In this document: positions 1 through 64,000 of the stretch, in pieces
Numbering within the stretch: the first letter of the stretch is position 1
Layout: each line of letters opens with the position of its first letter
NCBI RefSeq assembly: GCF_005876955.1
Contig: NZ_SSCL01000011.1
Span: 1-64,000 of the forward strand
Length of the DNA stretch: 64,000 nucleotides
Reading direction: 5' to 3'
Origin: Sinomonas gamaensis
GTDB lineage: Bacteria; Actinomycetota; Actinomycetes; Actinomycetales; Micrococcaceae
The notes under the pieces: generated by a model
What the model saw: the letters and a program-made list of their open reading frames with translations, nothing else
The model's database searches: none
What the model was told of the DNA's origin: nothing
Translations under genes and position numbers: made by a program

Positions 1-1239
<1,239 letters not shown>

Positions 1240-1253
1240 GGTTTGATCCTTGG

Positions 1254-1535
1254 TCAGGGCGAGGATGCGGCTTTGCGCTGGTTGGCCAGGCGGCCGGACA
1301 GGGCGAGTTCTCCGAGTTCTTCGGCGCCGGGCAGTCCGCGTTCGAGGACGGTGACGACGCCTATGCTCGCCTCGACCTGAGAGCGCAGATTGTCCCTGTT
1401 GGCGGTGATCCCGGAGATACAGTGCTCCGCGAGTGCGGTGCACTGTGCCGTGAGATCGCTGAGGCGGGCGAAGAGCGAGCGGGCGATGATGGGTTCGAAG
1501 GCGTTGAACTGCAAGTCCGCCTCCATCCGGCTCAT
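1254..1535 (-). pseudogene. C-terminal remnant of an aspartase/fumarase-family lyase
   Basis: A 93-residue ORF that looks like only the last domain of an aspartate ammonia-lyase-type enzyme (normally about 460-480 residues). Seen: [15 protein letters not shown], then [10 protein letters not shown] and SIGVVTVL, which match the tail where aspartases read LQLNAFEP, GITAN and SIGIVTAL. The signature loop GSSxMPxKxN and the rest of the active site are absent, so it cannot be catalytic by itself. Its ATG overlaps the stop of the tartrate-dehydrogenase-like gene (ATGA, 1532-1535), so it could still be translated by coupling. Most likely the scar of a deletion that joined two genes; a surviving small protein is the alternative. 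Confidence 0.7.
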
Positions 1536-2611
1536 GAAACCCTCGCCGTGCTTTCGGCCGAGGCGTCGATGGAAGACAGGACTGCGCTGGTGAATTGGGC
1601 GGTCGAGGAGGTCCCGCCCACGTCGCGGGTTCCGCCGCCGCTGCGCAGCACCGACTCGAACGCGGACTGCAGGTGGCGGGCTGCCTCCTTGTGGCCGAGG
1701 TGCTCGAGCATCATGGCCCCTGACCAGATCTGGCCCACGGGGTTGGCGATTCCCTTGCCGGCGATGTCGGGCGCGGAGCCGTGCACTGGCTCGAAGAGCG
1801 AGGGGTGTTTGCGCTCGGGGTTCAGGTTCGCGCTGGGGGCCAGGCCGATGGAGCCGGTCACCGCGCTGGCGAGGTCGGAGAGGATGTCGCCGAGCAGGTT
1901 CGAGGCCACGATCACGTCGTAGGACCAGGGCCGCAGGACGAGGTGCGCGGCGAGGGCGTCCACCAGCTCGCTCGTGAGCGCCACCTCGGGGTGGTCGCGC
2001 ACGGTCTCCTCCACGACCTCGTCCCAGAAGGGCATGGTGTGGACGATGCCGTTGCTCTTGGTCGCCGAGGCGAGCCGGCCGCTGCGGGAGGAGGCCAGCG
2101 CCGCGGCGTAGCGGGCCGCGCGGGATACGCCCAGGCGGGTGAAGATGGTCTCCTGCACCGCGCTCTCCTGCGGCAGGCCGCGGTAGATCCGTCCGCCGAC
2201 CTCGGAATACTCTCCCTCGTTGTTCTCGCGCACGATGAGCAGATCGATCGGATGCTTCGCGGCGAGGGGCGAGGCGACGCCGTCGAGCGTTTTGACCGGG
2301 CGGAGGTTGATGTACTGCTGGAACACGCGGCGGATGGGGATCAGAAGTCCCCACAGGGATTCGGCATCGGGCACCTGGGGGGAGCCGACGGCGCCCAGGA
2401 AGATTGCGTGGTGCTTGGCGAGCTGCTCGAGCCCGTCAGCCGGCATCATCCGCCCATGCCGGCCGAAGTAGTCCGAGCCCCACTCGAAGTAGGTGAATTC
2501 CAGGCTCAGCGAATGGACTTCGGCGACGCGCTGGAGGCAGGCGATGGCGGCCGGGACGACTTCCTGCCCGATGCCGTCCCCGGCGATGACCGCGATCCGG
2601 TCGGTGCTCAC
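1532..2611 (-). CDS. Tartrate/D-malate dehydrogenase-like isocitrate/isopropylmalate dehydrogenase family enzyme
   Basis: Metal- and NAD-dependent beta-decarboxylating dehydrogenase of 359 residues, the usual size for TtuC/DmlA, which oxidise tartrate, D-malate or related 2-hydroxy acids. Seen: N-terminal [16 protein letters not shown], the hallmark [15 protein letters not shown], the metal-binding region [13 protein letters not shown], and the NAD-site segment [17 protein letters not shown]. It starts with GTG at 2611, inside a GTGA overlap with the stop of the upstream aldehyde dehydrogenase, so the two are translationally coupled. TtuC and DmlA are hard to separate, and 3-isopropylmalate dehydrogenase is less likely because no leu genes are adjacent. 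Confidence 0.85.
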
Positions 2612-4143
2612 GAGGCCTCCCGGTCGGCGGCGGCCAGCTGCTCCTGCTCGGCTCCCCAGCTGGCGAGGTTGATGATCGTGCTCTTGGGCTCCGTCATCTC
2701 CAGGAGCGCATATTTGACTCCTTCGCGCCCCACTCCAGATTTCTTGAATCCCCCGAAGGGCATGGAGTCAATGCGCACGTCGCTGGTCTCATTGATGACC
2801 ACGGCGCCTGTCTGAAGTTTCTCCGCGATGGCCAAGGCGTGATTGACGGACTGGGTGAAGATGCCCGCTTGGAGTCCGTATTCGGTGTTGTTGGCAAGGT
2901 CGATGGCCTCTGAGACGTCGACGAAGGGGATGAGGCTGACCACGGGACCGAAGACTTCCTCGCGGATCACACGACTCGTCGCCGGGGCACCGGTCAGAAC
3001 AGTCGGTTCGTAGAAGGCATTGATACGCCTTCCTCCGGTGTGGACGGAGGCACCAGCAGTTTTGGCCTCTTCGACCCACTCCTCGACGCGCCGTGCCTCG
3101 GCTTCGGAAATGAGGGGCCCGACGTCCGTGGATGGGTCGAGCTTCGAGCCGACCTTGAGTGCCTTCGTGGCGATGACGACGTCCTCCAGGACCTGCTCGA
3201 ACAGCGACGTGTGGACGTAGACGCGCTGAACTGAGAGGCAGTTCTGGCCAGCCACACCGAAAGCTCCCGCCACTATGGCCCGTGCTGCCCTAGGAGCATC
3301 TGCATCTGCGCAGACGATCGTTGGGTTGTTGCCGCCGAGTTCGGAGAGGATCTTCTTCGCACCCGCGGTGCGTGCAATGCGCTCGGCCGTCTTCGGCCCG
3401 CCCGTGAAGGAGATGAGGTCCACGCGGTCGTCGGAGACGAGCGCTTCGGAGACTCCCTGCCCGCTGACGATGGCCGCAAGGCGTCCGGACGGAACTCCGG
3501 CTTGGAGCAGGAGGTCGACTAAGGCCAGCGCAGTGAGCGGCGTGCGGGCGGAGGGTTTGAGGACGACGCCGTTGCCTCCAATGAGCGCCGGTCCCAGCTT
3601 GTGCGCGACGAGGTTGAGCGGATCGTTGAAGGGTGTGATCGCGGCGATGATCCCGACCGGCTTGCGGCTGTACCAGCCGATCATATTGCCGCCGGCCACG
3701 CTGTCCTCGAACCCCAGATTCTCCCCGGTGAGCTCGGTAGAGGCCGCGCCCGAGAGCCGGAGAGTCTCGGTGGCGCGCCGCACTTCGCGCTCGGCTTCCC
3801 GGATCGTCTTGCTGCTTTCGGCGGCGATGATGTGCGCGAAGCGCTCAGCCTGTCCTTGGAGCAGCCGCGCCGCCCTCTCGAAGGCCTCCCGACGCGCGCG
3901 CAGGGGCCAGTCGTGCGTCTGGACGTGATGGTGAAGATGAGCTATCGCACGGCGGACGTCTTCGGGCCTCGAAGTGCAGACTCTTCCGATCAGGAAAGCG
4001 TCCTCGGGATCCCTCACGTCCAACGTCATGTTGGCTTTCTGCCATTGGCCTTCCCAGAAGGCTCCTCCGGGGAGGACGGCGAATTCTGAGCGTTTGTCGG
4101 CGGTCTTTGGGCGCGCTTCAGCCGGGTTTGTGGTTGGAAGCAT
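2608..4143 (-). CDS. NAD(P)-dependent aldehyde dehydrogenase
   Basis: Aldehyde dehydrogenase superfamily member of 511 residues, oxidising an aldehyde to the acid. Seen: substrate/cofactor strand IAAITPFNDPLNL (classical enzymes read TPWNFP), LSELGGNNP with the general-base Glu, and the nucleophile Cys in GVAGQNCLSVQRVYV. C-terminal EVFGPVV and MPFGGFKKSGVGREG are typical. I start at the ATG at 4143 (MLPTTNPA); an upstream in-frame extension overlaps the FAD-oxidase end and has no family support. It follows the PuuB-like oxidase by 17 bases, which fits oxidation of the aldehyde that oxidase would release, as PuuC does after PuuB. The GQNC context and variant PFND motif suggest a glyceraldehyde/phosphonoacetaldehyde-type or uncharacterised subgroup. 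Confidence 0.87.
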   Translation of the reverse strand: MLPTTNPAEARPKTADKRSEFAVLPGGAFWEGQWQKANMTLDVRDPEDAFLIGRVCTSRPEDVRRAIAHLHHHVQTHDWPLRARREAFERAARLLQGQAERFAHIIAAESSKTIREAEREVRRATETLRLSGAASTELTGENLGFEDSVAGGNMIGWYSRKPVGIIAAITPFNDPLNLVAHKLGPALIGGNGVVLKPSARTPLTALALVDLLLQAGVPSGRLAAIVSGQGVSEALVSDDRVDLISFTGGPKTAERIARTAGAKKILSELGGNNPTIVCADADAPRAARAIVAGAFGVAGQNCLSVQRVYVHTSLFEQVLEDVVIATKALKVGSKLDPSTDVGPLISEAEARRVEEWVEEAKTAGASVHTGGRRINAFYEPTVLTGAPATSRVIREEVFGPVVSLIPFVDVSEAIDLANNTEYGLQAGIFTQSVNHALAIAEKLQTGAVVINETSDVRIDSMPFGGFKKSGVGREGVKYALLEMTEPKSTIINLASWGAEQEQLAAADREAS

Positions 4144-4160
4144 GGGATTCCCTGTTCTGG

Positions 4161-5438
4161 CTACTTGATCCGGTCGATGATCTTCGCGGCTGCTCCGATG
4201 AAGGGCAGGAACCACGGCGGGCCGAAGTGGCCTGGAACGGGCGGGTTCTTCAGGTCTTCCCAGACGTTCGCCGACTTGTCGCCGCCCATGTAGTGCGCCA
4301 TCCGTTTGCCCATGTGGGCCGCCATCTGCACGCCGTGGCCGCTGTAGTTGAGGGAGTAGAAGAGCCCGTCATGGACGCCGGCGTGGACCATCTGGTCCAT
4401 CGAGAGGTCTACGAGACCGCCCCAGGTGTAGTCCACCCGGACATTCCCGAGGTAGGGGAAGAGCTCGAGCATGGCCTTGCGGAGAATCTCGCCGCTCTTG
4501 ACGTCCGAATCGGGGCTTGACAGCGCGAAGCGGGCTCGGCCGCCGAAGAGGAGTCGGTTGTCCGGGGTGATGCGGAAGTAGTACGTGAGCATCTTGCTGT
4601 CCGAGGCCATGCGCCGGTTGGGGAGGATCCGGTTCACCACGTCCTCGGGGAGCTGCTCGGTGACGATGATGAAGCTGCCCACAGGGATGACCCGGCGCTG
4701 CATCCAGGGGGTGATGCCGCCGGTGTAGCCGCTCGTGGCGACCAGGACCTGCTTGGCTCGGGTGGTCCCGCGGGCCGTGCGGACGTCGTGGGCCGTCCCC
4801 GAGACCCTCTTGAGCTCGGTCACGCCCGCGTTCTCGCAGATCTCAGTACCGGCAGCGACGGCAGCCCCGGCGAGGCCGTGGGCGAACTTGCCCACATGGA
4901 GCCCTGCACCCATGGGGTCCATCATGGCGCCCTTGTAGAAATCGGTGCCGATCTCGCTGTGAATCTCGGACTTCGGGATCACGTGGACGTGGTGGTCCAC
5001 CAGCTTGGCGAGCAGCTCCTGGGACTTCCGGAAGCCGTCGTTGTGCGACTCGTGGAAGGCGAGCGAGAGCTTGCCGAAGCGGTTGAAGTCGCAGTCGATC
5101 GCGTGGTCGTGCACCAGCTTCTCGATGCTGTCGATGGCGTCGCTGTACTCGCGGAAGTACTGCACCGCGCGGGCTTCGCCGTAGCGCTTGACCGCTGTGC
5201 TGAAGCCGATGGCCAGCCCTGTCGTTGCCATCCCGCCGTTGCGGCCGGACGCCCCCCAGCCGACGGTGTGGCGTTCGAAGACGGCGACGTTCGCGCCCTG
5301 CTGGGCGAACTCGAGGGCGGCAGAAAGGCCGGTGAAGCCGGCTCCGATGATCGCGACGTCGACGTTCTCCGGCACCGGCGTCTGCCGGTAGTCACCGGAA
5401 GGCTCTGCAGTGTCCAGCCAGTAGGGGATGAGTTTCAC
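4161..5438 (-). CDS. PuuB-like FAD-dependent amine oxidase (DAO family)
   Basis: A 425-residue FAD-dependent oxidoreductase of the D-amino-acid oxidase/gamma-glutamylputrescine oxidase fold, which oxidises a C-N bond to imine/aldehyde plus ammonia and hydrogen peroxide. Seen: the dinucleotide motif VAIIGAGFTGLSAAL near residues 27-41, ERHTVGWGASGRNGG that lines FAD in this family, and the C-terminal YSGHGVQMAAHMGKRMA. GTG start at 5438 overlaps the HAD-hydrolase stop by four bases. Next to an aldehyde dehydrogenase and near gabT/gabD, it fits polyamine, gamma-glutamyl-amine or other N-substituted amine oxidation. No glutamylpolyamine synthetase (PuuA) is in the window, so the classical Puu pathway is not demonstrated. 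Confidence 0.82.
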   Translation of the reverse strand: MKLIPYWLDTAEPSGDYRQTPVPENVDVAIIGAGFTGLSAALEFAQQGANVAVFERHTVGWGASGRNGGMATTGLAIGFSTAVKRYGEARAVQYFREYSDAIDSIEKLVHDHAIDCDFNRFGKLSLAFHESHNDGFRKSQELLAKLVDHHVHVIPKSEIHSEIGTDFYKGAMMDPMGAGLHVGKFAHGLAGAAVAAGTEICENAGVTELKRVSGTAHDVRTARGTTRAKQVLVATSGYTGGITPWMQRRVIPVGSFIIVTEQLPEDVVNRILPNRRMASDSKMLTYYFRITPDNRLLFGGRARFALSSPDSDVKSGEILRKAMLELFPYLGNVRVDYTWGGLVDLSMDQMVHAGVHDGLFYSLNYSGHGVQMAAHMGKRMAHYMGGDKSANVWEDLKNPPVPGHFGPPWFLPFIGAAAKIIDRIK

Positions 5439-6142
5439 GAAGATGCCTTTCGCCTCAGGAGATCGGCTGAGAGGCCGAGGTGCTTGTTGAGCTCGTCGAG
5501 GGACTTCATGGTGACGTAGTCGTAGCCCTCGGTAATGGGGTCATATCCCCGGTCCAGCAGCACAAGGTTCCTGAAGCCCATGTCGTGCATGGGCATCATG
5601 TCGTAGCGCGTGTGGGAGGAGACGTGCAGGAAGTCCCCGGGGGAGGCATTCAGCTTGTCGAGCATGTACTCGAAGGCCTGGTAGCGGGGCTTGTAGGCCC
5701 TGGCCTGCTCGGCCGTGTAGACGGCGTGGAAGTCAGCGCCGAGCTTGGGGACGCTGATGTCCAGGAAGCTGTCGTCGGCGTTGGACAGGATCACCAGCTG
5801 GTAGTTCTCGCCCATGGTCTTCAGCGGAGCTGGAACGTCCTCATGGGCAACCCAGCCCCGCACTGCCTCGGCAAACTCGGCCCCGGCGCCCGGCGTGGGG
5901 CTCAGGCCCCAGAACTTGCAGACGCGGTCGAAGGAATCCTGGAGGACCTGCTCGTAGGGCTTGTAGTCCCCGCACACCTCGTCGTACCGGTACCCGCGGA
6001 ACACCTTCTTGAAGGCCGGCCACTGCTCCTCCGGCAGACGTCCATCCAGGAGCCGACGGGTGGTGGGGTCGATGTCGAAGTTGATCAGGGTGCCATAGCA
6101 GTCGAAGGAGATGTACTTGGGCCGAAAATTGGTCTCTGGCAT
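5435..6142 (-). CDS. HAD-superfamily hydrolase, haloacid dehalogenase type II-like
   Basis: A 235-residue HAD hydrolase, the size of L-2-haloacid dehalogenases. Seen: motif I SFDCYGTLINF with the nucleophile Asp near residue 12, motif II LVILSNADDSF, a conserved Lys in ARAYKPRYQAFEY, and motif III FLHVSSHTRYDMMPMHDMG. First gene of the leftward operon; the start is ATG 6142 because the upstream frame extension lacks family similarity and contains the regulatory palindrome. Type II dehalogenase-like proteins occur in amine and amino-acid oxidation clusters where no halogenated substrate is evident, so the true substrate may be a phosphate ester or other acid. Downstream genes overlap or are tightly spaced, indicating one transcript. 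Confidence 0.82.
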   Translation of the reverse strand: MPETNFRPKYISFDCYGTLINFDIDPTTRRLLDGRLPEEQWPAFKKVFRGYRYDEVCGDYKPYEQVLQDSFDRVCKFWGLSPTPGAGAEFAEAVRGWVAHEDVPAPLKTMGENYQLVILSNADDSFLDISVPKLGADFHAVYTAEQARAYKPRYQAFEYMLDKLNASPGDFLHVSSHTRYDMMPMHDMGFRNLVLLDRGYDPITEGYDYVTMKSLDELNKHLGLSADLLRRKASS

Positions 6143-6268
6143 GATCTGTCCGTTTCGTGAGGGGAGGGAGAGATGCCTGGGCGGCAAGGGGGCGCGAGCC
6201 CTGCAGAAGCAATAGTCCAGGAGCGCTCGGCGACTCTTGGTGGTTCGACTGTAGGTAGTCGAATCGTC

Positions 6269-6282
6269 GATTGTCAACAGTT
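6269..6282. promoter_or_regulatory. Putative GntR (FadR-type) operator, copy 1
   Basis: GATTGT-CA-ACAGTT; read on the minus strand it includes CTGTTGACAATC. One of six related sites in this island whose best form is the perfect palindrome GATTGT-TG-ACAATC at 12024-12037. It overlaps a likely -35 (TTGACA) for the leftward operon. Confidence 0.55.
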
Positions 6283-6351
6283 TGAGCTGCTAAGTTGAGA
6301 ACTATTCGCAGGTAATGACGCCGAAGGGCGCAAGCGAAAAATATCCTCGTA

Positions 6352-6365
6352 GACTGTCGACAATC
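6352..6365. promoter_or_regulatory. Putative GntR (FadR-type) operator, copy 2
   Basis: GACTGT-CG-ACAATC, palindromic at 5 of 6 half-site positions, followed by TACC as in copy 6 (15034-15047). It sits 211 bases upstream of the ABC transporter operon and 70 bases from copy 1. Confidence 0.55.
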
Positions 6366-6576
6366 TACCGAATGAGTGGTTCTATTGCTGTAGATCGAGG
6401 AAGCGATCCAGATCACAACTGAGCTCAAGCGCCGGGATCACCGCCGATCTCCGGGTAGTCCCGCGGCCCAGGCTTGCGGGGTCCACGTATGCGGTAGCGC
6501 CGCCTCCAATCGAGTCATCAGTCCCTGCCGAGGGCATCCGATCCGTCCCTATTGAGGGCATCCGAAGGGAACCACC

Positions 6577-7506
6577 ATGAAGACCAGAAGCAAGGTCCAC
6601 GCCGCTGCTGCGGCGCTGGGCGTCGTGCTGGCGCTGAGTGCCTGCGGCAATGCCGCGAGCAGCAGCGCCCCCGCGGCCGGCAGCTCGGCCTCCTCTGACA
6701 CGGCCGACATCTCGGCGGGCGTCCAGCCCGACCCGAGCGCGGTGAAGCTGCTGCCGCAGTCGTACAAGGACAAGGGCGAGCTGAGCGTGGCGATGGACCT
6801 GCACTACCCGCCGACGACGTTCCTCGCCCCGGACAACACCACTGCGATCGGGCTGAACCCGGACATCGCCCGGCTGATCGCGGCGAAGCTGGGCCTGAAG
6901 CTGAAGTTCGAGAATGTCGTCTTCGACACGATCATCCCCGGCATCCAGGCCAACCGCTACGACTTCACCGTGACGACGATGTCCCCGACGGCGGAGCGGC
7001 TGAAGGTCCTGGACATGATCGACTACTTCAAGGCGGGGAATTCCGTGGCGGTGGCTGCGGGGAATCCGATGAAGCTGACCAATGAGAGCCTGTGCGGGAA
7101 GAATATCGCGGTCACCGCGGGCTCGACGGGCCAGCTCAAGCGCCTCCCGGCCCTCTCCGAGCAGACCTGCACCTCCAAGGGGCAGCCGGAGATCCATGCC
7201 GTGACGCTGCCGAACGTCCAGGAGGCCCTGACCCAGCTGGCCTCCAAGCGCGTGGACGGGATCCTCTACGACACGACCTCGCTGGCGTGGGCGGCGAAGC
7301 AGCAGCCCAACGCCTTCACGATCCTGACCCCCCAGATCAACGTCGGCTCCAGCGACGTGACCTCGATCGGGCTGAAGAAGGGCTCGCCGCTGACCCCGGC
7401 CCTGCAGGCCGCCGTCCAGTCGGTCCTGAACAGCCCGCAGTACAAGCAGTCCCTGGCGCACTGGGGCCTGGAGTCGGGCGCCATCACGGACGCCAAGCTC
7501 GACTAG
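6577..7506 (+). CDS. Polar amino-acid ABC transporter substrate-binding lipoprotein
   Basis: Solute-binding protein family 3 (309 residues), tethered outside the membrane and delivering an amino acid or amine to the permease encoded next. Seen: a lipoprotein signal peptide with basic start, hydrophobic stretch and lipobox LSAC (Cys near residue 24), a Ser/Ala-rich linker, then LSVAMDLHYPPTTF, GLNPDIARLIAAKLG and ANRYDFTVTTMSPTAER, typical of cluster-3 binding proteins. A GAAGGG ribosome site precedes the ATG. First gene of a transporter operon divergent from the oxidase/dehydrogenase operon, so the ligand is probably the compound degraded there. Specificity (glutamate, GABA, polyamine conjugate, methylated amino acid) cannot be told from sequence. 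Confidence 0.9.
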   Translation: MKTRSKVHAAAAALGVVLALSACGNAASSSAPAAGSSASSDTADISAGVQPDPSAVKLLPQSYKDKGELSVAMDLHYPPTTFLAPDNTTAIGLNPDIARLIAAKLGLKLKFENVVFDTIIPGIQANRYDFTVTTMSPTAERLKVLDMIDYFKAGNSVAVAAGNPMKLTNESLCGKNIAVTAGSTGQLKRLPALSEQTCTSKGQPEIHAVTLPNVQEALTQLASKRVDGILYDTTSLAWAAKQQPNAFTILTPQINVGSSDVTSIGLKKGSPLTPALQAAVQSVLNSPQYKQSLAHWGLESGAITDAKLD

Positions 7507-7518
7507 GGAAGGGCTCCC

Positions 7519-8451
7519 ATGCTGCAAACCACCGGTCACGGAAGTGAACGCAAGACGAGCGTGACGGACCCCGCGCTCAAGCCGCGCCTGCGGCGCCGGG
7601 GCGCCTTCGAATACCTCGCGTGGGCCCTGTGCGTCCTGCTGGGCGCGGGGGTCCTCTACTCGGTCTCGACCAACCCGAACTTCCAGTGGGGGGTGGTCGC
7701 GAAGTACTTCACCGAGCAGACCATCCTCAACGGCCTGATGCTCACGATCTTCCTCACCGTCGCCACCATGCTCCTGGGGACGCTGCTGGGGCTGGTGCTG
7801 GCGATCATGCGGTCCTCCAGGATCAAGCCCGTCGCGCTCACGGCCGGGGTGTACCTGACCCTGTTCCGGGGCACGCCTGTGCTGGTGCAGCTGATCTTCT
7901 GGTTCAACATCGCCGCCCTCTACCCGAACCTGACCCTCGGAATCCCGTTCACCGACATCGGCGTGCCGGTGGACATCAACACGCTCATGTCCCCGATCAC
8001 GGCCGCCCTGGTGGGCCTGACCCTGAACGAGGCCGCCTACATGGCCGAGATCATCCGCGGAGGCTTCTCCGCCGTCGGCAAGGGCCAGATCGAGGCCGCG
8101 GACTCCCTCGGCATGGGCTCCTGGACCAAGCTGCGCAAGGTCATCATCCCCCAGGCCATGCCCTCGATCATCCCCGCGACCGGGAACCAGTTCATCGGCA
8201 TGTTCAAGGAGACCTCCCTGGTGAGCGTGCTCGGGGTGGCCGAGCTGCTCCAGAGCGCCCAGCTGATCTACGCCCGCACCTACGAGACCATCCCGCTGCT
8301 GATCGTGGCCAGCCTCTGGTACCTGGTCATGACCCTCGTCCTGAGCTACCCGCAGTCCCTGCTGGAGAAGAGGTACTCCCGCTCCACCTCGCGCCTGCCC
8401 AGGAAGGCGAAGAAGGCCGTGCTGACAGAACCGGAAGGAATCGCCCGATGA
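7519..8451 (+). CDS. Polar amino-acid ABC transporter permease
   Basis: Inner-membrane permease of the HisM/GlnP family, 310 residues. Seen: a basic cytoplasmic N-terminus, several hydrophobic segments, the family start [26 protein letters not shown], and the EAA loop [29 protein letters not shown] region (residues about 174-200), which contacts the ATPase. The product may act as a homodimer, since no second permease gene is present. It follows the binding-protein gene by 12 bases and overlaps the ATPase start by four bases. The N-terminal extension of about 30 residues is longer than usual; a later start is possible but none has a better ribosome site. Confidence 0.9.
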
Positions 8452-9215
8452 GCGCCGACGGCACCATCCATGCCCGCGGGATCCGGAAGTCCTTCGGACC
8501 CAAGACCGTCCTGCACGAGGTCGACCTCGACGTCGCCTGCGGAGAGGTCTGCTGCATCATCGGCCCCAGCGGCTCCGGCAAGTCCACCCTCCTGCGCTGC
8601 CTCAACGGCCTCGAGGAGGTCGACGCCGGGGTGCTGAAGGTCAACGGCGAGGACTTCGGCTACTACGAGACGCCCACCGCCTACCACGCACTGGGCCGGA
8701 AGCGGCTCGCCCAGCAGCGCACCCGGATCGGGATGGTGTTCCAGCAGTTCAACCTCTTCCCCAACATGACCGCCCAGGAGAACATCATGGCCGGGCCCGT
8801 GCTGGTCAAGGGCGCCGAGAAGCGCCACGCCGCGGAGGAGGCCGAGCGCCTCCTGGCCAGCGTGGGGCTGAGGGGCTTCGGCCACTGCTACCCGGCCCAG
8901 CTCTCCGGCGGGCAGCAGCAGCGCGTGGCCATCGCGCGCTCCCTGGCCATGGACCCCCAGATCATGCTCTTCGACGAGCCCACCAGCGCCCTTGACCCGG
9001 AGAAGGTCGGCGAGGTCCTGGCCGTGATGAAGGACCTGGCCAAGAAGGGCATGACCATGGTCGTGGTCACCCACGAGATGGGCTTCGCCCGAGAGGTCTC
9101 CGACTCCCTGCTGTTCATGGACGAGGGAATCGTCGTCGAACGCGGGGACGCCAGGGAGATCCTCGCCAACCCCAAGGAAGCCCGCACCCAAGCCTTCCTG
9201 GAAAGGGTCCTCTGA
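8448..9215 (+). CDS. Polar amino-acid ABC transporter ATP-binding protein
   Basis: Cytoplasmic ATPase of 255 residues that powers the importer. Seen in order: Walker [11 protein letters not shown]-loop [13 protein letters not shown] signature [14 protein letters not shown], Walker [15 protein letters not shown], and the switch His in [12 protein letters not shown], all as in GlnQ/HisP-type proteins. ATG at 8448 overlaps the permease stop (ATGA), giving tight coupling. An insertion between Walker A and the Q-loop ([13 protein letters not shown]) resembles a subgroup of amino-acid transporter ATPases. The amine-oxidase gene follows after one base, so importer and oxidase appear to be co-expressed. 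Confidence 0.93.
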
Positions 9216-9216
9216 A

Positions 9217-10353
9217 ATGACCGACGGAAAACTCGCCGTCATCGGCCTGGGCAGCATCGGCAGCATGGCCCTGTGGCAGGCCTCCCGCCTCTCCGACTCG
9301 GTCGTCGGCTTCGAAGCGCACGCACCTGCCCACTCCCGCAGCGCGGTGGGCGGGGACACGCGCCTCTTCCGGATGCTCTACCGGGGCCTGCCGGATTACT
9401 ACCCCATACTCGTCCGATCGAAGGATCTCTGGGGCGAGTTGGAGGCGGAGACTGGGCAGCACATTCTGACCCGGTGCGGGGGACTCTCGATCGGCACGGT
9501 CGACGGGCCTTATGTCCCGAAGGTACTCGAAACAGCACGCCTCACTGGAGCTGCTCACGAATTGCTGAGCCGGGAAGCCATGGCGGAACGGTATCCGCAG
9601 CACCGTCTCCGGCCCGATGACTGCGCAGTCTTCGATCCGCACGGCGGTGTGCTGCGCACGGATCAGGCTGTTACCGCAGCCGTTGCGGCGGCCCAGACGA
9701 ACGGTGCCACGGTTCTTGCCGATACTCCGGTCGAGGAAATCCATGAAACTGCCGCCGGTGTTGTCGTCACCTCCGGCTACGACTCCTGGACGTTCGAGAA
9801 TGTCATCGTGTCTTCGGGGGGCTGGTCCCGGCGGCTCATGCCTCATGTCCTGAGAGCGCAGACGCAGACGCGGCGGATTTTCCTGTCCTGGTTCGTCGCC
9901 AGGAATCCTCTCGAATTCTCCCCGGAGAGATTCCCCGTCTTCATTCGCATTTCAGGAGACCGTTCCATGTATGGCGCGCCCAGTGTGGACGGTGTCACCG
10001 TCAAGGCGACCTTGGACGGCCGAGGCGCCCCGGCCGGGGGACCCGACTCTGTGCTCCGTGAGCTCACGTCAGCAGAGCTCGAGGAGACCACGGAGACCGT
10101 CGCGGACTTCTTTCCCGGACTCTTCCCCACGGTAGTCCGCACCGATGCCTTTCCGGATCTCTACACCTCGGATGGGCATCCGCTCTTGGGCCGACTGGCG
10201 GAAGGGAGCAGGGTCTATTTCGCGACAGGGTTCTCTGGGACGGGCTTCAAGATGGCCTCCGGCTATGGCGAGATCGCCGCCCATGAGGCTCTGGGCAAGG
10301 AGCTGTTCGAGAACCTTGATTTCGTCCGCCCCTATCGCTTCTCCCCTGCGTAA
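9217..10353 (+). CDS. SolA-like FAD-dependent N-methyl amino-acid oxidase (monomeric sarcosine oxidase family)
   Basis: A 378-residue flavoenzyme of the MSOX/N-methyltryptophan oxidase family, oxidising secondary amines to aldehyde and peroxide. Seen: VIGLGSIGSMALWQ at the N-terminus, FEAHAPAHSRSAVGGDTRLFRMLY (family: H-x-x-GSSxGxSRxxR), and C-terminal YFATGFSGTGFKMASGYG. In characterised monomeric sarcosine oxidases FAD is covalently bound to a Cys about seven residues before the TPDxxF segment; here the matching place (DAFPDLYTSDGHP) has no Cys, so FAD is probably held non-covalently or the substrate differs. It starts one base after the ABC ATPase stop, implying that it oxidises the imported compound. 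Confidence 0.83.
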   Translation: MTDGKLAVIGLGSIGSMALWQASRLSDSVVGFEAHAPAHSRSAVGGDTRLFRMLYRGLPDYYPILVRSKDLWGELEAETGQHILTRCGGLSIGTVDGPYVPKVLETARLTGAAHELLSREAMAERYPQHRLRPDDCAVFDPHGGVLRTDQAVTAAVAAAQTNGATVLADTPVEEIHETAAGVVVTSGYDSWTFENVIVSSGGWSRRLMPHVLRAQTQTRRIFLSWFVARNPLEFSPERFPVFIRISGDRSMYGAPSVDGVTVKATLDGRGAPAGGPDSVLRELTSAELEETTETVADFFPGLFPTVVRTDAFPDLYTSDGHPLLGRLAEGSRVYFATGFSGTGFKMASGYGEIAAHEALGKELFENLDFVRPYRFSPA

Positions 10354-10378
10354 GAACGGGCGCCACCAGACCCTCGCC

Positions 10379-10392
10379 AACTGTTGACAATC
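10379..10392. promoter_or_regulatory. Putative GntR operator, copy 3
   Basis: AACTGT-TG-ACAATC, 54 bases upstream of the first gntR start. It includes TTGACA, and a weak -10 (GACTAT at 10408-10413) lies about 19 bases further, so the site would overlap the gntR promoter and suggests autoregulation. Confidence 0.55.
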
Positions 10393-10446
10393 TGCATTCT
10401 GCGGTGGGACTATTGACCTCAGCTACAACTTTGACCAGGGGGCACC

Positions 10447-11106
10447 ATGACGGCAGACGGCGTACTCGTCCTTGAGGGAAGGCCTACCGCGCAGCTCATT
10501 GCAGACCACCTGCGCGAGCAGATCGTCCAAGGAATCTTCCGTCCGGGGCAGCAGATCAACGAATCCATGCTGGCCGCCCAGCTGCGGACCTCGCGGGGAC
10601 CCCTTCGTGAGGCCCTGCAGAGGCTCTGCCAGGAGGGTCTCCTGATCAGCTGGCGCAACCGCGGGGTCTTCGTCCGGGAGCTCTCGGCCGAGGACGTCAA
10701 GGAGGTCTACTTCGTGAGGGAGGCCATCGAGACGGCTGCGGCCAAGGCGCTCTTGGGCGCAGGGCAGGAGCGGATCGATAAGACCTGCCGCGTCCTCAAG
10801 GGAATCGTCAAAGACTTGGCGAAGCAGGTGGCAGCGTCAGACTGGCAGGCAATCGCCCGCGTCGACTTGGAATTCCACAGGGCCTTCGTCGCTGGCGCCG
10901 AAAACAACCGGCTGAATCGGATCTACGAGACGCTTGCGGCGGAATCGAGAATGTGCATCTTGAACCTCGAAGTCTCCTACCCTCGGGCGAATGTGCTGGT
11001 CCAGGAACATCAGAACATTCTGGATCTCCTGGAGGCGCGTGACCGAGAAGGACTCCTCGACGCCATTGCCGAGCATATGGAACGCCCTGACGGCCCCTAT
11101 GCCTGA
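10447..11106 (+). CDS. GntR-family transcriptional regulator, FadR/FCD subfamily (first copy)
   Basis: DNA-binding regulator of 219 residues. Seen: winged helix-turn-helix at about 13-75 (AQLIADHLREQIVQGIF, LAAQLRTSRGPLREALQRL, GLLISWRNRGVFVREL) and an all-helical FCD effector domain with metal-binding positions (VDLEFHRAFV, HQNILDLLEARD, AIAEHME). A site of the shared palindrome family lies 54 bases upstream. The end reads HMERPDGPYA and stops early compared with relatives; the +1 frame stays open for about 20 further codons, so a C-terminal frameshift is possible. It is 186 bases from a close paralogue, and the two probably control the flanking catabolic operons, one or both responding to a pathway acid. 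Confidence 0.88.
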   Translation: MTADGVLVLEGRPTAQLIADHLREQIVQGIFRPGQQINESMLAAQLRTSRGPLREALQRLCQEGLLISWRNRGVFVRELSAEDVKEVYFVREAIETAAAKALLGAGQERIDKTCRVLKGIVKDLAKQVAASDWQAIARVDLEFHRAFVAGAENNRLNRIYETLAAESRMCILNLEVSYPRANVLVQEHQNILDLLEARDREGLLDAIAEHMERPDGPYA

Positions 11107-11158
11107 AGGTTTCCGTGATGGATCCGCTCGGGCCGTTGGGTGAAAGGTGACAGTCGTG

Positions 11159-11193
11159 GATGAGGGTCAGGCCTTCTGGGCTTGGCCCTCATC
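11159..11193. terminator. Hairpin between the two gntR genes, likely terminator
   Basis: GATGAGGGTCAGGCC pairs with GGCTTGGCCCTCATC (13 of 15 positions) around a 5-base loop. There is no clear T-run, so this may terminate weakly or depend on another factor. It lies 53 bases after the first gntR stop. Confidence 0.5.
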
Positions 11194-11253
11194 GCGTTGG
11201 AGGGCGCGCCGGCACCCAGGAGTTGAAGGCGGGGATGCAGGAGCTTTCCGTAT

Positions 11254-11267
11254 GATTGTTGACAGCG
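11254..11267. promoter_or_regulatory. Putative GntR operator, copy 4
   Basis: GATTGT-TG-ACAGCG, with a perfect left half and degenerate right half, 25 bases upstream of the second gntR start. It contains TTGACA. The closeness to the start codon fits negative autoregulation. Confidence 0.5.
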
Positions 11268-11292
11268 CGTTGGCATCCACCTCAGGAAGAGC

Positions 11293-11979
11293 ATGAAGAA
11301 TCGCCGGGTGCTCGAGCCCATCATGCAGGAGTCCACACCCTCCCTTATCGCAGCTCAGCTCAGGAGGAATATAGCGGACGGCGCCTTGGCCCCCGGCACC
11401 CAGCTCGTCGAGGCGGACATCGCAGGGGAGCTCGGCGTGAGCCGCGGCCCCGTTCGCGAGGCCATCCAGCGGCTCACTCAAGAAGGCCTTCTGGTGAGCA
11501 TTCGCAACAGGGGGGTCTTCGTCTCGGAGATCGACGAGAGCGATATCCGTGACATCTATGAGGCAAGGACAGCGGTCGAGAAGGCGGCGGGAGGAATCCT
11601 GGCCCAGCGGGATCATGCCCGTGCAGGGGCCGAGCTCCTGCGGTTCGTGGAGCGCATGGACAAGGCCAGCGCGGCCGGGGACGGGTCCGCGATCTCGGAA
11701 GCGGACATGGCGTTTCATCAAAAGCTGGTTGAGTTGGCGGCAAGCCCAAGGCTCTCGAGGATCCACGCCACCCTCCTGACTGAGACCCGCATGTGCCTCA
11801 ACCGTCTGCAGGGGCGCTTCGAGGACGAGTCGGCCCGGGTGGCGGAGCACCGTGGCATTGCGGAGGCAATCCGCGACGGAGAGCGCGATCTGCTGATGGA
11901 CCGGCTCGACGCGCACAAGGACGATGCTCTCGTCAGGCTGCTTTCAGCCCACGAGGGAAACAAGACAACAGCTTCGTAG
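11293..11979 (+). CDS. GntR-family transcriptional regulator, FadR/FCD subfamily (second copy)
   Basis: A 228-residue FadR-type regulator with the same plan as its neighbour. Seen: winged helix at about 15-80 (LIAAQLRRNIADGAL, IAGELGVSRGPVREAIQRL, GLLVSIRNRGVFVSEI) and an FCD domain (EADMAFHQKLVELAASPRL, AEHRGIAEAIRDGERD). The two proteins share a nearly identical recognition-helix region (SRGPxREA) and wing (RNRGVFV), so they may bind the same or related operators, which would explain repeated sites near both. The gene sits directly upstream of gabT, separated by the strongest palindrome of the set. ATG at 11293 is preceded by GGAAGA. Confidence 0.9.
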   Translation: MKNRRVLEPIMQESTPSLIAAQLRRNIADGALAPGTQLVEADIAGELGVSRGPVREAIQRLTQEGLLVSIRNRGVFVSEIDESDIRDIYEARTAVEKAAGGILAQRDHARAGAELLRFVERMDKASAAGDGSAISEADMAFHQKLVELAASPRLSRIHATLLTETRMCLNRLQGRFEDESARVAEHRGIAEAIRDGERDLLMDRLDAHKDDALVRLLSAHEGNKTTAS

Positions 11980-12002
11980 CTGTACCCCGCCAAGCTCGCG
12001 CC

Positions 12003-12058
12003 CAACAATTCGTTGGATCCTATGATTGTTGACAATCAGAGGATCCGCGCCAACAATT
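12003..12058. promoter_or_regulatory. Operator region upstream of gabT, best GntR palindrome (copy 5)
   Basis: Core GATTGT-TG-ACAATC (12024-12037) is a perfect 6+2+6 palindrome. It is framed by GGATCC on both sides (12015-12020 and 12041-12046) and by CCAACAATT at 12002-12010 and 12050-12058, giving nested symmetric and direct elements within 57 bases. The core contains TTGACA. It lies 136 bases before the chosen gabT start. Likely the principal binding site for one or both adjacent GntR proteins. Confidence 0.65.
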
Positions 12059-12193
12059 GAGTGAGCGGCGTTGCAGCCTCCAGCAAACGGCTGGTGCACA
12101 TCTCTCAGCCGCGGCCAGCACCTCCGACTCTTCGACCTCCCTGCGGGAGGAGTCCATGCCGCTGGCCTCACCCGTATGAGAAAGAGGCACACT

Positions 12194-13474
12194 GTGGCTT
12201 CGTTGAGCCCCCTCCTGAAGCAGGCGACCCCGGTAGTCGTCGACCACGCCTCCGGCAGCTGGATCTTCGGCACCGACGGCGAGCAGTATCTTGACTTCAC
12301 CACCGGCATCGGCGTGACGAGCACCGGGCACTGTCACCCGAAGGTCGTCGCCGCCGCCCGCGAGCAGGTCGGCAAGATCATCCATGCCCAGTACACGACT
12401 GTCATGCACAAGCCCCTGCTCGAGCTCACCGAGAAGCTCGGCGAGGTCCTGCCAAATGGGCTCGACTCCGTCTTCTACGCCAATTCCGGCTCCGAGGCCG
12501 TGGAGGCCGCGATTCGCCTGGCCCGCATGGCAACCGGCCGGCCCAACATCGTCGTGTTCCAAGGCGGCTTCCACGGCCGCACCGTCGCCGCTGCCTCCCT
12601 CACCACCGCCGGGACCAAGTTCTCCGCCGGCTTCGCCCCGCTCATGGCCGGCGTGCACATGTCGGCCTTCCCGTACGCCTACCGCTACGGGATGGACGAG
12701 GCAAGTGCCGTCGCGTTCGCCCTCAAGGAGCTGGACTACCTCCTCAAGACCCGCACGGCCCCCAACGACACCGCGGCGTTCCTCATTGAGCCGGCTCTCG
12801 GCGACGGCGGCTACCTTCCCACACCGCCGGCGTTCATGGACGGCCTGCGCGAGCGTGCCGACCGGCATGGCATCAAGCTGATCTTCGACGAGGTCCAGGC
12901 CGGTGTCGGCCGCACGGGCAAGTTCTGGGGCCACCAGCACTCCAACGCGACCCCGGACATCCTCATCACCGCCAAGGGCATCGCCTCCGGCTTCCCCATC
13001 TCCGCCATCGCTGCTTCCGCCGAGACCATGTCGAAGGCCTGGCCGGGTTCACAGGGCGGCACCTACGGCGGCAACGCCGTAGCCGCGGCGGCCGGCGTCG
13101 CTACCCTCGAAGTGATCCAGGAGGAGGGGCTCGTCGAGAACGCGCGGGTGCGCGGGAACCAGCTCCTCGCCGGGCTCAACGAGATCCAGACGCGCTTCCC
13201 GGCGATCGGCAACGTCCGCGGCATCGGCCTCATGGCCGGCATCGAATTCACCGCACCCGACGGCACGGCGGATGCCGCCACGGCCGCAGCCGTGCAGCAG
13301 GCAACCGTCGACCAGCACCTCCTGACCCTCACGTGCGGCCCGGAGGGCAACGTCGTCCGGCTCATCCCAGCCCTCATTGTGACGGAGGCGGAGATCGCGG
13401 CAGGGCTTGACCGCTTCCAAGCGGCCGTGGAGGCAGTGGCCAGCGCCCCTGAAACCGTGGGCGTCGGCTCCTAG
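12194..13474 (+). CDS. gabT: Class III aminotransferase, GabT-like (4-aminobutyrate or omega-amino acid)
   Basis: PLP-dependent omega-aminotransferase that would convert GABA plus 2-oxoglutarate to succinic semialdehyde plus glutamate. 426 residues from a GTG at 12194, chosen because AAAGAGG lies just upstream; an ATG 18 bases earlier is possible. Seen: FTTGIGVTSTGHCHP, phosphate-binding ANSGSEAVEAAIRLAR, GGFHGRT, LIFDEVQAGVGRTG, and the PLP lysine in ILITAKGIASGFPI. It precedes gabD by 66 bases, making a GABA-to-succinate pair. Other omega-amino acids (beta-alanine, 5-aminovalerate) cannot be excluded. Likely controlled by the GntR site just upstream. Confidence 0.87.
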   Translation: MASLSPLLKQATPVVVDHASGSWIFGTDGEQYLDFTTGIGVTSTGHCHPKVVAAAREQVGKIIHAQYTTVMHKPLLELTEKLGEVLPNGLDSVFYANSGSEAVEAAIRLARMATGRPNIVVFQGGFHGRTVAAASLTTAGTKFSAGFAPLMAGVHMSAFPYAYRYGMDEASAVAFALKELDYLLKTRTAPNDTAAFLIEPALGDGGYLPTPPAFMDGLRERADRHGIKLIFDEVQAGVGRTGKFWGHQHSNATPDILITAKGIASGFPISAIAASAETMSKAWPGSQGGTYGGNAVAAAAGVATLEVIQEEGLVENARVRGNQLLAGLNEIQTRFPAIGNVRGIGLMAGIEFTAPDGTADAATAAAVQQATVDQHLLTLTCGPEGNVVRLIPALIVTEAEIAAGLDRFQAAVEAVASAPETVGVGS

Positions 13475-13540
13475 CCGCTTGCAGCACAGATAGACCCGCA
13501 ACTCATCCACCCCCTGCGAAAAGCAACAAAGGAGACCCTC

Positions 13541-15007
13541 ATGACCATTACGTCCCCGCTCCTCGAAGAGCTTCAAGTCGACCTGTTCATCGACGGCCAG
13601 TGGACGCCGTCGTCGTCCCAGAAGCGCTTCCATGTCGAGAACCCGGCAACATTCGAGACCATCGCGCATGTCGCGGACGGCACGGTGGAGGATGCCCAGC
13701 GCGCCATCGAAGCCGCCGGCCGCGCCCAGACCGCCTGGGGAAAGACCTCCCCGCGCTTCCGCGCCGACATCCTGCGGAAGGCGTACGAGATCATCCTGGC
13801 CCGCGCCGACGAGCTCGCCGCCATCATGACTGCCGAGATGGGCAAGCCCCTCACAGAGGCCAAGGGCGAAATTGCGTACGGAGCGGAGTTCTTCCGCTGG
13901 TTCTCAGAAGAAGCGGCGAGGATCGACGGCGACAGCACCACTTCCGTCGACGGCAGCAATCGCATCGTGGTCACCAAGGAGCCTGTCGGCCCGGCTGTGC
14001 TCGTGACGCCCTGGAACTTCCCCCTCGCCATGGGCACCCGCAAGATCGGCACCGCCATCGCGGCCGGCTGCACCATGGTCTTCAAGCCTGCCGAGCTCAC
14101 CCCGCTGACCTCCCTCGCCCTCGCAGGGATCCTGCAGGAGGCGGGGCTCCCGGCGGGGGTCCTGAACGTGGTCACGACCTCGAGCGCCTCCTCGGTCGTC
14201 AGCGTCTGGATGAACAGCGGCATCGCCCGCAAGATCAGCTTCACCGGCTCCACCGAGGTGGGGAAGATCCTGCTCCGCCAGGCAGCCGAGAACGTCATGC
14301 GGTCCTCCATGGAGCTCGGCGGCAACGCCCCCTTCATCGTGCTCGCCGACGCCGACCTTGACCGCGCCGTCGAAGGGGCCATTGCCGCGAAGATGCGCAA
14401 CATGGGAGAAGCCTGCACCGCCGCGAACCGCCTCTACGTCCACCGGGACATTGCCGAGGAGTTCAGCCGCCGCTTCGCCGAGCGCATGGAGGCCCTCCGC
14501 GTCGGGGACGGAGCACTCCCGGGGACGCAGGTGGGCCCTCTCATCGACCAGGATGGCCTTGACAAGGTCCAGCACCTCGTCGACGACGCCGTCGCCAAGG
14601 GGGCCAAGGTCCTCACAGGAGGCTTCCGGCCAGAGGGCCCCGGCTACTTCTACAAGCCGACGGTCCTTGTCGATGTCCCTGCCGAGGCTGAGATAAGCCG
14701 CACCGAGATCTTCGGCCCAGTCGCACCGATCAGCGTCTTCGACTCCGAGGACGAGGTCCTCCGCATGGCGAACGACACCGAATGGGGTTTGGTCGGGTAT
14801 GTCTTCACTCAGGACCTCGACAAGGCCGCCAGATTCTCCGCCGAGCTCGAGGTCGGAATGGTCGGGGTGAACACCGGCATCGTCTCCAACCCTGCCGCGC
14901 CCTTCGGCGGCGTCAAGCAGTCCGGGCTCGGCCGCGAGGGCGGTCGTGTGGGAATCGACGAGTTTCTCGAGTACAAGTACGCGGCTATCCCTGTCCCGAA
15001 AGGGTGA
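13541..15007 (+). CDS. gabD: Succinate-semialdehyde dehydrogenase (NADP+)
   Basis: Oxidises succinic semialdehyde to succinate for the TCA cycle. 488 residues, typical of GabD/Sad. Seen: VLVTPWNFPLAMGTRKIG (substrate/cofactor region), ISFTGSTEVGKIL, the general base in MELGGNAPFIV, the nucleophile in MGEACTAANRLYV, and AAPFGGVKQSGLGREGG at the C-terminus. It closes the gabT-gabD pair. Family members often have a second Cys two residues after the nucleophile as a redox switch; here the motif is GEACTAA, without it. A palindrome of the GntR family follows about 27 bases after the stop. Confidence 0.9.
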   Translation: MTITSPLLEELQVDLFIDGQWTPSSSQKRFHVENPATFETIAHVADGTVEDAQRAIEAAGRAQTAWGKTSPRFRADILRKAYEIILARADELAAIMTAEMGKPLTEAKGEIAYGAEFFRWFSEEAARIDGDSTTSVDGSNRIVVTKEPVGPAVLVTPWNFPLAMGTRKIGTAIAAGCTMVFKPAELTPLTSLALAGILQEAGLPAGVLNVVTTSSASSVVSVWMNSGIARKISFTGSTEVGKILLRQAAENVMRSSMELGGNAPFIVLADADLDRAVEGAIAAKMRNMGEACTAANRLYVHRDIAEEFSRRFAERMEALRVGDGALPGTQVGPLIDQDGLDKVQHLVDDAVAKGAKVLTGGFRPEGPGYFYKPTVLVDVPAEAEISRTEIFGPVAPISVFDSEDEVLRMANDTEWGLVGYVFTQDLDKAARFSAELEVGMVGVNTGIVSNPAAPFGGVKQSGLGREGGRVGIDEFLEYKYAAIPVPKG

Positions 15008-15033
15008 AAGAGAACCGTCGTTTTTCTACAATC

Positions 15034-15047
15034 TACTGTTGACAATC
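15034..15047. promoter_or_regulatory. Putative GntR operator, copy 6
   Basis: TACTGT-TG-ACAATC, with ACAATCTAC occurring twice (15028-15036 and 15042-15050). It lies downstream of gabD and about 690 bases upstream of the cupin gene, at the head of a stretch without a clear gene, which suggests that a promoter once or still starts here. Confidence 0.5.
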
Positions 15048-15050
15048 TAC

Positions 15051-15738
15051 CATGATGCGGATCACACTGGAGGAAAGGCAGTTTGGAAGCGAAGGCCGGG
15101 CGAGGACGATGAACACAGCGAGGCGGGGCGTGGACACCTCGGTTAGGCCAAGGGCCGACGCTCTGTGGCGACTGCCCTCGACCAGACTGCTCCGGCATCA
15201 GGATCGGGTCACCAGGACAGGGAGTCTTTGCCCGACCAGTGGGGCGTGGACCTGCGAGGCCTGGCCGTGCGCGGCGGTCGTCGTCCTGGAGGGCGAAGTC
15301 ATGCCCGCTCTCGAGGGGGAGGCTGTGGAGTGGCACTACTCCATCACGCTGAACCCCATTCTGACTCTCGAGTTGGGGTAAGCCCACACTGTCCTATGCC
15401 TGCTCGTAGCAGGCACCAAGGACACCGAGGTCAGCTCTCCTCAAAGCATCACAGGCCTCTGGGGATTCAACGGGGCCATCCAAAGCACTTGGAAGGAAGA
15501 GGCGCCATGAAGGCGAGGTCACTTTTCGCTCATGGTCACAGGATCGATCAGTCCGCCAGAACCTCGGTCCCGGATCTCAAGATGCTCGAATGGGAAGCAT
15601 TCCTTGAGGATGCGATCCCTGCATTCAACGCAGTCCTCGAAGAATCGTCCGTGTTCGAAAGGAACAGCGATTTTCAAGGACTGCCGTCGGCCCCGTAATG
15701 AGCATTATCAAAATCTGCAAGACGATTAGGAGAATCAT
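15051..15738. other. Low-coding stretch between gabD and the cupin gene, possible decayed gene
   Basis: No convincing full gene. One plus-strand frame from 15052 is open to a TAA at 15379-15381 and then continues in the same frame to a TGA near 15509, but neither half resembles a family I know; the piece around 15310-15380 reads ALEGEAVEWHYSITLNPIL and the piece after the stop reads SITGLWGFNGAIQSTW. The DNA also looks less uniformly GC-rich at third positions than its neighbours. With an operator-like palindrome just in front, I read this as a probable relic of a gene that belonged to the regulon. A spurious reading is equally possible. Confidence 0.35.
15507..15698 (+). CDS. Possible small protein of 63 residues, function unknown
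   Basis: ATG at 15507 preceded by GGAAGGAAGAGG, a good ribosome site. The sequence contains DLKMLEWEAFLEDAIPAF and ends in GLPSAP. I do not recognise it. It lies 40 bases upstream of the cupin gene and could be a leader-type small protein or part of the decayed stretch. Support is the ribosome site only. Confidence 0.25.
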   Translation: MKARSLFAHGHRIDQSARTSVPDLKMLEWEAFLEDAIPAFNAVLEESSVFERNSDFQGLPSAP

Positions 15739-16086
15739 ATGCAGCCCTACGTGCACGTGCCTTCCGCAAAGATCCTCGGGGAGCTCGAGCCCAACGGCCA
15801 CCGTCCCGGATATGACTCAGGCGACCCCGTAACGTCGATCTTGAGGTTCAATACAGGAATCAAGAGCGGAGTGTGGGAGTGCCAGCCCGGCGGCTGGGAT
15901 GTGACACCTCGTGAGGACACCGAAGTGTGCTATATCGTCAGCGGCCGCGCAACGGTCACCGACGGGAGCGACGGTGCGCGCTACGAGATCGCGGGCGGTG
16001 ACGTGATCGTGCAGCCCAAGGACTGGTCCGGTCGCTGGGAGGTTACCGAGACGATTCGCAAGGTCTACTGCCACGGCTTCGACTGA
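15739..16086 (+). CDS. Small cupin-domain protein (DUF861/EutQ-like cupin_3)
   Basis: A single-domain cupin of 115 residues with an AGGAG site before the ATG. Seen: GVWECQPGGWDVTPREDTEV, then VSGRATVTDGSDG and YEIAGGDVIVQPKDWSGRWE, the pattern of the (S)-ureidoglycine aminohydrolase-like/DUF861 group. The usual metal-binding His residues of cupin motif 1 are largely absent, as in many DUF861 members, so it may bind a small ligand rather than catalyse a metal-dependent reaction. Such proteins are often next to amine and amino-acid oxidation genes. It is the last plus-strand gene of the catabolic island, convergent with a GntR gene. Confidence 0.75.
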   Translation: MQPYVHVPSAKILGELEPNGHRPGYDSGDPVTSILRFNTGIKSGVWECQPGGWDVTPREDTEVCYIVSGRATVTDGSDGARYEIAGGDVIVQPKDWSGRWEVTETIRKVYCHGFD

Positions 16087-16145
16087 GCCGCCGTCTAGGG
16101 GGACGGCCTGGGAGTGGCCGCCGCATTCGCCAGCCGCGGCGTCGG

Positions 16146-16835
16146 CTACTCGCGCAAGGCCCCGATGTGCACGAGAAGCTCGCGCTCGGCAGCGTCGAGG
16201 TACCAGCGCAGTTCCTCGGCCGCCTCCTCACGGTGCCCGGCGCGGATCTGCTCCACAAGGGCTGCGTTGCGCTCGACGTAGTGGCTGTGGAAGTCCGGTG
16301 TGGTGGCCATGGCGTGGAAGACGAGACGCATCTCGGCGAGGACCTTGTCCATCAGCTCCTGCAGCGACGGGCTGCCGGACAGGGCGACGAGTGCCTTGTG
16401 CAGCTCCTGGTTCGCGTCTGCCATGCCCGGCACGGACTGTGCCTCCCGCGCTGCACGGGCCTTGGCGATGATCGGGTCGAAGATGTCCAGCGCCTCGGTC
16501 GGGAAGTTCCCCCAGAGCACTGCGGCGGGCTCGATCAGGCGCCGGACCCGGTAGATCTCCCGGATCTCTTCCTCGCCGGGCGCCGCGACGAAGACGCCGC
16601 GGTTCGGGATGCGCCGCACCACTGACTCTCCGGCGAGGACGGTAAACGCCTCCCGCAAGGTGTTGCGGGAGACGCCGAGCGCCTCGGACAGCTTCTGTTC
16701 CGAGAGCTTGGTCCCGGGCGGCAGCTGGCCGGCGGAGATGCGCGAGCGCAGGACTGCCGCCACCCACGCGCCGGTATGGGCGTGGGGTGCGTGGTCGCCC
16801 TCGGCGAGGCCGGCGAGTGCGGCATTTCTGGCCAT
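16146..16835 (-). CDS. GntR-family transcriptional regulator (FadR/FCD), probable regulator of the pxp operon
   Basis: A 229-residue FadR-subfamily regulator. Seen: winged helix at about 20-85 (VAAVLRSRISAGQL, LSEALGVSRNTLREAFTVLAG, VVRRIPNRGVFVAA) and FCD helices (DANQELHKALVALSGSPSL, YVERNAALVEQIRAGHREE). The recognition helix (SRNTLREA) differs from the SRGPxREA of the two upstream GntR proteins, matching the different palindrome (ATTGTT-C-AACAAT) near pxpA. Start is the ATG at 16835; a longer frame upstream has no similarity. It follows the biotin-carboxylase gene by 58 bases on the same strand, so it may be the last gene of that operon. Confidence 0.87.
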   Translation of the reverse strand: MARNAALAGLAEGDHAPHAHTGAWVAAVLRSRISAGQLPPGTKLSEQKLSEALGVSRNTLREAFTVLAGESVVRRIPNRGVFVAAPGEEEIREIYRVRRLIEPAAVLWGNFPTEALDIFDPIIAKARAAREAQSVPGMADANQELHKALVALSGSPSLQELMDKVLAEMRLVFHAMATTPDFHSHYVERNAALVEQIRAGHREEAAEELRWYLDAAERELLVHIGALRE

Positions 16836-16893
16836 GGCTCCAATGTATCCAATTGGCCGTACCAGTTGCCGCGCGGGACTTCCGGGGGGCTGG

Positions 16894-18630
16894 CTAGCCG
16901 ATCCGGCCCAGCAGCTCCCCGCGGGCGACGGCGGCACCGGGCTCCTGCTTGCTGCGCTCGAGGGTTCCGCTCCGGTGCGCTTGGACCACCGTCTCCATCT
17001 TCATCGCCTCCAGCACCGCCACGGGCTGGCCTGCTTCGACGGTGTCACCAGACTCGGCCAGCCACTTCACCAGGGTGCCCGACATCGGCGCCGCGAGTTC
17101 GCCGTCGTCGGCCACCGCTACCGTGGGGTGGCCGGGGGAAGCGTTGCCGCCCCCGCCGTTCATGAGAGCCTCGAACAGGCGCGCGGGGACTCCGAGCTGA
17201 ACGGCCTTGCCGTCCAGCTCCACGGTGAAGGTGGTGCGGGCGGCGTCGGGGGCCGTGCGGGCAAGCTCCGGCGAGGCTGCGAGTGTCTGGGCGAACTCGC
17301 TCTCGATCCACGTCGTGTGGACGCGGAAGGCGTCCTCGGCGGTGAAGTCTGGGTCGCGGACAACCGCGCGGTGGAACGGCAGGACGGTGGGCAGACCCTC
17401 GATGCGCATCTCCTCGAGCGCGGCGCGGGCGCGGCGCAGCGCCTGGGGCCGGTCCTCGCCGACGACGATGAGCTTGGCCAGCAGCGAGTCGTACTCCCCG
17501 GGCACCACGGAACCGGAGCGGACGCCCGTGTCCACGCGGATGCCGCGCCCGGTGGGAGCCTCGAAGGCCTCGACAGTGCCGGGGCCGGGGAGGAAGCCGC
17601 GGGCGGGGTCCTCGGCGTTGAGCCGGAACTCGAATGCATGGCCCCTGGGCTGGGGGTCTGCGGTGAGGGTGAGGGGCTTGCCGGCGGCAATGCGGAACTG
17701 CTCGCGAACCAGGTCCACGCCTGAGGTCTCCTCGGTGACCGGGTGCTCCACCTGGAGGCGGGTGTTCACTTCGAGGAAGGAGATCGTCCCGTCCTTGCCC
17801 ACGAGGTACTCGACCGTCCCGGCACCGTGGTAATCCGCCTCACGGCAGATGGCCTTGGCGGACTCATGGATCAGCGCGCGCTGTTCCGGGGTGAGGAAGG
17901 GGGCAGGGGCCTCCTCCACGAGCTTCTGGTTGCGGCGCTGCAGGGAGCAGTCGCGGGTGCCGACGACGATGACGTTGCCGTGGATGTCTGCGAGGACCTG
18001 CGCCTCCACATGCCTGGGCTGATCCAGGAACCGCTCGACGAAGCACTCGCCACGGCCGAACGCCACCGTGGACTCGCGGACCGCGGAGTCGAAGGCGTCC
18101 TCCACGTCCTCCAGCCGGCGGGCGACCTTCAGGCCGCGGCCGCCGCCGCCGAAGGCCGCCTTGATCGCGATCGGCAGGCCATGCTGCTGCGCGAACGCCA
18201 GAGCCTCCTCCGCGTTCGCAACAGGGCCGTCGCTGCCGGGAACGAGCGGCGCGCCGGCGCGCACGGCAATATCGCGGGCAGTGACCTTGTTGCCGAGGGC
18301 ACGGATAGACTCCGGGCTCGGTCCGATCCAGGTCAGCCCGGCCTCGATCACGGCCTGGGCGAATTCGGCGTTCTCGGAGAGGAAGCCGTAGCCAGGGTGG
18401 ACGGCGTCGGCACCGGAGCGGCGGGCGACGTCGATGAGCTTGGCGATGTCCAGATAGGTCTCCGAGCTCGCCGACCCGGTCAGGGCAAAGGCCTCGTCGG
18501 CGATCCGGACATGGAGGGCGTCCGCGTCAGGGTCGGAGTAGACGGCGACGGACTGCAGTCCGGCGTCGGAGCAGGCGCGGGCAACCCGCACGGCGATCTC
18601 GCCGCGGTTGGCGATCAGGACCTTCTTCAT
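16894..18630 (-). CDS. Biotin carboxylase / biotin carboxyl carrier fusion (AccA3/AccBC-like)
   Basis: Bifunctional subunit of 578 residues: ATP-dependent carboxylation of biotin with bicarbonate, and the swinging biotin carrier. Seen: N-terminal [33 protein letters not shown], the ATP loop [30 protein letters not shown], and at the C-terminus the biotinylation motif EAMKMET. The ATG at 18630 overlaps the stop of the pxpB-pxpC fusion by four bases. No acetyl- or propionyl-CoA carboxyltransferase beta gene is nearby. The neighbouring PxpB-PxpC domains are homologous to the carboxyltransferase part of urea carboxylase, so this protein probably feeds carboxybiotin to them. Confidence 0.9.
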
Positions 18631-20333
18631 GGCTGGATTCCTTGAAAAGCTGGTTCGGGGGCGAGGGGTTCGAGGGTGGCGGGGTCCACCGGAGTGAACT
18701 GCACCCGGTGGCCGGGCGGCAGCTGGGCCGCTGTGGGGAGGTCCTCGGGTACGACGACGGCGATCACCGGGTAGCCGCCGGTGACCGGGTGGTCGGCCAG
18801 GAATAGGACGGGGTGGCCGCTGGGCGGCACCTGCAGGGAACCGGCGACGGCTCCCTCGCTGGGCAGCTCGCCCTCGCGGCTGCGCTGCAGAGCGCGAGCG
18901 GGCGCTCCGTCGTCCGCCGCTGCGGCCGGAGGAGCGGGGGCGAGGCGGACGCCGATGCGGTTGGACTGCTCGGTGACCACCCAGTCCTGGCGCAACGCCT
19001 CGAGGGCATCCTCGCTGAACCAGTCCTCCCGGGGCCCGAGGACTACTCGCAGCTCCGTCACAGTCTGGCCCAGTCCGAGGGTCGACGCCTCGGAGAGACC
19101 CACAGGCCGGACGCCTTCGACTGCCCCCACGGGCAGCACCGTGCCCGGAGCGAGGGCGGCCGGGCCGATCCCGGACATGGAGTCCGTGGAGCGACTCCCC
19201 AGAACGGCGGGCACGTCCAGGCCGCCGCGGGCGGCGACGTAGCTGCGCAGGCCGAGGGCTGGGGCGCCGAGGCTGAGGGTCTCGCCGTCGAGCAGTGCGA
19301 AGGGGCCGCACATGGCCGGACGGTGGACGAGCTGCCCGGTCGGGCTGCGGATCTCGAGGGGAACGCTCGCCCCGGCCACCGCGAGCACCTGGTCGCCGCG
19401 GGCGCGGACGGTCAGCCCGCCGAGGAGATTCTCGACGACGGCCGCGCCCGGCTCATTGCCGACCAGTCGGTTGGCCTGCCGTGCGGACTGCTGGTCCGCG
19501 GCCCCTGCGGCGGAGACACCAAGGTCTCCGAGGCCGGGGCGGCCGAGGTCTTCCAGCAGGGACTGCAGGCCGGTGGACTCGACGAGCAGCGCGCTCTCGG
19601 GGGCCCGGACCTCATCGGGTGCGGGGGATGAATCGACCTCGTCGGCCGTGCTGCTCGCTGCCAGCCGGAGGGACTCGCGGACGGCGACGTAGCGGACGGT
19701 GTCGCCCGGGCGGACCAGCGCTGGGGATTCCCGTTCGAGGTCCCACATCACCGCGTCCGTGTGGCCGATCAGCTGCCATCCGCCGGGGGACTGGCGTGGG
19801 TAGACGGCGGAGAAGCCGCCGGCGAGGGCCACCGAGCCGGCGGGGACGGCGGTGCGGGGGGAGCTGCGGCGGGGGACGTCCACGCTGGAGTTCTCGCCGA
19901 CGAGATACGTGAAGCCCGGGGCGAAGCCGCCGAAGGCGGCGGTCCAGAGCTGTCCGGTGTGGGCGGCCACGACGCCGTCGGCGCCCAAGCCGGTCAGCCG
20001 ACCGACCTCGGCGAGGTCCTCGCCGTCGTACACCACTTCAATGGTGATTTCGCGCTCGATGGTGATTTCGCGCTCGATGGTGATCTCGCGACCAGCGGCG
20101 AGCTGCCCGGCGTCCAGCTCCAGCTCCAGCTGCGGAAGGGTCTGGCGGGCGGCCGCGGTGGTTGCGTGGGAAGAGAAGGTCACGAGGACTGTGGCGGCCG
20201 CGGCGACGGCTTCGAGCTGACCGGGGAGCGGCTTGGTCCTCAGGCGGGTGTGCAGCGCGAGCACGGACTCCAGATCGGACAGCTCGACGAGCAGGCCGCG
20301 TCGGCCCGCCCAACGGAGGCCGGTGACGCTCAC
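18627..20333 (-). CDS. Fused 5-oxoprolinase subunits PxpB-PxpC (KipI-KipA / AHS1-AHS2 domains)
   Basis: A 568-residue fusion. Residues about 1-225 form the PxpB/KipI (AHS1) domain, with [12 protein letters not shown] and a Pro/Gly-rich Arg loop ([20 protein letters not shown]); residues about 245-560 form the PxpC/KipA (AHS2) domain, with [39 protein letters not shown] and [20 protein letters not shown]. In separate-subunit relatives these act with PxpA to cleave 5-oxoproline using ATP, and together they resemble the urea carboxylase carboxyltransferase domain. GTG start at 20333, overlapping pxpA by four bases. Odd: a triple REITIE hexapeptide repeat near residue 85, coded by an 18-base tandem repeat. 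Confidence 0.88.
20041..20093. repeat. 18-base tandem repeat inside the pxpB-pxpC gene
   Basis: The unit ATGGTGATTTCGCGCTCG occurs twice exactly (20041-20058, 20059-20076) and a third time with one early change and a divergent end (20077-20093). On the coding strand it adds in-frame REITIE units to the KipI domain. Slippage would change length by six residues without breaking the frame. Confidence 0.9.
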
Positions 20334-21088
20334 ACGAAGCTCCGGACCGTCACGCCGGCCGCTTCAAGGCCTTCTCGGACCGCGCCCGCCATTGCCACTG
20401 CGCCTGGGGTGTCCCCATGGACGCAGATGCTGTCCGCCTGCACGTCCAGTACCGACCCGTCGCGAGCCACAATCTTGCCCTCCGTGGCCAGACGGACCAT
20501 GTTCTCCACGATCACGGCGTTGTCGTGGAGCACCGACCCGGGCTCGCGGCGGGACACGAGGGTCCCATCCGGGTTGTACGCGCGGTCGGCGAACGCCTCG
20601 CGGACGGTCCGCAGGCCACGCTCCTCGGCTTTTCGCAGCGCCACTGCACCGGGCAGCAGCAGGAGCGGGAGGTCCGGATTGTAGGAGTGCACCGCGTCGA
20701 CCACGGCCTGGGCGTGGGCCTCGTGGTGGACGATCGTGTTGTACAGGGCTCCGTGGGGCTTCACGTACTTGATCTGCGAGCCGGCCACGCGGGCCAGGCC
20801 CTCCAAAGCGCCGAGCTGGTAGACGACGTCGTCCGCCAGTTCGGTGGGGGAGCAGTCCACGAAGCGGCGACCGAAGCCAGCGAGGTCGCGATAGCCTACG
20901 TGCGCCCCGATGGTCACGCCCGCGGCCACGGCGTCCCGGCAGGTGCGGGCGATGGTTGTCGGGTCGCCAGCGTGGAAGCCGCACGCGACATTGGCGCTCG
21001 ATACGTGGTGGAAGACCGCGGCGTCGTCGCCCATGGTCCAGTTGCCGAACGACTCGCCGACGTCGCTGTTCAGATCGATGTAAGGCAT
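20330..21088 (-). CDS. pxpA: 5-oxoprolinase subunit PxpA (LamB/YcsF family)
   Basis: LamB/YcsF family protein of 252 residues, the PxpA subunit of the ATP-dependent 5-oxoprolinase that opens 5-oxoproline to glutamate. Seen: the signature N-terminus [53 protein letters not shown], and [12 protein letters not shown] start at ATG 21088 because families begin with MxxIDLN; an ATG 30 bases upstream is in frame but adds unrelated residues. First gene of the leftward operon pxpA, pxpBC, accBC-like, gntR. Two palindromes lie in the 253-base gap to the divergent MFS gene. Confidence 0.92.
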
Positions 21089-21140
21089 TGTGATCCCCGT
21101 CTCAGGTTGGTTCTGCATCCATGATGCCCGAAGGAGGAGG

Positions 21141-21153
21141 ATTGTTCAACAAT
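21141..21153. promoter_or_regulatory. Perfect palindrome upstream of pxpA
   Basis: ATTGTT-C-AACAAT, a perfect 13-base palindrome 53 bases upstream of the pxpA start. The spacer and core differ from the GATTGT-TG-ACAATC sites of the first island, suggesting a different GntR protein, most simply the one encoded at 16146-16835. Confidence 0.6.
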
Positions 21154-21230
21154 TCGGCCTGAGTTTTAAAGGAGGAGTGTGATGCGCTTCATCCCACCCT
21201 GTGGGCTGGTCCACTCGGACCCCTAGACAG

Positions 21231-21243
21231 ATTGTTGAACAAA
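21231..21243. promoter_or_regulatory. Second palindrome of the pxp type, upstream of the MFS gene
   Basis: ATTGTT-G-AACAAA, one mismatch from perfect symmetry, 98 bases upstream of the MFS start and 90 bases (about 8.6 helical turns) from the first copy. A paired-site arrangement in a divergent promoter. Confidence 0.55.
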
Positions 21244-21341
21244 GACCTAGCATGGAACCACGATTCGGGCGATGATGCTGCGGCGCCGCCCGTCTGCAAA
21301 ATCCCCCCTCCGGGCCCCGGCCCCCGAACCGTAAGGCTGTC

Positions 21342-22604
21342 ATGTCACGAATCGAGAACCAGACTGGCGAGGATACTGGGCGGTTCGCTTGGTATCGCAC
21401 TCTTGGGGAGCGCGGCCGGAAGGCATGGATTGGGGCTTTCGGCGGCTACGCCCTCGATTCCTACGATTTCCAAGTCCTGCCGCTCTCGCTCGTAGCGATC
21501 GGCGCCTACTTCCATCTCTCGACCGGCCAGGCCGGGCTGCTGACCACGGTCACCCTCGTGGTGTCGGCGATCGGTGGGGCGCTGGCGGGAATCCTCGTGG
21601 ACCGGATCGGCCGCACCAAGACTCTGATGATCACCGTGGCAGCCTTCGCACTCTTCACGGTCCTCTGCGGCTTCGCCGGCAGCTTCGAACAGCTGCTGGT
21701 CTTCCGAACGCTCCAGGGACTGGGGTTCGGAGGCGAATGGGCCACGGGCGCCATCCTCGTCGCCGAATACGCGAAGCCCGAGTACCGAGGCCGCGCGGTG
21801 GCCTTCATCCAGAGTTCCTGGGCTGTGGGTTGGGCGCTGTCAGTCCTCGTCTACACGCTGGTCTTCAGCTTCGCCCCCGCCGACATGGCCTGGCGAGTGC
21901 TGTTCTGGACGGGTGCCCTCCCCGCCGTGCTGCTCCTGTTCGTCCGCCGGAACGTCACGGACGCCGATTCGGCCACCGAGCGCCGGCTTTCCAGCGCCAA
22001 GCGCGGAGGATTCGGAGAGATCTTCAAAGGTCCCATGGGCCGCACCACGTTCTTCGCCTCGCTTCTTGCCACGGGCGTCCAGGGCGGCTATTACACGTTG
22101 GCCTCGTGGGTTCCGACCTACCTGAAGGTGGATCGCGGCCTGAGCGTTGTGGGAACTGGCGGCTACCTGACCTTCCTCATCTCGGGCGCCTTCATCGGAT
22201 ATGTATCCGGCGGCTACCTCACTGACCGCCTCGGGCGGAAGAAGACGTTCCTGCTGTTCTCCGTCCTCTCCACCCTCGTCATCTTCGCCTACGTCAACAT
22301 CCCAGCTGGGGCCAACACCCTGGTCCTCATCCTCGGCTTCCCCCTGGGCTTCTTCACCTCAGCGATCTTCAGCGGCTTTGGATCGTTCCTCTCCGAGCTC
22401 TACCCGGCCCACCTCCGGGGGACCGGGCAGGGCTTCACCTACAACTTCGGGCGCGCTGTAGGCGCCTTCTTCCCAACTCTCGTGGGTTTCCTCGCCGCGA
22501 CGCTTGGAGTCGGGGGCGCCATGATCTTCGGTGCCGCCGGATACGCCATCGCTGTGCTGGCGCTGCTCGGCCTGCCCGAGACCAAGAACCGCGAGCTCGC
22601 CTGA
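21342..22604 (+). CDS. MFS transporter (metabolite:H+ symporter / AAHS-like)
   Basis: A 420-residue major facilitator with about 12 hydrophobic segments. Seen: after TM1 [17 protein letters not shown], the loop-2/3 motif [14 protein letters not shown] and its repeat [15 protein letters not shown], with [18 protein letters not shown] and [17 protein letters not shown] in the N-half, as in the sialate/aromatic-acid and MHS groups. It would import an organic acid. Divergent from pxpA, sharing operator-like palindromes, and followed after 52 bases by the DUF1445 gene, so 5-oxoproline or a related lactam/acid is the obvious candidate substrate, though unproven. ATG preceded by GTAAGG. Confidence 0.87.
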
Positions 22605-22656
22605 ACCTGGCAGCTCTGTTCCCCGTCCCACCCCATCTCTGGAAGAGAGAACACCT

Positions 22657-23454
22657 GTGACATCCCAAAGCCTGATCCCCCAGTCCACGTCGCCCAGCGA
22701 GGCCCGTGCCGAGTTCCGCAGCGGCCTAGTGGTGCCTACATCGGGCTGGGCTGCAGGGTATACCCAGGTGAACATGATCTCGGTTCCTGCGGATTGGGCG
22801 TACGACGTGCTGCTCTTCTGCCAGCGGAACCCCAAGCCCTGCCCCGTCCTCGACGTCACAGATCCCGGTGCCACGGCGAGCGTGCTCGCCGAGGGAGCCG
22901 ACCTGAGAACCGATATCCCGCGTTACCGCCTCTGGCGTGATGGCCAGCTGGAGGCGGAGCTCGACGACGTCGTGGACCATTGGCGCGATGACCTCGTGAC
23001 CTTCCTGATCGGCTGCAGCTTCACGTTCGAGTCGCCGCTGGTCGAGGCCGGGGTGCCGCTCAGGCATGTCGAGCAGGGACGTAACGTCTCGATGTATCGG
23101 ACTGACGTCGAATGCCGGCCGGCTGGCCGCATGCATGGGCCGATGGTCGTGTCCATGCGCTACATCCCAGAGAGCCTTGTCGAGACGGCCTTCCAAGTAA
23201 GCGCGCGCATGCCCGCCGTACACGGGGCTCCGGTCCACGTCGGAGATCCGCGAGCCCTGGGCATCGCTGATCTCGCCCAGCCTGACTATGGTGATTCCGT
23301 TGAACCGCAAGACGGCGATGTTCCGGTCTTCTGGGCGTGCGGGGTGACCCCTCAGGCGGCTCTGATCGCCTCTAAGCCGCCGCTCGCCATCACCCACGCC
23401 CCCGGGTACATGCTCATCACGGACGTCGCCGATTCCGACTACCGGATCCCGTAG
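22657..23454 (+). CDS. DUF1445 / YcsI-family protein (putative hydro-lyase, D-glutamate cyclase-related)
   Basis: A 265-residue DUF1445 protein. Seen: early [22 protein letters not shown], then [37 protein letters not shown], and [22 protein letters not shown] near the end, characteristic of YcsI. GTG at 22657 is chosen because the upstream frame reads back into the MFS gene. In Bacillus, ycsI sits with ycsF (pxpA) and kipI/kipA. DUF1445 is also part of the mammalian D-glutamate cyclase, which makes 5-oxo-D-proline, so this gene may supply or drain the 5-oxoprolinase substrate. Which D/L form is used is not readable here. Confidence 0.85.
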
Positions 23455-23525
23455 CCAGCGCGGCAGCGCCCTCCGAAGGGACCATTTGGGAGCAGCATTG
23501 GTTCTGATCCGTGTCAGGATCAGGT

Positions 23526-24464
23526 ATGCCACAGCGCCTGATGCTGCTCGACGCCCCGTCGCTGTACTTCCGCGCCTTCCACGGGGTCCCGGACACGATC
23601 CGCCGCAGCGACGGGACCCCGGTGAACGCCGTGCGCGGCCTGCTGGACATGATCGCCCGGCTGACCTCCGACTATCAGGCGACGCACCTCGTGGCCTGCA
23701 TGGACGACGACTGGCGACCGAAGTGGCGGGTGGACCTGATCCCCGCGTACAAATCGCATCGCGTGGCGCAGGCTGTGGCGGACGCTCCTGATGTGGAGAT
23801 CGTGCCGGAGGGGCTGACGGCGCAGCTTCCACTGATCCGCCACGTGCTCCGCCTCGCCGGCATCGCCGTCGTCGGCGCCCCGGAGCACGAGGCCGACGAC
23901 GTGGTCGGCACGTACGCCAGCCGGGCGGAGCTGCCAGTGGACGTGGTCACGGGGGACCGTGACCTGTTCCAGCTGATCGACGACTCGCGCCAGGTACGCG
24001 TGATCTACACGGCGCGGGGCATGAGGAACCTGGAGCTCGTCACGGACCGGGTGGTCGTGGAGAAATACCGCGTGCTGCCCGAGCAGTACGCCGACTATGC
24101 GGTCCTCCGCGGTGACACCTCGGACGGCCTGCCCGGCGTGGCGGGGATCGGCGAGAAGAGCGCGGCGTCACTGCTCCTCCAGTACGGAACGCTCGACGGG
24201 CTGCTTGCCGCAGCCGCGGATGCCGCCAGCGGCCTCTCCGCCCCCATCCGGTCCAAGCTGGCCGCAGCTGCGGGCTATCTCGCGGTCGCGCCTGCCGTCG
24301 TGAAGGTGGTCCGCGACCTCGACCTGCCGACCCTTGAGGAGGCCGGAGCGGAGCTGCGCCCCATCGTCGGCGATGCGCGTGCCGAGCTGGAAGGCCTCGC
24401 CACGGAGTGGAACCTTGGCGGCTCGGTCAAGCGCCTCCTTCAGGCGTTCGACCAGCGCCGCTGA
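23526..24464 (+). CDS. 5'-3' exonuclease (FEN/PIN-like, DNA polymerase I N-domain homologue)
   Basis: A stand-alone 5'-3' exonuclease of 312 residues, like the N-terminal domain of DNA polymerase I, which removes RNA primers and flaps. Seen: LLDAPSLYFRAFHGVPD (metal Asp), HLVACMDDDWRPKWRVDLIP and AYKSHR, the acidic EHEADDVVGTYA and VTGDRDLFQL, then the helix-hairpin-helix region GDTSDGLPGVAGIGEKSAASLL. I start at ATG 23526 with AGGA nearby; a GTG 15 bases earlier is possible. Such separate exonucleases are common in actinobacteria besides polA. Nothing in the neighbourhood points to a specialised role. Confidence 0.9.
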   Translation: MPQRLMLLDAPSLYFRAFHGVPDTIRRSDGTPVNAVRGLLDMIARLTSDYQATHLVACMDDDWRPKWRVDLIPAYKSHRVAQAVADAPDVEIVPEGLTAQLPLIRHVLRLAGIAVVGAPEHEADDVVGTYASRAELPVDVVTGDRDLFQLIDDSRQVRVIYTARGMRNLELVTDRVVVEKYRVLPEQYADYAVLRGDTSDGLPGVAGIGEKSAASLLLQYGTLDGLLAAAADAASGLSAPIRSKLAAAAGYLAVAPAVVKVVRDLDLPTLEEAGAELRPIVGDARAELEGLATEWNLGGSVKRLLQAFDQRR

Positions 24465-24481
24465 GGGGAAAGATCAGATCC

Positions 24482-24685
24482 ATGCCCGGATGTTGCCGGC
24501 CGCGAGGCCCTCGCGGCCCGCAACTAGACCAGCTGTTCATCACGTCGGCCTGCGTCGGGCTGACGGAGCGGCAGCAGGCGAACGAGGTGCACGCGGGGGC
24601 GATCTTCGTCCTCGACCCCGGCGTGACGGGTCGTCCGCCTGCTTCCTTCAGAGACGACGCGAGCTCGGCGGCAGCAGTGGAGTAG
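24482..24685 (+). pseudogene. C-terminal relic of an SMP-30/gluconolactonase-family protein
   Basis: A short frame that begins abruptly and reads GPQLDQLFITSACVGLT, HAGAIFVLDPGVTGRPP and ASF, the C-terminal end of SMP-30/gluconolaconase-like beta-propellers (family: GPDLxTLYVTSA and GxLFxLxPGVxGxP). About 240 residues of the propeller, with its metal-binding Glu, Asn and Asp, are missing. Probably the scar of a deletion between the exonuclease gene and the next locus. A sugar-lactone hydrolase would fit the galactonate genes 3 kb away, but that link is speculative. Confidence 0.6.
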
Positions 24686-24702
24686 TGGGACCGGGCCCCG
24701 GC

Positions 24703-25290
24703 TCAGGCCCTGCGGCGCTTTCGCAGGGTCCTGAACGCGACCGCGGCGAGGGCGCCCGCCGCCAGCGCCCACGGGCCGCCGACGATGATCGGGTCGATCC
24801 ACTGGTGGTTGACGTCAGCGCGCTTTTGCCCGAACCGGGACCGGAGGCCGCCCCGTGAGAACTCGCTGAGCACCCCTGTCTCGGTGACGGGATTGTCTGG
24901 GCGGAGGGAAGCAAACGAGCGCAGGTGGTGTTCCCAGGCGTCTATCCTGTCTGCCGCGATGAGCAGCAGCCAGTGCGCGGCCCGGCCCTCGCTGTACTTG
25001 TAGGCGTGCTTCCGGACGGCGCCGGAGACGCCCGCGGGAGGCGTGGAGGTCCCGAAGACGGGGGGCAGGAAAGCGTGCTCGACCGACCGTTCCCGAGGCC
25101 ATTTCTCGGGCTGGCGTTCGGGGAAGTCCCAGTGCGCGCCGGTCTCAATGCCAGGGTTCTCGCGGGGGTAGGAGGGCCGGTCGGCAGGGTCGAGGTCAGC
25201 GCCCCATCCGGGGATCTGTGACCGGAGGTCTTCGGCGGACCTCTTGAGGGTGGTTTTGCTGGCGATGTAAGGCGTGGCTATCTCAGACAT
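24703..25290 (-). CDS. Conserved hypothetical protein with a C-terminal membrane anchor
   Basis: 195 residues, not assigned to a named family by eye. It starts at ATG 25290 and ends in a hydrophobic stretch (IIVGGPWALAAGALAAVAF) followed by RTLRKRRRA, which looks like a single tail-anchoring helix with a positively charged cytoplasmic end. The body is polar, with HAYKYSEGRAAHWLLLIAADR as its most conserved-looking segment. It begins 12 bases after the alcohol dehydrogenase stop on the same strand, so it belongs to that operon. Catalytic function is not evident; it may attach a partner to the membrane. Confidence 0.65.
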   Translation of the reverse strand: MSEIATPYIASKTTLKRSAEDLRSQIPGWGADLDPADRPSYPRENPGIETGAHWDFPERQPEKWPRERSVEHAFLPPVFGTSTPPAGVSGAVRKHAYKYSEGRAAHWLLLIAADRIDAWEHHLRSFASLRPDNPVTETGVLSEFSRGGLRSRFGQKRADVNHQWIDPIIVGGPWALAAGALAAVAFRTLRKRRRA

Positions 25291-25302
25291 TGTGCGCTTC
25301 CT

Positions 25303-26451
25303 TCAGGGCTGGCCTGCGACAACGAGCGGCTTGATGATGTTGTCCAGCTTGGCGGAGAAGATGTGGTAGCCCTCCGCGATGTGTTCCAGTGGAATACGGT
25401 GGGTGACGATGTCGCTGGGCTTCAGGTAGCCGTTGCGGATGTGCTCGAAGAGCCTGGGCCATTGGCGCTTTACCGGGCACTGGTTCATGCGCAGGGTCAG
25501 GCCCTTGTTCATGGCGTCGCCGAACTTCACGGCGCTGAACATCGGGCCGTAGGCGCCCACCACAGATACAGTGCCACCCTTGCGGACTGAATCAATAGCC
25601 CAGTTGAGAGCAATGGGCGAGCCGCCCTGCAGTTTGAGCTTGCTGCTGGTGACGTGCTGGAGGAAGTTGCCGTCCGCCTCAGCCCCCACGGCATCAATCA
25701 CGACGTCGGCGCCCAGATAGTCGGTTTCCTTCTTCAGGTGCACCACGATGTCGTCGTACTCCGTGAAGTTGAACGTCTCGGCGTGCGCGAAGGACCTTGC
25801 CTTCTCCAGCCGGTACTCCAGATGGTCGATCACGATCACCCGTCCGGCGCCCATCAGCCATGCGGACTTGGCCGCGAACAAGCCCACCGGGCCAGCACCG
25901 AACACCACCACCGTGTCGCCTTCCACGATGTCCCCGAGCTGGGCGCCGAAGTAACCGGTGGGGAGGGCATCGGTGAGCAGCACGGCGTCCTCCTCGTCCA
26001 TCCAGTCGGGGATCAATCCCGGCCCCACGTCAGCAAAGGGGACTCGCGCGAATTCGGCCTGACCGCCGTCGTAACCTCCGCAAGTGTGGGAGTAGCCGTA
26101 GATGCCGCCTACCGCCGTCGCATTCGGATTGACGTTGTGGCAGTTGGAGTACAGGCCGCGGGAGCAGAAATAGCAGGAGCCGCAGTACACGTTGAACGGC
26201 ACCATGACCCGGTCTCCGGGTTTGAGCCGCTCAACCGACGGGCCGACCTGCTCCACCACGCCAACGAACTCGTGCCCGAACGTCATCCCCACCCGCGTGT
26301 CCGGCATCATGCCGTGATAGAGGTGGAGGTCGGATCCGCAAATGGCGCCCGTGGTGACCCGCACTATCGCGTCGTTCGGATGCTCGATCTTCGGAATGTC
26401 TTTCTCTTCGACCCGGACCTTGTACGGGCCGCGATAAACCATCGCGCGCAT
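25303..26451 (-). CDS. Zinc alcohol dehydrogenase, glutathione-independent formaldehyde dehydrogenase-like
   Basis: Medium-chain dehydrogenase of 382 residues. Seen: catalytic zinc CGSDLHLYHG and GHEFVGVVE, the structural zinc region VYCGSCYFCSRGLYSNCHN, the long insert YSHTCGGYDGGQAEFARVP typical of FdhA-like enzymes, and the Rossmann motif VFGAGPVGLFAA. ATG at 26451 follows GGAAAGG. Relatives act on formaldehyde or other small aldehydes, often by a bound-NAD dismutation, but also on threonine and sorbitol, so the substrate remains open. It heads a two-gene leftward unit with the membrane-anchored hypothetical protein. Confidence 0.85.
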   Translation of the reverse strand: MRAMVYRGPYKVRVEEKDIPKIEHPNDAIVRVTTGAICGSDLHLYHGMMPDTRVGMTFGHEFVGVVEQVGPSVERLKPGDRVMVPFNVYCGSCYFCSRGLYSNCHNVNPNATAVGGIYGYSHTCGGYDGGQAEFARVPFADVGPGLIPDWMDEEDAVLLTDALPTGYFGAQLGDIVEGDTVVVFGAGPVGLFAAKSAWLMGAGRVIVIDHLEYRLEKARSFAHAETFNFTEYDDIVVHLKKETDYLGADVVIDAVGAEADGNFLQHVTSSKLKLQGGSPIALNWAIDSVRKGGTVSVVGAYGPMFSAVKFGDAMNKGLTLRMNQCPVKRQWPRLFEHIRNGYLKPSDIVTHRIPLEHIAEGYHIFSAKLDNIIKPLVVAGQP

Positions 26452-26536
26452 CAGGAGCCTTTCCTTTCCGGCTTCTCCCTCAGGCTCCCGCCGTCCTCGA
26501 CACTTACGTCGTTCGGGCCGTTGCAAGTTATTGCCT

Positions 26537-26863
26537 TCACTCCTCCACTCCTTTTTCTTGATGCCATGTCAATTCTGGCCAAGCGGTTGCACCGTGCGGG
26601 TATCTTCCAGCGCCAGAAGGCGGGGAAATGGGATAACCAGGATTATGGCGAGTCGAGTTCCGCCGAGCGGGCATGAGGCCCTCTGGTTTCAAGCGGGCAG
26701 GCTGTCGTCTTGACACTTGCGCAGTCTTGGTGAACGACTCGCTGACGATCTCGATGTCCCAGGCCTCGCGGTCCTCCCCCCTTGGCTGGAGGTCGGTGAT
26801 CCGGCGCGCGACGTCAGTCGGCGAGGCGGGATCGGCCAAGAGGCCGACGTGGACCGGGTTCAT
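26537..26863 (-). pseudogene. Probable N-terminal relic of a conserved actinobacterial protein
   Basis: The first 48 codons (26863 down to about 26720) read like a protein start, with HVGLLADPASPTDVARRI and WDIEIVSES, resembling hypothetical actinobacterial proteins that begin VGLLxDPxxPxxxAxR and continue WxVEVVSEP. The rest of the frame (from SRRQPARLKPEG) looks non-coding. I take this as a gene cut after about 50 codons. The 493-base gap between the ADH and IclR genes otherwise shows no gene. The identification rests on pattern memory only. Confidence 0.35.
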
Positions 26864-26944
26864 TCCCCCGCACTACCCGCACGTCCATAGCCGTAACCAC
26901 CCTCCCTTTTCCTCGGCTCCACCACTGCAGGAGGCGCGAGATCA

Positions 26945-27700
26945 TCACCCCCCGTATCCCAGCGACCGCGAGATCGACCGCGCGGCGGCCCGCACTACGG
27001 GCACCAGTCCGCGCATGCGCTGGGCTGGCATGAAAGGCTTCGTCGCGGACACGCTTACCGCGGCGACGATGACGCCACCGGCGTCCCGAATGGGAGCAGA
27101 AACGCACCGAATTCCCGGCTCGTTCTCCTCGAGGTCCATGGCGGCTCCATGCCGCCGATAGTCCTCCATCCGTCCGACGAATTCTTCTGCTCCGTCCGCA
27201 CTGCCTCGGTGTTCGGCCTCGTAGAGTGCCCGCCATTCGTCGCCGCGGTCCAAGATGAGCGCCTTTCCGATTCCAGTCTTCGTCAAAGGCATGCGATGAC
27301 CGATTCTCGACCTCATTTCGGCCCCCCGATTTCCGGGAATCTTGTCGAGATACAGCACCTCTCCCGCGTCGACAATGGCGAGGTGCACGGTGTCCTGGAC
27401 CTTTTCGGCGAGTTCTTCGAGAATCGGCCGAGCCACAACCGGCAGTGGATTCTGATGCAGGGCGCGGAACCCGAATTCGATGAGCGTGGGCCCGAGCGAA
27501 TAGTCGCGGCCCGCCGCCACCCGCAGATATCCATAGCGCTCGAGCAGTTGCACCAGGCGGTGGGCTGTGCTCCGTCCGAGGCCGGTCACCTCCGTCACGC
27601 TCCGCAGGTCCGTCGCTCCATGTGCGACGGCGCGGATCACCTCCAGCCCACGCGCGAGAGTCTGAGTCCCCGCAGGCAGGGAAATATCATTCAGCACCAC
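26945..27700 (-). CDS. IclR-family transcriptional regulator, probable regulator of the dgo operon
   Basis: 251 residues with GTG start at 27700 (a second GTG follows directly). Seen: N-terminal helix-turn-helix (TQTLARGLEVIRAVA, LRSVTEVTGLGRSTAHRLVQ, GYLRVAAGRDYSLG) and a C-terminal effector-binding GAF-like domain (VHLAIVDAGEVLYLDKI, RIGHRMPLTKTGIGKALI, CVSAPIRDAGGVIVAAVSV). It is divergent from dgoK with only 65 bases between the starts, so it very likely controls dgoKAD, probably sensing galactonate or 2-keto-3-deoxygalactonate. The gap holds direct repeats of GGGACGCT (27720-27727, 27741-27748), candidate binding sites. Confidence 0.9.
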   Translation of the reverse strand: MVLNDISLPAGTQTLARGLEVIRAVAHGATDLRSVTEVTGLGRSTAHRLVQLLERYGYLRVAAGRDYSLGPTLIEFGFRALHQNPLPVVARPILEELAEKVQDTVHLAIVDAGEVLYLDKIPGNRGAEMRSRIGHRMPLTKTGIGKALILDRGDEWRALYEAEHRGSADGAEEFVGRMEDYRRHGAAMDLEENEPGIRCVSAPIRDAGGVIVAAVSVSATKPFMPAQRMRGLVPVVRAAARSISRSLGYGG

Positions 27701-27765
27701 CGCAGTATATCCCTATATTTGGGACGCTGTTCGACATTCCGGGACGCTCTCGAAAGACTCTCGCC

Positions 27766-28767
27766 ATGACCGACCTCTCGCCCCGCCTCATCGGGCTGGA
27801 TTGGGGCACCACCTCGTGCCGGGCCTACCTCTTAGGCGATGACGGCGCGGTCTTCGACCAGCGACCCGGCGGCCGCGGCGTCCTCGCACTCACCCAGTCG
27901 GGAAACCGGGAAGCGGCCTTCGAACGCGAACTCGCGGACCTCTGCGGGCCGTGGCTGGAACGCAACCCCAAGCTCCCGCTCGTGGCCTCCGGAATGGTCG
28001 GAAGCAATCAGGGCTGGGTCGAGGCTGGCTACCAGAACTTGCCCGTGGACCTCATGTCCCGACCCGACTACCTCACAGAAGTCGCGACTCCGTATGGTCC
28101 GCTCTACATCATCCCGGGCCTCTTCAAGGAGGGCAGCGGCCAGGACTTCCCCGATGTCATCCGCGGCGAGGAAACGCAGCTGCTCGGCGCACTTCCCGAG
28201 GCGCCCCACAGCGTGGGCGAGCCCGCGACGTCGGCCGAGCCCGCCGTCGTCGTCCTTCCGGGGACCCATACGAAGTGGGTCCGGCTCGAAGGCACTGTGG
28301 TGACGGACTTCGTGACGTCGATGACCGGCGAGCTGTTCGGTCTGGTCACGAAGCAGAGCATCATCGCAAGGCTCGCCGAAGACGCACAGGAACCTGACAT
28401 CACGGCGTTCGAGCGCGGCCTTGACGTCGCATTCGGGCGGGAGGCTGACATCGCGTCAACACTCTTCTCCGCCAGAACCCTCGTGATGGCCGGCCAGCTC
28501 AAGCCCACGGCAGTCAAGGACTACGTCTCGGGCCTCATGATCGGCGCCGAGGTGGAGCGGTTCGCGCGGAGCTGGATGGGGGAACACCAAGAGGCGACCA
28601 TCTGCGCCAACGCACAACTCGCCTGGCGCTATGCAAGGGCCCTCGAGCGCGCCGGCGTGAAATCGACGCTCGCCCCCGAGGACGCCGTCGCCACGGGTCT
28701 GTGGCGCACCGCGGTCGCCTTGGGAATTGTTGACCGCAGCGCAATCGTCGAGAAGGAGACTCCATGA
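27766..28767 (+). CDS. dgoK: 2-dehydro-3-deoxygalactonokinase
   Basis: Phosphorylates 2-keto-3-deoxygalactonate with ATP in the De Ley-Doudoroff pathway. 333 residues. Seen: the sugar-kinase-fold N-terminus LIGLDWGTTSCRAYLLG, LVASGMVGSNQGWVEA, VIRGEETQLLGAL, VVVLPGTHTKWVRLEG and FVTSMTGELFGLV, all DgoK signatures. ATG at 27766 is chosen over an upstream in-frame codon that would overlap the IclR regulator's coding region. Stop overlaps the aldolase start by four bases (ATGA). First gene of dgoK-dgoA-dgoD. Confidence 0.93.
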   Translation: MTDLSPRLIGLDWGTTSCRAYLLGDDGAVFDQRPGGRGVLALTQSGNREAAFERELADLCGPWLERNPKLPLVASGMVGSNQGWVEAGYQNLPVDLMSRPDYLTEVATPYGPLYIIPGLFKEGSGQDFPDVIRGEETQLLGALPEAPHSVGEPATSAEPAVVVLPGTHTKWVRLEGTVVTDFVTSMTGELFGLVTKQSIIARLAEDAQEPDITAFERGLDVAFGREADIASTLFSARTLVMAGQLKPTAVKDYVSGLMIGAEVERFARSWMGEHQEATICANAQLAWRYARALERAGVKSTLAPEDAVATGLWRTAVALGIVDRSAIVEKETP

Positions 28768-29369
28768 CCACCGGACTCGTCGCGATCCTCCGCGGCATCA
28801 CGCCAGCGGAGGCGGAAGCCATCGGGAAGGCGCTCTACGAGACGGGCTTCCGCTCCATCGAAGTCCCGCTCAACTCGCCAGACCCGCTCGAATCGATCAG
28901 GCTCATCCGAGCCGCACTGCCCGAGGACTGCGCCGTGGGCGCGGGAACGGTCCTGACGACCGGGCAGGTGGAGCTGGTCAGGGAAGCGGGATCGGACATG
29001 GTCGTCTCGCCGAACATGAACACGGACGTCATCCGCGCGACCGTGGCCGCCGGCATGCGGAGCTACCCGGGTGTCGCGACGCCCACCGAGGCATTCGCAG
29101 CGATCGACGCCGGTGCTACCGCCCTCAAGCTGTTCCCCGCGGACTCCGTGGGCATCAGCGGAATGCAGGCCTGGCGGCCCGTGCTCCCGCCGGGTACCGA
29201 GCTGCTGCCGGTGGGCGGCATCGACGCCGAGAACCTGGGCGCGTGGGTCGCGGCGGGTGCCGCAGGTGCCGGCATCGGCTCAACCCTCTACAAGCCCGGC
29301 CGCAGCGCGGACGACGTGGCTACCCGTGCTGCCGAGCTCATGGCCGCGTGGCGCAGCGCGTCCAGCTAG
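28764..29369 (+). CDS. dgoA: 2-dehydro-3-deoxy-6-phosphogalactonate aldolase
   Basis: Class I aldolase of the KDPG/KDPGal family (201 residues), splitting 2-keto-3-deoxy-6-phosphogalactonate into pyruvate and glyceraldehyde 3-phosphate. Seen: VAILRGITPAEAEAIG, PEDCAVGAGTVLTTGQ, SPNMNTDVI, the Schiff-base lysine in GATALKLFPAD, and LPVGGIDAENLGAWVAAGA. KDPG aldolase (Eda) has the same fold; DgoK and DgoD on either side favour the galactonate branch. Confidence 0.93.
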   Translation: MTTGLVAILRGITPAEAEAIGKALYETGFRSIEVPLNSPDPLESIRLIRAALPEDCAVGAGTVLTTGQVELVREAGSDMVVSPNMNTDVIRATVAAGMRSYPGVATPTEAFAAIDAGATALKLFPADSVGISGMQAWRPVLPPGTELLPVGGIDAENLGAWVAAGAAGAGIGSTLYKPGRSADDVATRAAELMAAWRSASS

Positions 29370-29387
29370 ACGAGAACAGGAGTCATC

Positions 29388-30536
29388 ATGAAAGTCACGT
29401 CGCTCACCACGTACACCGTCCCCCCGCGCTGGCTGTTCCTCAAGATCGAGACCGACGAGGGCGTCACCGGCTGGGGCGAGCCCGTTGTCGAAGGCCGCGC
29501 GGCGACGGTTGCTGCAGCTGTGGAGGAGCTTTCCGACTACGTGGTCGGCCAGGATCCCCGCAATATCGAGGACCTCTGGACCGTCATGTACCGGGCTGGC
29601 TTCTACCGCGGCGGGCCCATCATGATGAGTGCGATCGCCGGCATCGACCAGGCGCTGTGGGACATCAAGGGCAAGGCCCTCGGCGTCCCCGTCCACGAAC
29701 TCCTCGGCGGGAAGGTCCGCGAGAGCATCCGCACGTATTCGTGGATCGGCGGGGACCGCCCGGGTGAGACGGCCGCGGCGGCGCGAGCCGCCGTCGACCG
29801 CGGCTTCACCGCCGTGAAGATGAACGGCACCGAAGAGCTGCAGTACATCGACACGTGGGACAAGGTCGAACGCTGCCTCGAGAACGTTCAGGCGATCCGG
29901 GAAGCGGTGGGCCCCAACATCGGCATCGGCGTGGACTTCCACGGGCGGGTCCACAAGCCCATGGCCAAGGTGCTCATCAAGGAGCTCGAGCCGTTCAAGC
30001 TCATGTTCATTGAGGAGCCGGTGCTGTCCGAGCACGCGAACTCGCTGCTCGACGTCATGCGCAACACGCCGACGCCCATCGCGCTGGGGGAGCGGCTCTA
30101 CTCGCGCTGGGACTTCAAGGAGATCCTCGCGACCGGCGCTGTGGACATCATCCAGCCCGACGCCTCGCACTGCGGCGGCATCACCGAGGCCCGCAAGATC
30201 GCCCACATGGCCGAGGCGTACGATGTCGCCCTCGCGCTGCACTGCCCGCTCGGCCCGATCGCCCTCGCGTCGTGCCTCCAGATCGACGCCGGCTGCTACA
30301 ACGCGTTCATCCAGGAGCAGAGCCTGGGGATCCACTACAACACCTCGAATGACCTCCTCGACTACGTCACCGACCCCTCGGTCTTCGCCTACGAGGACGG
30401 GATGGTGAAGATCCCCGACGGCCCCGGCCTGGGTATCGATGTCAACGAGGAATACGTCGTGGAGCGTGCGGCGGAGGGGCACCGCTGGCGGAACCCGGTG
30501 TGGCGGCATCGGGACGGTTCCGTCGCCGAATGGTGA
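29388..30536 (+). CDS. dgoD: D-galactonate dehydratase
   Basis: Enolase-superfamily dehydratase of 382 residues, converting D-galactonate to 2-keto-3-deoxygalactonate. Seen: [40 protein letters not shown] region, [10 protein letters not shown], metal ligands in [13 protein letters not shown] (Asp), [10 protein letters not shown] (Glu) and [13 protein letters not shown] (Glu), and the base His in [12 protein letters not shown]. Third gene of the dgo operon, 18 bases after the aldolase. No galactonate transporter is in the window, so uptake is encoded elsewhere. Confidence 0.94.
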
Positions 30537-30576
30537 GCCGGGTTTCCGGCCGTCTGATCACGGGTAGCGGGCTGGC

Positions 30577-31320
30577 ATGCTCGTTCCCCACGTCGCCGAG
30601 GGCATCCACCTCATCACGCACGCCTACGTCAACTGCTATGTGATCGAGGACGGCGGGGCCCTCACTCTGGTCGACGCCGGGCTTCCGAGCATGTGGCCCA
30701 TACTGCAGACGCTCCTGAAGGACATCGGTCGGAAGCCGTCCGACGTCGAGGCGCTCGTGCTCACGCACGGCCACTTCGACCACGTCGGCTTCGCGCGGCG
30801 CCTTCAGGAGGAATGGTCGACGCCGGTCCTCGTCCATGCGGGCGACCGGCACCTCGCGGCGCACCCCTACCGCTACACGCCGCAGCGCAACCGCTTCCTC
30901 TACCCGTTCACCCACCCGCGCTCGCTTCCCAAGCTCGGGCGGATGGCGATTGCCGGCGCGCTCGCGGTGAAAGGAGTCGCCGACACGAAGCCGCTCACTG
31001 CGGGCGCCGAACTCCCGGTGCCGGGGTCGCCCGCCGTCGTGCATACGCCAGGCCACACGGATGGGCACTGCATCCTTCACCTGCCTCGGCGCGACACCGT
31101 GCTGAGCGGCGACGCGCTCGTGACGCTCGACCCCTACACAGGCAAGGTCGGCCCCCAGATCGTGGCGTCGGCGGCGACGAAGGACACCTCCCAAGCGCTC
31201 GCCTCCCTCGACGCGATCGCCGCCACAGGCGCGACGACGGTGCTTCCCGGACACGGCGACCCCTGGCAGCGCGGGGCGGAGACTGCTGCCCGCTATGCGA
31301 GGAATGCTGGGGCGCACTGA
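30577..31320 (+). CDS. MBL-fold metallo-hydrolase
   Basis: Metallo-beta-lactamase-fold hydrolase of 247 residues binding two metal ions. Seen: INCYVI-like start (YVNCYVIEDGGALTLVDAG), the metal motif LTHGHFDHVGFA (HxHxDH), HTPGHTDGHCILHL, LSGDALVTLD and VLPGHGDPW. Similar to glyoxalase II-like and lactonase-like members, but no substrate can be assigned. It lies 40 bases after dgoD; a lactonase role in galactonolactone opening is conceivable but not shown. A strong hairpin terminator follows 22 bases after the stop. Confidence 0.85.
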   Translation: MLVPHVAEGIHLITHAYVNCYVIEDGGALTLVDAGLPSMWPILQTLLKDIGRKPSDVEALVLTHGHFDHVGFARRLQEEWSTPVLVHAGDRHLAAHPYRYTPQRNRFLYPFTHPRSLPKLGRMAIAGALAVKGVADTKPLTAGAELPVPGSPAVVHTPGHTDGHCILHLPRRDTVLSGDALVTLDPYTGKVGPQIVASAATKDTSQALASLDAIAATGATTVLPGHGDPWQRGAETAARYARNAGAH

Positions 31321-31342
31321 GGCTGCCGACAATAGCCAAAGA

Positions 31343-31376
31343 AAATGCCGCCGCACCGTTTGGTGCGGCGGCATTT
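31343..31376. terminator. Strong bidirectional intrinsic terminator
   Basis: AAATGCCGCCGCACC, loop GTTT, then GGTGCGGCGGCATTT: a perfect 15-base-pair stem with A-rich and T-rich flanks on both sides. It lies between the stops of the MBL gene (plus) and the 59-residue ORF (minus) and can end transcription from both. Confidence 0.92.
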
Positions 31377-31393
31377 CAGTAATTGAGCGAGTT

Positions 31394-31573
31394 CTACGCC
31401 ATTTCCTCGCCAATACCGACAGTGAAGATGTTCGGCCCTGTGCGAATGACCTTCACGCGGTCTCGCGGGGCGTTGGCGGAGCGGGAAATGTGGGCTACGG
31501 CCGCTTCGAGTGTGTGGTGGGCGGTCTCGCGATCCCAGATTTTCACGGTGACGGAGTTCGATTCAAAGGTCAT
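31394..31573 (-). CDS. Small conserved-looking protein, 59 residues, function unknown
   Basis: ATG at 31573 to TAG at 31394, with AAGAAGG a few bases upstream of the start. The protein starts MTFESNSVTVKIWDRETAHH and contains AAVAHISRSANAPRD and VIRTGPNIFTVGIGEE; it looks folded and codon-biased rather than random (GC-rich third positions, a beta-alpha-beta-like pattern). No signal or membrane segment. It converges on the strong terminator at 31343-31376 and is divergent from sigK. I do not recognise the family; the size and context suggest a small cytoplasmic regulatory or adaptor protein. Confidence 0.7.
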   Translation of the reverse strand: MTFESNSVTVKIWDRETAHHTLEAAVAHISRSANAPRDRVKVIRTGPNIFTVGIGEEMA

Positions 31574-31748
31574 GCGCCATTGCCTTCTTTGATGTCGGAC
31601 GGTGGGTTGCCTCGGCTTTGAGGCGACCAGCTTCCACTGTAACGAAGGGCCTCGCCCGGCCGCCGCACATTGTGACGGATCCCACCCTGCCCAATCCTTT
31701 CGCTTCCGCGCTCCGAATCCCCTAGGAAAGGCGAGTTCAAGGAGCGCG

Positions 31749-32354
31749 ATGCGAAGACGTGAGACAGTTGTCTACATGCCGGATCGCGACGCCGGGAGTG
31801 TTTCCGCACCGGACATCGATGAGCTCATGAGCCGCGTGGCGCAGGGCGACCAAGGGGCCTTCGGGGCCCTCTACGATGCCCTCGCGCCGCTCGTGCATGG
31901 ACTCGTCCTCCGCGTGGTGCGCGATGCTGCACAGAGCGAGGAGGTCACCCAAGAGGTGTTCCTCGAGGTGTGGCAGCAGGCCAAGCGCTTCGACGCCGAC
32001 CGTGGTCGCGCCCGGGCGTGGATCACCGTGATGGCCCACCGCCGCGCGGTTGATCGTGTCCGCGCCGCCCAGGCCGCGACCGACCGCGATCTTCGGGAAG
32101 GCATCAAGGACTTCGAGGAGAGCTACGACGACGTCGAGCACCAGGTCGAAGTGGCGCTCGAGAGCGAGCGGGTCCGCAAAGCCCTCGAATCGCTCACCGA
32201 CATCCAGCGGCAGGCCATCCGACTTGCCTACTACGGCGGCTACACGTACGGCGAAGTCGCCGACGCCCTGGGCCTGCCCCTGGGCACTGTGAAGACCAGA
32301 ATCCGTGACGGGATGATCCGCCTGAGAGACGTGTTGGGAGTGAGCCATGGATGA
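31749..32354 (+). CDS. sigK: ECF RNA polymerase sigma factor, SigK-like
   Basis: Extracytoplasmic-function sigma factor of 201 residues. Seen: region 2 (LYDALAPLVHGLVLRVVRD, EEVTQEVFLEVWQQAKRFD, GRARAWITVMAHRRAVDRVR) and region 4 (ALESLTDIQRQAIRLAYYGG, TYGEVADALGLPLGTVKTRI), with the longer acidic linker of the SigK group. ATG at 31749 is preceded by AAGGAG; a later ATG at 31776 is possible. It overlaps the anti-sigma gene by 8 bases, the usual sigK-rskA coupling, in which the membrane anti-sigma factor holds SigK inactive until it is cleaved. Confidence 0.92.
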   Translation: MRRRETVVYMPDRDAGSVSAPDIDELMSRVAQGDQGAFGALYDALAPLVHGLVLRVVRDAAQSEEVTQEVFLEVWQQAKRFDADRGRARAWITVMAHRRAVDRVRAAQAATDRDLREGIKDFEESYDDVEHQVEVALESERVRKALESLTDIQRQAIRLAYYGGYTYGEVADALGLPLGTVKTRIRDGMIRLRDVLGVSHG

Positions 32355-33201
32355 CCAGCTGCACCTGCTGACCGGCGCCTATGCCCTCAACGCGCTCGAC
32401 GACGACGAACGGCGGCGCTTCGAGCGGGCCCTTCCCTTTGGGGATCCGACGGCGGAGGAGGCCCGCGAGCTGAGCGAGACTGCCGCGCTGCTCGCCGCCG
32501 GGACGACCCCGGTCCCCCCGCCCCCCGCGCTCAAGGAGCGCCTGATGGCACAGATCGCCGTGACGCCGCAGGTGGGCGCGACACCCCAACCGGTGACGCC
32601 TCCGACCAGCTCCCGTCCCGTGACGCCCGAGGCCGGCTCCGCCCCCGTTGCGCCGTCACCTCTACACGGTAAAGGTGACGGCGCAAGCAGGGGCGGGGGC
32701 CGTCGTCGTGCGCTCCCTCCGGTTGCGCGATGGCTCGCCGCGGCCGCAGCGGTCCTGCTGGTCGCCGGGGTCGGCACCGGCGTGTGGGGCCTTCAGGCCC
32801 AGCAGCAGCGCGATGCAGCGCTCCGCGAGCTCGCGGCGGCCCAGACGTCCCGCTCGGGCGTGATCGACAGGATCCTCTCGGAACCCGACGCCAAGGTCCA
32901 GGAGGTCCCGGCCCCGGGCGGGGCGACCATGCTCATCGCCCACTCGAAGGACGCTCAGTTGGCCGGAGTGGTGACCATCGGGATGGCCGCGCCGCCGGCG
33001 GGAAAGGCGTACGAGCTGTGGCTCATCGACGCGGGCGGGGCGGCAAAGCCCGCGGGGCTGGTCGCGGTCGCGGAGGGGAGCACGTGGAATGAGCTGCCAG
33101 GTGGCCTGGACGGTGCAGCGCTCCTCGGGGTGACGGTCGAGCCCGCCGCCGGGTCGCCGCAGCCCACCACTCAGCCGATCCTCCTCGCGCCGATCGCCTG
33201 A
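32347..33201 (+). CDS. rskA: Anti-sigma-K factor RskA
   Basis: Membrane anti-sigma factor of 284 residues. Seen: N-terminal sigma-binding helices (LLTGAYALNALDDDERRRFE, ARELSETAALLAAG), a proline/threonine-rich linker, a single membrane helix near residues 125-150 (ARWLAAAAAVLLVAGVG), and the extracytoplasmic RskA domain (AGVVTIGMAAPPAGKAYELW, AKPAGLVAVAEG, TVEPAAGSPQPTTQPI). Coupled to sigK. A perfect 14-base inverted repeat lies inside the linker-coding part (32648-32686), which might attenuate elongation. Confidence 0.9.
   Translation: MDDQLHLLTGAYALNALDDDERRRFERALPFGDPTAEEARELSETAALLAAGTTPVPPPPALKERLMAQIAVTPQVGATPQPVTPPTSSRPVTPEAGSAPVAPSPLHGKGDGASRGGGRRRALPPVARWLAAAAAVLLVAGVGTGVWGLQAQQQRDAALRELAAAQTSRSGVIDRILSEPDAKVQEVPAPGGATMLIAHSKDAQLAGVVTIGMAAPPAGKAYELWLIDAGGAAKPAGLVAVAEGSTWNELPGGLDGAALLGVTVEPAAGSPQPTTQPILLAPIA
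32648..32686. repeat. Inverted repeat inside rskA
   Basis: TTGCGCCGTCACCT pairs perfectly with AGGTGACGGCGCAA around an 11-base loop. A 14-base-pair stem within a coding region is unlikely by chance and encodes the linker before the membrane helix. No T-run follows. Confidence 0.85.
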
Positions 33202-33285
33202 TCCCACCAAGCCGAGGCCAATCCGGGACGCGGACTGCTCCGAAGTGTGCGTGCAGGCATTCGATCAGCAACGACAGGAGCAGTC

Positions 33286-33729
33286 ATGTCAACGTCCGTC
33301 ATCTCGCATCGCACTCCCGTACAACTCGCGGCCGCCGTGGTGGGCGCGGTCTTCCTCGTCGTCGGAATCCTGGGCTTCATCCCTGGGATCACCTCCGACG
33401 TCGGCAGCCTGGGCTTCGCGGGGCACGGATCCCACGCGATGCTCTTGGGGCTGTTCCAGGTCTCAGTGCTGCACAACATCGTGCACGTGCTGTTCGGCGT
33501 GGCCGGCCTCGCCCTTGCCCGGAGCATGGGGTCCGCGAAGGGCTACCTCGTGTGGGGCGGTGCGATCTATCTGGTGCTCTTCGTCTATGGCCTCATCTTC
33601 AACGGCGACATGGCAGGGAACTTCGTCCCGGTGAACGCCGCGGACAACGTTCTCCATCTGCTGCTCGGCATCGGCATGCTGGCCGTTGGCCTTGTGCTCG
33701 GAAGGCAAACCGTGTCGCGTACCCGCTGA
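33286..33729 (+). CDS. DUF4383-domain membrane protein
   Basis: 147 residues with four hydrophobic segments (about 11-30, 50-75, 85-105, 120-138). Seen: QLAAAVVGAVFLVVGILGF, HNIVHVLFGVAGLALARS, AKGYLVWGGAIYLVLFVYG, VNAADNVLHLLLGIGML, matching DUF4383 with its conserved NxxHxxxG helices. ATG at 33286 follows ACAGGAG. The family often sits next to sigma and stress genes in actinobacteria; function is unknown. A T-tailed terminator follows. Confidence 0.87.
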   Translation: MSTSVISHRTPVQLAAAVVGAVFLVVGILGFIPGITSDVGSLGFAGHGSHAMLLGLFQVSVLHNIVHVLFGVAGLALARSMGSAKGYLVWGGAIYLVLFVYGLIFNGDMAGNFVPVNAADNVLHLLLGIGMLAVGLVLGRQTVSRTR

Positions 33730-33746
33730 ACGTCTCAGCCGCCAGG

Positions 33747-33786
33747 AGCCGCGGTGTCCGGGCCAGTCCGGGTGCCGCGGCTTTTT
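33747..33786 (+). terminator. Intrinsic terminator after the DUF4383 gene
   Basis: AGCCGCGG pairs with CCGCGGCT, followed by TTTT; the loop contains a further CCGGG/CCGGG stretch. It ends transcription of the DUF4383 gene just before the GAF-ANTAR gene. Confidence 0.75.
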
Positions 33787-33834
33787 CGGCGAATACCTCG
33801 GTTCCGGAGCGGATTTGCTGGGTATCGTTGGGGA

Positions 33835-34554
33835 ATGGAAGAGCTCAGTGCCACTGGCTCGGAGGACCTGCTCGATCTGCTGCTCGAGAGCGACGATCTG
33901 GCCACTTTTCTCCAGAGGCTCTGTGAAGTTGCAGCCGGTGACCTGTCCGGGCCCGACGAAGTTCACTGCAGCGTCACCGTTGCGCGTGAACGCCGGAAGG
34001 ACACGATCGCGAGCAGCGACGAAATGGCCGCGGCGATGGATGAGATCCAGTACTCCTCCGGCGAAGGGCCGTGCACCGACGCCGTGAGGACGGGTCATTC
34101 CGTCGACGTGCCGGACCTCCTCAAAGACGAACGCTATCCGCGGTACCGGCAGGCCATGGAAGGAAAAGGCATTCGCTCGATCTTTGCCACACCGATTCCC
34201 CTGCCATCCACGTCCAGAGCGTCCGCCGCCCTCAACTGCTATAGCTCTGACCCCGGCTTCGAAGGTCAGAGCCGAGCCGAAGATCTAGCTGCGCTCGCCG
34301 CAAAGTCCGTGCTCCTCGCCGTGCGGTTCGAGAACGAGTCGGACAAGTCCTCGGATCTCGCCGCCGCCCTCGAATCCCGCACCGCCATCGATCTCGCGGC
34401 CGGTGTCATCATGGCCCAGTCCGGTTGCTCGCAGGAGAAGGCCATCGACGTCCTCAAAACCGCGTCCATGAACAGGAACGTCAAGCTCCGCGACATCGCC
34501 ACCTCGATTCTGGCGCGTTTCGATGACGCCGACCCCAAGACCTACTTCAGCTGA
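33835..34554 (+). CDS. GAF-ANTAR domain transcription antitermination regulator
   Basis: 239 residues. An N-terminal GAF domain (about 20-160; CSVTVARERRKDTIASSDEM, YSSGEGPCTDAVRTGH, RSIFATPIPL) senses a ligand or redox state, and a C-terminal ANTAR domain (about 175-230; LESRTAIDLAAGVIMAQSGC, AIDVLKTASMNRNVKLRDIA) binds paired RNA hairpins to prevent termination. ATG at 33835. Such GAF-ANTAR proteins are common in actinobacteria. The gene stands alone, flanked by terminators; its RNA target may lie in cis or elsewhere. No catalytic residues are expected. Confidence 0.87.
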   Translation: MEELSATGSEDLLDLLLESDDLATFLQRLCEVAAGDLSGPDEVHCSVTVARERRKDTIASSDEMAAAMDEIQYSSGEGPCTDAVRTGHSVDVPDLLKDERYPRYRQAMEGKGIRSIFATPIPLPSTSRASAALNCYSSDPGFEGQSRAEDLAALAAKSVLLAVRFENESDKSSDLAAALESRTAIDLAAGVIMAQSGCSQEKAIDVLKTASMNRNVKLRDIATSILARFDDADPKTYFS

Positions 34555-34577
34555 TCCCCGAGGGGGGACCTGAAAGG

Positions 34578-34662
34578 GAAACCCTCGAAACCCCTGAAAC
34601 CCCTGAAACCCCTCGAAACCCCCGGCTCGAACCGGGGGCTTCGGCGGTTTACGGGGGTTTCG
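34578..34662. terminator. GAAACCCCT tandem repeat and compound hairpin after the GAF-ANTAR gene
   Basis: Five tandem units of the type (C)GAAACCCCT run from 34578 to 34623. Immediately after, CCCCCGG (34619-34625) pairs with CCGGGGG (34632-34638), and CGAAACCCCC (34614-34623) can alternatively pair with GGGGGTTTCG (34653-34662). The two pairings exclude each other, so the RNA could switch; it more simply acts as a terminator. Confidence 0.65.
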
Positions 34663-34690
34663 GCGATAGGCACTCTTGTGAGCCGGCACC

Positions 34691-34706
34691 GTAAGTGCTA
34701 GCTTAC
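34691..34706. promoter_or_regulatory. Likely ArsR operator
   Basis: GTAAG-TGCTAG-CTTAC, an inverted repeat 6 bases before the GTG start of the ArsR gene, with a further ACTTAC at 34718-34723. Position at the promoter suggests autoregulation, and the very short distance suggests a leaderless or nearly leaderless transcript. Confidence 0.55.
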
Positions 34707-34711
34707 TGTTC

Positions 34712-35044
34712 GTGGGAACTTACGAATGGCAGTCTGACGTCTGGGACGCGATGGGTGATCCCACCCGCCGCGCCATCATGGAGCGGCTCGCCGAGCATCC
34801 CAGTCCGGTAGGGGAACTCGCCGAGCAGCTGCCGGTCAGCCGTCCGGCTGTTTCCCAGCACCTGAAAGTGCTCAAGGAGACCGGTCTTGTCAGCGACGAG
34901 ACGGTCGGCACCCGGCGCGTCTATCGCCTCAATCCCGTTGGCGTTCAGGCACTGCGCGACCAGCTCGACATGTTCTGGAATCGCGCACTCGCCAACTACG
35001 AATCGGTCGTTGAAGAAAAAGCTGAAGAAAAAGAGGAGAAATGA
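34712..35044 (+). CDS. ArsR-family winged-helix transcriptional regulator
   Basis: 110 residues with a GTG start at 34712. Seen: DAMGDPTRRAIMERLAEHPS, VGELAEQLPVSRPAVSQHLK (recognition helix), LVSDETVGTRRVYRLNPVGV (wing), then a charged C-terminus rich in Glu/Lys. Metal-binding Cys of classical ArsR/SmtB are absent, so a non-metal signal is likely. The stop overlaps the SRPBCC gene (ATGA), a common ArsR-SRPBCC pairing whose regulator responds to small molecules. Confidence 0.9.
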   Translation: MGTYEWQSDVWDAMGDPTRRAIMERLAEHPSPVGELAEQLPVSRPAVSQHLKVLKETGLVSDETVGTRRVYRLNPVGVQALRDQLDMFWNRALANYESVVEEKAEEKEEK

Positions 35045-35517
35045 CTTTGGCAGCAGATTCCGTGGTCCGGAAGGTGATCACGGTCGAGGCTCCCGTGGAA
35101 CGGGCGTTCAAGGTCTTCACCGAGCGTTTCGACGAGATCAAGCCGCACGAGCACAACCTGCTCCCGGTGCCGATCGCCGAGACGGTCTTCGAGCCACGGG
35201 TCGGCGGGCACGTCTACGACCGTGGCGTGGATGGCAGCGAGTGCCGCTGGGCGCGCGTGCTTGCCTTCGAGCCGCCGCATCGCCTCGTGTTCAGCTGGGA
35301 CATCGGCACCACCTGGCAGGTCGAGCCAGACCTCGCAAACGCGAGCGAAGTCGAGGTTCGCTTCGTGGCGGAGGGTCCGCATCGCACGCGGGTCGAGCTC
35401 GAGCATCGCCACCTTGACCGTCACGGCCCCGGCTGGGAGGACCTGTACGCGGGCGTCGACAACGACGGCGGATGGCCGCTCTACCTCGCGCGCTATGCCG
35501 CGCTTTTGGCTGGCTGA
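35041..35517 (+). CDS. SRPBCC-family protein (AHSA1/START-like)
   Basis: 158 residues of the helix-grip fold that binds hydrophobic ligands in a deep cavity. Seen: VVRKVITVEAPVERAFKVFT, VFEPRVGGHVYDRGVDGSE, RVLAFEPPHRLVFSWDIGTT, HRTRVELEHRHLDRHG and the C-terminal helix region. Translationally coupled to the ArsR gene, so the pair probably forms a ligand-responsive unit. No catalytic function is assigned. Confidence 0.88.
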   Translation: MTLAADSVVRKVITVEAPVERAFKVFTERFDEIKPHEHNLLPVPIAETVFEPRVGGHVYDRGVDGSECRWARVLAFEPPHRLVFSWDIGTTWQVEPDLANASEVEVRFVAEGPHRTRVELEHRHLDRHGPGWEDLYAGVDNDGGWPLYLARYAALLAG

Positions 35518-35541
35518 GCGAGAGGCAGCCAGGCACACGTC

Positions 35542-36264
35542 CTAGGCGTGCTCGGCCTCGTACCGGACCTTGATGGCGCCGCGCTTGATCTTCACGTCGA
35601 GGATCCGCACGTTCGTCAGGTCCGCCAGAGACCGCACGTGGGTCCCGCCGCAGGGCTCGGCATTGACGCCCTCGATGGTGACGGTCCGGTGGCCGGTTTC
35701 GTCCACGGCGGCAGTGACGGCACCTCGGCTGGCGAGGGCTTGGTCCATCCCCGTCTGCAGCTCGGCCCGCACGGCCTCGCGCAGTTCGGGGCTCGCGAGC
35801 TCGTCCTCGTGGCCCTCGGGGTCGAAGTCGAGCCGAGCCTGCCCCGGGAAGTGGCTGTGCCCCGAGTGCCGCCACCCGCGCGCCTCGCCAAGGGCACCGA
35901 GGATGTGGCCGGCCGTGTGGAGGGCAGCATGGAGACGACGCTTCTCGGCGTCCACAGAACAGCGGACGGCAGCACCTACCGCGAGCGGGGCCGCCGAGAG
36001 GGCGTCTCCGGTCAGGATCACGAGGCCATCGTCGCTGCGCTCCGGGGCGACGCGAACGCCGTCGACCGTTCCCTCGTCTGACGGCTGACCGCCGCCCTTG
36101 GGATGGAAGATGTTCGGTGAGACGGCGATCCAGGGTGAGGCGCCGCCGTCGTCCGCGGTCTCGCCGGACGCAACGACGTAGGCCTCAGTGTCGGTGAGGT
36201 ACGTGTCGCCGTAGTAGGCCTGCTCCTGCGCGGGGCGCGCGGGGGAGGAAGGTGCGTCAGCCAC
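35542..36264 (-). CDS. Alanyl-tRNA editing protein (AlaX-like metal-dependent hydrolase)
   Basis: 240 residues. A stand-alone editing domain that hydrolyses mischarged Ser-tRNA(Ala) or Gly-tRNA(Ala). Seen: SPNIFHPKGGGQPSDEGTV (substrate loop), the zinc motif HAALHTAGHILGAL (HxxxH), and CGGTHVRSLADL (CxxxH). The N-terminal part matches AlaX-M/L type. ATG 36264 overlaps the crgA stop by 8 bases, so the two are cotranscribed. Ends about 25 bases after the convergent SRPBCC stop. Confidence 0.88.
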   Translation of the reverse strand: MADAPSSPARPAQEQAYYGDTYLTDTEAYVVASGETADDGGASPWIAVSPNIFHPKGGGQPSDEGTVDGVRVAPERSDDGLVILTGDALSAAPLAVGAAVRCSVDAEKRRLHAALHTAGHILGALGEARGWRHSGHSHFPGQARLDFDPEGHEDELASPELREAVRAELQTGMDQALASRGAVTAAVDETGHRTVTIEGVNAEPCGGTHVRSLADLTNVRILDVKIKRGAIKVRYEAEHA

Positions 36265-36574
36265 GCCAGCGAAGCGTCATGAGGAAGCCTGCGATGGCTA
36301 CGCCGAACCCCACGAGGATGTTCCAGTTGCCCAGCGCCGGCACGGGGTAGAGCCCCTGGGTCACGTAGAAGACGATGATCCACAGCAGGCCCACCACCAT
36401 GAGCCCGAACATGAGGTACTTGTACCACTGGGGCGTGGGGCCCGCGGCCTTCTGGGGGCGCTGCTTCTTCTTGGCCTTGTTCCGCGCCCTGGCGGCCTTG
36501 TTCTTGGTGAGCGCCTTGTCTGCGCTCTTGGAAGCGCGCGCAGTGGTTTCGGGCTTGTCCGGGGAATCGGGCAC
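36257..36574 (-). CDS. crgA: Cell division protein CrgA
   Basis: Small membrane protein of 105 residues that helps place the septum and recruits FtsI and other divisome proteins in actinobacteria. Seen: a Lys/Ala-rich cytoplasmic start (TKNKAARARNKAKKKQRP), then two membrane helices (YLMFGLMVVGLLWIIVFYV, about 53-71, and ILVGFGVAIAGFLMTL, about 86-101) separated by a short extracytoplasmic loop, as in the family. Encoded opposite trpG/pabA and 1.1 kb from the pknB cluster, its usual neighbourhood. Confidence 0.92.
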   Translation of the reverse strand: MPDSPDKPETTARASKSADKALTKNKAARARNKAKKKQRPQKAAGPTPQWYKYLMFGLMVVGLLWIIVFYVTQGLYPVPALGNWNILVGFGVAIAGFLMTLRWRG

Positions 36575-36741
36575 TGGTCCTCCTCGGGGCCGGCTTCCGC
36601 TCTGCCGGGACCCGCTTGGTATCCTGCAAGCACCGCCGACGCGCCGGGGTGCCGCTGGGCTGGCTGATCACTGGTTCTGACAGCCAAGTCTAGCCGTCCC
36701 AGCCTGCCGGCCCACCCACTCCCACGATTGGCCGAACCGCA

Positions 36742-37383
36742 ATGACCACCCGCATCCTCGTCATCGACAACTACGACTCGTTCGTCTACACCCTGGTGGG
36801 CTATCTCCAGCAGCTCGGCGCCGAGACCACCGTGGTGAGGAACGACGACGTCTCCCTCGCCGAGGCCATCGAGCTCGCCGAGGCACGCGACGGCGTCCTC
36901 ATCTCTCCCGGACCCGGCAATCCGGGCGAGGCGGGCGTCTGCATCGAACTCATCAAGTGGTGCGGCGACGCCGGAAAGCCCATGCTCGGGGTATGCCTTG
37001 GCCATCAGGCCCTTGCCGAGGCCTACGGCGGCAAGGTCACGCATGCTCCCGAGCTCATGCACGGCAAGACCTCCCTCGTGGAGCACGAGGGCAAGGGCGT
37101 CTTCGCCGGACTCAAGTCGCCGTTCACCGCCACGCGCTACCACTCCCTCGCGGCTGTCGCGGACTCGATTCCGGAGGTCCTCGAGGTCACGGCGCATACG
37201 CACTCGGGCGTCATCATGGGGCTCCAGCACAAGAGCGCCCCGCTCAGCGGCGTGCAGTTCCACCCAGAGAGCGTGCTCACCGAGGGCGGCTACCAGATGC
37301 TCGGAAACTGGCTCGAGTCACTCGGCCTCGAGGGCGCAGCGGAGAAGGCCTCCACCTTGAGCCCGCTCATCCACGCCCAGTGA
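36742..37383 (+). CDS. Glutamine amidotransferase, anthranilate/aminodeoxychorismate synthase component II
   Basis: 213-residue class I amidotransferase that supplies ammonia from glutamine to TrpE or PabB. Seen: VIDNYDSFVYTLVGYLQQLG, ISPGPGNPGEAG, the nucleophile Cys in GVCLGHQALAEAYGG, and the catalytic His-Glu in VQFHPESVLTEGG. It stands alone in the pknB-crgA region, as is usual for the actinobacterial gene often labelled trpG or pabA; whether it serves tryptophan, folate or both cannot be decided here. Confidence 0.92.
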   Translation: MTTRILVIDNYDSFVYTLVGYLQQLGAETTVVRNDDVSLAEAIELAEARDGVLISPGPGNPGEAGVCIELIKWCGDAGKPMLGVCLGHQALAEAYGGKVTHAPELMHGKTSLVEHEGKGVFAGLKSPFTATRYHSLAAVADSIPEVLEVTAHTHSGVIMGLQHKSAPLSGVQFHPESVLTEGGYQMLGNWLESLGLEGAAEKASTLSPLIHAQ

Positions 37384-37464
37384 ATTCACAGCTCCGCGGC
37401 GCACTCGGCGGACTTACACTGGGGGCCTTACGGCGTTAAGACAATGCGTCCGAGGAGGCCCCCC

Positions 37465-37710
37465 ATGGTCGATATTCCAAGAATGATCGCTGCCCTGCAG
37501 CCCGCGGAACTAGAGACCTTGAGGTCCCGAGGGCGCGGGCAGATCCTCGATGCCGGGCTTGTCGCCGCGATCGACGCGGCTGCGGGCGGCCCCGGTGAGG
37601 GGCGCGGCTACTACGTGGTGAACGGCCCGTTGTGGCCCGTGGAGAACCGCGAGTACCACCTGAGGTCCGACGTGGCCGCGGCGATCTTCGATTCCCAGCG
37701 GCTCAGCTAG
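37465..37710 (+). CDS. Small protein of 81 residues, function unknown
   Basis: ATG at 37465 follows GAGGAGG at good spacing; an earlier ATG at 37444 would lack a ribosome site. Contains MIAALQPAELETLRSRGRG, GRGYYVVNGPLWPVENREYH and ends AAAIFDSQRLS. No signal peptide or membrane segment. It overlaps the 3' end of pknB by four bases on the other strand. I do not recognise the family; it looks like a genuine small actinobacterial protein from ribosome site and codon use. Confidence 0.65.
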   Translation: MVDIPRMIAALQPAELETLRSRGRGQILDAGLVAAIDAAAGGPGEGRGYYVVNGPLWPVENREYHLRSDVAAAIFDSQRLS

Positions 37711-39626
37711 CCGCCGCCACCGTTGCCGTTCCCGCCCTTCTTGTCGGAAGGGCCTGGGTTGGGCGCCGAGGGGCTTGAGGAGGACGACGACGGTGCCGGC
37801 GCCGGCGGCGCGGGCGGAGCCACCGCCATCGTGAGGACGACGGTGCCGCCCTGATCGACGGTTCCGTCCGGGGGCACGCTCTGGTCCACGATGGTGCCCG
37901 GCGCGACGGCGCTCGTGGCGACCTGGTTGACCTGCACGCCCAGCTTGAGGTCGGCGAGGGCCGCCTTCGCCTCGTCCACGCTGCGCCCGCGGAGATCGGG
38001 AACCGCGACCTTGCCGGTGGAGACCGTCAGGACCACCTGAGAGCCGATCGCCACCGTCTGCCCCACGCCGGGGGACACGGTGATGACGTGGCCGAACGGG
38101 ACGGTTGCGCTGTTGGCGGTCTTCGACTGGTCCGCGGGGACGAGGCCGAGTGAGCGGAGGAGGTCCCGAGCGCCCGCCTCGGTGTTGCCGATGAGGCTCT
38201 GGGGGATCACCGCGGAGGACGGGCCGCTCGAGATCTCGATGACGATCTTCGCGTTCTTCTCCAGCTGCGAACCCATCGACGGGATCGTGTCGATGGCATG
38301 GCCTTTGGCCACGTCCGCACTCGGCTTCTGAGCGAATTCGGGCTGGAGGCCCAGCTGGGTGAGCTTCGCGAACGCGTCGGTGTCCTTGAGGTTCGCGACG
38401 TTCGGGACGCTGACGTAGACGATCGCGGGCGGCTGCGTAAGGTAGCTGTAGAGCCAATAGCCGCCGCCGCCGAGGACCAGGAGCGCGATCACCAGGAAGA
38501 TGGCGATGCCGCCCCGATGCCTCCGCCGGCGTTCCTCTGGCTCGTCGTCGTCGAATGCGAGGAAGTGGTCGGCATCCTGCGCCGGCACGAGTGGGATCTC
38601 GCCCGTGTCGCCCAGATGAGGCGACGGCGGCTGCGCGCTGTCCGCGGCCAGCCCGCCCCCGGCGGCGGCGAGGGCCAGTGCCTCGGTGTGCTCGGCGTCG
38701 TCCATAGCGGCGGTGGGAAGCGCTCGTCCCGCGCCGGCCGCGCGCAGCGCGCGGCGGAACGCGCCCGCGTCCTGGAAGCGGCGTGCGGGGTCCTTCTGGA
38801 GCGCCCTGTCGAGGACGCTCTGCACGGCATCCGTGACTGCGGGATTGAACTCCTGGGCCTTCGGGGCCTCGACCTGGACGTGCTGATACGCGACCGAGAC
38901 CGGCGACTCGCCGACGAAAGGCGGCCGGCCGGTGAGGAGCTCGTAGAGGAGGCATCCCGTGGAGTACAGGTCGCTCCGCGCGTCAACCGTCTGCCCCTGT
39001 GCCTGCTCAGGGGAAAGGTATTGGGCGGTTCCGACCACGGCCTGCGTCTGGGTCATGGTCGCACCGGACTCCGCGACAGCACGCGCGATGCCGAAGTCCA
39101 TGACCTTGACGCCGCTCGTCTCGTCGTCGCACACCATGACGTTTGCCGGCTTGATGTCCCGGTGGACGATCCCTGCGCGATGGCTGTACTCGAGCGCAGA
39201 CAGAACGCCCTGGACGTATTCGAGGGCCTTGTCCTGCGGGATCGGGCCCTCGCGGACCAGCTCGCGCAGGGTCCGTCCGGTCACGAGCTCCATGACCATG
39301 AACGGCACTTCTACGGACGCCGGGTTGAGCGGGTCGGCCGACCGCTCGCCCGTGTCGTACACCGCCACGATGTTCGGGTGGTTGAGCGCCGCCACGGCCT
39401 GCGCCTCGCGTTCGAAGCGCACCCGCAGCTGCCGGTCGCGACCCATGTCCGGGCGGAGCATCTTGACGGCCACGGTCCGGCCGAGCCGCGTGTCCTGCGC
39501 CTCGAAGACATCCGCCATGCCACCGCGCCCCAGAAGCCGTCCGAGCACATAACGGCCCGAGAGGACGACGGGCTGGGGCATCGGCTCGTCCTCTCGTTCC
39601 AGGGGCGTGTGGGTGGGCTGCGTCAT
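37707..39626 (-). CDS. pknB: Serine/threonine protein kinase PknB with three PASTA domains
   Basis: Transmembrane kinase of 639 residues controlling cell-wall synthesis and division. Kinase domain at about 24-290: GRLLGRGGMADVFEAQD (P-loop), VAVKMLRP (Lys), HRDIKPANVM (catalytic loop), VMDFGIARA (DFG). A linker with a membrane helix (IAIFLVIALLVLGGGGYWLY, about 372-391) is followed outside by three PASTA repeats (from SVPNVANLKD, VIPQSLIGNT and VPDLRGRSVD), which bind muropeptides, and a Pro/Ser/Gly-rich tail. Mycobacterial PknB has four PASTA repeats. An alternative start at ATG 39581 has a better ribosome site. Last gene of the fhaA-to-pknB operon. Confidence 0.94.
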   Translation of the reverse strand: MTQPTHTPLEREDEPMPQPVVLSGRYVLGRLLGRGGMADVFEAQDTRLGRTVAVKMLRPDMGRDRQLRVRFEREAQAVAALNHPNIVAVYDTGERSADPLNPASVEVPFMVMELVTGRTLRELVREGPIPQDKALEYVQGVLSALEYSHRAGIVHRDIKPANVMVCDDETSGVKVMDFGIARAVAESGATMTQTQAVVGTAQYLSPEQAQGQTVDARSDLYSTGCLLYELLTGRPPFVGESPVSVAYQHVQVEAPKAQEFNPAVTDAVQSVLDRALQKDPARRFQDAGAFRRALRAAGAGRALPTAAMDDAEHTEALALAAAGGGLAADSAQPPSPHLGDTGEIPLVPAQDADHFLAFDDDEPEERRRRHRGGIAIFLVIALLVLGGGGYWLYSYLTQPPAIVYVSVPNVANLKDTDAFAKLTQLGLQPEFAQKPSADVAKGHAIDTIPSMGSQLEKNAKIVIEISSGPSSAVIPQSLIGNTEAGARDLLRSLGLVPADQSKTANSATVPFGHVITVSPGVGQTVAIGSQVVLTVSTGKVAVPDLRGRSVDEAKAALADLKLGVQVNQVATSAVAPGTIVDQSVPPDGTVDQGGTVVLTMAVAPPAPPAPAPSSSSSSPSAPNPGPSDKKGGNGNGGGG

Positions 39627-39671
39627 GACCTCGTATTTCCCGGCTGAAGGGACTGTTAGTCCAGTGTGGCC

Positions 39672-41297
39672 CTACTTGGTGGCCGAAGGTGTGGAGGTCG
39701 GTCCTGTTGAGGGTGTCGCGGGCTGAGTGCGGGTTGGCGTGGGCGTGGGAGTGGGCTGCGGAACCACCGCGTAGGTGACGGTGATGGTCGTTCCGACGGG
39801 AACGCGGCCGGTCGGGCTCACGGTCAGGACGGCGCCCTGGAAACCCTGCGACTGCTGGACGGGGGCGAGCTGAACCTGAAGGCCCAGGGCCTCGAGCTGC
39901 TGCTGAACCAGTGCGTAGTTCTGCCCCACGTAGTCCCCGGCCACGACGTTGACCGTCCGGGTGGTGGGCGTGGGAGTGGGGGTGGGCGTCGGCGTCGCGC
40001 TCGACTGGGTCGCCGTGGGGCTGGGGGGCGCGGACGATGCCGTGGGCAGCGGAGCCGGCGAGAACAGGCCGGAGTTGCTCAGCCAGACTCCGAGGAGCAC
40101 GAAGAGCAGGAGCAGCACGAGCGCCACGAGCGGCCACGTGAGCGCATTGCGCTTCTTGCGGTTGCGGGGCGGGACGGGGCTGACTTCGTCCTCTTCGTTG
40201 ACTGGCGCGTACCATGGCGAGTCCCCGCCCGGGTGATCGCCTTCGACGGCGCTGACGTCGTCGTCGGCCGCGGACATCACGGGAAGCGCGGCGGTGGCCG
40301 GCGACGCAGCGTGCGCGGCCTGAGCGCCCGCTGCCGCGGCACCCAGCGCACCCCCGGCCGCAGCACCGCCGACGACGGCGGTCGGCGCCGTGTCCTGCCG
40401 TCTCACCGGCTGGGTGATCGCCTCGGTGGAGTCGTCGTGGAGGAGCATGGCAGGCACGGCCGCATGGGCTGCGCGGATGTCGCCGCGACGGATCGCCTCG
40501 GCCGCCTCGGCGAACTTGATGGCGTTCGCCGGACGATTGCGGGGGTCCTTCGAGAGCATCGACATGAGCAGGGCCCGCACGGGGGCGGGGATCTGCTCGG
40601 GAAGGGGCGGCGGGGCGTCGTTCACCTGGGCGAGCGCGATCGCGATCTGGCTCTCCCCCGAGAAGGGACGGTGCCCCGTGAGGCACTCGTAGCCGATCAC
40701 GCCTAGCGAGTAGATGTCGCTCGAGCCCGTGGCCTGCTGGCCCGTGGCCTGCTCGGGCGCGAGGTATTGAGCCGTTCCCATGACCTGGCCCGTCTGGGTG
40801 AGCGGCACCTGGTCCGCGAGGCGCGCAATGCCGAAGTCGGTGACCTTGACGCGGTTGTCCGGCGTGATGAGCAGGTTGCCCGGCTTCACGTCGCGGTGGA
40901 CGAGGCCCCGAGCGTGCGCGACGGCGAGGGCGCGCGCGGTCTGCGCCATGATGTTGAGCGTCCGGTCGGGGGAGAGGACCTTCTCCCGCTCGAGGATGGA
41001 GCTGAGCGGCTCGCCGGGGACGAGCTCCATGACGAGGTATGCCGACCCGCTGTCCTCGCCGTAGTCGAAGACGTTCGCGATGCCGTTGTGGTTGAGCAGG
41101 GCGGTGTGGCGTGCCTCGTTGCGGAAGCGTTCGAGGAAGCCGGGATCGCCCGCGTACTCCTCCTTGAGGATCTTGATGGCGACGTTCCGCCCCAGCACCT
41201 CATCGCGCGCGTTCCACACCTCGCCCATGCCGCCGATGGCGATACGGCTGTCCAGGTGGTACCTGCCGCCCAAGGTGATGCCCGACGTGGGTCTCAC
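39672..41297 (-). CDS. pknA: Serine/threonine protein kinase PknA
   Basis: 541-residue membrane kinase. Kinase domain at about 7-270 ([45 protein letters not shown]), a long Ala-rich juxtamembrane segment, a membrane helix near 384-405 ([19 protein letters not shown]), then one PASTA-like repeat ([20 protein letters not shown]) between Thr/Pro-rich low-complexity stretches. M. tuberculosis PknA lacks PASTA, so the extracellular repeat is a lineage difference. GTG start overlaps the pbpA stop. Works with PknB and is opposed by PstP. Confidence 0.92.
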
Positions 41298-42754
41298 TTC
41301 TTCAACACCGCCTCAAAGATCTTGCTCGCGCTCGGACTGGTCAGTTTGGCGCCTGTCAGGACGTCGACGCCTTCCATCACCACGGTCACCTGCACCTGCG
41401 GGTTGTCCGCGGGTGCGAATCCGGTGAACCACGAATTGTTCAGGCCGCTCGTCCCGAGCTCGGCCGTTCCGGTCTTGCCGGCCACCTGCACGCCGGGAAC
41501 GGCGGCGCCCTTCGCGATTCCATTCGAGACCACCTGCGTCATCCAGTCGGTGATCTGGCCGGCGATCGCCGGGGTGGTGGACGTGCGGAGCACCTCGGGC
41601 TTGGGCTCGTCGATGATCCGCAGATCCGGGGCCCGCACGGTCTTGATGAGCGAGGGCTTCATCTGCACGCCGCCGTTCGCGATCGCGTCCGTCATGAGCG
41701 CGATCTGCAGGGGCGAGGCCTTCGTGTTGAACTGCCCGATCGATGCCTGGGCGAGTTGCGCCTGGTCGAGGTTGGTGGGCCAGACGCCCGACTGGTAGTC
41801 GAGGTGCAGGAGGTTGCCCGCGTCCTGCCCGAAGCCGTACGCCGCGGCCTGCTTGCCGATGGCGTCCTGCCCGAGGTCAAGCGCGATCGACGCGAACGGC
41901 GTGTTGCAGGACTGCTCGAGCGCAAAGGCGAAGCTCGCCTCGTTCTGCGTGTAGCAGTTGCCTCCCGCGTAGTTCGGCAGCGTCGCGCTGCTGCCCGGAA
42001 GCGGCATCTGGGCGGGGTTGGGCAGGACGCTGTCCTTGTTGTACTTGCCGGAGGCGAGAGCGGCGGTCGTGTCCACGAGCTTGAACACGGAACCGGGAGC
42101 CAGGAGCGCGCCCGTTGGCCCGCTCACGCTCTGGTTCAGGTTGATGCCCGGCACGCCCTGGAGCTTGGTCATCGCAGCCTGGGCGGCAGCCTGATCGTGC
42201 GTGGCGATCTGGTTGGGGTCGTAGCTGGGCTTCGAGACCATCGCGATGATGGCCCCCGTCTTCGGGTTCGTGACCACGATCGAGCCGCGCATGCCGTCCG
42301 GGATGAGGCTGTAGGCGAGTTGCTGGATCGCCGGATCGATGGTGAGCTCCACCGAGGCGCCCTGCGGCTGCTGGCCGAGGAACAGCTGCTTGATCCGGTC
42401 GAGGAGGAGCTGATCCGAGGTTCCGGTCAGCGTTGCGTTCATGCTCTTCTCGAGCCCGGTTGAGCCGAAGATGTTGGAGTAGTAGCCCGTGAGCCCGGCG
42501 TAGAGGTCCGGCTTCAGGTACTGCCGCTGGTATTTGCAGCTCTCAGAGCCGCTCGCCACCGATTGGACGATCGGCTGGCCCGCCACCACGATCGTGCCGC
42601 GGTCCTGGCAGAAGGTCTGGAGGATCGCCCGGTTGTTCCACTGGTTGGACGCGAGCTCGTCGGCACCGATCACCTGGACGTAGCTGATCGAGCCCAAGAT
42701 GAGGGCGAACATGGCGGCGATGGCCACCCACGCATGCCTGATGGCCTGGTTCAC
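41294..42754 (-). CDS. pbpA: Penicillin-binding protein PbpA (class B transpeptidase)
   Basis: Membrane-anchored D,D-transpeptidase of 486 residues, partner of RodA in peptidoglycan synthesis. Seen: N-terminal signal anchor ([20 protein letters not shown]), then the transpeptidase motifs SVFK (in [11 protein letters not shown], catalytic Ser), SCN (in [11 protein letters not shown]) and KTG (in [11 protein letters not shown]). GTG start overlaps the rodA stop (GTGA). In the conserved order rodA-pbpA-pknA-pknB. Confidence 0.94.
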
Positions 42755-44175
42755 TGCTTCTTCACCGCCTGGGTCAGGGTCGTCTCCGCTGCCGTCTGCT
42801 TTCGCAGCGAGGACGTCGTTGCCGGGTTGGGGGCCTCCTCAGGCTGCAGGGGAGTGGTGTCGAGCGGGCGCCGCGCCGCGTTCGAGATCACGAGCATGAG
42901 CGCGATGATGATCCAGTTTGCGAGGAGCGATGAGCCGCCGGCCGCGAGGAACGGCGTCGTGAGGCCCGTCAGGGGGATGAGCCGGGTGACGCCGCCGATG
43001 ACGACGAAGCACTGGAGGCCGATTCCCGCGGACAGGCCGCACGCAAGGAGCTTCCCGAAGGCGTCCCGGGCGCCGATCGCGGCACGCATGCCACGCGTCA
43101 CGAGGAGCGCGTACAGCATGACGATGGCGAACAGCCCCACGAGGCCGAGTTCCTCGCCGAATGCAGCGATGATCATGTCCGAATGCGCGAACGGCACGAG
43201 GTCCGGGCGTCCCTGGCCCAGGCCGGTCCCAATGATCCCGCCGTTGGCCATCCCGAACAGGCCTTGGACGATCTGATAGCTGCCGCCGAACTGGCGGCCG
43301 AAGACATCTGGATCGAACGCGTTGAGCCAGCCATCGATGCGGAGGCGGATGTGCGGGAAGATGATGCTCGCGGCCATGGCCCCGCCGAACATGAGCAGGA
43401 TGCCGAGGAGGGCCCAGCTCGCGCGGCTCGTGGCGACGTAGATCATCGAGATGAAGATCCCGAAGAAGAGGATCGACATGCCGAGGTCGTGCTGGAAGAT
43501 CAGGATCCCGATGCTTGCGAGCCAGGCGATGATCATGGGGCCCAGATCCCGGAAGCGCGGCAGTTGCAGCTTCCCGATCCTGCGGCCGGCGAGCAGGATG
43601 AGGTCCCGGTTCGTCGAGAGGTAGCCCGCGAAGAAGATGCCGATCGTGATCTTGGCGACCTCGCCCGGCTGGAACGTGGCCGAGCCGAATTTGATCCAGA
43701 CCTGCGCACCGTTGATGTCGCCCGCCGTGACTCCCGGGACGAGCGGGAGCACCAGAAGGACGGCGCTCAGAATGAGCGAGATGTAGGTGAACCGCCGGAG
43801 CGTCCTGTGGTCCTTGAGAACCCAGATGACGACGGCGGCAAGAGCCATCCCGATGACGGTCCAGCGAGCCTGGGCGTTCCCGTAGTCGGTGTCCGGTGTG
43901 TCCAGCCGGTGGATCATCGCGAGCCCGAGCCCATTGAGCGTCACGACGATCGGAAGGATGACCGGATCGGCATACTTCGCCCGGAAGCGCAAAGAGATAT
44001 GCAGCGCGAGGGATGCTGCGGCCAGGATGCCCGACTCCATCCAGAAGTCGTTGCTGAGCGCGGCACCTTCGTTGATGGCCGTCATGGCGTTTGCCCCGCA
44101 CCCGACCAGGAGAGCCAGGATCAGCAGGACGAGTTCGATGTTGCGCCGTGGGCGCACGGCCTCGACTGCGCTCAC
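42751..44175 (-). CDS. rodA: RodA peptidoglycan polymerase (SEDS family)
   Basis: SEDS glycosyltransferase of 474 residues with about 12 membrane helices, polymerising lipid II with PbpA. Seen: FQPGEVAKITIGIFFAGYLS, FQHDLGMSILFFGIF (catalytic Asp region), GGSYQIVQGLFGMANGGIIG, DMIIAAFGEELGLVGLF, and GLTTPFLAAGGSSLLANW, all SEDS signatures. The start is the GTG at 44175, placed by GGGAGG upstream and by the GTGA overlap with pstP; a longer frame in front belongs to the pstP region in another frame. Confidence 0.93.
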   Translation of the reverse strand: MSAVEAVRPRRNIELVLLILALLVGCGANAMTAINEGAALSNDFWMESGILAAASLALHISLRFRAKYADPVILPIVVTLNGLGLAMIHRLDTPDTDYGNAQARWTVIGMALAAVVIWVLKDHRTLRRFTYISLILSAVLLVLPLVPGVTAGDINGAQVWIKFGSATFQPGEVAKITIGIFFAGYLSTNRDLILLAGRRIGKLQLPRFRDLGPMIIAWLASIGILIFQHDLGMSILFFGIFISMIYVATSRASWALLGILLMFGGAMAASIIFPHIRLRIDGWLNAFDPDVFGRQFGGSYQIVQGLFGMANGGIIGTGLGQGRPDLVPFAHSDMIIAAFGEELGLVGLFAIVMLYALLVTRGMRAAIGARDAFGKLLACGLSAGIGLQCFVVIGGVTRLIPLTGLTTPFLAAGGSSLLANWIIIALMLVISNAARRPLDTTPLQPEEAPNPATTSSLRKQTAAETTLTQAVKKQ

Positions 44176-45845
44176 TGTTGTCCTCCCAGGCACGGATTGG
44201 TGGGCGATGGGCTTGCCGAGGGCCGCCCCGATGCGCTTGCCGATGCCGATGGCGGGGGAACGGCGCTCGGCGATGCAGAGCCTGAGGGCCTGGCCGAGGC
44301 AGAGGCGGACGACGACGGTGAGCTGAGGCAGCTTTCGGGGTTGCTTCGGATCGCAGCCACAATATCCTCTGCCTCCGACAGGCTGTTCGCCGCGATGCCG
44401 GCGCGCAGTCTCTGCTGCTGGAAGTCGGGCAGCGAGCTGAGGGTGATCTCCGTGGTGGCGTGCACCTTGGAGAGGGAAATCGGCCCGAGGGTCTGGGAAA
44501 CGCCGTTGAAGATCGCGACTCGGTTCTCGAACGCGCCGACGTAGTAGCGCGTCTGGGTCCAGGCGTAGCCGAACCACAGCCCGAGGACAACCACGAGGGC
44601 AATGACGAGGGCGACCGCGATCTTGATCCAGCGGCGCAGTCGCTGACGGCCTGTGTCCTGCTCGACCTCTGCCTCCTCGACCTCGACTTCGTCCGAGGCG
44701 CGATGCGTCAGGAGTGCAGCGGCGCGGCGCGCGGCCGTTCGGCTCGCGACGGACGGCAGGGAACCGCTCTCGGCGGCGGCCGCGGCAGCGCCGACAAGCT
44801 CATGGGGCCGGCTGTCGAGCTCGCGGCGGAGCACCTCGGCGGAAAGATGGGCGCCGAGGTTCGGGTCGGTGGGAACTTCGCGGCGCCCCCCGGCCTCAGA
44901 GGCTTCGGGTCCGTCGTCGGCCCCAGCGGAAGGCGCGGGCTCCGCCTCGGCGGAGGCGCCGTCGTCGTTCGTCTCGTCCTCGGGCTCCGCCTTGGCGGTG
45001 GGCGACTCCGCACGGGCTGCCGACGTGACGGGAGTGCGCGCGGCGGCGGAAGCGGTGACAGTCGCAGCGGCCGCGGGAGCGGCGGGGGGCTCCTCGTCGA
45101 CGGCGGCGTCAGCGGCGATCACGTCGGCCACGATGACGGTGACGTTGTCCGGTGCGCCAGCGGCAAGGGTGAGGCTGATGAGCCGGTCCGCGCACTCGCC
45201 CGGGTCTTCGACGTCCCGGACCGTCTGCTCGACAATAGCGTGGGGAACGTAGTTGAGGCCGTCCGAGCAGAGCAGCCACCGCTCGCCCTCTTCCACGTCG
45301 AAGGACGTCAGATCGAGTTCCGGGCTCGCGTCCACATCGCCGAGGACGCGCATGAGCACGTTCTTGTGCGGGTGGGTCTCCGCCTCCTCGGGGCGCAGGC
45401 GCCCCTCGTTGATGAGCCGCTGCACGAACGTGTGGTCCACGCTCATCTGCTCGAACCTGGTGCCTCGGAGGCGATAGGCGCGCGAATCTCCAATGTGCGC
45501 GAAGGCGAGCTTCGAGCCGTTGAGGAGGATCGCCGTGACGGTGGTGCCCATCCCCGCGAGCTTGGGATTCGTGGCCACGAGCTCCGAGAGCAGAGAGTTC
45601 GCGGTCTGGATCTCGTCGGCGAGCACCGTCCCTGCCTCGCCGGTGTCGCCATAGCCGCCATGGTCCAGATGCACGAGGTCCAGGACCGTCGACGCGCTGG
45701 CAACATCCCCGCCGGCGTGCCCGCCCATGCCGTCCGCCACGACGGCGAGATGACGGCCGGCGTAGGCCGAGTCGTCGTTCTTGGAGCGCAGTCGGCCCAC
45801 ATCGGACCGGGCTGCGTACCGGAGGATCAGCTGGGTGTCCGGCAA
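44172..45845 (-). CDS. pstP: PP2C-family Ser/Thr phosphatase PstP
   Basis: Membrane phosphatase of 557 residues that dephosphorylates PknA/PknB and their substrates. Seen: SDVGRLRSKNDDSAYAGR, VVADGMGGHAGGDVAS, AFAHIGDSRAYRLRG, WLLCSDGLNYVP and GAPDNVTVIVADV (PP2C metal motifs), a long Ala/Glu-rich linker, a membrane helix (IAVALVIALVVVLGLWFGYA, about 400-419) and an extracellular Ser/Pro-rich tail. The start appears to be TTG at 45845, two bases after the fhaB stop, an uncommon codon; no ATG or GTG nearby preserves the family N-terminus. Confidence 0.9.
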   Translation of the reverse strand: MPDTQLILRYAARSDVGRLRSKNDDSAYAGRHLAVVADGMGGHAGGDVASASTVLDLVHLDHGGYGDTGEAGTVLADEIQTANSLLSELVATNPKLAGMGTTVTAILLNGSKLAFAHIGDSRAYRLRGTRFEQMSVDHTFVQRLINEGRLRPEEAETHPHKNVLMRVLGDVDASPELDLTSFDVEEGERWLLCSDGLNYVPHAIVEQTVRDVEDPGECADRLISLTLAAGAPDNVTVIVADVIAADAAVDEEPPAAPAAAATVTASAAARTPVTSAARAESPTAKAEPEDETNDDGASAEAEPAPSAGADDGPEASEAGGRREVPTDPNLGAHLSAEVLRRELDSRPHELVGAAAAAAESGSLPSVASRTAARRAAALLTHRASDEVEVEEAEVEQDTGRQRLRRWIKIAVALVIALVVVLGLWFGYAWTQTRYYVGAFENRVAIFNGVSQTLGPISLSKVHATTEITLSSLPDFQQQRLRAGIAANSLSEAEDIVAAIRSNPESCLSSPSSSASASARPSGSASPSAVPPPSASASASGRPSASPSPTNPCLGGQQ

Positions 45846-45847
45846 GA

Positions 45848-46321
45848 TCAGGGCCTCAGCTCGATCACGGTCTTGCCGATCCGGATCGGCACGTTGAGCT
45901 CCACGGGCTGCGCGCGGGTGAGCTGGCGGTCAGCGAGGTAGGTGCCGTTGGTGGAGCCGAGGTCCTCGATGAACCAGCGGCTCCCCTGCGGGAAGAGGCG
46001 CGCGTGGCGGCCGGACGCGTAGTCGTCTTCGAGGACCAGCGTGGCCTCCTGCGCACGGCCCAGAAGCACGGGGCTCTCGCCGAGAGGCATGGTCGTTCCC
46101 GCAAGGGGACCCTCGACGACCACGAGCTGGTTCGCGTGCTGGCGCGGCGGCGGCTCGGCGAGGGCCGGGTTCTTGCGGACCTCGCGCGCCGAGGGTGCTC
46201 CGGTCTTGTTGCGGCGCCCCACGGCGAGGTCGCGGCGCATGGCGGCGACGATGCTGAAGACGAGCACCCACATGAGCACCAGGAAGCCCAGGCGGAGGAC
46301 GGTGAGCGTCAGTTCGTTCAC
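45848..46321 (-). CDS. fhaB: FHA-domain protein FhaB (FipA)
   Basis: 157 residues: one N-terminal membrane helix (LTLTVLRLGFLVLMWVLVFS), then a C-terminal FHA domain (LVVVEGPLAGTTMPLG, VLLGRAQEATLVLEDDYASG, RHARLFPQG, IEDLGSTNGTYLADRQL) that binds phosphothreonine on kinase partners. GTG start at 46321 follows GGGAGGACC and overlaps fhaA by four bases. Part of the conserved fhaA-fhaB-pstP order linking PknA/B signalling to division. Confidence 0.93.
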   Translation of the reverse strand: MNELTLTVLRLGFLVLMWVLVFSIVAAMRRDLAVGRRNKTGAPSAREVRKNPALAEPPPRQHANQLVVVEGPLAGTTMPLGESPVLLGRAQEATLVLEDDYASGRHARLFPQGSRWFIEDLGSTNGTYLADRQLTRAQPVELNVPIRIGKTVIELRP

Positions 46322-47109
46322 GCAGGTCCTCCCAGAGGTGCCGGCAGCATGCGGAACACAATACGGGTGCGTCCCATGGAGATCGTGGAGCCGTCGAGGA
46401 GTTCGGCGGAGCCGTTCACGCGTTCGCCGTTGACGTAGCTGCCATTGGTCGAGCCGAGGTCCACGGCGTACACGTGGCCCTGATTCCGCCGGATCTCCAG
46501 GTGCCGACGTGAAACGCCCGTGTCGTCCACCACGATGTCGGCCTCCGAGGACCGGCCGAGGACGATTGAGTCTGCGTTGATCGAGTACCGCTGGCCGTCG
46601 ATCTCGAGGACCGGATGCGTGCGGACCGGCTGCTGAAGCTGTGCGCCGCCGGGGAACCGGTTCGGTGCGGAGGGCACGCGGGGCGGGGCCGGCGGCATGG
46701 GGCGGCGGGGGACGCTCGGCTGGGCAGGAGCCGGAGCCTGCGACTTCTCCGAGCGCGCGGTGACCTCGAAGACCCCGGCCTTGAGCCCGCCGTCGTGCTT
46801 GAAGGAAAAGCGGACTGGTCCCTGAAGCGTGTAGCCCTGGGAGCGGGCGTGCTTGACGGCGACGTCGCACAGCTCCTCCGCGAGGGCCTGACCCCACTGC
46901 TGGACGCGGGCGAAATCGTCATCGCCCAGGCGGGCCTCGAAAACGTTGGGCGCCAGAGTGCGGCCCTGCGAAATGGCAATGGCCTGATCGTCCATGACTC
47001 GGCGCAGGCGGCTGGCGATCTCGACGGGCTGAACCTGGGCATTGCCCCTCGAGAAGACGCCATGTACGGCCTTCTCGATACCGAGCTCGAGGCGGTCGAG
47101 CAGTCCCAT
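46318..47109 (-). CDS. fhaA: FHA-domain protein FhaA (DUF3662)
   Basis: 263 residues: an N-terminal DUF3662 domain (DRLELGIEKAVHGVFSRG, VQPVEIASRLRRVMDDQA), a Pro-rich linker, and a C-terminal FHA domain (INADSIVLGRSSEADIVVDD, SRRHLEIRRNQ, DLGSTNGSYVNGERV). In mycobacteria FhaA binds the phosphorylated pseudokinase domain of MviN and regulates lipid II flipping. ATG 47109 follows GGAGGACGG. First gene of the leftward operon to pknB. Confidence 0.93.
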   Translation of the reverse strand: MGLLDRLELGIEKAVHGVFSRGNAQVQPVEIASRLRRVMDDQAIAISQGRTLAPNVFEARLGDDDFARVQQWGQALAEELCDVAVKHARSQGYTLQGPVRFSFKHDGGLKAGVFEVTARSEKSQAPAPAQPSVPRRPMPPAPPRVPSAPNRFPGGAQLQQPVRTHPVLEIDGQRYSINADSIVLGRSSEADIVVDDTGVSRRHLEIRRNQGHVYAVDLGSTNGSYVNGERVNGSAELLDGSTISMGRTRIVFRMLPAPLGGPA

Positions 47110-47332
47110 GGCCGTCCTCCTCTCTCGGCTAGCCATCCGGCGGGGGTGCGCGGCACATTCGTGCGATGCTCCTTCCGATACTACTGGCCCGGTCTGGAAA
47201 CTCCGCTTCGGAACTGATCCGGCGCTGCCGAGGGACCTCCGTGTCGATTTCGCATCCGACGGGCGCTCGGCTATGCTTGAGCTCGCTGCTTTCGCAGGAT
47301 CGCGCCGTTCCGGCCCGTCCCGCGGAGGGTGA

Positions 47333-47415
47333 GCGCGAGTGGCGGAACGGCAGACGCGCTGGCTTCAGGTGCCAGTGTCCGAAAGGGCGTGCGGGTTCAA
47401 ATCCCGCCTCGCGCA
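47333..47415 (+). tRNA. tRNA-Leu (anticodon CAG)
   Basis: Acceptor GCGCGAG pairs with CTCGCGC; anticodon arm CTGGC-TTCAGGT-GCCAG gives CAG, decoding CUG; a long variable arm (TGTCCGAAAGGGCGT) marks class II; T arm GCGGG-TTCAAAT-CCCGC. No CCA is encoded (ACA follows). It lies between fhaA (opposite strand) and a long perfect hairpin. Confidence 0.95.
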
Positions 47416-47425
47416 CATCTTTTAT

Positions 47426-47481
47426 CGACTGCTCCATAACTGTCGTTCTGAGGGTGCAGAACGACAGTTATGGAGCAGTCG
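47426..47481. repeat. Perfect 25-base-pair inverted repeat after tRNA-Leu
   Basis: A 25-base arm starting CGACTGCTCCATAACTG pairs perfectly with its complement across a 6-base loop (AGGGTG, 47451-47456). T-rich bases lie on both outer sides (CTTTTAT and TTGTTTCT), so it can terminate the tRNA transcript and the convergent LMF1-like gene, whose stop is 7 bases away. Length and perfection exceed ordinary terminators. Confidence 0.88.
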
Positions 47482-47487
47482 TTGTTT

Positions 47488-49023
47488 CTAGGCCACGTCC
47501 CTCAGCTCGATGGGGCGGATGAGCATGCGAAGCGGCGTGATCATCCAGCGGTTGCCCGTCTCGCGGAACTGCTCCGCCGTGGAGAACTGGTACAGCGCGT
47601 TCCGGACCCGGATCCATCGAGGCGGTTCGCCGCCGAAGGGGTCGGCGCGCAGGAGCTTCAAAGTCGCCCGATCCGCCTCCAGCAGCTTGAACAGGAACGC
47701 GTAGAACCATTCCTCGTGCACCGTGCGCAGCGGGAGGAACCACATGAGCCAGTCGAGGCGCAGGTGGTACGGCGCCCACTGGCGAGGGATGCGCTCGGGC
47801 TCGCCGGGCTTGCCCTTGAAGCGGTACTCGCGCCAATCCGCCTCGTCGGAAGGAACGTCGTCGAGCGTGCCCTCCACCACGATCTCGACCCGCCGTTTGG
47901 TCACGCTGCCGAAGGCCCCATAGGTGTTGCCGAGCATCCAGCGGTTGAAGGCCGCATTCATGAGCTGGCGGCGTGAGAAGAGGTTCTTCGCCGGCCAATA
48001 GCCGAGTACCGCGAGGAACAGGGCCGCGGCGAGGGCGACGACGGCCCAGGCCCAGGAGCCCACGTCGCCGGGATAGCCAGTGGGCTCGCCCCAGCCGCCC
48101 CCGAAGAGGCCTCCTGACCACACGCCGTCGGGCTCGGCCCCCGCCTCCGCCCACGAAGCGGGGGAATAGCGCAGCGGCATGAACGGGAGCACGGCGTGAA
48201 CCACCCTGTCGCTCACCCCGGAGAACGCGAGCACAATCGCGGACCAGTTGAGCCACGCGAAATTCCCGGACAGCACAAGCCAGAGCTGCGTCACGATCAT
48301 GATCGCCGCGGCGGTCGTCGCGAGCGGCTGCGGGGCGAAGAGGAAGAACGGCACCACGAGCTGCGCGAAATGGTTGCCGACCACCTCTACGCGATGGAGC
48401 GGCTTCGGCAGAAGATGGAACCTTCGGCTGAGGGGGCCAGGCATCGGCTGCGTCTCGTGGTGGTAGTACAGCGCAGTGAGGTCTCGCCATTCACGGCCAC
48501 CACGGATCTTGATCATCCCGGCGCCGAACTCGAGGCGGAACATGAGCCACGCGGTGACGATGAGCACCGCTGTCGGCGGCGGGCTCTGGTCGGAGCCGAG
48601 GAACGCGACCGTGAAGCCCGCCTCGAGCAGGAGCATCTCCCACCCGAAGCCGTAGAACGTCTGGCCTACATTCACGATCGACATGTACAGGGCCCACAGC
48701 ACGAGGAACGCGATGAGCGGAATCCAGGGCGGCCCGAGCTGGGGGATTCCGAGGATCAGCAGCACGGAAACAGCGAGACCGACACCGCACACCCAGCGGA
48801 GCCGTCGGTCGGAATAGCCCCAGCGGAAGAGCGTGGGTCGGTTGAGCCGGTGGAACGCATTGAGGAAGTCGGGGACGGGGAGGAGCCCATGCTCGCCGAG
48901 GAGGGCTGGGAACTGGTTGAGGCTCGAGAGGAAGGCGACGAAGAACAGGGCGGCCACGCCCCGCTGCAGAACGATCCGTGCGAGCTCGTAGTCCGGTGCG
49001 CTGAACCAGAGCAGCCAGTCCAT
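47488..49023 (-). CDS. Lipase maturation factor-like membrane protein (LMF1/DUF1222)
   Basis: Polytopic membrane protein of 511 residues. Seen: RIVLQRGVAALFFVAFLSSL, LPVPDFLNAFHRLNRPTLF, TFYGFGWEMLLLEAGFTVAF, WLMFRLEFGAGMIKIRGG, and YHHETQPMPGPLSRRFHLLP, all LMF signatures; about 10 hydrophobic segments. The vertebrate protein matures lipases in the ER; bacterial homologues are uncharacterised. ATG at 49023. Transcribed towards the tRNA and its hairpin, and divergent from dienelactone hydrolase with 35 bases between starts. Confidence 0.88.
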   Translation of the reverse strand: MDWLLWFSAPDYELARIVLQRGVAALFFVAFLSSLNQFPALLGEHGLLPVPDFLNAFHRLNRPTLFRWGYSDRRLRWVCGVGLAVSVLLILGIPQLGPPWIPLIAFLVLWALYMSIVNVGQTFYGFGWEMLLLEAGFTVAFLGSDQSPPPTAVLIVTAWLMFRLEFGAGMIKIRGGREWRDLTALYYHHETQPMPGPLSRRFHLLPKPLHRVEVVGNHFAQLVVPFFLFAPQPLATTAAAIMIVTQLWLVLSGNFAWLNWSAIVLAFSGVSDRVVHAVLPFMPLRYSPASWAEAGAEPDGVWSGGLFGGGWGEPTGYPGDVGSWAWAVVALAAALFLAVLGYWPAKNLFSRRQLMNAAFNRWMLGNTYGAFGSVTKRRVEIVVEGTLDDVPSDEADWREYRFKGKPGEPERIPRQWAPYHLRLDWLMWFLPLRTVHEEWFYAFLFKLLEADRATLKLLRADPFGGEPPRWIRVRNALYQFSTAEQFRETGNRWMITPLRMLIRPIELRDVA

Positions 49024-49058
49024 GGGTCAACGCTACGACGGCCCGCTAGCGTGGTGCC

Positions 49059-49757
49059 ATGAATGAGCAGAGGCCTTTCCAGAACGTCACGTTCCCGTCC
49101 GGCGGCCGGGAGGCCCACGGCTACCTCGCGCTTCCGCCGTCCGGGTCGGGGCCAGGCGTGATCGTCATCCAGGAGTGGTGGGGGCTCGTGGACCACATCC
49201 GGGACGTCGCCGACCGACTTGCCGCCGAAGGCTTCGTGGCCCTCGCGCCGGACCTCTACGGCGGCCGCGTGGCTCACGACGGCGCCGAGGCCGCCCGCAT
49301 CATGAAGACCCTTCCCGAGGAGGAGGCAGCCCGCCTGCTGGCCGGCGCCGTCGACTATCTCCTCTCCCTCCCTGAGGTCACGAGCTCGACCGTGGGCGCG
49401 ATCGGCTTCTGCATGGGCGGCGGCTTCGTGCTGCAGCTTGCTGCCCAGCAGGGGGAGCGGATCAGCGCGGCCGTGCCGTTCTATGGCGTGGGCCAGGGCG
49501 TGCCGAACGACTTCTCCGGCGTCCGCGCCGCCGTCCAGGGCCATTACGGGGAGCATGACCGCGGGTACCCCGCCGCCGAGGCGCGGAAGCAGGAGGAACA
49601 GATCCGCCGGGAGTCCGGGGCCGAGGTCGAGTTCTTCTTCTACGACGCCGGGCACGCGTTCGCCAACGACTCCAATCCCCAGGGCAACTACCGCCCCCAG
49701 GCGGCCAAGCTCGCGTGGGAGCGGGCGGTGCGGTTCCTCAAGGAGAAGGTGCGCTGA
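49059..49757 (+). CDS. Dienelactone hydrolase-family protein
   Basis: Alpha/beta hydrolase of 232 residues, the size of carboxymethylenebutenolidase. Seen: IVIQEWWGLVDHIRDVADRL, VALAPDLYGGRVA, the nucleophile Cys in AIGFCMGGGFV, the acid in GEHDRGYPAAE, and the His in DAGHAFANDSN. Cys-Asp-His matches the ClcD/DLH triad. A degradation role for dienelactones is not supported by neighbours, so a general esterase is as likely. Confidence 0.87.
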   Translation: MNEQRPFQNVTFPSGGREAHGYLALPPSGSGPGVIVIQEWWGLVDHIRDVADRLAAEGFVALAPDLYGGRVAHDGAEAARIMKTLPEEEAARLLAGAVDYLLSLPEVTSSTVGAIGFCMGGGFVLQLAAQQGERISAAVPFYGVGQGVPNDFSGVRAAVQGHYGEHDRGYPAAEARKQEEQIRRESGAEVEFFFYDAGHAFANDSNPQGNYRPQAAKLAWERAVRFLKEKVR

Positions 49758-49769
49758 CAGGACCTCCCG

Positions 49770-49826
49770 GAATTGTCGGGTTTTCGCGGGTGAGCGGGCT
49801 CGGAACCCGCGAGAACCCGACAATTC
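49770..49826. terminator. Long hairpin between dienelactone hydrolase and the MFS exporter
   Basis: A 22-base arm starting GAATTGTCGGGTT pairs, with one G-T pair, with the arm ending AACCCGACAATTC across a 13-base loop. It overlaps the stop codon of the minus-strand MFS gene (49825-49827) and follows the hydrolase stop by 12 bases. Bidirectional terminator or repeat element. Confidence 0.75.
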
Positions 49827-51369
49827 ACGTGCGGGCGGGCGTACGCAGCGCCCGACGGACGACGACGGCGGCCGTCACCATGAGTGCCGCGGCGATCGCG
49901 GCGGTGGCGCCGACACCCGAATCGAAGGCGTGGCGCGCCGAGGCGAGGAGGGCCGACGCGGCGGGCTCGGGCAGGAGCGGCGCGACGTCCATCGCGCCGC
50001 CGAGCGTTTCGTGGGCCTTCACCGCGGCGTCGGCCGGGAGCTCGGCCGGCACGGACACGTTGAGACGGTACGCGGCTCCGAGGACGCTGCCCAGGATGGC
50101 TGTGCCGAGGACCGCGCCGAGCTCGTACGCCGTCTCGGAGATCGCGGAGGCGGCGCCGGCCTTGGGGGCAGGCACACTGGCGAGGATGAGGTCGTTGGAG
50201 AGCGTTTCCGCGAGGCCTACTCCCGCGCCGACCACCGCGAAGCCTGCCAGCAGTGCAACCAGCGAGCCATCCCTGCCGAACGCGAGCACCAGGCCGTAGC
50301 CCACAGCGTTGAACAGCAGGCCCGTGACCATGACGGTCGGGGCCGAGAACCGTGCCGCGAGTTTGACCGCCGTGAGGCCTGTGACGATCGTGAGCGCGAG
50401 TCCCGGGAGCATGAACAGCCCGGCGGTCAGTGGGGATGCGCCCTCGACGAGCTGCAGGTGCTGCGACAGGAACAGCGTGAATCCCACGAGCGAGAAGATG
50501 CTCAGAAGGTTGGCGGCGAGGCCGGCGCTGAAGGCCGGGGCGCGGAATAGGCGGACATCGAGCATCGGCTGGGGCCGGCGCAGCTGCCGCCGCACGAAGG
50601 CCCACCCGGTGGCCAGCCCGGCGGCGAGAATGAGCATGGCGGGGGCTCCGCCGTCGTGCGCCAGCTCCTTGATCCCGTACACCACAGCGGTAGCCGCCGC
50701 GATGATCAGGAGGATGCTCGGGGCATCGATGGGCGACGGCGAGGGATCGCGCGATTCCGGCACGAGGAGCGGCGCGAGCACCAGGAGCGGTACGAGCACG
50801 GGCACGGCGAGCAGGAACACCGCGCCCCAGGCGAAGTGTTCGAGCAGCGCGCCGCCCACGAGGGGGCCGAGCGCGGCGCCGCCCGAGTAGGTCGCCGCCC
50901 AGATGGCGATCGCGAGGCGGCGCTCGGTGGCGTCCGCGAAGATGTTGCGGATGAGCGAGAGCGTGGCCGGCATGATCATCGAGCCGAAGACGCCGATCAG
51001 GGCCCGGGCCGCGATGAGCTGGCCCGCGGACGTCGCGAACGCCGCCGCGGCCGAGACGACCGCGAAGCCCGTCGCGCCGATGAGGAGGATCCGTCGGCGG
51101 CCGATGCGGTCGCCGATGCTGCCCATGGGCACGAGCAGTCCGGCCAGGACGAGGGCGTAGACGTCCACGATCCAGAGGATCTCGGTGCCGCTCGGCTGGA
51201 GGGCCAGAGAGATCGAGGGGACGGCGAACGCGAGGACGGTGTTGTCGACGGCGATGAGCAGCACCGGGAACATCAGCGCCGTGAGAGCGAGCCAGCGGCG
51301 GCCGGCCGAGGTGTCGGCGGGGGCAAGGTCCGGGATGCGAGCCTCGGCGGTGTGCTTGGTCTGGAACAT
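49825..51369 (-). CDS. MFS drug exporter (DHA2, 14-helix type)
   Basis: 514 residues with about 14 membrane helices. Seen: LIAVDNTVLAFAVPSISLAL, WIVDVYALVLAGLLVPMGSI, GDRIGRRRILLIGATGFAV (motif A), ALGPLVGGALLEHFAWGAVF (motif C-like) and the second-half FTLFLSQHLQLVEGASPL, resembling SmvA/QacA. ATG 51369 follows AAGGAG. Divergent from a TetR gene, with a large palindrome in the shared promoter: a classical drug-export pair. Confidence 0.9.
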   Translation of the reverse strand: MFQTKHTAEARIPDLAPADTSAGRRWLALTALMFPVLLIAVDNTVLAFAVPSISLALQPSGTEILWIVDVYALVLAGLLVPMGSIGDRIGRRRILLIGATGFAVVSAAAAFATSAGQLIAARALIGVFGSMIMPATLSLIRNIFADATERRLAIAIWAATYSGGAALGPLVGGALLEHFAWGAVFLLAVPVLVPLLVLAPLLVPESRDPSPSPIDAPSILLIIAAATAVVYGIKELAHDGGAPAMLILAAGLATGWAFVRRQLRRPQPMLDVRLFRAPAFSAGLAANLLSIFSLVGFTLFLSQHLQLVEGASPLTAGLFMLPGLALTIVTGLTAVKLAARFSAPTVMVTGLLFNAVGYGLVLAFGRDGSLVALLAGFAVVGAGVGLAETLSNDLILASVPAPKAGAASAISETAYELGAVLGTAILGSVLGAAYRLNVSVPAELPADAAVKAHETLGGAMDVAPLLPEPAASALLASARHAFDSGVGATAAIAAALMVTAAVVVRRALRTPART

Positions 51370-51394
51370 CGGGACTCCTTGTCGTGACCCAATA

Positions 51395-51418
51395 ACTATA
51401 CCGTCTGGACGGTTTAGT
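51395..51418. promoter_or_regulatory. TetR operator between the MFS exporter and tetR
   Basis: Core ACCGTC-TG-GACGGT (51400-51413) is a perfect palindrome, and the arms extend with one mismatch (ACTAT/TTAGT) to 24 bases. It lies 25 bases from each start, overlapping both promoters, as for many TetR repressors. Confidence 0.8.
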
Positions 51419-51442
51419 TTCAACGCCACGTACAGTGTCCTT

Positions 51443-52003
51443 ATGCCCAGACCGCCCAAGGCGCGCGACGCCATCCTCGCCGCCTACCGCGATCTCCTCG
51501 TGTCCGAGGGGGAGCGGGCAGCGACCATGGATGCTGTGGCGGCCCGGGCCGGGGTCTCCAAGGGCGGCCTCCTGTACCACTTCAAGAGCAAGGACGCCCT
51601 CGCCGAGGCCCTCTTGGCGGCGCTTCGGGATTGCGCGGCCGAGGACAGGGCGCGCATGGCCGAGGACCCCGAGGGGCCCGCACGGTACTTCGTGCGCACA
51701 TCCCTCAACTCGGGTACAGATATGGACGCCTTCTTCATCGCCGCCGTCCGGCTCGCGCAGACCGGACATGCGGGTGCGCTCGCCGCCCTCGAGGAGATCG
51801 ACGCCGCGTGGCTCGAGCTCATCCGGCAAGAGATCGCAGACCCAGCCGTCGCCACCGCCGTCATGCTCATGGGCGAGGGCCTGTACCACTACTCGTCGCT
51901 CGCCGGATCCTGGCCGGAGGAAGCCTTCCGCACGTCGATGGCGGAGCTGCTCGCCGTCGTCGACCGCTTGAGCGGGCGGAACCCGCAGTTCCCGACCCCT
52001 TGA
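51443..52003 (+). CDS. TetR-family repressor of the adjacent exporter
   Basis: 186 residues. Seen: N-terminal helix-turn-helix (AILAAYRDLLVSEGERAATM, DAVAARAGVSKGGLLYHFKS, KDALAEALLAALRD) and a ligand-binding C-domain of the TetR_C_37-like kind (FFIAAVRLAQTGHAGALAAL, MLMGEGLYHYSSLAG). Divergent from the DHA2 exporter with the palindrome at 51395-51418 between, so it almost certainly represses both. Confidence 0.9.
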   Translation: MPRPPKARDAILAAYRDLLVSEGERAATMDAVAARAGVSKGGLLYHFKSKDALAEALLAALRDCAAEDRARMAEDPEGPARYFVRTSLNSGTDMDAFFIAAVRLAQTGHAGALAALEEIDAAWLELIRQEIADPAVATAVMLMGEGLYHYSSLAGSWPEEAFRTSMAELLAVVDRLSGRNPQFPTP

Positions 52004-52030
52004 CCTTGACGCAGCGTCAACTTCTACCCT
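52000..52030 (+). promoter_or_regulatory. MerR-type promoter with 19-base spacer
   Basis: A -35 TTGACC (52000-52005) and -10 TACCCT (52025-52030) are separated by 19 bases instead of 17, and the spacer is filled by TTGACG-CAG-CGTCAA (52006-52020), a perfect palindrome. Over-long spacer plus central palindrome is the hallmark of promoters that MerR proteins untwist to activate; the merR gene follows directly. Confidence 0.8.
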
Positions 52031-52052
52031 CGAAAGGGCAAGGAGGGAACGC

Positions 52053-52808
52053 ATGGACTGGAGCATCCAGGAAGTCGCCAGACTGGCCGGCACAACGAGC
52101 CGAACCCTGCGCCATTACGGCAGCATCGGGCTGCTCGAACCGAGCCGTGTCGGCCACAACGGCTACCGCTACTACGACGAGGAGTCGCTCGTGCGGCTCC
52201 AGCGCATCCTCCTCCTCCGTGACCTCGGCCTGAGCCTGCCGGCCGTCGCAGAGGTCCTCGGGAACCACAGGGACCAGACCGAAGCGCTGCGCGCGCACCT
52301 CGCGTGGCTGCGGCAGGAACAGGACCGGCTTGCGCGCCAGGCGCGGGCCGTGGAATCCACGATTCAGCATTTGGAAGGAGATGGGCCGCTCATGGCCGAG
52401 GAGATGTTCGACGGATTCGACCACACCCAGTTCAAGGACGAGGTCGAGGCCCGATGGGGCGCGAAGGCGTATGCCGACAGCGATGCCTGGTGGCGCGGAC
52501 TGGGCCCCCAGGGGCAGCGGGACTGGAAGGAGCGGCTGTCCCGGCTCATGGAGGATTGGCGGGCGGCCGCGGTCAGCGGGGCGTCGCCCGAGAGCGACAC
52601 CGCCCAGACCCTCGCAGCCCGGCACGCCGACTGGCTGCGAAGCATCCCGGGAACTCCCGGGTACCCCGAAGGGCCGGCGAAGGAGTACGTGCTGGGCCTC
52701 GCTGACCTGTACGTGGACGACGAGCGCTTCGCGGCGAACTATGGCGGCACCGAGGGTGCGGCATTCGTGCGCGATGCACTGCGGGTGTACGCAGCGCGGG
52801 AGCTGTAG
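52053..52808 (+). CDS. MerR-family regulator with TipAS antibiotic-recognition domain
   Basis: 251 residues: N-terminal MerR helix-turn-helix (WSIQEVARLAGTTSRTLRHY, GLLEPSRVGHNGYRYYDEES, LVRLQRILLLRDLGLSLPAV), a coiled dimerisation helix (HLAWLRQEQDRLARQARAVE), and a C-terminal TipAS domain (EEMFDGFDHTQFKDEVEARW, DSDAWWRGLGPQGQRDWKE). TipA-type proteins sense thiopeptides and other hydrophobic compounds. AAGGAGGG precedes the ATG. Autoregulated through the 19-base-spacer promoter. Confidence 0.92.
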   Translation: MDWSIQEVARLAGTTSRTLRHYGSIGLLEPSRVGHNGYRYYDEESLVRLQRILLLRDLGLSLPAVAEVLGNHRDQTEALRAHLAWLRQEQDRLARQARAVESTIQHLEGDGPLMAEEMFDGFDHTQFKDEVEARWGAKAYADSDAWWRGLGPQGQRDWKERLSRLMEDWRAAAVSGASPESDTAQTLAARHADWLRSIPGTPGYPEGPAKEYVLGLADLYVDDERFAANYGGTEGAAFVRDALRVYAAREL

Positions 52809-52839
52809 CGCGGGCCCACACGGTCCTAGGCTGGGCGGC

Positions 52840-53214
52840 ATGCGAGTCAAGATGTGCAGCATCCATGTGACCGACCCCGCCGCGGCCCATCGCTTCTACA
52901 CCGAGACCCTCGGCTTCGAGACCCTCATGGCCGTCCCTGAGGCGAATCTCTTCATCGTCTCCTCGGACGGCACTCCGGGCCTCGGGCTGCTGCTCGAACC
53001 GAGCGACAACCCGGTTGCCGAGGCGTACCGGACCGGTGTCTACGAGCAGGGCCTGCCCGCGATCGTGTTCGGGTCCCCTGACGTCCGCGGCGAGTACGAG
53101 CGGTTGACGACGGCGGGCGTCGCCTTCCGCGGGGAGCCCTCGGAGGGGCCGGCTGGCGTCACGGCGATCTTCGACGACACGTGCGGGAACCTGATCCAGC
53201 TCCACCAGGACTGA
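52840..53214 (+). CDS. VOC/glyoxalase-fold protein
   Basis: 124 residues of the vicinal-oxygen-chelate fold with two beta-alpha-beta-beta-beta modules. Seen: VKMCSIHVTDPAAAHRFYTE, GFETLMAVPEANLFIVSSDG, LPAIVFGSPDVRGEYERLTT, and AIFDDTCGNLIQLHQD, with possible metal ligands His8 (SIHV) and the C-terminal DxxxNLIQL segment. Relatives include resistance and glyoxalase enzymes; the substrate is unknown. Follows merR by 31 bases and may be its target. A hairpin terminator follows. Confidence 0.85.
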   Translation: MRVKMCSIHVTDPAAAHRFYTETLGFETLMAVPEANLFIVSSDGTPGLGLLLEPSDNPVAEAYRTGVYEQGLPAIVFGSPDVRGEYERLTTAGVAFRGEPSEGPAGVTAIFDDTCGNLIQLHQD

Positions 53215-53217
53215 AGC

Positions 53218-53257
53218 GAGAGATGGCCGCGCGTCCCCCAACGCGCGGCCACCTCTC
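53218..53257. terminator. Hairpin terminator between VOC and MFS genes
   Basis: GAGAGATGGCCGCGCGT pairs with ACGCGCGGCCACCTCTC (16 of 17) across a 6-base C-rich loop, 3 bases after the VOC stop and 15 bases before the convergent MFS stop. Confidence 0.8.
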
Positions 53258-53271
53258 ACCCAAATGCGTGC

Positions 53272-54765
53272 TCAGATCCTGGCGCGCCGGCGCTCTCGGA
53301 CCTGCCACCAGCGGGGCGCGACTGCGACGAGCAGACCGACGATCGCCACCGCCGTGCTCAAGGCGAGGCCAGGGCGGAAGACGTCCAGCATCGCTGCCGC
53401 CGAGGCGGGCCCTCCGGAGCTGCCGTGGCCACCCGAGCCGACGAGCGCCGTCGTTACCGCGAGGACCAGGGCCGCGCCAACCTGCGTGCTGGTCTGGATG
53501 AGGCCGGCGGCGAGGCCCTGTTCATCGTTGTGGATGCCGGCGGTCGCCTGCACGTTGATGGACGGGAAGCCGAGCGCGAAGCCGACGCCAAGCAGCAGCA
53601 CGGACGGGAGGATGTCCGCCGCATACACCGGTTGCGTGCCGATGCGGAGGAACAGCAGGTAGCCGACCGAGAGCGAGAGCAGGCCTGCGACGACCAGCCG
53701 CGTCGCGCCGAAGCGGTCGATGAGTCGGCTTGCGAACGGGGCGCTGCCCGCCACCATCAGGCCCGCGGGAAGCAGGGCGAGGGCCATCGAGAGCGGTGCC
53801 CAGCCGAGAACTGACTGCAGGTACAGCGTCACGATGAACTGGAAGCTCAGGTAGGAGCCGAAGAGGGCGACGGCGGAGAGGTTCGCCCGGGCGACCCACC
53901 CCTCACGCAGGATGCCGAAGCGGATGAGCGGGTGCCTGACGCGCGTCTCGATCCAGGCGAACGCGGCGAGGACGAGCGCAGACACCGCGAAGCCGCCGAT
54001 CGTTCGCGCGGAACCCCAGCCGGCGTCGGGTGCCGAAACGAGCGTGAAGACGAGCCCAAGCATGCCGGCCGAAAGGGTGACGGCGCCCCAGACGTCGTGG
54101 CCGCCGTCGCCCGCCGGCTTGTCCCGGGGGATGAAGCGGAGGCCCAGAAGCACGGCGACCACGGCGATCGGCACGGAGAAGAGGAAGGTCCAGCGCCAGC
54201 TGAGGGCCGTCATGAGGCCGCCGACCACGAGTCCGAGCGAGAAGCCGCTCGCGCCGAACGTCGTATAGATCGAGATCGCGCGGTTGCGCTCGCGGCCTTC
54301 GGCGAAGTTCGTGGTGATGATCGAGAAGCCGGTGGGCGCGGTGAAGGCTGCTGCCAGGCCTTTGATGAAGCGTGTGGCAATGAGCAGGGATGGGTCGCTC
54401 ACCAGGCCGCCCAAGAGCGAGGCGGCGGCGAATACGGTGAGGGCCGCGAGGAAGATCCGACGGCGCCCGAGGAGGTCGGCCATGCGCCCACCGAGCATCA
54501 GGAGGGACCCGTAGCCGAGCACGTACCCGGAGACAATCCACTGCAGGGCGCCCGTGTCGAGGCCGAGTTCGCGCCCGATGGAGGGGAGCGCGACGCCGAC
54601 CATCGATACGTCGAGCCCGTCGAGCGCGAGCACGACGCACAGGGTCACGAGGAGGAGCCACTGGCCGCGGCTCCACGGCTTGGAGCTGGTTGCTGAAGGG
54701 GCGACCGGGATGGAGGAGGTCTTCGGGGCGGCCAAGTCGGTCAGAGAAGTCAGGTCTTGCGCCAT
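53272..54765 (-). CDS. MFS exporter (DHA2 family, EmrB/QacA-like)
   Basis: 497 residues, about 14 helices. Seen: LALDGLDVSMVGVALPSIGR, QWIVSGYVLGYGSLLMLGGR, MADLLGRRRIFLAALTVFAA (motif A), TAPTGFSIITTNFAEGRER, and ASGFSLGLVVGGLMTALSWR (motif C). ATG 54765 (MAQDLT) chosen; an earlier ATG is in frame but adds residues that overlap the operator. Divergent from a marR gene, suggesting MarR-controlled drug or phenolic export. Confidence 0.9.
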   Translation of the reverse strand: MAQDLTSLTDLAAPKTSSIPVAPSATSSKPWSRGQWLLLVTLCVVLALDGLDVSMVGVALPSIGRELGLDTGALQWIVSGYVLGYGSLLMLGGRMADLLGRRRIFLAALTVFAAASLLGGLVSDPSLLIATRFIKGLAAAFTAPTGFSIITTNFAEGRERNRAISIYTTFGASGFSLGLVVGGLMTALSWRWTFLFSVPIAVVAVLLGLRFIPRDKPAGDGGHDVWGAVTLSAGMLGLVFTLVSAPDAGWGSARTIGGFAVSALVLAAFAWIETRVRHPLIRFGILREGWVARANLSAVALFGSYLSFQFIVTLYLQSVLGWAPLSMALALLPAGLMVAGSAPFASRLIDRFGATRLVVAGLLSLSVGYLLFLRIGTQPVYAADILPSVLLLGVGFALGFPSINVQATAGIHNDEQGLAAGLIQTSTQVGAALVLAVTTALVGSGGHGSSGGPASAAAMLDVFRPGLALSTAVAIVGLLVAVAPRWWQVRERRRARI

Positions 54766-54787
54766 GGACAAGGACAGTACATGACAC

Positions 54788-54835
54788 ATCATTGGATGAC
54801 AAGGAAAAGAATGATGCGGAAATAGATTCCTTGTC
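54788..54835. promoter_or_regulatory. Likely MarR operator in the MFS-marR promoter
   Basis: Two nested inverted repeats: GACAAGGAA (54798-54806) with TTCCTTGTC (54827-54835), and ATCATT (54788-54793) with AATGAT (54810-54815). A -10-like TATACT is at 54840-54845 just before marR. Position and symmetry fit MarR repression of both genes. Confidence 0.65.
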
Positions 54836-54852
54836 GCGGTATACTCGTGGGC

Positions 54853-55233
54853 ATGTCAACGGAGGCGGAGCCGCGGCTGGTCGAACAGTGGCGAGCGATC
54901 CAGAGTGCGTACCTGAAGACGTCGAACGCCTTGGACCGCGAGCTCTCGGCCCGGCACGGCATCGGACTGAACGAATTCGAAACCCTGGACCTGCTCGCGG
55001 AGCACACGAGCGAGAAGTGCCGCATGAAGGACCTCACGGCAGATTCGCCGATGACGCAGAGCGCCCTCTCGAAGATCGTCGACCGTCTCGAGAAGGGCGG
55101 CTACGTGCGCCGCGCGGCCTGCGCGGAGGACCGCCGTTCGCTGTTCGTCGAACTCACGGATGCCGGAGCGAAGCTCCACGAAGAGGCAGCCGTGACGCAC
55201 CGCGAGCTTCTGGCGGCGAATCTCCAGAGCTAG
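54853..55233 (+). CDS. MarR-family transcriptional regulator
   Basis: 126 residues. Seen: winged helix-turn-helix (LDLLAEHTSEKCRMKDLTAD, SPMTQSALSKIVDRLEKGGY, VRRAACAEDRRSLFVELTDA) flanked by helices that form the dimer. ATG at 54853 has no clear ribosome site and lies only about 8 bases after a TATACT, so the message may be leaderless. Divergent from the exporter it probably represses. Confidence 0.9.
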   Translation: MSTEAEPRLVEQWRAIQSAYLKTSNALDRELSARHGIGLNEFETLDLLAEHTSEKCRMKDLTADSPMTQSALSKIVDRLEKGGYVRRAACAEDRRSLFVELTDAGAKLHEEAAVTHRELLAANLQS

Positions 55234-55260
55234 CCGGACAAAGGCCCGCGGGCCCGCACG

Positions 55261-55671
55261 TCAGTGGAAGTGGCGGGACTGGCCCTTGGTCTTGGTCGCC
55301 TTCTCGGCGGCCGCGTCCCTGATGCGCTTCTGCTCGTCGCGGACGGCGGCCATGTTCGCCCTCTCGTCGACGAGCCACTGCGGACGATTCTGAAGCAGGT
55401 CGCTGATCTCCTGCGTCGTCAGCGCCTCGGTGACCCCAGCCCGCGCGAGCCCGCTGATCGTCACGTTGAGCTTCTGCGCGACGACCGGGCGCGGGTGCGG
55501 CCCGTTCCGGCGCAGCTCTGCGAGCCACTCCGGAGGATTCGACTGGAGCTCGTCCAGCTGCTCCCTCGACACTTCGCCCTCCTGGAACTCCGGCGGGGCG
55601 GCGGGCAGGTAGATGCCCAGCTTCTTCGCGGCAGTGGCCGGCTTCATGGACTGGGGCTTGCGGGAGGTCAT
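55261..55671 (-). CDS. DUF5997-family protein
   Basis: 136 residues. Seen: MKPATAAKKLGIYLPAAPPE, REQLDELQSNPPEWLAELRR, GPHPRPVVAQKLNVTISGLA, and LTTQEISDLLQNRPQWLVDE, matching DUF5997; a helix-turn-helix-like middle (RPVVAQKLNVTISGLARAGV) suggests DNA or protein binding. ATG 55671. Divergent from the LysR effector-domain gene with 30 bases between starts, a repeated actinobacterial arrangement. Function unknown. Confidence 0.83.
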   Translation of the reverse strand: MTSRKPQSMKPATAAKKLGIYLPAAPPEFQEGEVSREQLDELQSNPPEWLAELRRNGPHPRPVVAQKLNVTISGLARAGVTEALTTQEISDLLQNRPQWLVDERANMAAVRDEQKRIRDAAAEKATKTKGQSRHFH

Positions 55672-55701
55672 GGATCTAGGGTACTGGGCTACGGTTGACG
55701 A

Positions 55702-56439
55702 ATGGATTCCGAGCCCACACCCCCGGCCCTGCGGGTCGCGTTCGTCACCGGCGTCTCGCCGGGGAAGTGGTTCCACCGCTGGGAGGAACGGTTCCCTGAG
55801 GCGCCGCTCGCCTCGCAGATGGTCGACGACGGCGAACAGGTCGCCGTGCTCCGCGACGGCCGCGCGGACATCGCGTTCGTGCGCCTTCCCGTGGACCGCG
55901 ACGGCCTTCACGTCATCCCGCTCTATGAGGAGCTGCCGGTGGTCGTGGCCCCGAAAGGCCACGAGATCCAGGCTTTCGACGAGGTGCCCCTCGCCGAGAT
56001 CGAGGAGGAGCTCTTCGAGTACGACGGCGGCGCCTCCGAGCGCTTGGACCTCGTCGAAGGCGGGGCGGGCCTTGCAATCCTCCCCATGAGCGTGGTCCGC
56101 CACTTCAACCGCAAGGAGCTCCGCTACCGGCCGGTGACGGGGGTGCCTGAATATGGGGTCGGAGTCGCCTGGCTGCGCGAGAACGAGAGCGAGGCCATTC
56201 AGGAATTCATCGGCGTGGTGCGCGGACGTTCCGCGACGAGCTCCCGCCAGGCCTCGGTTCAGCGCGACCAGCGGGAGGCCGCGAAACAGCGGAGGTCCGA
56301 GCGGTCGGCGGCCCAGAAGGAGGCCGCCCGGAAAGAGGCCCCCAAGAAGGCCACCCCCAAGAAAGCCGCCCCGCGCCAGGCGGCCGCGAGCCCAGGGAAG
56401 GGCCGTCGCCCTGGTGCCGGGCGCCGTCGTCCTCGTTAG
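55702..56439 (+). CDS. LysR-type effector-binding domain protein lacking HTH, with basic tail
   Basis: 245 residues. Residues about 8-175 are a periplasmic-binding-like LysR effector domain (RVAFVTGVSPGKWFHRWEER, DDGEQVAVLRDGRADIAFVR, YEELPVVVAPKGHEIQAF, VEGGAGLAILPMSVVRHFNR) with no preceding winged helix. From about 185 it changes to a Lys/Arg/Ala-rich tail with KKATPKKAAPRQAA and GKGRRPGAGRRRPR, like histone H1 or mycobacterial HupB tails. The divergent DUF5997 may supply DNA-binding specificity. A clear but unexplained architecture; -35-like TTGACG lies just upstream of ATG. Confidence 0.85.
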   Translation: MDSEPTPPALRVAFVTGVSPGKWFHRWEERFPEAPLASQMVDDGEQVAVLRDGRADIAFVRLPVDRDGLHVIPLYEELPVVVAPKGHEIQAFDEVPLAEIEEELFEYDGGASERLDLVEGGAGLAILPMSVVRHFNRKELRYRPVTGVPEYGVGVAWLRENESEAIQEFIGVVRGRSATSSRQASVQRDQREAAKQRRSERSAAQKEAARKEAPKKATPKKAAPRQAAASPGKGRRPGAGRRRPR

Positions 56440-56457
56440 ACGCCGCCCTCGTTCGCC

Positions 56458-56901
56458 TTAGCTGTCCTCGCTGGGTTTGCGGGTCAGGGTCCAGACGTTG
56501 GCTCCGTCGCGCCGCTCGCACGTGATCGTCGTCAGGAGCTGGCGGGCCAAGGCGAGTCCGCGGCCCGCCTCCGAGTCTGGATCCGGCATGCTGCCCGCGT
56601 TCTCGGGAAGGTTCACGGGCTGGGCGCCGAGCTCGAAGAGCCGCGCGAGGAGAAGGTCGCGACGCACCTCGAGCTCGAGATCCAGTTCGACGTGGTCGCC
56701 GGACGGCGACTTCGCGTGCTTCACCGCGTTCGTGACCACTTCGACGACGGCGAGCTCGAAGGGAAGCCGGTCGTCGGGGGAGATCACTTCGGCGGTCTGC
56801 CAGACCCGTCCGAGCTCGTCCTGGACGTCGTCGACGATCATGACCGTGGCGCGTCCTCGGACGTGCCCCTCTGCCAGCGGCTTAGGCATCCTTGTACGCA
56901 T
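56458..56901 (-). CDS. RsbW-like anti-sigma/Ser-Thr kinase ATPase
   Basis: 147 residues of the GHKL ATPase fold (HATPase_c_2). Seen: N-box FELAVVEVVTNAVKHAKSP, G1 region GSMPDPDSEAGRGLALARQL, and the final strand (NVWTLTRKPS). Such kinases phosphorylate a STAS partner or bind a sigma factor. It overlaps the STAS gene end, so it may begin at 56901 or at ATG 56889. Last gene of the leftward operon with SpoIIE-type phosphatase, GT2 and STAS, so it probably antagonises the STAS protein. No sigma-factor gene is present here. Confidence 0.85.
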   Translation of the reverse strand: MRTRMPKPLAEGHVRGRATVMIVDDVQDELGRVWQTAEVISPDDRLPFELAVVEVVTNAVKHAKSPSGDHVELDLELEVRRDLLLARLFELGAQPVNLPENAGSMPDPDSEAGRGLALARQLLTTITCERRDGANVWTLTRKPSEDS

Positions 56902-57214
56902 CCTCGACGTGGCGGTACGGGGTCAGGATCCGATCCATGCTCGTGAGCTTGAGGACCATCTCCACCTGTTCTCCGACGTTGGCGATCCGGAGGTCGCCAC
57001 CCGCCTGGCGCGCGGCCTTGAGGCACCCCACGAGCGCGCCCAGTCCGGACGAGTCCATGAACTCCGTGTCGCCGAGGTTCAGCACGAGGAGCCGGTGACC
57101 GGACTCGATCGCATCGGCGACGGTGGCCTTGAGCAGGGGTGCACCCACCATATTGAGTCGGCCTTGGGCCGACACCTCCGTGTACCCGTCCCGCTCCTCG
57201 ACGGCGAATCTCAT
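56882..57214 (-). CDS. STAS-domain anti-anti-sigma-like protein
   Basis: 110 residues, single STAS domain of the SpoIIAA/RsbV kind. Seen: LVLNLGDTEFMDSSGLGALV with the phosphorylatable Ser in DSSG, YTEVSAQGRLNMVGAPLLKA and DLRIANVGEQVEMVLKLTSM. ATG 57214 follows AAGGAG and overlaps the glycosyltransferase stop by four bases, so STAS is made with the GT2 enzyme. Between the phosphatase (upstream) and kinase (downstream) it is the natural switch protein. Its partner is either a sigma factor elsewhere or the GT2 itself. Confidence 0.9.
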   Translation of the reverse strand: MRFAVEERDGYTEVSAQGRLNMVGAPLLKATVADAIESGHRLLVLNLGDTEFMDSSGLGALVGCLKAARQAGGDLRIANVGEQVEMVLKLTSMDRILTPYRHVEDAYKDA

Positions 57215-59175
57215 TTCTTCTCCTTGGTCGTCTGGAAGGCCGATTCCCTCGCAGGATCGTAGCCGCGGTATTTGGCGGCACCGATCAAAACGCTCAGCAG
57301 CGCAAAGTCGAAAACTGTCCACGCAATATTGACGAGCGTGCCCAGACCCTGATTGAGGCCGAGCACCCAGCGGACAATACCCGCAACGCACGCAATCACC
57401 AGGAGCGCGGCGACTATCGCCTGTGGCCACAGCAGGCGCAGCGGACGCCCGCCCTCCTGCCGCGCCTTCGGGGTCACCGCGAAGCCGAGCGGCCGCCCGA
57501 ACCAGACGTTGGCCGCCGCGGTGGTGCACGCCTTGATCCACGTGGGGAACAGCGCGAGGTTGTACTGCTGCCCACGCCACGTCTTCGCCCCCTGGGCCGC
57601 GACCCAGAACATGAGCTGGTTGACCACCATGAACGGGAAGAACCGGGCGAAGAAGTCCACGCTGATGGCGTTGACGGGAAGCACCCCAGCGAGGAGGTAG
57701 GCGAGTGGGCCGGCGAAGTACACGACCGCCGCGAAGCCCGAAAGATAGCTCCACATGGTGTTGAAGTACATGAGGCGCTGCCCCCATGAGAGGCCGCGCA
57801 TCGTCAGCGGACTCTCCCGCAGCATGACCTGCACCGTGCCCTGAGCCCATCTGGTGCGCTGGGTCAGCATGGACGGAAGATCCTCGGGGGCGAGGCCCAC
57901 CGCGAGGATCTCGTGGTGGTAGATGCTCCGCCAGCCCGAGGCGTGCAGCCTCATTGAGGTCGACATGTCCTCCGTGACGGAGATCGTGGAGAGGGGCATG
58001 ATGGGCTGTGCCTCATGCAGGCGTTCGACGCTCAGCGCGTCCAGAACGGCCCGGACCGACTCAAGCGCGCCGAGCGGCGACAGATCGCGGGCCGCGAGGC
58101 GCTCCACCGCCTCGTCGAGCTCCTCTGTCGCCTCGTCGAACGGGCTGTCCATGCCGAGCTCTTCGCGGAGCGCGGCCACGTCGATGGACACTCCCGCGAG
58201 ATCCTCGGCCACGAGCGTGCGGACTGCCGCGTCCACGTTCGCCTGCACGCGGTAGGTCGCATCGCCGATCGAATCCCCGGCGACGAGACGGCGCGAGCCC
58301 TCGCCGATGGCGGACTCGACGTGGCTGAGCAGCGAGGCGACCTTGGGATCGCGGGCCTCGGGTCGGCGTCGTGCCCGTCGCACCACCCGCTGGCCGACGG
58401 CGAGGGCGCGCCGCACCCGCGCCTCCGTGTCCGCCACATAGTTCGTCAGCCCGAGCTGCATCAGTGCCTCGCGCCGGAGGACGGCGTTCGAACCGCAGAA
58501 GAAGGCCGCATTCCAGCCATCCTTGCCCTGCTGGATCGGGCCGTAGAACAACGGGGCCTGACTCCCGAGGGGATCGTCGTCCGGGACGTTGCCGAAGTAC
58601 TGGGGAGTCTGGACGAACGCGACCTTTCGGTCATTGAAGTAGCCGAGGGTGCGGTCGAGGATTTCGGGGTACGGCACCTGGTCGGCGTCGAGGATGAGGA
58701 TGAACTCGCCCGTCGTCTCGTGCAGCGCGTTGTTGAGGTTGCCCGCCTTTGCGTGGCGCGGTTTGTCCACCCATTCAGCGCCTCGGGACAGGTAGCCTGC
58801 CCCCAGGCGCTCGACGGCCTCTCGCATCTCGGGGCGGGCGCCGTCGTCGAGCACCCAGGTGCGGTGGGGGTAGTGGATGGCGAGGGCCGCCCGTGCGGTG
58901 GCGAGGACGAGCTCCGGCTCCTCGTTGTAGGTGGTGATGAAGACATCGACGTTCAGCCCCGGCGGCGCCTGCGGCGGGTCCTCACGCTGCGACATCCGCC
59001 AAACCGTCAGGGAAAACAGCGTGACGTCGATGAATGAATAGGTCTCCGCGAGCACGAGCGGTATGGCAATCCACCAGGCGTCCCAATTGAGCGACGCCGT
59101 CCATCTCCAGACGACGTAATTCAATCCGGCGATGACCGAGAGGGCGGCGAGGATTCTGATGATCAGGCGGGTCAC
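57211..59175 (-). CDS. Processive GT2 glycosyltransferase (cellulose synthase-like)
   Basis: Membrane polysaccharide synthase of 654 residues. Seen: two N-terminal helices, then VDVFITTYNEEPELVLATA, DKPRHAKAGNLNNALHETTG, catalytic DADQVPYPEILDRTL (DxD), TED (in SVTEDMSTSMRL), QxxRW (in LTQRTRWAQGTVQV) and several C-terminal helices, as in BcsA. There is no PilZ domain for c-di-GMP. Unusual: about 140 residues rich in Arg/Ala/Glu (RRALAVGQRVVRRARRR to VRAVLDALSVERLHE) are inserted between FFCGSNAVLRR and TED. GTG start is uncertain (59175 or 59205). No BcsB, BcsZ or UDP-glucose genes nearby; the polymer is unknown. Confidence 0.88.
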   Translation of the reverse strand: MTRLIIRILAALSVIAGLNYVVWRWTASLNWDAWWIAIPLVLAETYSFIDVTLFSLTVWRMSQREDPPQAPPGLNVDVFITTYNEEPELVLATARAALAIHYPHRTWVLDDGARPEMREAVERLGAGYLSRGAEWVDKPRHAKAGNLNNALHETTGEFILILDADQVPYPEILDRTLGYFNDRKVAFVQTPQYFGNVPDDDPLGSQAPLFYGPIQQGKDGWNAAFFCGSNAVLRREALMQLGLTNYVADTEARVRRALAVGQRVVRRARRRPEARDPKVASLLSHVESAIGEGSRRLVAGDSIGDATYRVQANVDAAVRTLVAEDLAGVSIDVAALREELGMDSPFDEATEELDEAVERLAARDLSPLGALESVRAVLDALSVERLHEAQPIMPLSTISVTEDMSTSMRLHASGWRSIYHHEILAVGLAPEDLPSMLTQRTRWAQGTVQVMLRESPLTMRGLSWGQRLMYFNTMWSYLSGFAAVVYFAGPLAYLLAGVLPVNAISVDFFARFFPFMVVNQLMFWVAAQGAKTWRGQQYNLALFPTWIKACTTAAANVWFGRPLGFAVTPKARQEGGRPLRLLWPQAIVAALLVIACVAGIVRWVLGLNQGLGTLVNIAWTVFDFALLSVLIGAAKYRGYDPARESAFQTTKEKK

Positions 59176-59191
59176 GGGGTACCGAATTCCC

Positions 59192-60262
59192 TCACGACTC
59201 AGCACGGCGGACGACGATTGCGGTCGTATCGTCCTGGCTCGTGGTGTCGAGGCCGATGATGGCACGGACCGCCGCGTCGGCGTCCGGCGCTTCGAGCACC
59301 GCAGCCGCTGCCGCGTTCAGGGCGGTGTCGACGCGCGGGAAGGCCTCGAGGAGGCCGTCGCTCAGGGCCACGAGTGCACCGCCGGGCTCGAGGCGGCTGT
59401 CGTGGGCCGTCCATTCCGCGCCCTGGAGAAGGCCGATCGGCGGCCCCGAGGTGGTGAGGCGCTCCCACATCCCGTCCGGGTGGATGAGCAGGCCGAGACC
59501 GTGTCCGGCGTCCACATACGTGAAGTCGCCGGTTGAGGCGTCGAGGCGCGTGTGCAGGAGCGTGACGAAGGATCCGAGCCGGAGGAGGTCCGGCTCGAGG
59601 GCACGCGCCGCCGTGCCCACGAGGGCGCCCGGGCCCTGCTCGAGGCGGCCCGGCCGGAGGACCGCCCGTGCTGTGGCGGCGACGAGGGCCGCGCCCATGC
59701 CCTTGCCCATGGCATCGGCGAGGGTGAAGGCCAGGGACGAACCGTCCGACTCCCAATCGAAGAAGTCACCGCCCACGCTGCGGGACGGGTGGCACGCGCC
59801 GGCGACGTCGTACCCGGGAACGTTGGGGGCATGCTCTGGGAGGAGGCCTTGCTGGACCCGCGCCGCGGTCTGCAGCTCGCTCTCCGGGAGCGAGGCAGCC
59901 CGCGGCCTCCGGAAGAGGGCCTCGACGCGCGCCTGGAGCTCGCGCGGGCTGAAGGGCTTCGCGAGAACGTCGTCGGCCCCGCGCTCAAGGGCTTCGAGGC
60001 GGTCCGCCTCGGCGGCGCGCGCCGTGACCACGAGGATATAGGCGTTGCTGAAGAGGCGGAGCGTGCGGCAGACCTCGAGGCCGTCGAGGTCGGGGAGGCC
60101 GAGGTCGAGGGTGATGAGGTCAGGCGTAATACGCCGTGCAGTTTCCAAAGCAGGATATCCTGCGCCTGCGCTCGTCGCCTCGAACCCTTGACGGGTGAGC
60201 GTTGCCTCGAGGAGACGTCGGATATCGGGATTGTCCTCGATGATGAGTGCGCGACCTGACAT
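59192..60262 (-). CDS. Response regulator with SpoIIE/PP2C-type phosphatase output
   Basis: 356 residues: receiver domain (about 1-120; LIIEDNPDIRRLLEATL, phospho-Asp in TLDLGLPDLDG, Lys in VLAKPFSPREL) followed by a PPM-type phosphatase (about 150-350; ARVQQGLLPEH, CHPSRSVGGDFFDWESDG, TLADAMGKGMGAALVAATAR, TYVDAGHGLGLLIHPDG, LVALSDGLLEAF, QDDTTAIVVRR). In this class phosphorylation of REC activates dephosphorylation of a STAS protein. ATG 60262 follows GAAGGGAG. Head gene of the operon that encodes GT2, STAS and kinase; divergent from a histidine kinase. Confidence 0.92.
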   Translation of the reverse strand: MSGRALIIEDNPDIRRLLEATLTRQGFEATSAGAGYPALETARRITPDLITLDLGLPDLDGLEVCRTLRLFSNAYILVVTARAAEADRLEALERGADDVLAKPFSPRELQARVEALFRRPRAASLPESELQTAARVQQGLLPEHAPNVPGYDVAGACHPSRSVGGDFFDWESDGSSLAFTLADAMGKGMGAALVAATARAVLRPGRLEQGPGALVGTAARALEPDLLRLGSFVTLLHTRLDASTGDFTYVDAGHGLGLLIHPDGMWERLTTSGPPIGLLQGAEWTAHDSRLEPGGALVALSDGLLEAFPRVDTALNAAAAAVLEAPDADAAVRAIIGLDTTSQDDTTAIVVRRAES

Positions 60263-60352
60263 GGAACTCCCTTCTATGGCTAACTGAATCATTTCTGACC
60301 GGCGATGTCACAGACTTGTCTGTTGAATATCACGTAGGTGACGGGAGGCGAC

Positions 60353-61990
60353 GTGGAGAAAGTCCTCGACGCAGTGCTCCATGCCCAGAATCGCTTCCAC
60401 CGGCTGGACGCGCGGAGGAAGGTGCTGATCGGCCAGCTTCCGCTCAACGTGACTCTGCTGCTCGTCGCCGTCGTCGTCTTCTTCAGCGATCGCCCCGCCA
60501 TGGAACGCCCGGGATTCGTCGCAGGGCAGGCTGCCGCGCTCGTCATCCTGGGCCTGTGCCTGCTGGTGCCGTGGAACCGCCTGCCGGGCTGGTCGATTCT
60601 CCTGGTCCCGTTGGTGGACTTCATCCCACTCGCCCTCCTTCGGTCGGGGATCGAGGGGGTGCTCTCGGGGCTCGGCCTGCTCGCCGTGTTCCCCGTGATG
60701 TGGCTTGCCGGCTCCGGGTACCGCCCGCGCCTGACCGTCGCCGTCAGCGCCCTCGGATCGCTTCTGATGGTGTGGACCCCGCTCCTCGCCGTTGGTTCCA
60801 CGGCACCCCACAATCTGGTGGCCGAGATCGTGGTCCCGTTCATGCTCCTCGCCGTCGCCATCGCCATGTCGGTGCTCACGGTCAGCGGCATGGCCCAGCA
60901 GCGGAAGGTCGAGGAGCTGCTCGCACAGAGCAAGACCCGTGAACGCCTGCTCGACACGATCCTCGACACCGTCGACGTGGGAGTGCTGGTGGTGGACTCG
61001 GACGGCAAGGACGTGTTCATGAACGCGAAGCAGCGGCAGCTCTTCCTTGCCGGTCTCCCCGAGGAGGCATCGGGCGCCGACGATTCCGAGCTCCTCGTGT
61101 ACCGCGACGGCAGCGACGAGCTCCTTCCCTTGGAGCAGCGGCCGGTGGCACGGGCCCTTGCAGGAGACCCCATCAGCCACGAGGTGTATCGGCTGGGCCG
61201 AGGGGCCGACGCGCGCATGGTCTCGGTGTCGGCGCGGGAGTTCCTGGATGCCGCTGGGGAGCGCGGAGGGATGGTCCTGGCGTGCTCAGACGTGACCGAG
61301 GTGATTGGGGCGGTCCGCGCGCGGGACAGCTTCCTCTCCGCGATGTCCCACGAGTTCCGGACCCCGCTCACGAGCCTCCTTGGCTATGCCGAACTCCTTC
61401 AGGACGATACGTCCCTCGGCCCGGCCGCCCGCGCTGACCTTCAGGTCATGAGCCGCAACGCGCGGCACCTGCGCAAGATGGTCGACGACATTCTCGCCGC
61501 CTCCGTCGAGGGGAGCTCCGTTGAAACCCAGCGCACCCGGCTCGACCTTGCACGCCTTCTGAGACAAGCTGCCGCCTCGGCTGTTCCGGAGGCCGAGGGC
61601 CGCGGCATCGAGCTGCGCGTCGTGGCCGACCGCGACCTCCCCGTTCTCGGCGACCGGACGGGTCTCGTGAGAATTCTCGACAACCTCGTCTCCAACGCGC
61701 TCAAGTATTCCGAGGCGGGCACCTCGGTGCTCATGACGGCGGAGCGCGAGGGGAGAACTGCGGTGTGCCGAATCGAGGACCAGGGGCTCGGCATCGCGCC
61801 GGAGGATCTGGGGCGGATCTTCAGCCGGTTCCAGCGCACGGACGCCGCGCGCCGCGCTGGCATTCCCGGGACCGGGCTCGGCCTGGCCCTCGCTCGGGAG
61901 GTGGCCGAACAGCACGGAGGGCGACTCGAGGTCGCTAGCGAGCTGGGTGTCGGGAGCGTCTTCACGCTGCGCATCCCGCTCGCCGAATAG
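60353..61990 (+). CDS. Membrane-bound sensor histidine kinase
   Basis: 545 residues. Seen: about six N-terminal membrane helices (LPLNVTLLLVAVVVFFSD onwards), a linker helix, a PAS-like sensor region (RERLLDTILDTVDVGVLVVD), HisKA with phospho-His in FLSAMSHEFRTPLTSLLG, and HATPase_c (NLVSNALKYSEAGTS, VCRIEDQGLGIAPEDLGRIF, GTGLGLALAREVAEQHGG). GTG start at 60353 after GGGAGG; another GTG 15 bases earlier is possible. Divergent from the REC-phosphatase with 90 bases between, so it probably phosphorylates that receiver. Confidence 0.92.
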   Translation: MEKVLDAVLHAQNRFHRLDARRKVLIGQLPLNVTLLLVAVVVFFSDRPAMERPGFVAGQAAALVILGLCLLVPWNRLPGWSILLVPLVDFIPLALLRSGIEGVLSGLGLLAVFPVMWLAGSGYRPRLTVAVSALGSLLMVWTPLLAVGSTAPHNLVAEIVVPFMLLAVAIAMSVLTVSGMAQQRKVEELLAQSKTRERLLDTILDTVDVGVLVVDSDGKDVFMNAKQRQLFLAGLPEEASGADDSELLVYRDGSDELLPLEQRPVARALAGDPISHEVYRLGRGADARMVSVSAREFLDAAGERGGMVLACSDVTEVIGAVRARDSFLSAMSHEFRTPLTSLLGYAELLQDDTSLGPAARADLQVMSRNARHLRKMVDDILAASVEGSSVETQRTRLDLARLLRQAAASAVPEAEGRGIELRVVADRDLPVLGDRTGLVRILDNLVSNALKYSEAGTSVLMTAEREGRTAVCRIEDQGLGIAPEDLGRIFSRFQRTDAARRAGIPGTGLGLALAREVAEQHGGRLEVASELGVGSVFTLRIPLAE

Positions 61991-62036
61991 AGTCGGGCCG
62001 GCTCAGCCCGCTCGCCGTATAGAGGGCCCGGTCGCC

Positions 62037-62633
62037 TCAGCCGTTCTGCCGACGACGGCGGTCCTCGATGAGGAGCGCGGCCATATGCCGGGCGCGCTCT
62101 GCCGCGCGGGGATCGCCCTCGGCTGCTGCGACGATCGAGCCTTTGAGGAGGATGTGGCAGGACCAGGCGAAGTCCTCCGGCTCGTTCAGCCCCGAGGCGC
62201 GCGCCAGGTCCGCGAGCTGGTCCCGCGTGCGCGCAAGGTAGTCGATGCTCGCCTTCCCCAGCGGATGGTCCGGACCCATCTCCATCATCACGTGGAGGAA
62301 GGAGCTGACCTCGGCCACGCCCTGCTGGAACCATTCGTCGAAGACGTCGAAGACCACCAGGAGAACCGGAATGTCACTCTCCCCGTGGCGCCGGACCGCC
62401 TCGTTGATCGCCGCGCTCCGCTCTTCGTACCAGCGCTGCAGGTAGGCGAGGGCCAGCTCGTCCTTCGTGTGGAAATGCTTGTAGAACGTGGCCTTCGCCA
62501 CGCCTGAGCGGGTGATGAGCTCGTCCACCCCGACGTCCCGGATCCCACGCTGGGCGAAGAGCTCGAACGATGTGTCGAGGATGCGCTGACGTGCGCCGAC
62601 GCGTTTTCGGGAGCCGATCGTCGCGTGGTCCAT
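62037..62633 (-). CDS. TetR-family transcriptional regulator
   Basis: 198 residues. Seen: helix-turn-helix (QRILDTSFELFAQRGIRDVG, VDELITRSGVAKATFYKHFH, TKDELALAYLQRWYEERSAA) and a TetR_C domain with FFDEWFQ-like aromatic segment (VFDVFDEWFQQGVAEVSSFL) and AWSCHILLKGSIVAAAEGD. ATG 62633. No adjacent transporter or enzyme points to its target; the histidine kinase converges on it. Confidence 0.88.
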   Translation of the reverse strand: MDHATIGSRKRVGARQRILDTSFELFAQRGIRDVGVDELITRSGVAKATFYKHFHTKDELALAYLQRWYEERSAAINEAVRRHGESDIPVLLVVFDVFDEWFQQGVAEVSSFLHVMMEMGPDHPLGKASIDYLARTRDQLADLARASGLNEPEDFAWSCHILLKGSIVAAAEGDPRAAERARHMAALLIEDRRRRQNG

Positions 62634-62721
62634 GCCGCCTCGTTACCCCGAAAACCGAGAGGGAAAATCCCGAAATGGACACGGTAGGGCTCTTTCATCA
62701 GAACGTGCTTCAGGCACGAGC

Positions 62722-62761
62722 GAGGGGCCCGGGCTGGCTTGACGCCAATCCCGGGCCCCTC
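62722..62761. terminator. Terminator after the secreted Thr/Pro-rich protein gene
   Basis: GAGGGGCCCGGG pairs perfectly with CCCGGGCCCCTC across a 16-base loop that holds an inner GGC/GCC. It lies 16 bases beyond the minus-strand stop at 62778. No strong T-run. Confidence 0.7.
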
Positions 62762-62777
62762 TCAATGAACAGTCAAA

Positions 62778-63404
62778 TCAGTGGTTGCCTCGACCGTGGC
62801 CGTTCGAACCGCTCTGGCCGTGTTGGACCGGATGCGGCGACGGGCGGAGCGACTCCGGCGCTGTCGAGTCGTCACGCCCCTCGTCCGAATGCCCGGCGGA
62901 CTGGCCCGGAGTCACCGTTCCGCAGTAGGCCGGGATGTTGGCCGGGTTGCCCGCCGCTGCCGCAAGCGCCCGGTACGGCGCCGTCCACGTCGGGATGCCG
63001 CCGTGGGCGAAGGCGTTGCAGAGGCCGAAAGCCGCTGGGCCCGTGGCGTCCGGGCCCTCCGCCGTCTCCGAGGGTTCCGATGATTCGGTCGGAGTCGGCG
63101 ACGCGGTCTCCGTGGGTTCCGTAGATTCCGTCGGTGACGCCGTGCTCGTCGGCTCAGAGGTCTCTGTCGGCTCAGAGGTCTGAGTTGGCGAGGACGTTTC
63201 GGTGGGCTCCGAAGTTTCAGTCGGAGACGCCGTCGCGGTGTCGGTGGGTGAAGCGGTGGGCGAGCCGGTCGCCGTAGGGTCGGCGGTGGGAACGGCGCCT
63301 TGCACGGCGAACGCCGCCGCCCCCGTTCCGCCCACGACGAGCGCGCCAGCCGCCAACGCTCCGATCGCGAGCTTGCTTGAGGCAGTGCGTGTGAGCCAGG
63401 ACAT
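62778..63404 (-). CDS. Secreted or membrane-anchored Thr/Ser/Pro/Glu-rich protein
   Basis: 208 residues. Seen: an N-terminal signal peptide or anchor (LTRTASSKLAIGALAAGALV, hydrophobic to about 33), then about 80 residues of SPT/SEPTET repeats (TSEPTETSEPTSTASPTES), then a short globular end with two Cys (FGLCNAFAHGG and NIPAYCGTV) that could form a disulfide, and a polar His/Gly/Ser tail. The repeat resembles O-mannosylated cell-wall linkers of actinobacteria. GGAGG precedes the ATG. Function unknown; similar proteins are common in Arthrobacter-like genomes. Confidence 0.8.
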   Translation of the reverse strand: MSWLTRTASSKLAIGALAAGALVVGGTGAAAFAVQGAVPTADPTATGSPTASPTDTATASPTETSEPTETSSPTQTSEPTETSEPTSTASPTESTEPTETASPTPTESSEPSETAEGPDATGPAAFGLCNAFAHGGIPTWTAPYRALAAAAGNPANIPAYCGTVTPGQSAGHSDEGRDDSTAPESLRPSPHPVQHGQSGSNGHGRGNH

Positions 63405-63514
63405 GGTTGTAACCTCCGGGTGTCGGTTGTCCCCCTAGCTGATGTGAGATTGCCTCTCCATCGTGCATGACAAATCTTGTCACCGCTAGGTCACGAACCA
63501 AAAAAGTCCTGATC

Positions 63515-64000
63515 TCAGAGTGTCAGTCCCTCCATCACCGGATTCGGGTTCCCAAAGCGATGCGAAGTAAGCGACACCGCCTGCTCCCGCAGGAACGGCA
63601 GCAGCTCCACCCGCCCCGCGCCCACGACGGGGTGCCGATACACCGCGACGTCCGGCGTCCCACCCAGAGCCAAGGACAGCTGCGTGCTGGCCGGCGCGAC
63701 CGGGCTGGAAATGAGCCGGATGCGCCCCGAACGGATCCGGCCGGCGCGGCCCAGCCAGCCGGCGTCGTCCTCCACCACCACGGTGGCGCCGTGCCTCTGC
63801 AGGACCGCACCAGCGTCGCCGGGAAGGGCGACGGCGGTGCTCACCAGAAGCTCGGAGCCCGCCAGCAGGCCCGCGGCGGCCACCCGGAGGAGCTCGGCGA
63901 CGCCGTGCTCCGACGTCTGCCCCTCGAACCGGATGATGACCGGCACGGGCCGGTATCGGAACAGATTGCGCTCGCAGGCGAGTCCGCTCACGTCTTTCGC
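63515..64000 (-). CDS. putA: PutA-type proline dehydrogenase / L-glutamate gamma-semialdehyde dehydrogenase (3' end only)
   Basis: Only the last 161 codons are in the window; the gene continues off the right edge. Seen: GLACERNLFRYRPVPVIIRF, then TAVALPGDAGAVLQRHGATV and the end REQAVSLTSHRFGNPNPVME, characteristic of the C-terminal tail of bifunctional PutA in actinobacteria, which turns proline into glutamate. The catalytic domains are outside. The stop at 63515-63517 is 110 bases from the divergent secreted-protein gene's start. Confidence 0.87.
   Translation of the reverse strand, partial: AKDVSGLACERNLFRYRPVPVIIRFEGQTSEHGVAELLRVAAAGLLAGSELLVSTAVALPGDAGAVLQRHGATVVVEDDAGWLGRAGRIRSGRIRLISSPVAPASTQLSLALGGTPDVAVYRHPVVGAGRVELLPFLREQAVSLTSHRFGNPNPVMEGLTL

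Follow-up and report, generated by a model that had tools for sequence, protein, structure and literature searches.

A short aspartase-like reading frame in Sinomonas gamaensis is most probably a deletion remnant with an inherited start codon

Introduction

How does a short piece of an aspartase gene come to start in a four-nucleotide overlap with the stop codon of the gene in front of it? This question is raised by a 93-codon reading frame on the reverse strand of the window (the 64,000-nucleotide stretch of Sinomonas gamaensis DNA analyzed here, located at the beginning of a contig in the 4.3-Mb genome G000). The first-pass annotation had argued that coupling of this kind would seldom result from a random deletion, and that the frame was either retained as a small protein or reflected a very precise fusion. 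Deletion-derived gene fusions and remnants are a known general class in bacterial operons. A literature search combining Sinomonas and aspartate ammonia-lyase retrieved no paper. We estimate at roughly 87% the probability that the fragment is an ordinary deletion remnant, composed of the start of a 2-hydroxyacid dehydrogenase gene (D2HDH) fused to the tail of an operon-linked aspartase gene and shortened by a second deletion, its start site being most probably inherited.

Identity of the fragment and its operon

The reading frame runs from position 1535 to position 1254 on the reverse strand, with an ATG start, a TGA stop and 93 amino acids in the list of open reading frames. Five NCBIfam models match it at E ≤ 0.001, all of them for aspartase or class II fumarase. 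The best match is PRK12273 (aspartate ammonia-lyase, E = 1.6e-15, positions 355-416 of the 474 of the profile), followed by TIGR00839 (aspA, E = 1e-12), and the search against Pfam returned no family at E ≤ 0.001. The coordinates, the start and stop codons and these matches all agree with the aspartase-tail frame first described at this place. The fragment is 62-79% identical to long aspartase copies over 57-74 residues. A chance resemblance was ruled out by the NCBIfam matches and by an identity of 62-72% to the long open frames of aspartase-type genes from five other genomes.

The fragment is far below the curated cut-off of every model, above which a full-length aspartase is expected to score (57 bits against 510 for PRK12273 and 47.7 against 681.2 for TIGR00839). 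The signature loop SSIMPGKVN and the motifs GTSTN, STND and TQLQDAVP, whose roles we take from general knowledge of aspartases, are present in all four intact copies that were aligned and absent from the fragment, since all of them lie in the deleted part. The length of the open frame is weak evidence on its own: in this GC-rich DNA the same bases carry long open frames on both strands in the list of open reading frames, and when 77 codons were simulated under neutrality, the frame was still open in 18-74% of 200 runs per setting.

The fragment is the fifth of six genes read from the reverse strand. The operon begins with a haloacid-dehalogenase-type hydrolase gene (HAD, 5435-6139), followed by a FAD oxidoreductase gene of the DAO family, identified with Pfam (4161-5438), by an aldehyde dehydrogenase gene (ALDH, 2608-4146) and by an intact tartrate dehydrogenase-like gene (TDH, 1532-2611) that scores 500.2 bits with TIGR02089 for a cut-off of 470.4. 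Downstream of the fragment, 14 nt after its stop, there is an intact gene similar to zinc alcohol dehydrogenases and aldehyde reductases (ADH, 196-1239); its product is under the cut-off of each NCBIfam model that it matches and over the Pfam cut-off for its domains. This 14-nt gap contains an AAGGA motif. Overlaps of 4 nt occur at three of the five junctions of the operon, namely GTGA between HAD and the oxidoreductase, GTGA between ALDH and TDH, and ATGA between TDH and the fragment (1532-1535, reverse strand). The ATG of the fragment thus overlaps the TGA of the gene in front of it, as had been noticed from the sequence, within the range of 1-4 nt taken to define a coupled pair. On the forward strand, divergent lipoprotein and permease genes (6577-8451), assigned to an ABC-type transporter by visual inspection, occupy the corresponding divergent position in relatives.

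At the end of the contig, window positions 1-199 and positions 539687-539867 of contig C1 of the same genome carry two ends of pdxS-like genes (92% protein identity over 60 residues); pdxS presumably encodes a PLP synthase subunit. Both contigs end in exactly the same 127 nt of pdxS, which suggests that there are two pdxS genes in the genome and that the window copy was cut by an assembly break.

The operon in relatives

The neighbourhoods compared, with one genome per species, were those surrounding the five strongest ADH matches from other genera, found in Arthrobacter oryzae CC159 (locus L077), G425 (L157), G406 (L158), G225 (L159) and G418 (L160). G394 (L174) and G196 were added for their close aspartase matches, and the sister genome G011 is represented by loci L042 and L044. 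Hereafter, aspA2 designates the operon-linked aspartase-type paralog of these relatives.

The gene order of the relatives is HAD, oxidoreductase, ALDH, TDH, D2HDH, in some cases a second ALDH (ALDH2), aspA2 and ADH. A long open aspA2 frame belongs to the operon in four of them (A. oryzae CC159, G425, G225 and G394), with ALDH2 inserted between D2HDH and aspA2 in G425 and G394. ADH directly follows aspA2 in A. oryzae CC159, G425 and G225; in G394, it was not found within the stretch that was fetched. In G406 and G418 the operon includes ADH and lacks aspA2, and G196 has a more distant aspartase copy (60%) with no TDH in the 18 kb fetched. In G011, the parts are distributed over three contigs: C22 carries TDH and D2HDH, C6 has an intact aspA2, and on C20 a degenerate aspartase derivative precedes ADH. 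The gene order of the four genomes with aspA2 suggests the ancestral state. An intact counterpart stands at the corresponding place in relatives, as expected for a gene remnant.

The operon-linked type of aspartase is rare and patchy. Matches at E ≤ 1e-18 were detected in six of the 395 genomes of the family Micrococcaceae, where the type is present in or absent from otherwise similar operons; the match of the window's genome is the only one in fragment form, and the other five are included in open frames of at least 484 amino acids. This distribution would also allow several gains of aspA2, which leaves the reading of the window unaffected.

The first deletion and the origin of the overlap

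Comparing the locus with relatives that carry an intact aspartase, as had been recommended, reveals that D2HDH and most of aspA2 are missing from the window. The distance from the end motif of TDH to the aspA2 codons NAFEP is 2303 nt in A. oryzae CC159, 2294 nt in G225 and 3815 nt in G425 (which includes ALDH2), against 125 nt in the window. The motif LQLNAFEP is preceded by 365 codons in A. oryzae CC159 and in G225. The window has thus lost D2HDH together with some three quarters of the aspartase, or about 2.2 kb net.

The missing parts seem to have been lost and not relocated. No close copy of D2HDH was found elsewhere in the genome, where the best of seven matches has 36% identity. The one other aspartase-like match of the genome at E ≤ 0.001, on contig C2, is 52% identical to the fragment and belongs to its own complete frame of 489 amino acids, with the motif SSIMPGKIN and a permease-like gene behind it; these features rule out a relocation of the aspartase within the genome.

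The junction of this first deletion joins the start of D2HDH to the aspA2 codons around LQ[FL]NAFEP at positions 1512-1535 of the reverse strand. The window bases between the ATG and LQF (positions 1535 to 1512, CGGATGGAGGCGGAC) match neither parent exactly, so that the breakpoint is placed within these limits and not at a single base. A deletion of about 2.2 kb would have spared only the start codon of D2HDH, with perhaps one or two codons more, removed the first 365 or so codons of aspA2 as well, and joined the start of D2HDH in frame to the tail of aspA2. A chance of one in three would suffice for the frame to be kept.

The ATGA overlap is most likely older than this deletion, since the stop of TDH already overlaps the start of D2HDH in relatives. 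Among seven relatives, the two codons share ATGA in three (L077, L158 and L159) and GTGA in two (L042 and L174). L157 has TAATG, with an overlap of one base, and L160 has a usable in-frame GTGA with an ATG two codons further on; the D2HDH starts were read by us from the frames, not taken from annotation. The sequence TCATGAGC is identical in A. oryzae CC159 and in the window. On the basis of its position and of eight shared bases, the ATG of the fragment is most likely the start codon of the lost D2HDH. A de novo origin of ATGA through the deletion is less likely than inheritance, given the overlaps of the relatives; the tails of TDH are variable among the relatives compared. The argument that a random deletion would rarely produce such coupling loses its force, because the overlap most likely existed before and 4-nt overlaps are found at two further junctions of the operon. 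The proposal of a very precise fusion was right in substance: against the operon of the relatives, the fragment appears as an in-frame deletion fusion.

With the start site of D2HDH inherited, the remnant is probably still translated by ribosomes that finish TDH. Its ATGA resembles the four-nucleotide overlapping gene pairs with termination-reinitiation described in PMC10666635. It differs from such pairs in that the downstream partner is a remnant and that the overlap most likely comes from a lost gene.

The second deletion

The first-pass description of an aspartase C-terminal piece was correct for the identity of the tail and not for its continuity, because the string SIGVVTVL spans a second, internal deletion. 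The fragment lacks 28 codons (84 nt) between SIGVVT and VLERG, and the scar is the heptamer CGTCCTC at positions 1344-1350 (reverse strand). In the aspA2 gene of A. oryzae CC159, two copies of CGTCCTC, in the same register and 84 nt apart, mark the ends of the lost stretch. Compared with this gene, the left flank of the scar in the window derives from the first copy and the right flank from the second. The 7-nt repeat, which the Sinomonas ancestor would also have had, was found in one of the five intact copies; the remaining four share 5, 4, 3 and 0 nt at these ends.

The 84-nt deletion probably occurred between two in-register copies of CGTCCTC, and would have removed 28 further codons after the first event, if the two deletions took place in this order. 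As the copies are in register, the frame would survive this deletion without selection. Both breakpoints can be identified, the second as the CGTCCTC scar and the first within the limits 1512-1535. The remnant frame (1254-1535, reverse strand) would therefore consist of the start codon of the lost D2HDH, with perhaps one or two of its codons, fused in frame to the C-terminal part of aspA2. It shares with the aspartate ammonia-lyases of the relatives (PRK12273/TIGR00839) the slot before ADH, as seen in three of them, and differs by the lack of about 365 N-terminal codons, of 28 internal codons and of the signature loop.

The slot before ADH

A different reading is that the peptide is functionless and that its frame has been kept because ribosomes crossing it support the expression of ADH, either by coupling or by protection from premature transcription end. 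Every lesion of the fragment is in frame, and its stop precedes ADH by 14 nt with AAGGA in between; the distance from the aspartase stop to ADH is just 9 nt in one intact relative. However, the in-frame state of the second deletion is accounted for by the register of the repeat, the first had its one chance in three, and ADH has a motif of its own that resembles a ribosome-binding site. In the two other intact relatives of the three, the aspartase stop is 29 and 33 nt from ADH, and gaps of about 20 nt nearly abolish translational coupling according to PMC10666635. Strong coupling to ADH therefore does not look general, and we regard this reading as improbable.

The sister genome G011 bears on the same point, as its slot before ADH also holds an open aspartase derivative with in-frame gaps only, of 371 codons (L044 6557-7672, reverse strand, contig 20). 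The catalytic motifs of the intact copies are substituted or deleted in this derivative. On its branch, dN/dS reaches 0.54 (0.32-1.18), compared with 0.13 on that of the intact G011 copy. In an alignment that is uncertain near the C-terminus, 100 of the 348 columns invariant in the four intact copies are deleted and 83 changed, and of the 134 variable columns 35 are deleted and 42 have a residue unseen in the intact copies. Losses in invariant and variable columns alike indicate a decay spread over the protein, which argues against a kept scaffold. The proportion of neutral runs without a stop (200 per setting) was 17.5-23.5% at t = 0.1, 2.5-6.5% at t = 0.2 and 0-2.5% at t ≥ 0.3; by a hand estimate, fully neutral evolution would require t of about 0.2 to produce the protein change of the derivative.

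The G011 derivative is possibly a pseudoenzyme or a slowly decaying pseudogene, and it gives the one hint that an open frame in the slot before ADH might be kept. A broader proposal, built on this derivative, is that two Sinomonas species have each turned the aspartase in front of ADH, in different ways, into a translated, non-catalytic frame that is kept open (371 codons in G011, 93 in the window) through selection for translation or binding; this too appears unlikely to us.

In G011, the lipoprotein genes at two contig ends (L042 19260-19322 and L044 7975-8037) share exactly 63 nt and have different upstream DNA. This suggests recombination or conversion between transporter paralogs.

Selection and structure of the fragment

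The frame could also encode a functional small protein, in which the aspartase tail is kept as a peptide that binds, for example, another aspartase-type enzyme of the cell; the complete aspartase-type protein encoded elsewhere in the genome is a possible partner. In the core of 56 codons, the amino-acid change is slow (branch dN/dS 0.23 for the fragment and 0.15 for the intact G011 copy), and the five unique changes of the fragment are about as frequent as the four of the intact copy, which also fits a constrained peptide. But the bootstrap interval of 0.06-1.45 excludes nothing, and the change is faster past the second scar, where 21 codons have four unique changes against none in the intact G011 copy. 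Over both parts (77 codons), dN/dS is 0.34 (bootstrap 0.12-1.50) for the fragment and 0.14 for the intact copy. With 56-77 codons, rate tests lack the power to exclude a peptide function, and these values would also be obtained after a recent deletion.

A single-sequence AlphaFold model of the fragment has two helices (residues 3-65 and 71-90, thus 63 and 20 residues) with a mean pLDDT of 84.7, which would suit a small protein; against this, one long helix followed by a short one, with a pTM of 0.48, gives no sign of a compact fold. The fragment form, moreover, is confined to the window's genome among the six matching genomes of the family. The structure of the RNA across the fragment is not notable (z = -1.48 against 100 shuffles). 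The proposal of a retained small protein thus gains no positive support, as the core ratio of 0.23 (0.06-1.45) also fits a recent deletion, and we hold it to be very improbable. The fragment is most probably a remnant without function.

Finally, a mis-assembly joining TDH to ADH near the contig end, which lies 1.25 kb away and inside a repeat, is hardly credible, as both sides of the join belong to one operon with the gene order of the relatives, the second scar sits within the fragment at a natural short repeat, and the 127 nt common to the two contig ends are in pdxS, away from the join.

Conclusion

The history of the locus can be proposed as follows. An ancestral TDH gene would have been followed by D2HDH, with a start overlapping the TDH stop (ATGA or GTGA), and then by aspA2 and ADH, before the two deletions left the present frame. 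As in other deletion-derived fusions and remnants, an in-frame join links the start of one gene to the tail of a later gene and a short repeat marks a scar; we see no essential difference between these and the window fragment. A remnant frame with an ideal ATGA overlap and a conserved in-frame tail can mimic a designed or selected small gene, which calls for caution. The relatives indicate that here the overlap came from a neighbour since deleted, and that a short repeat in register can preserve a frame. Should ribosomes crossing the remnant in fact support ADH expression, the locus would illustrate, on a small scale, how a pseudogene can be retained for the benefit of the next gene.
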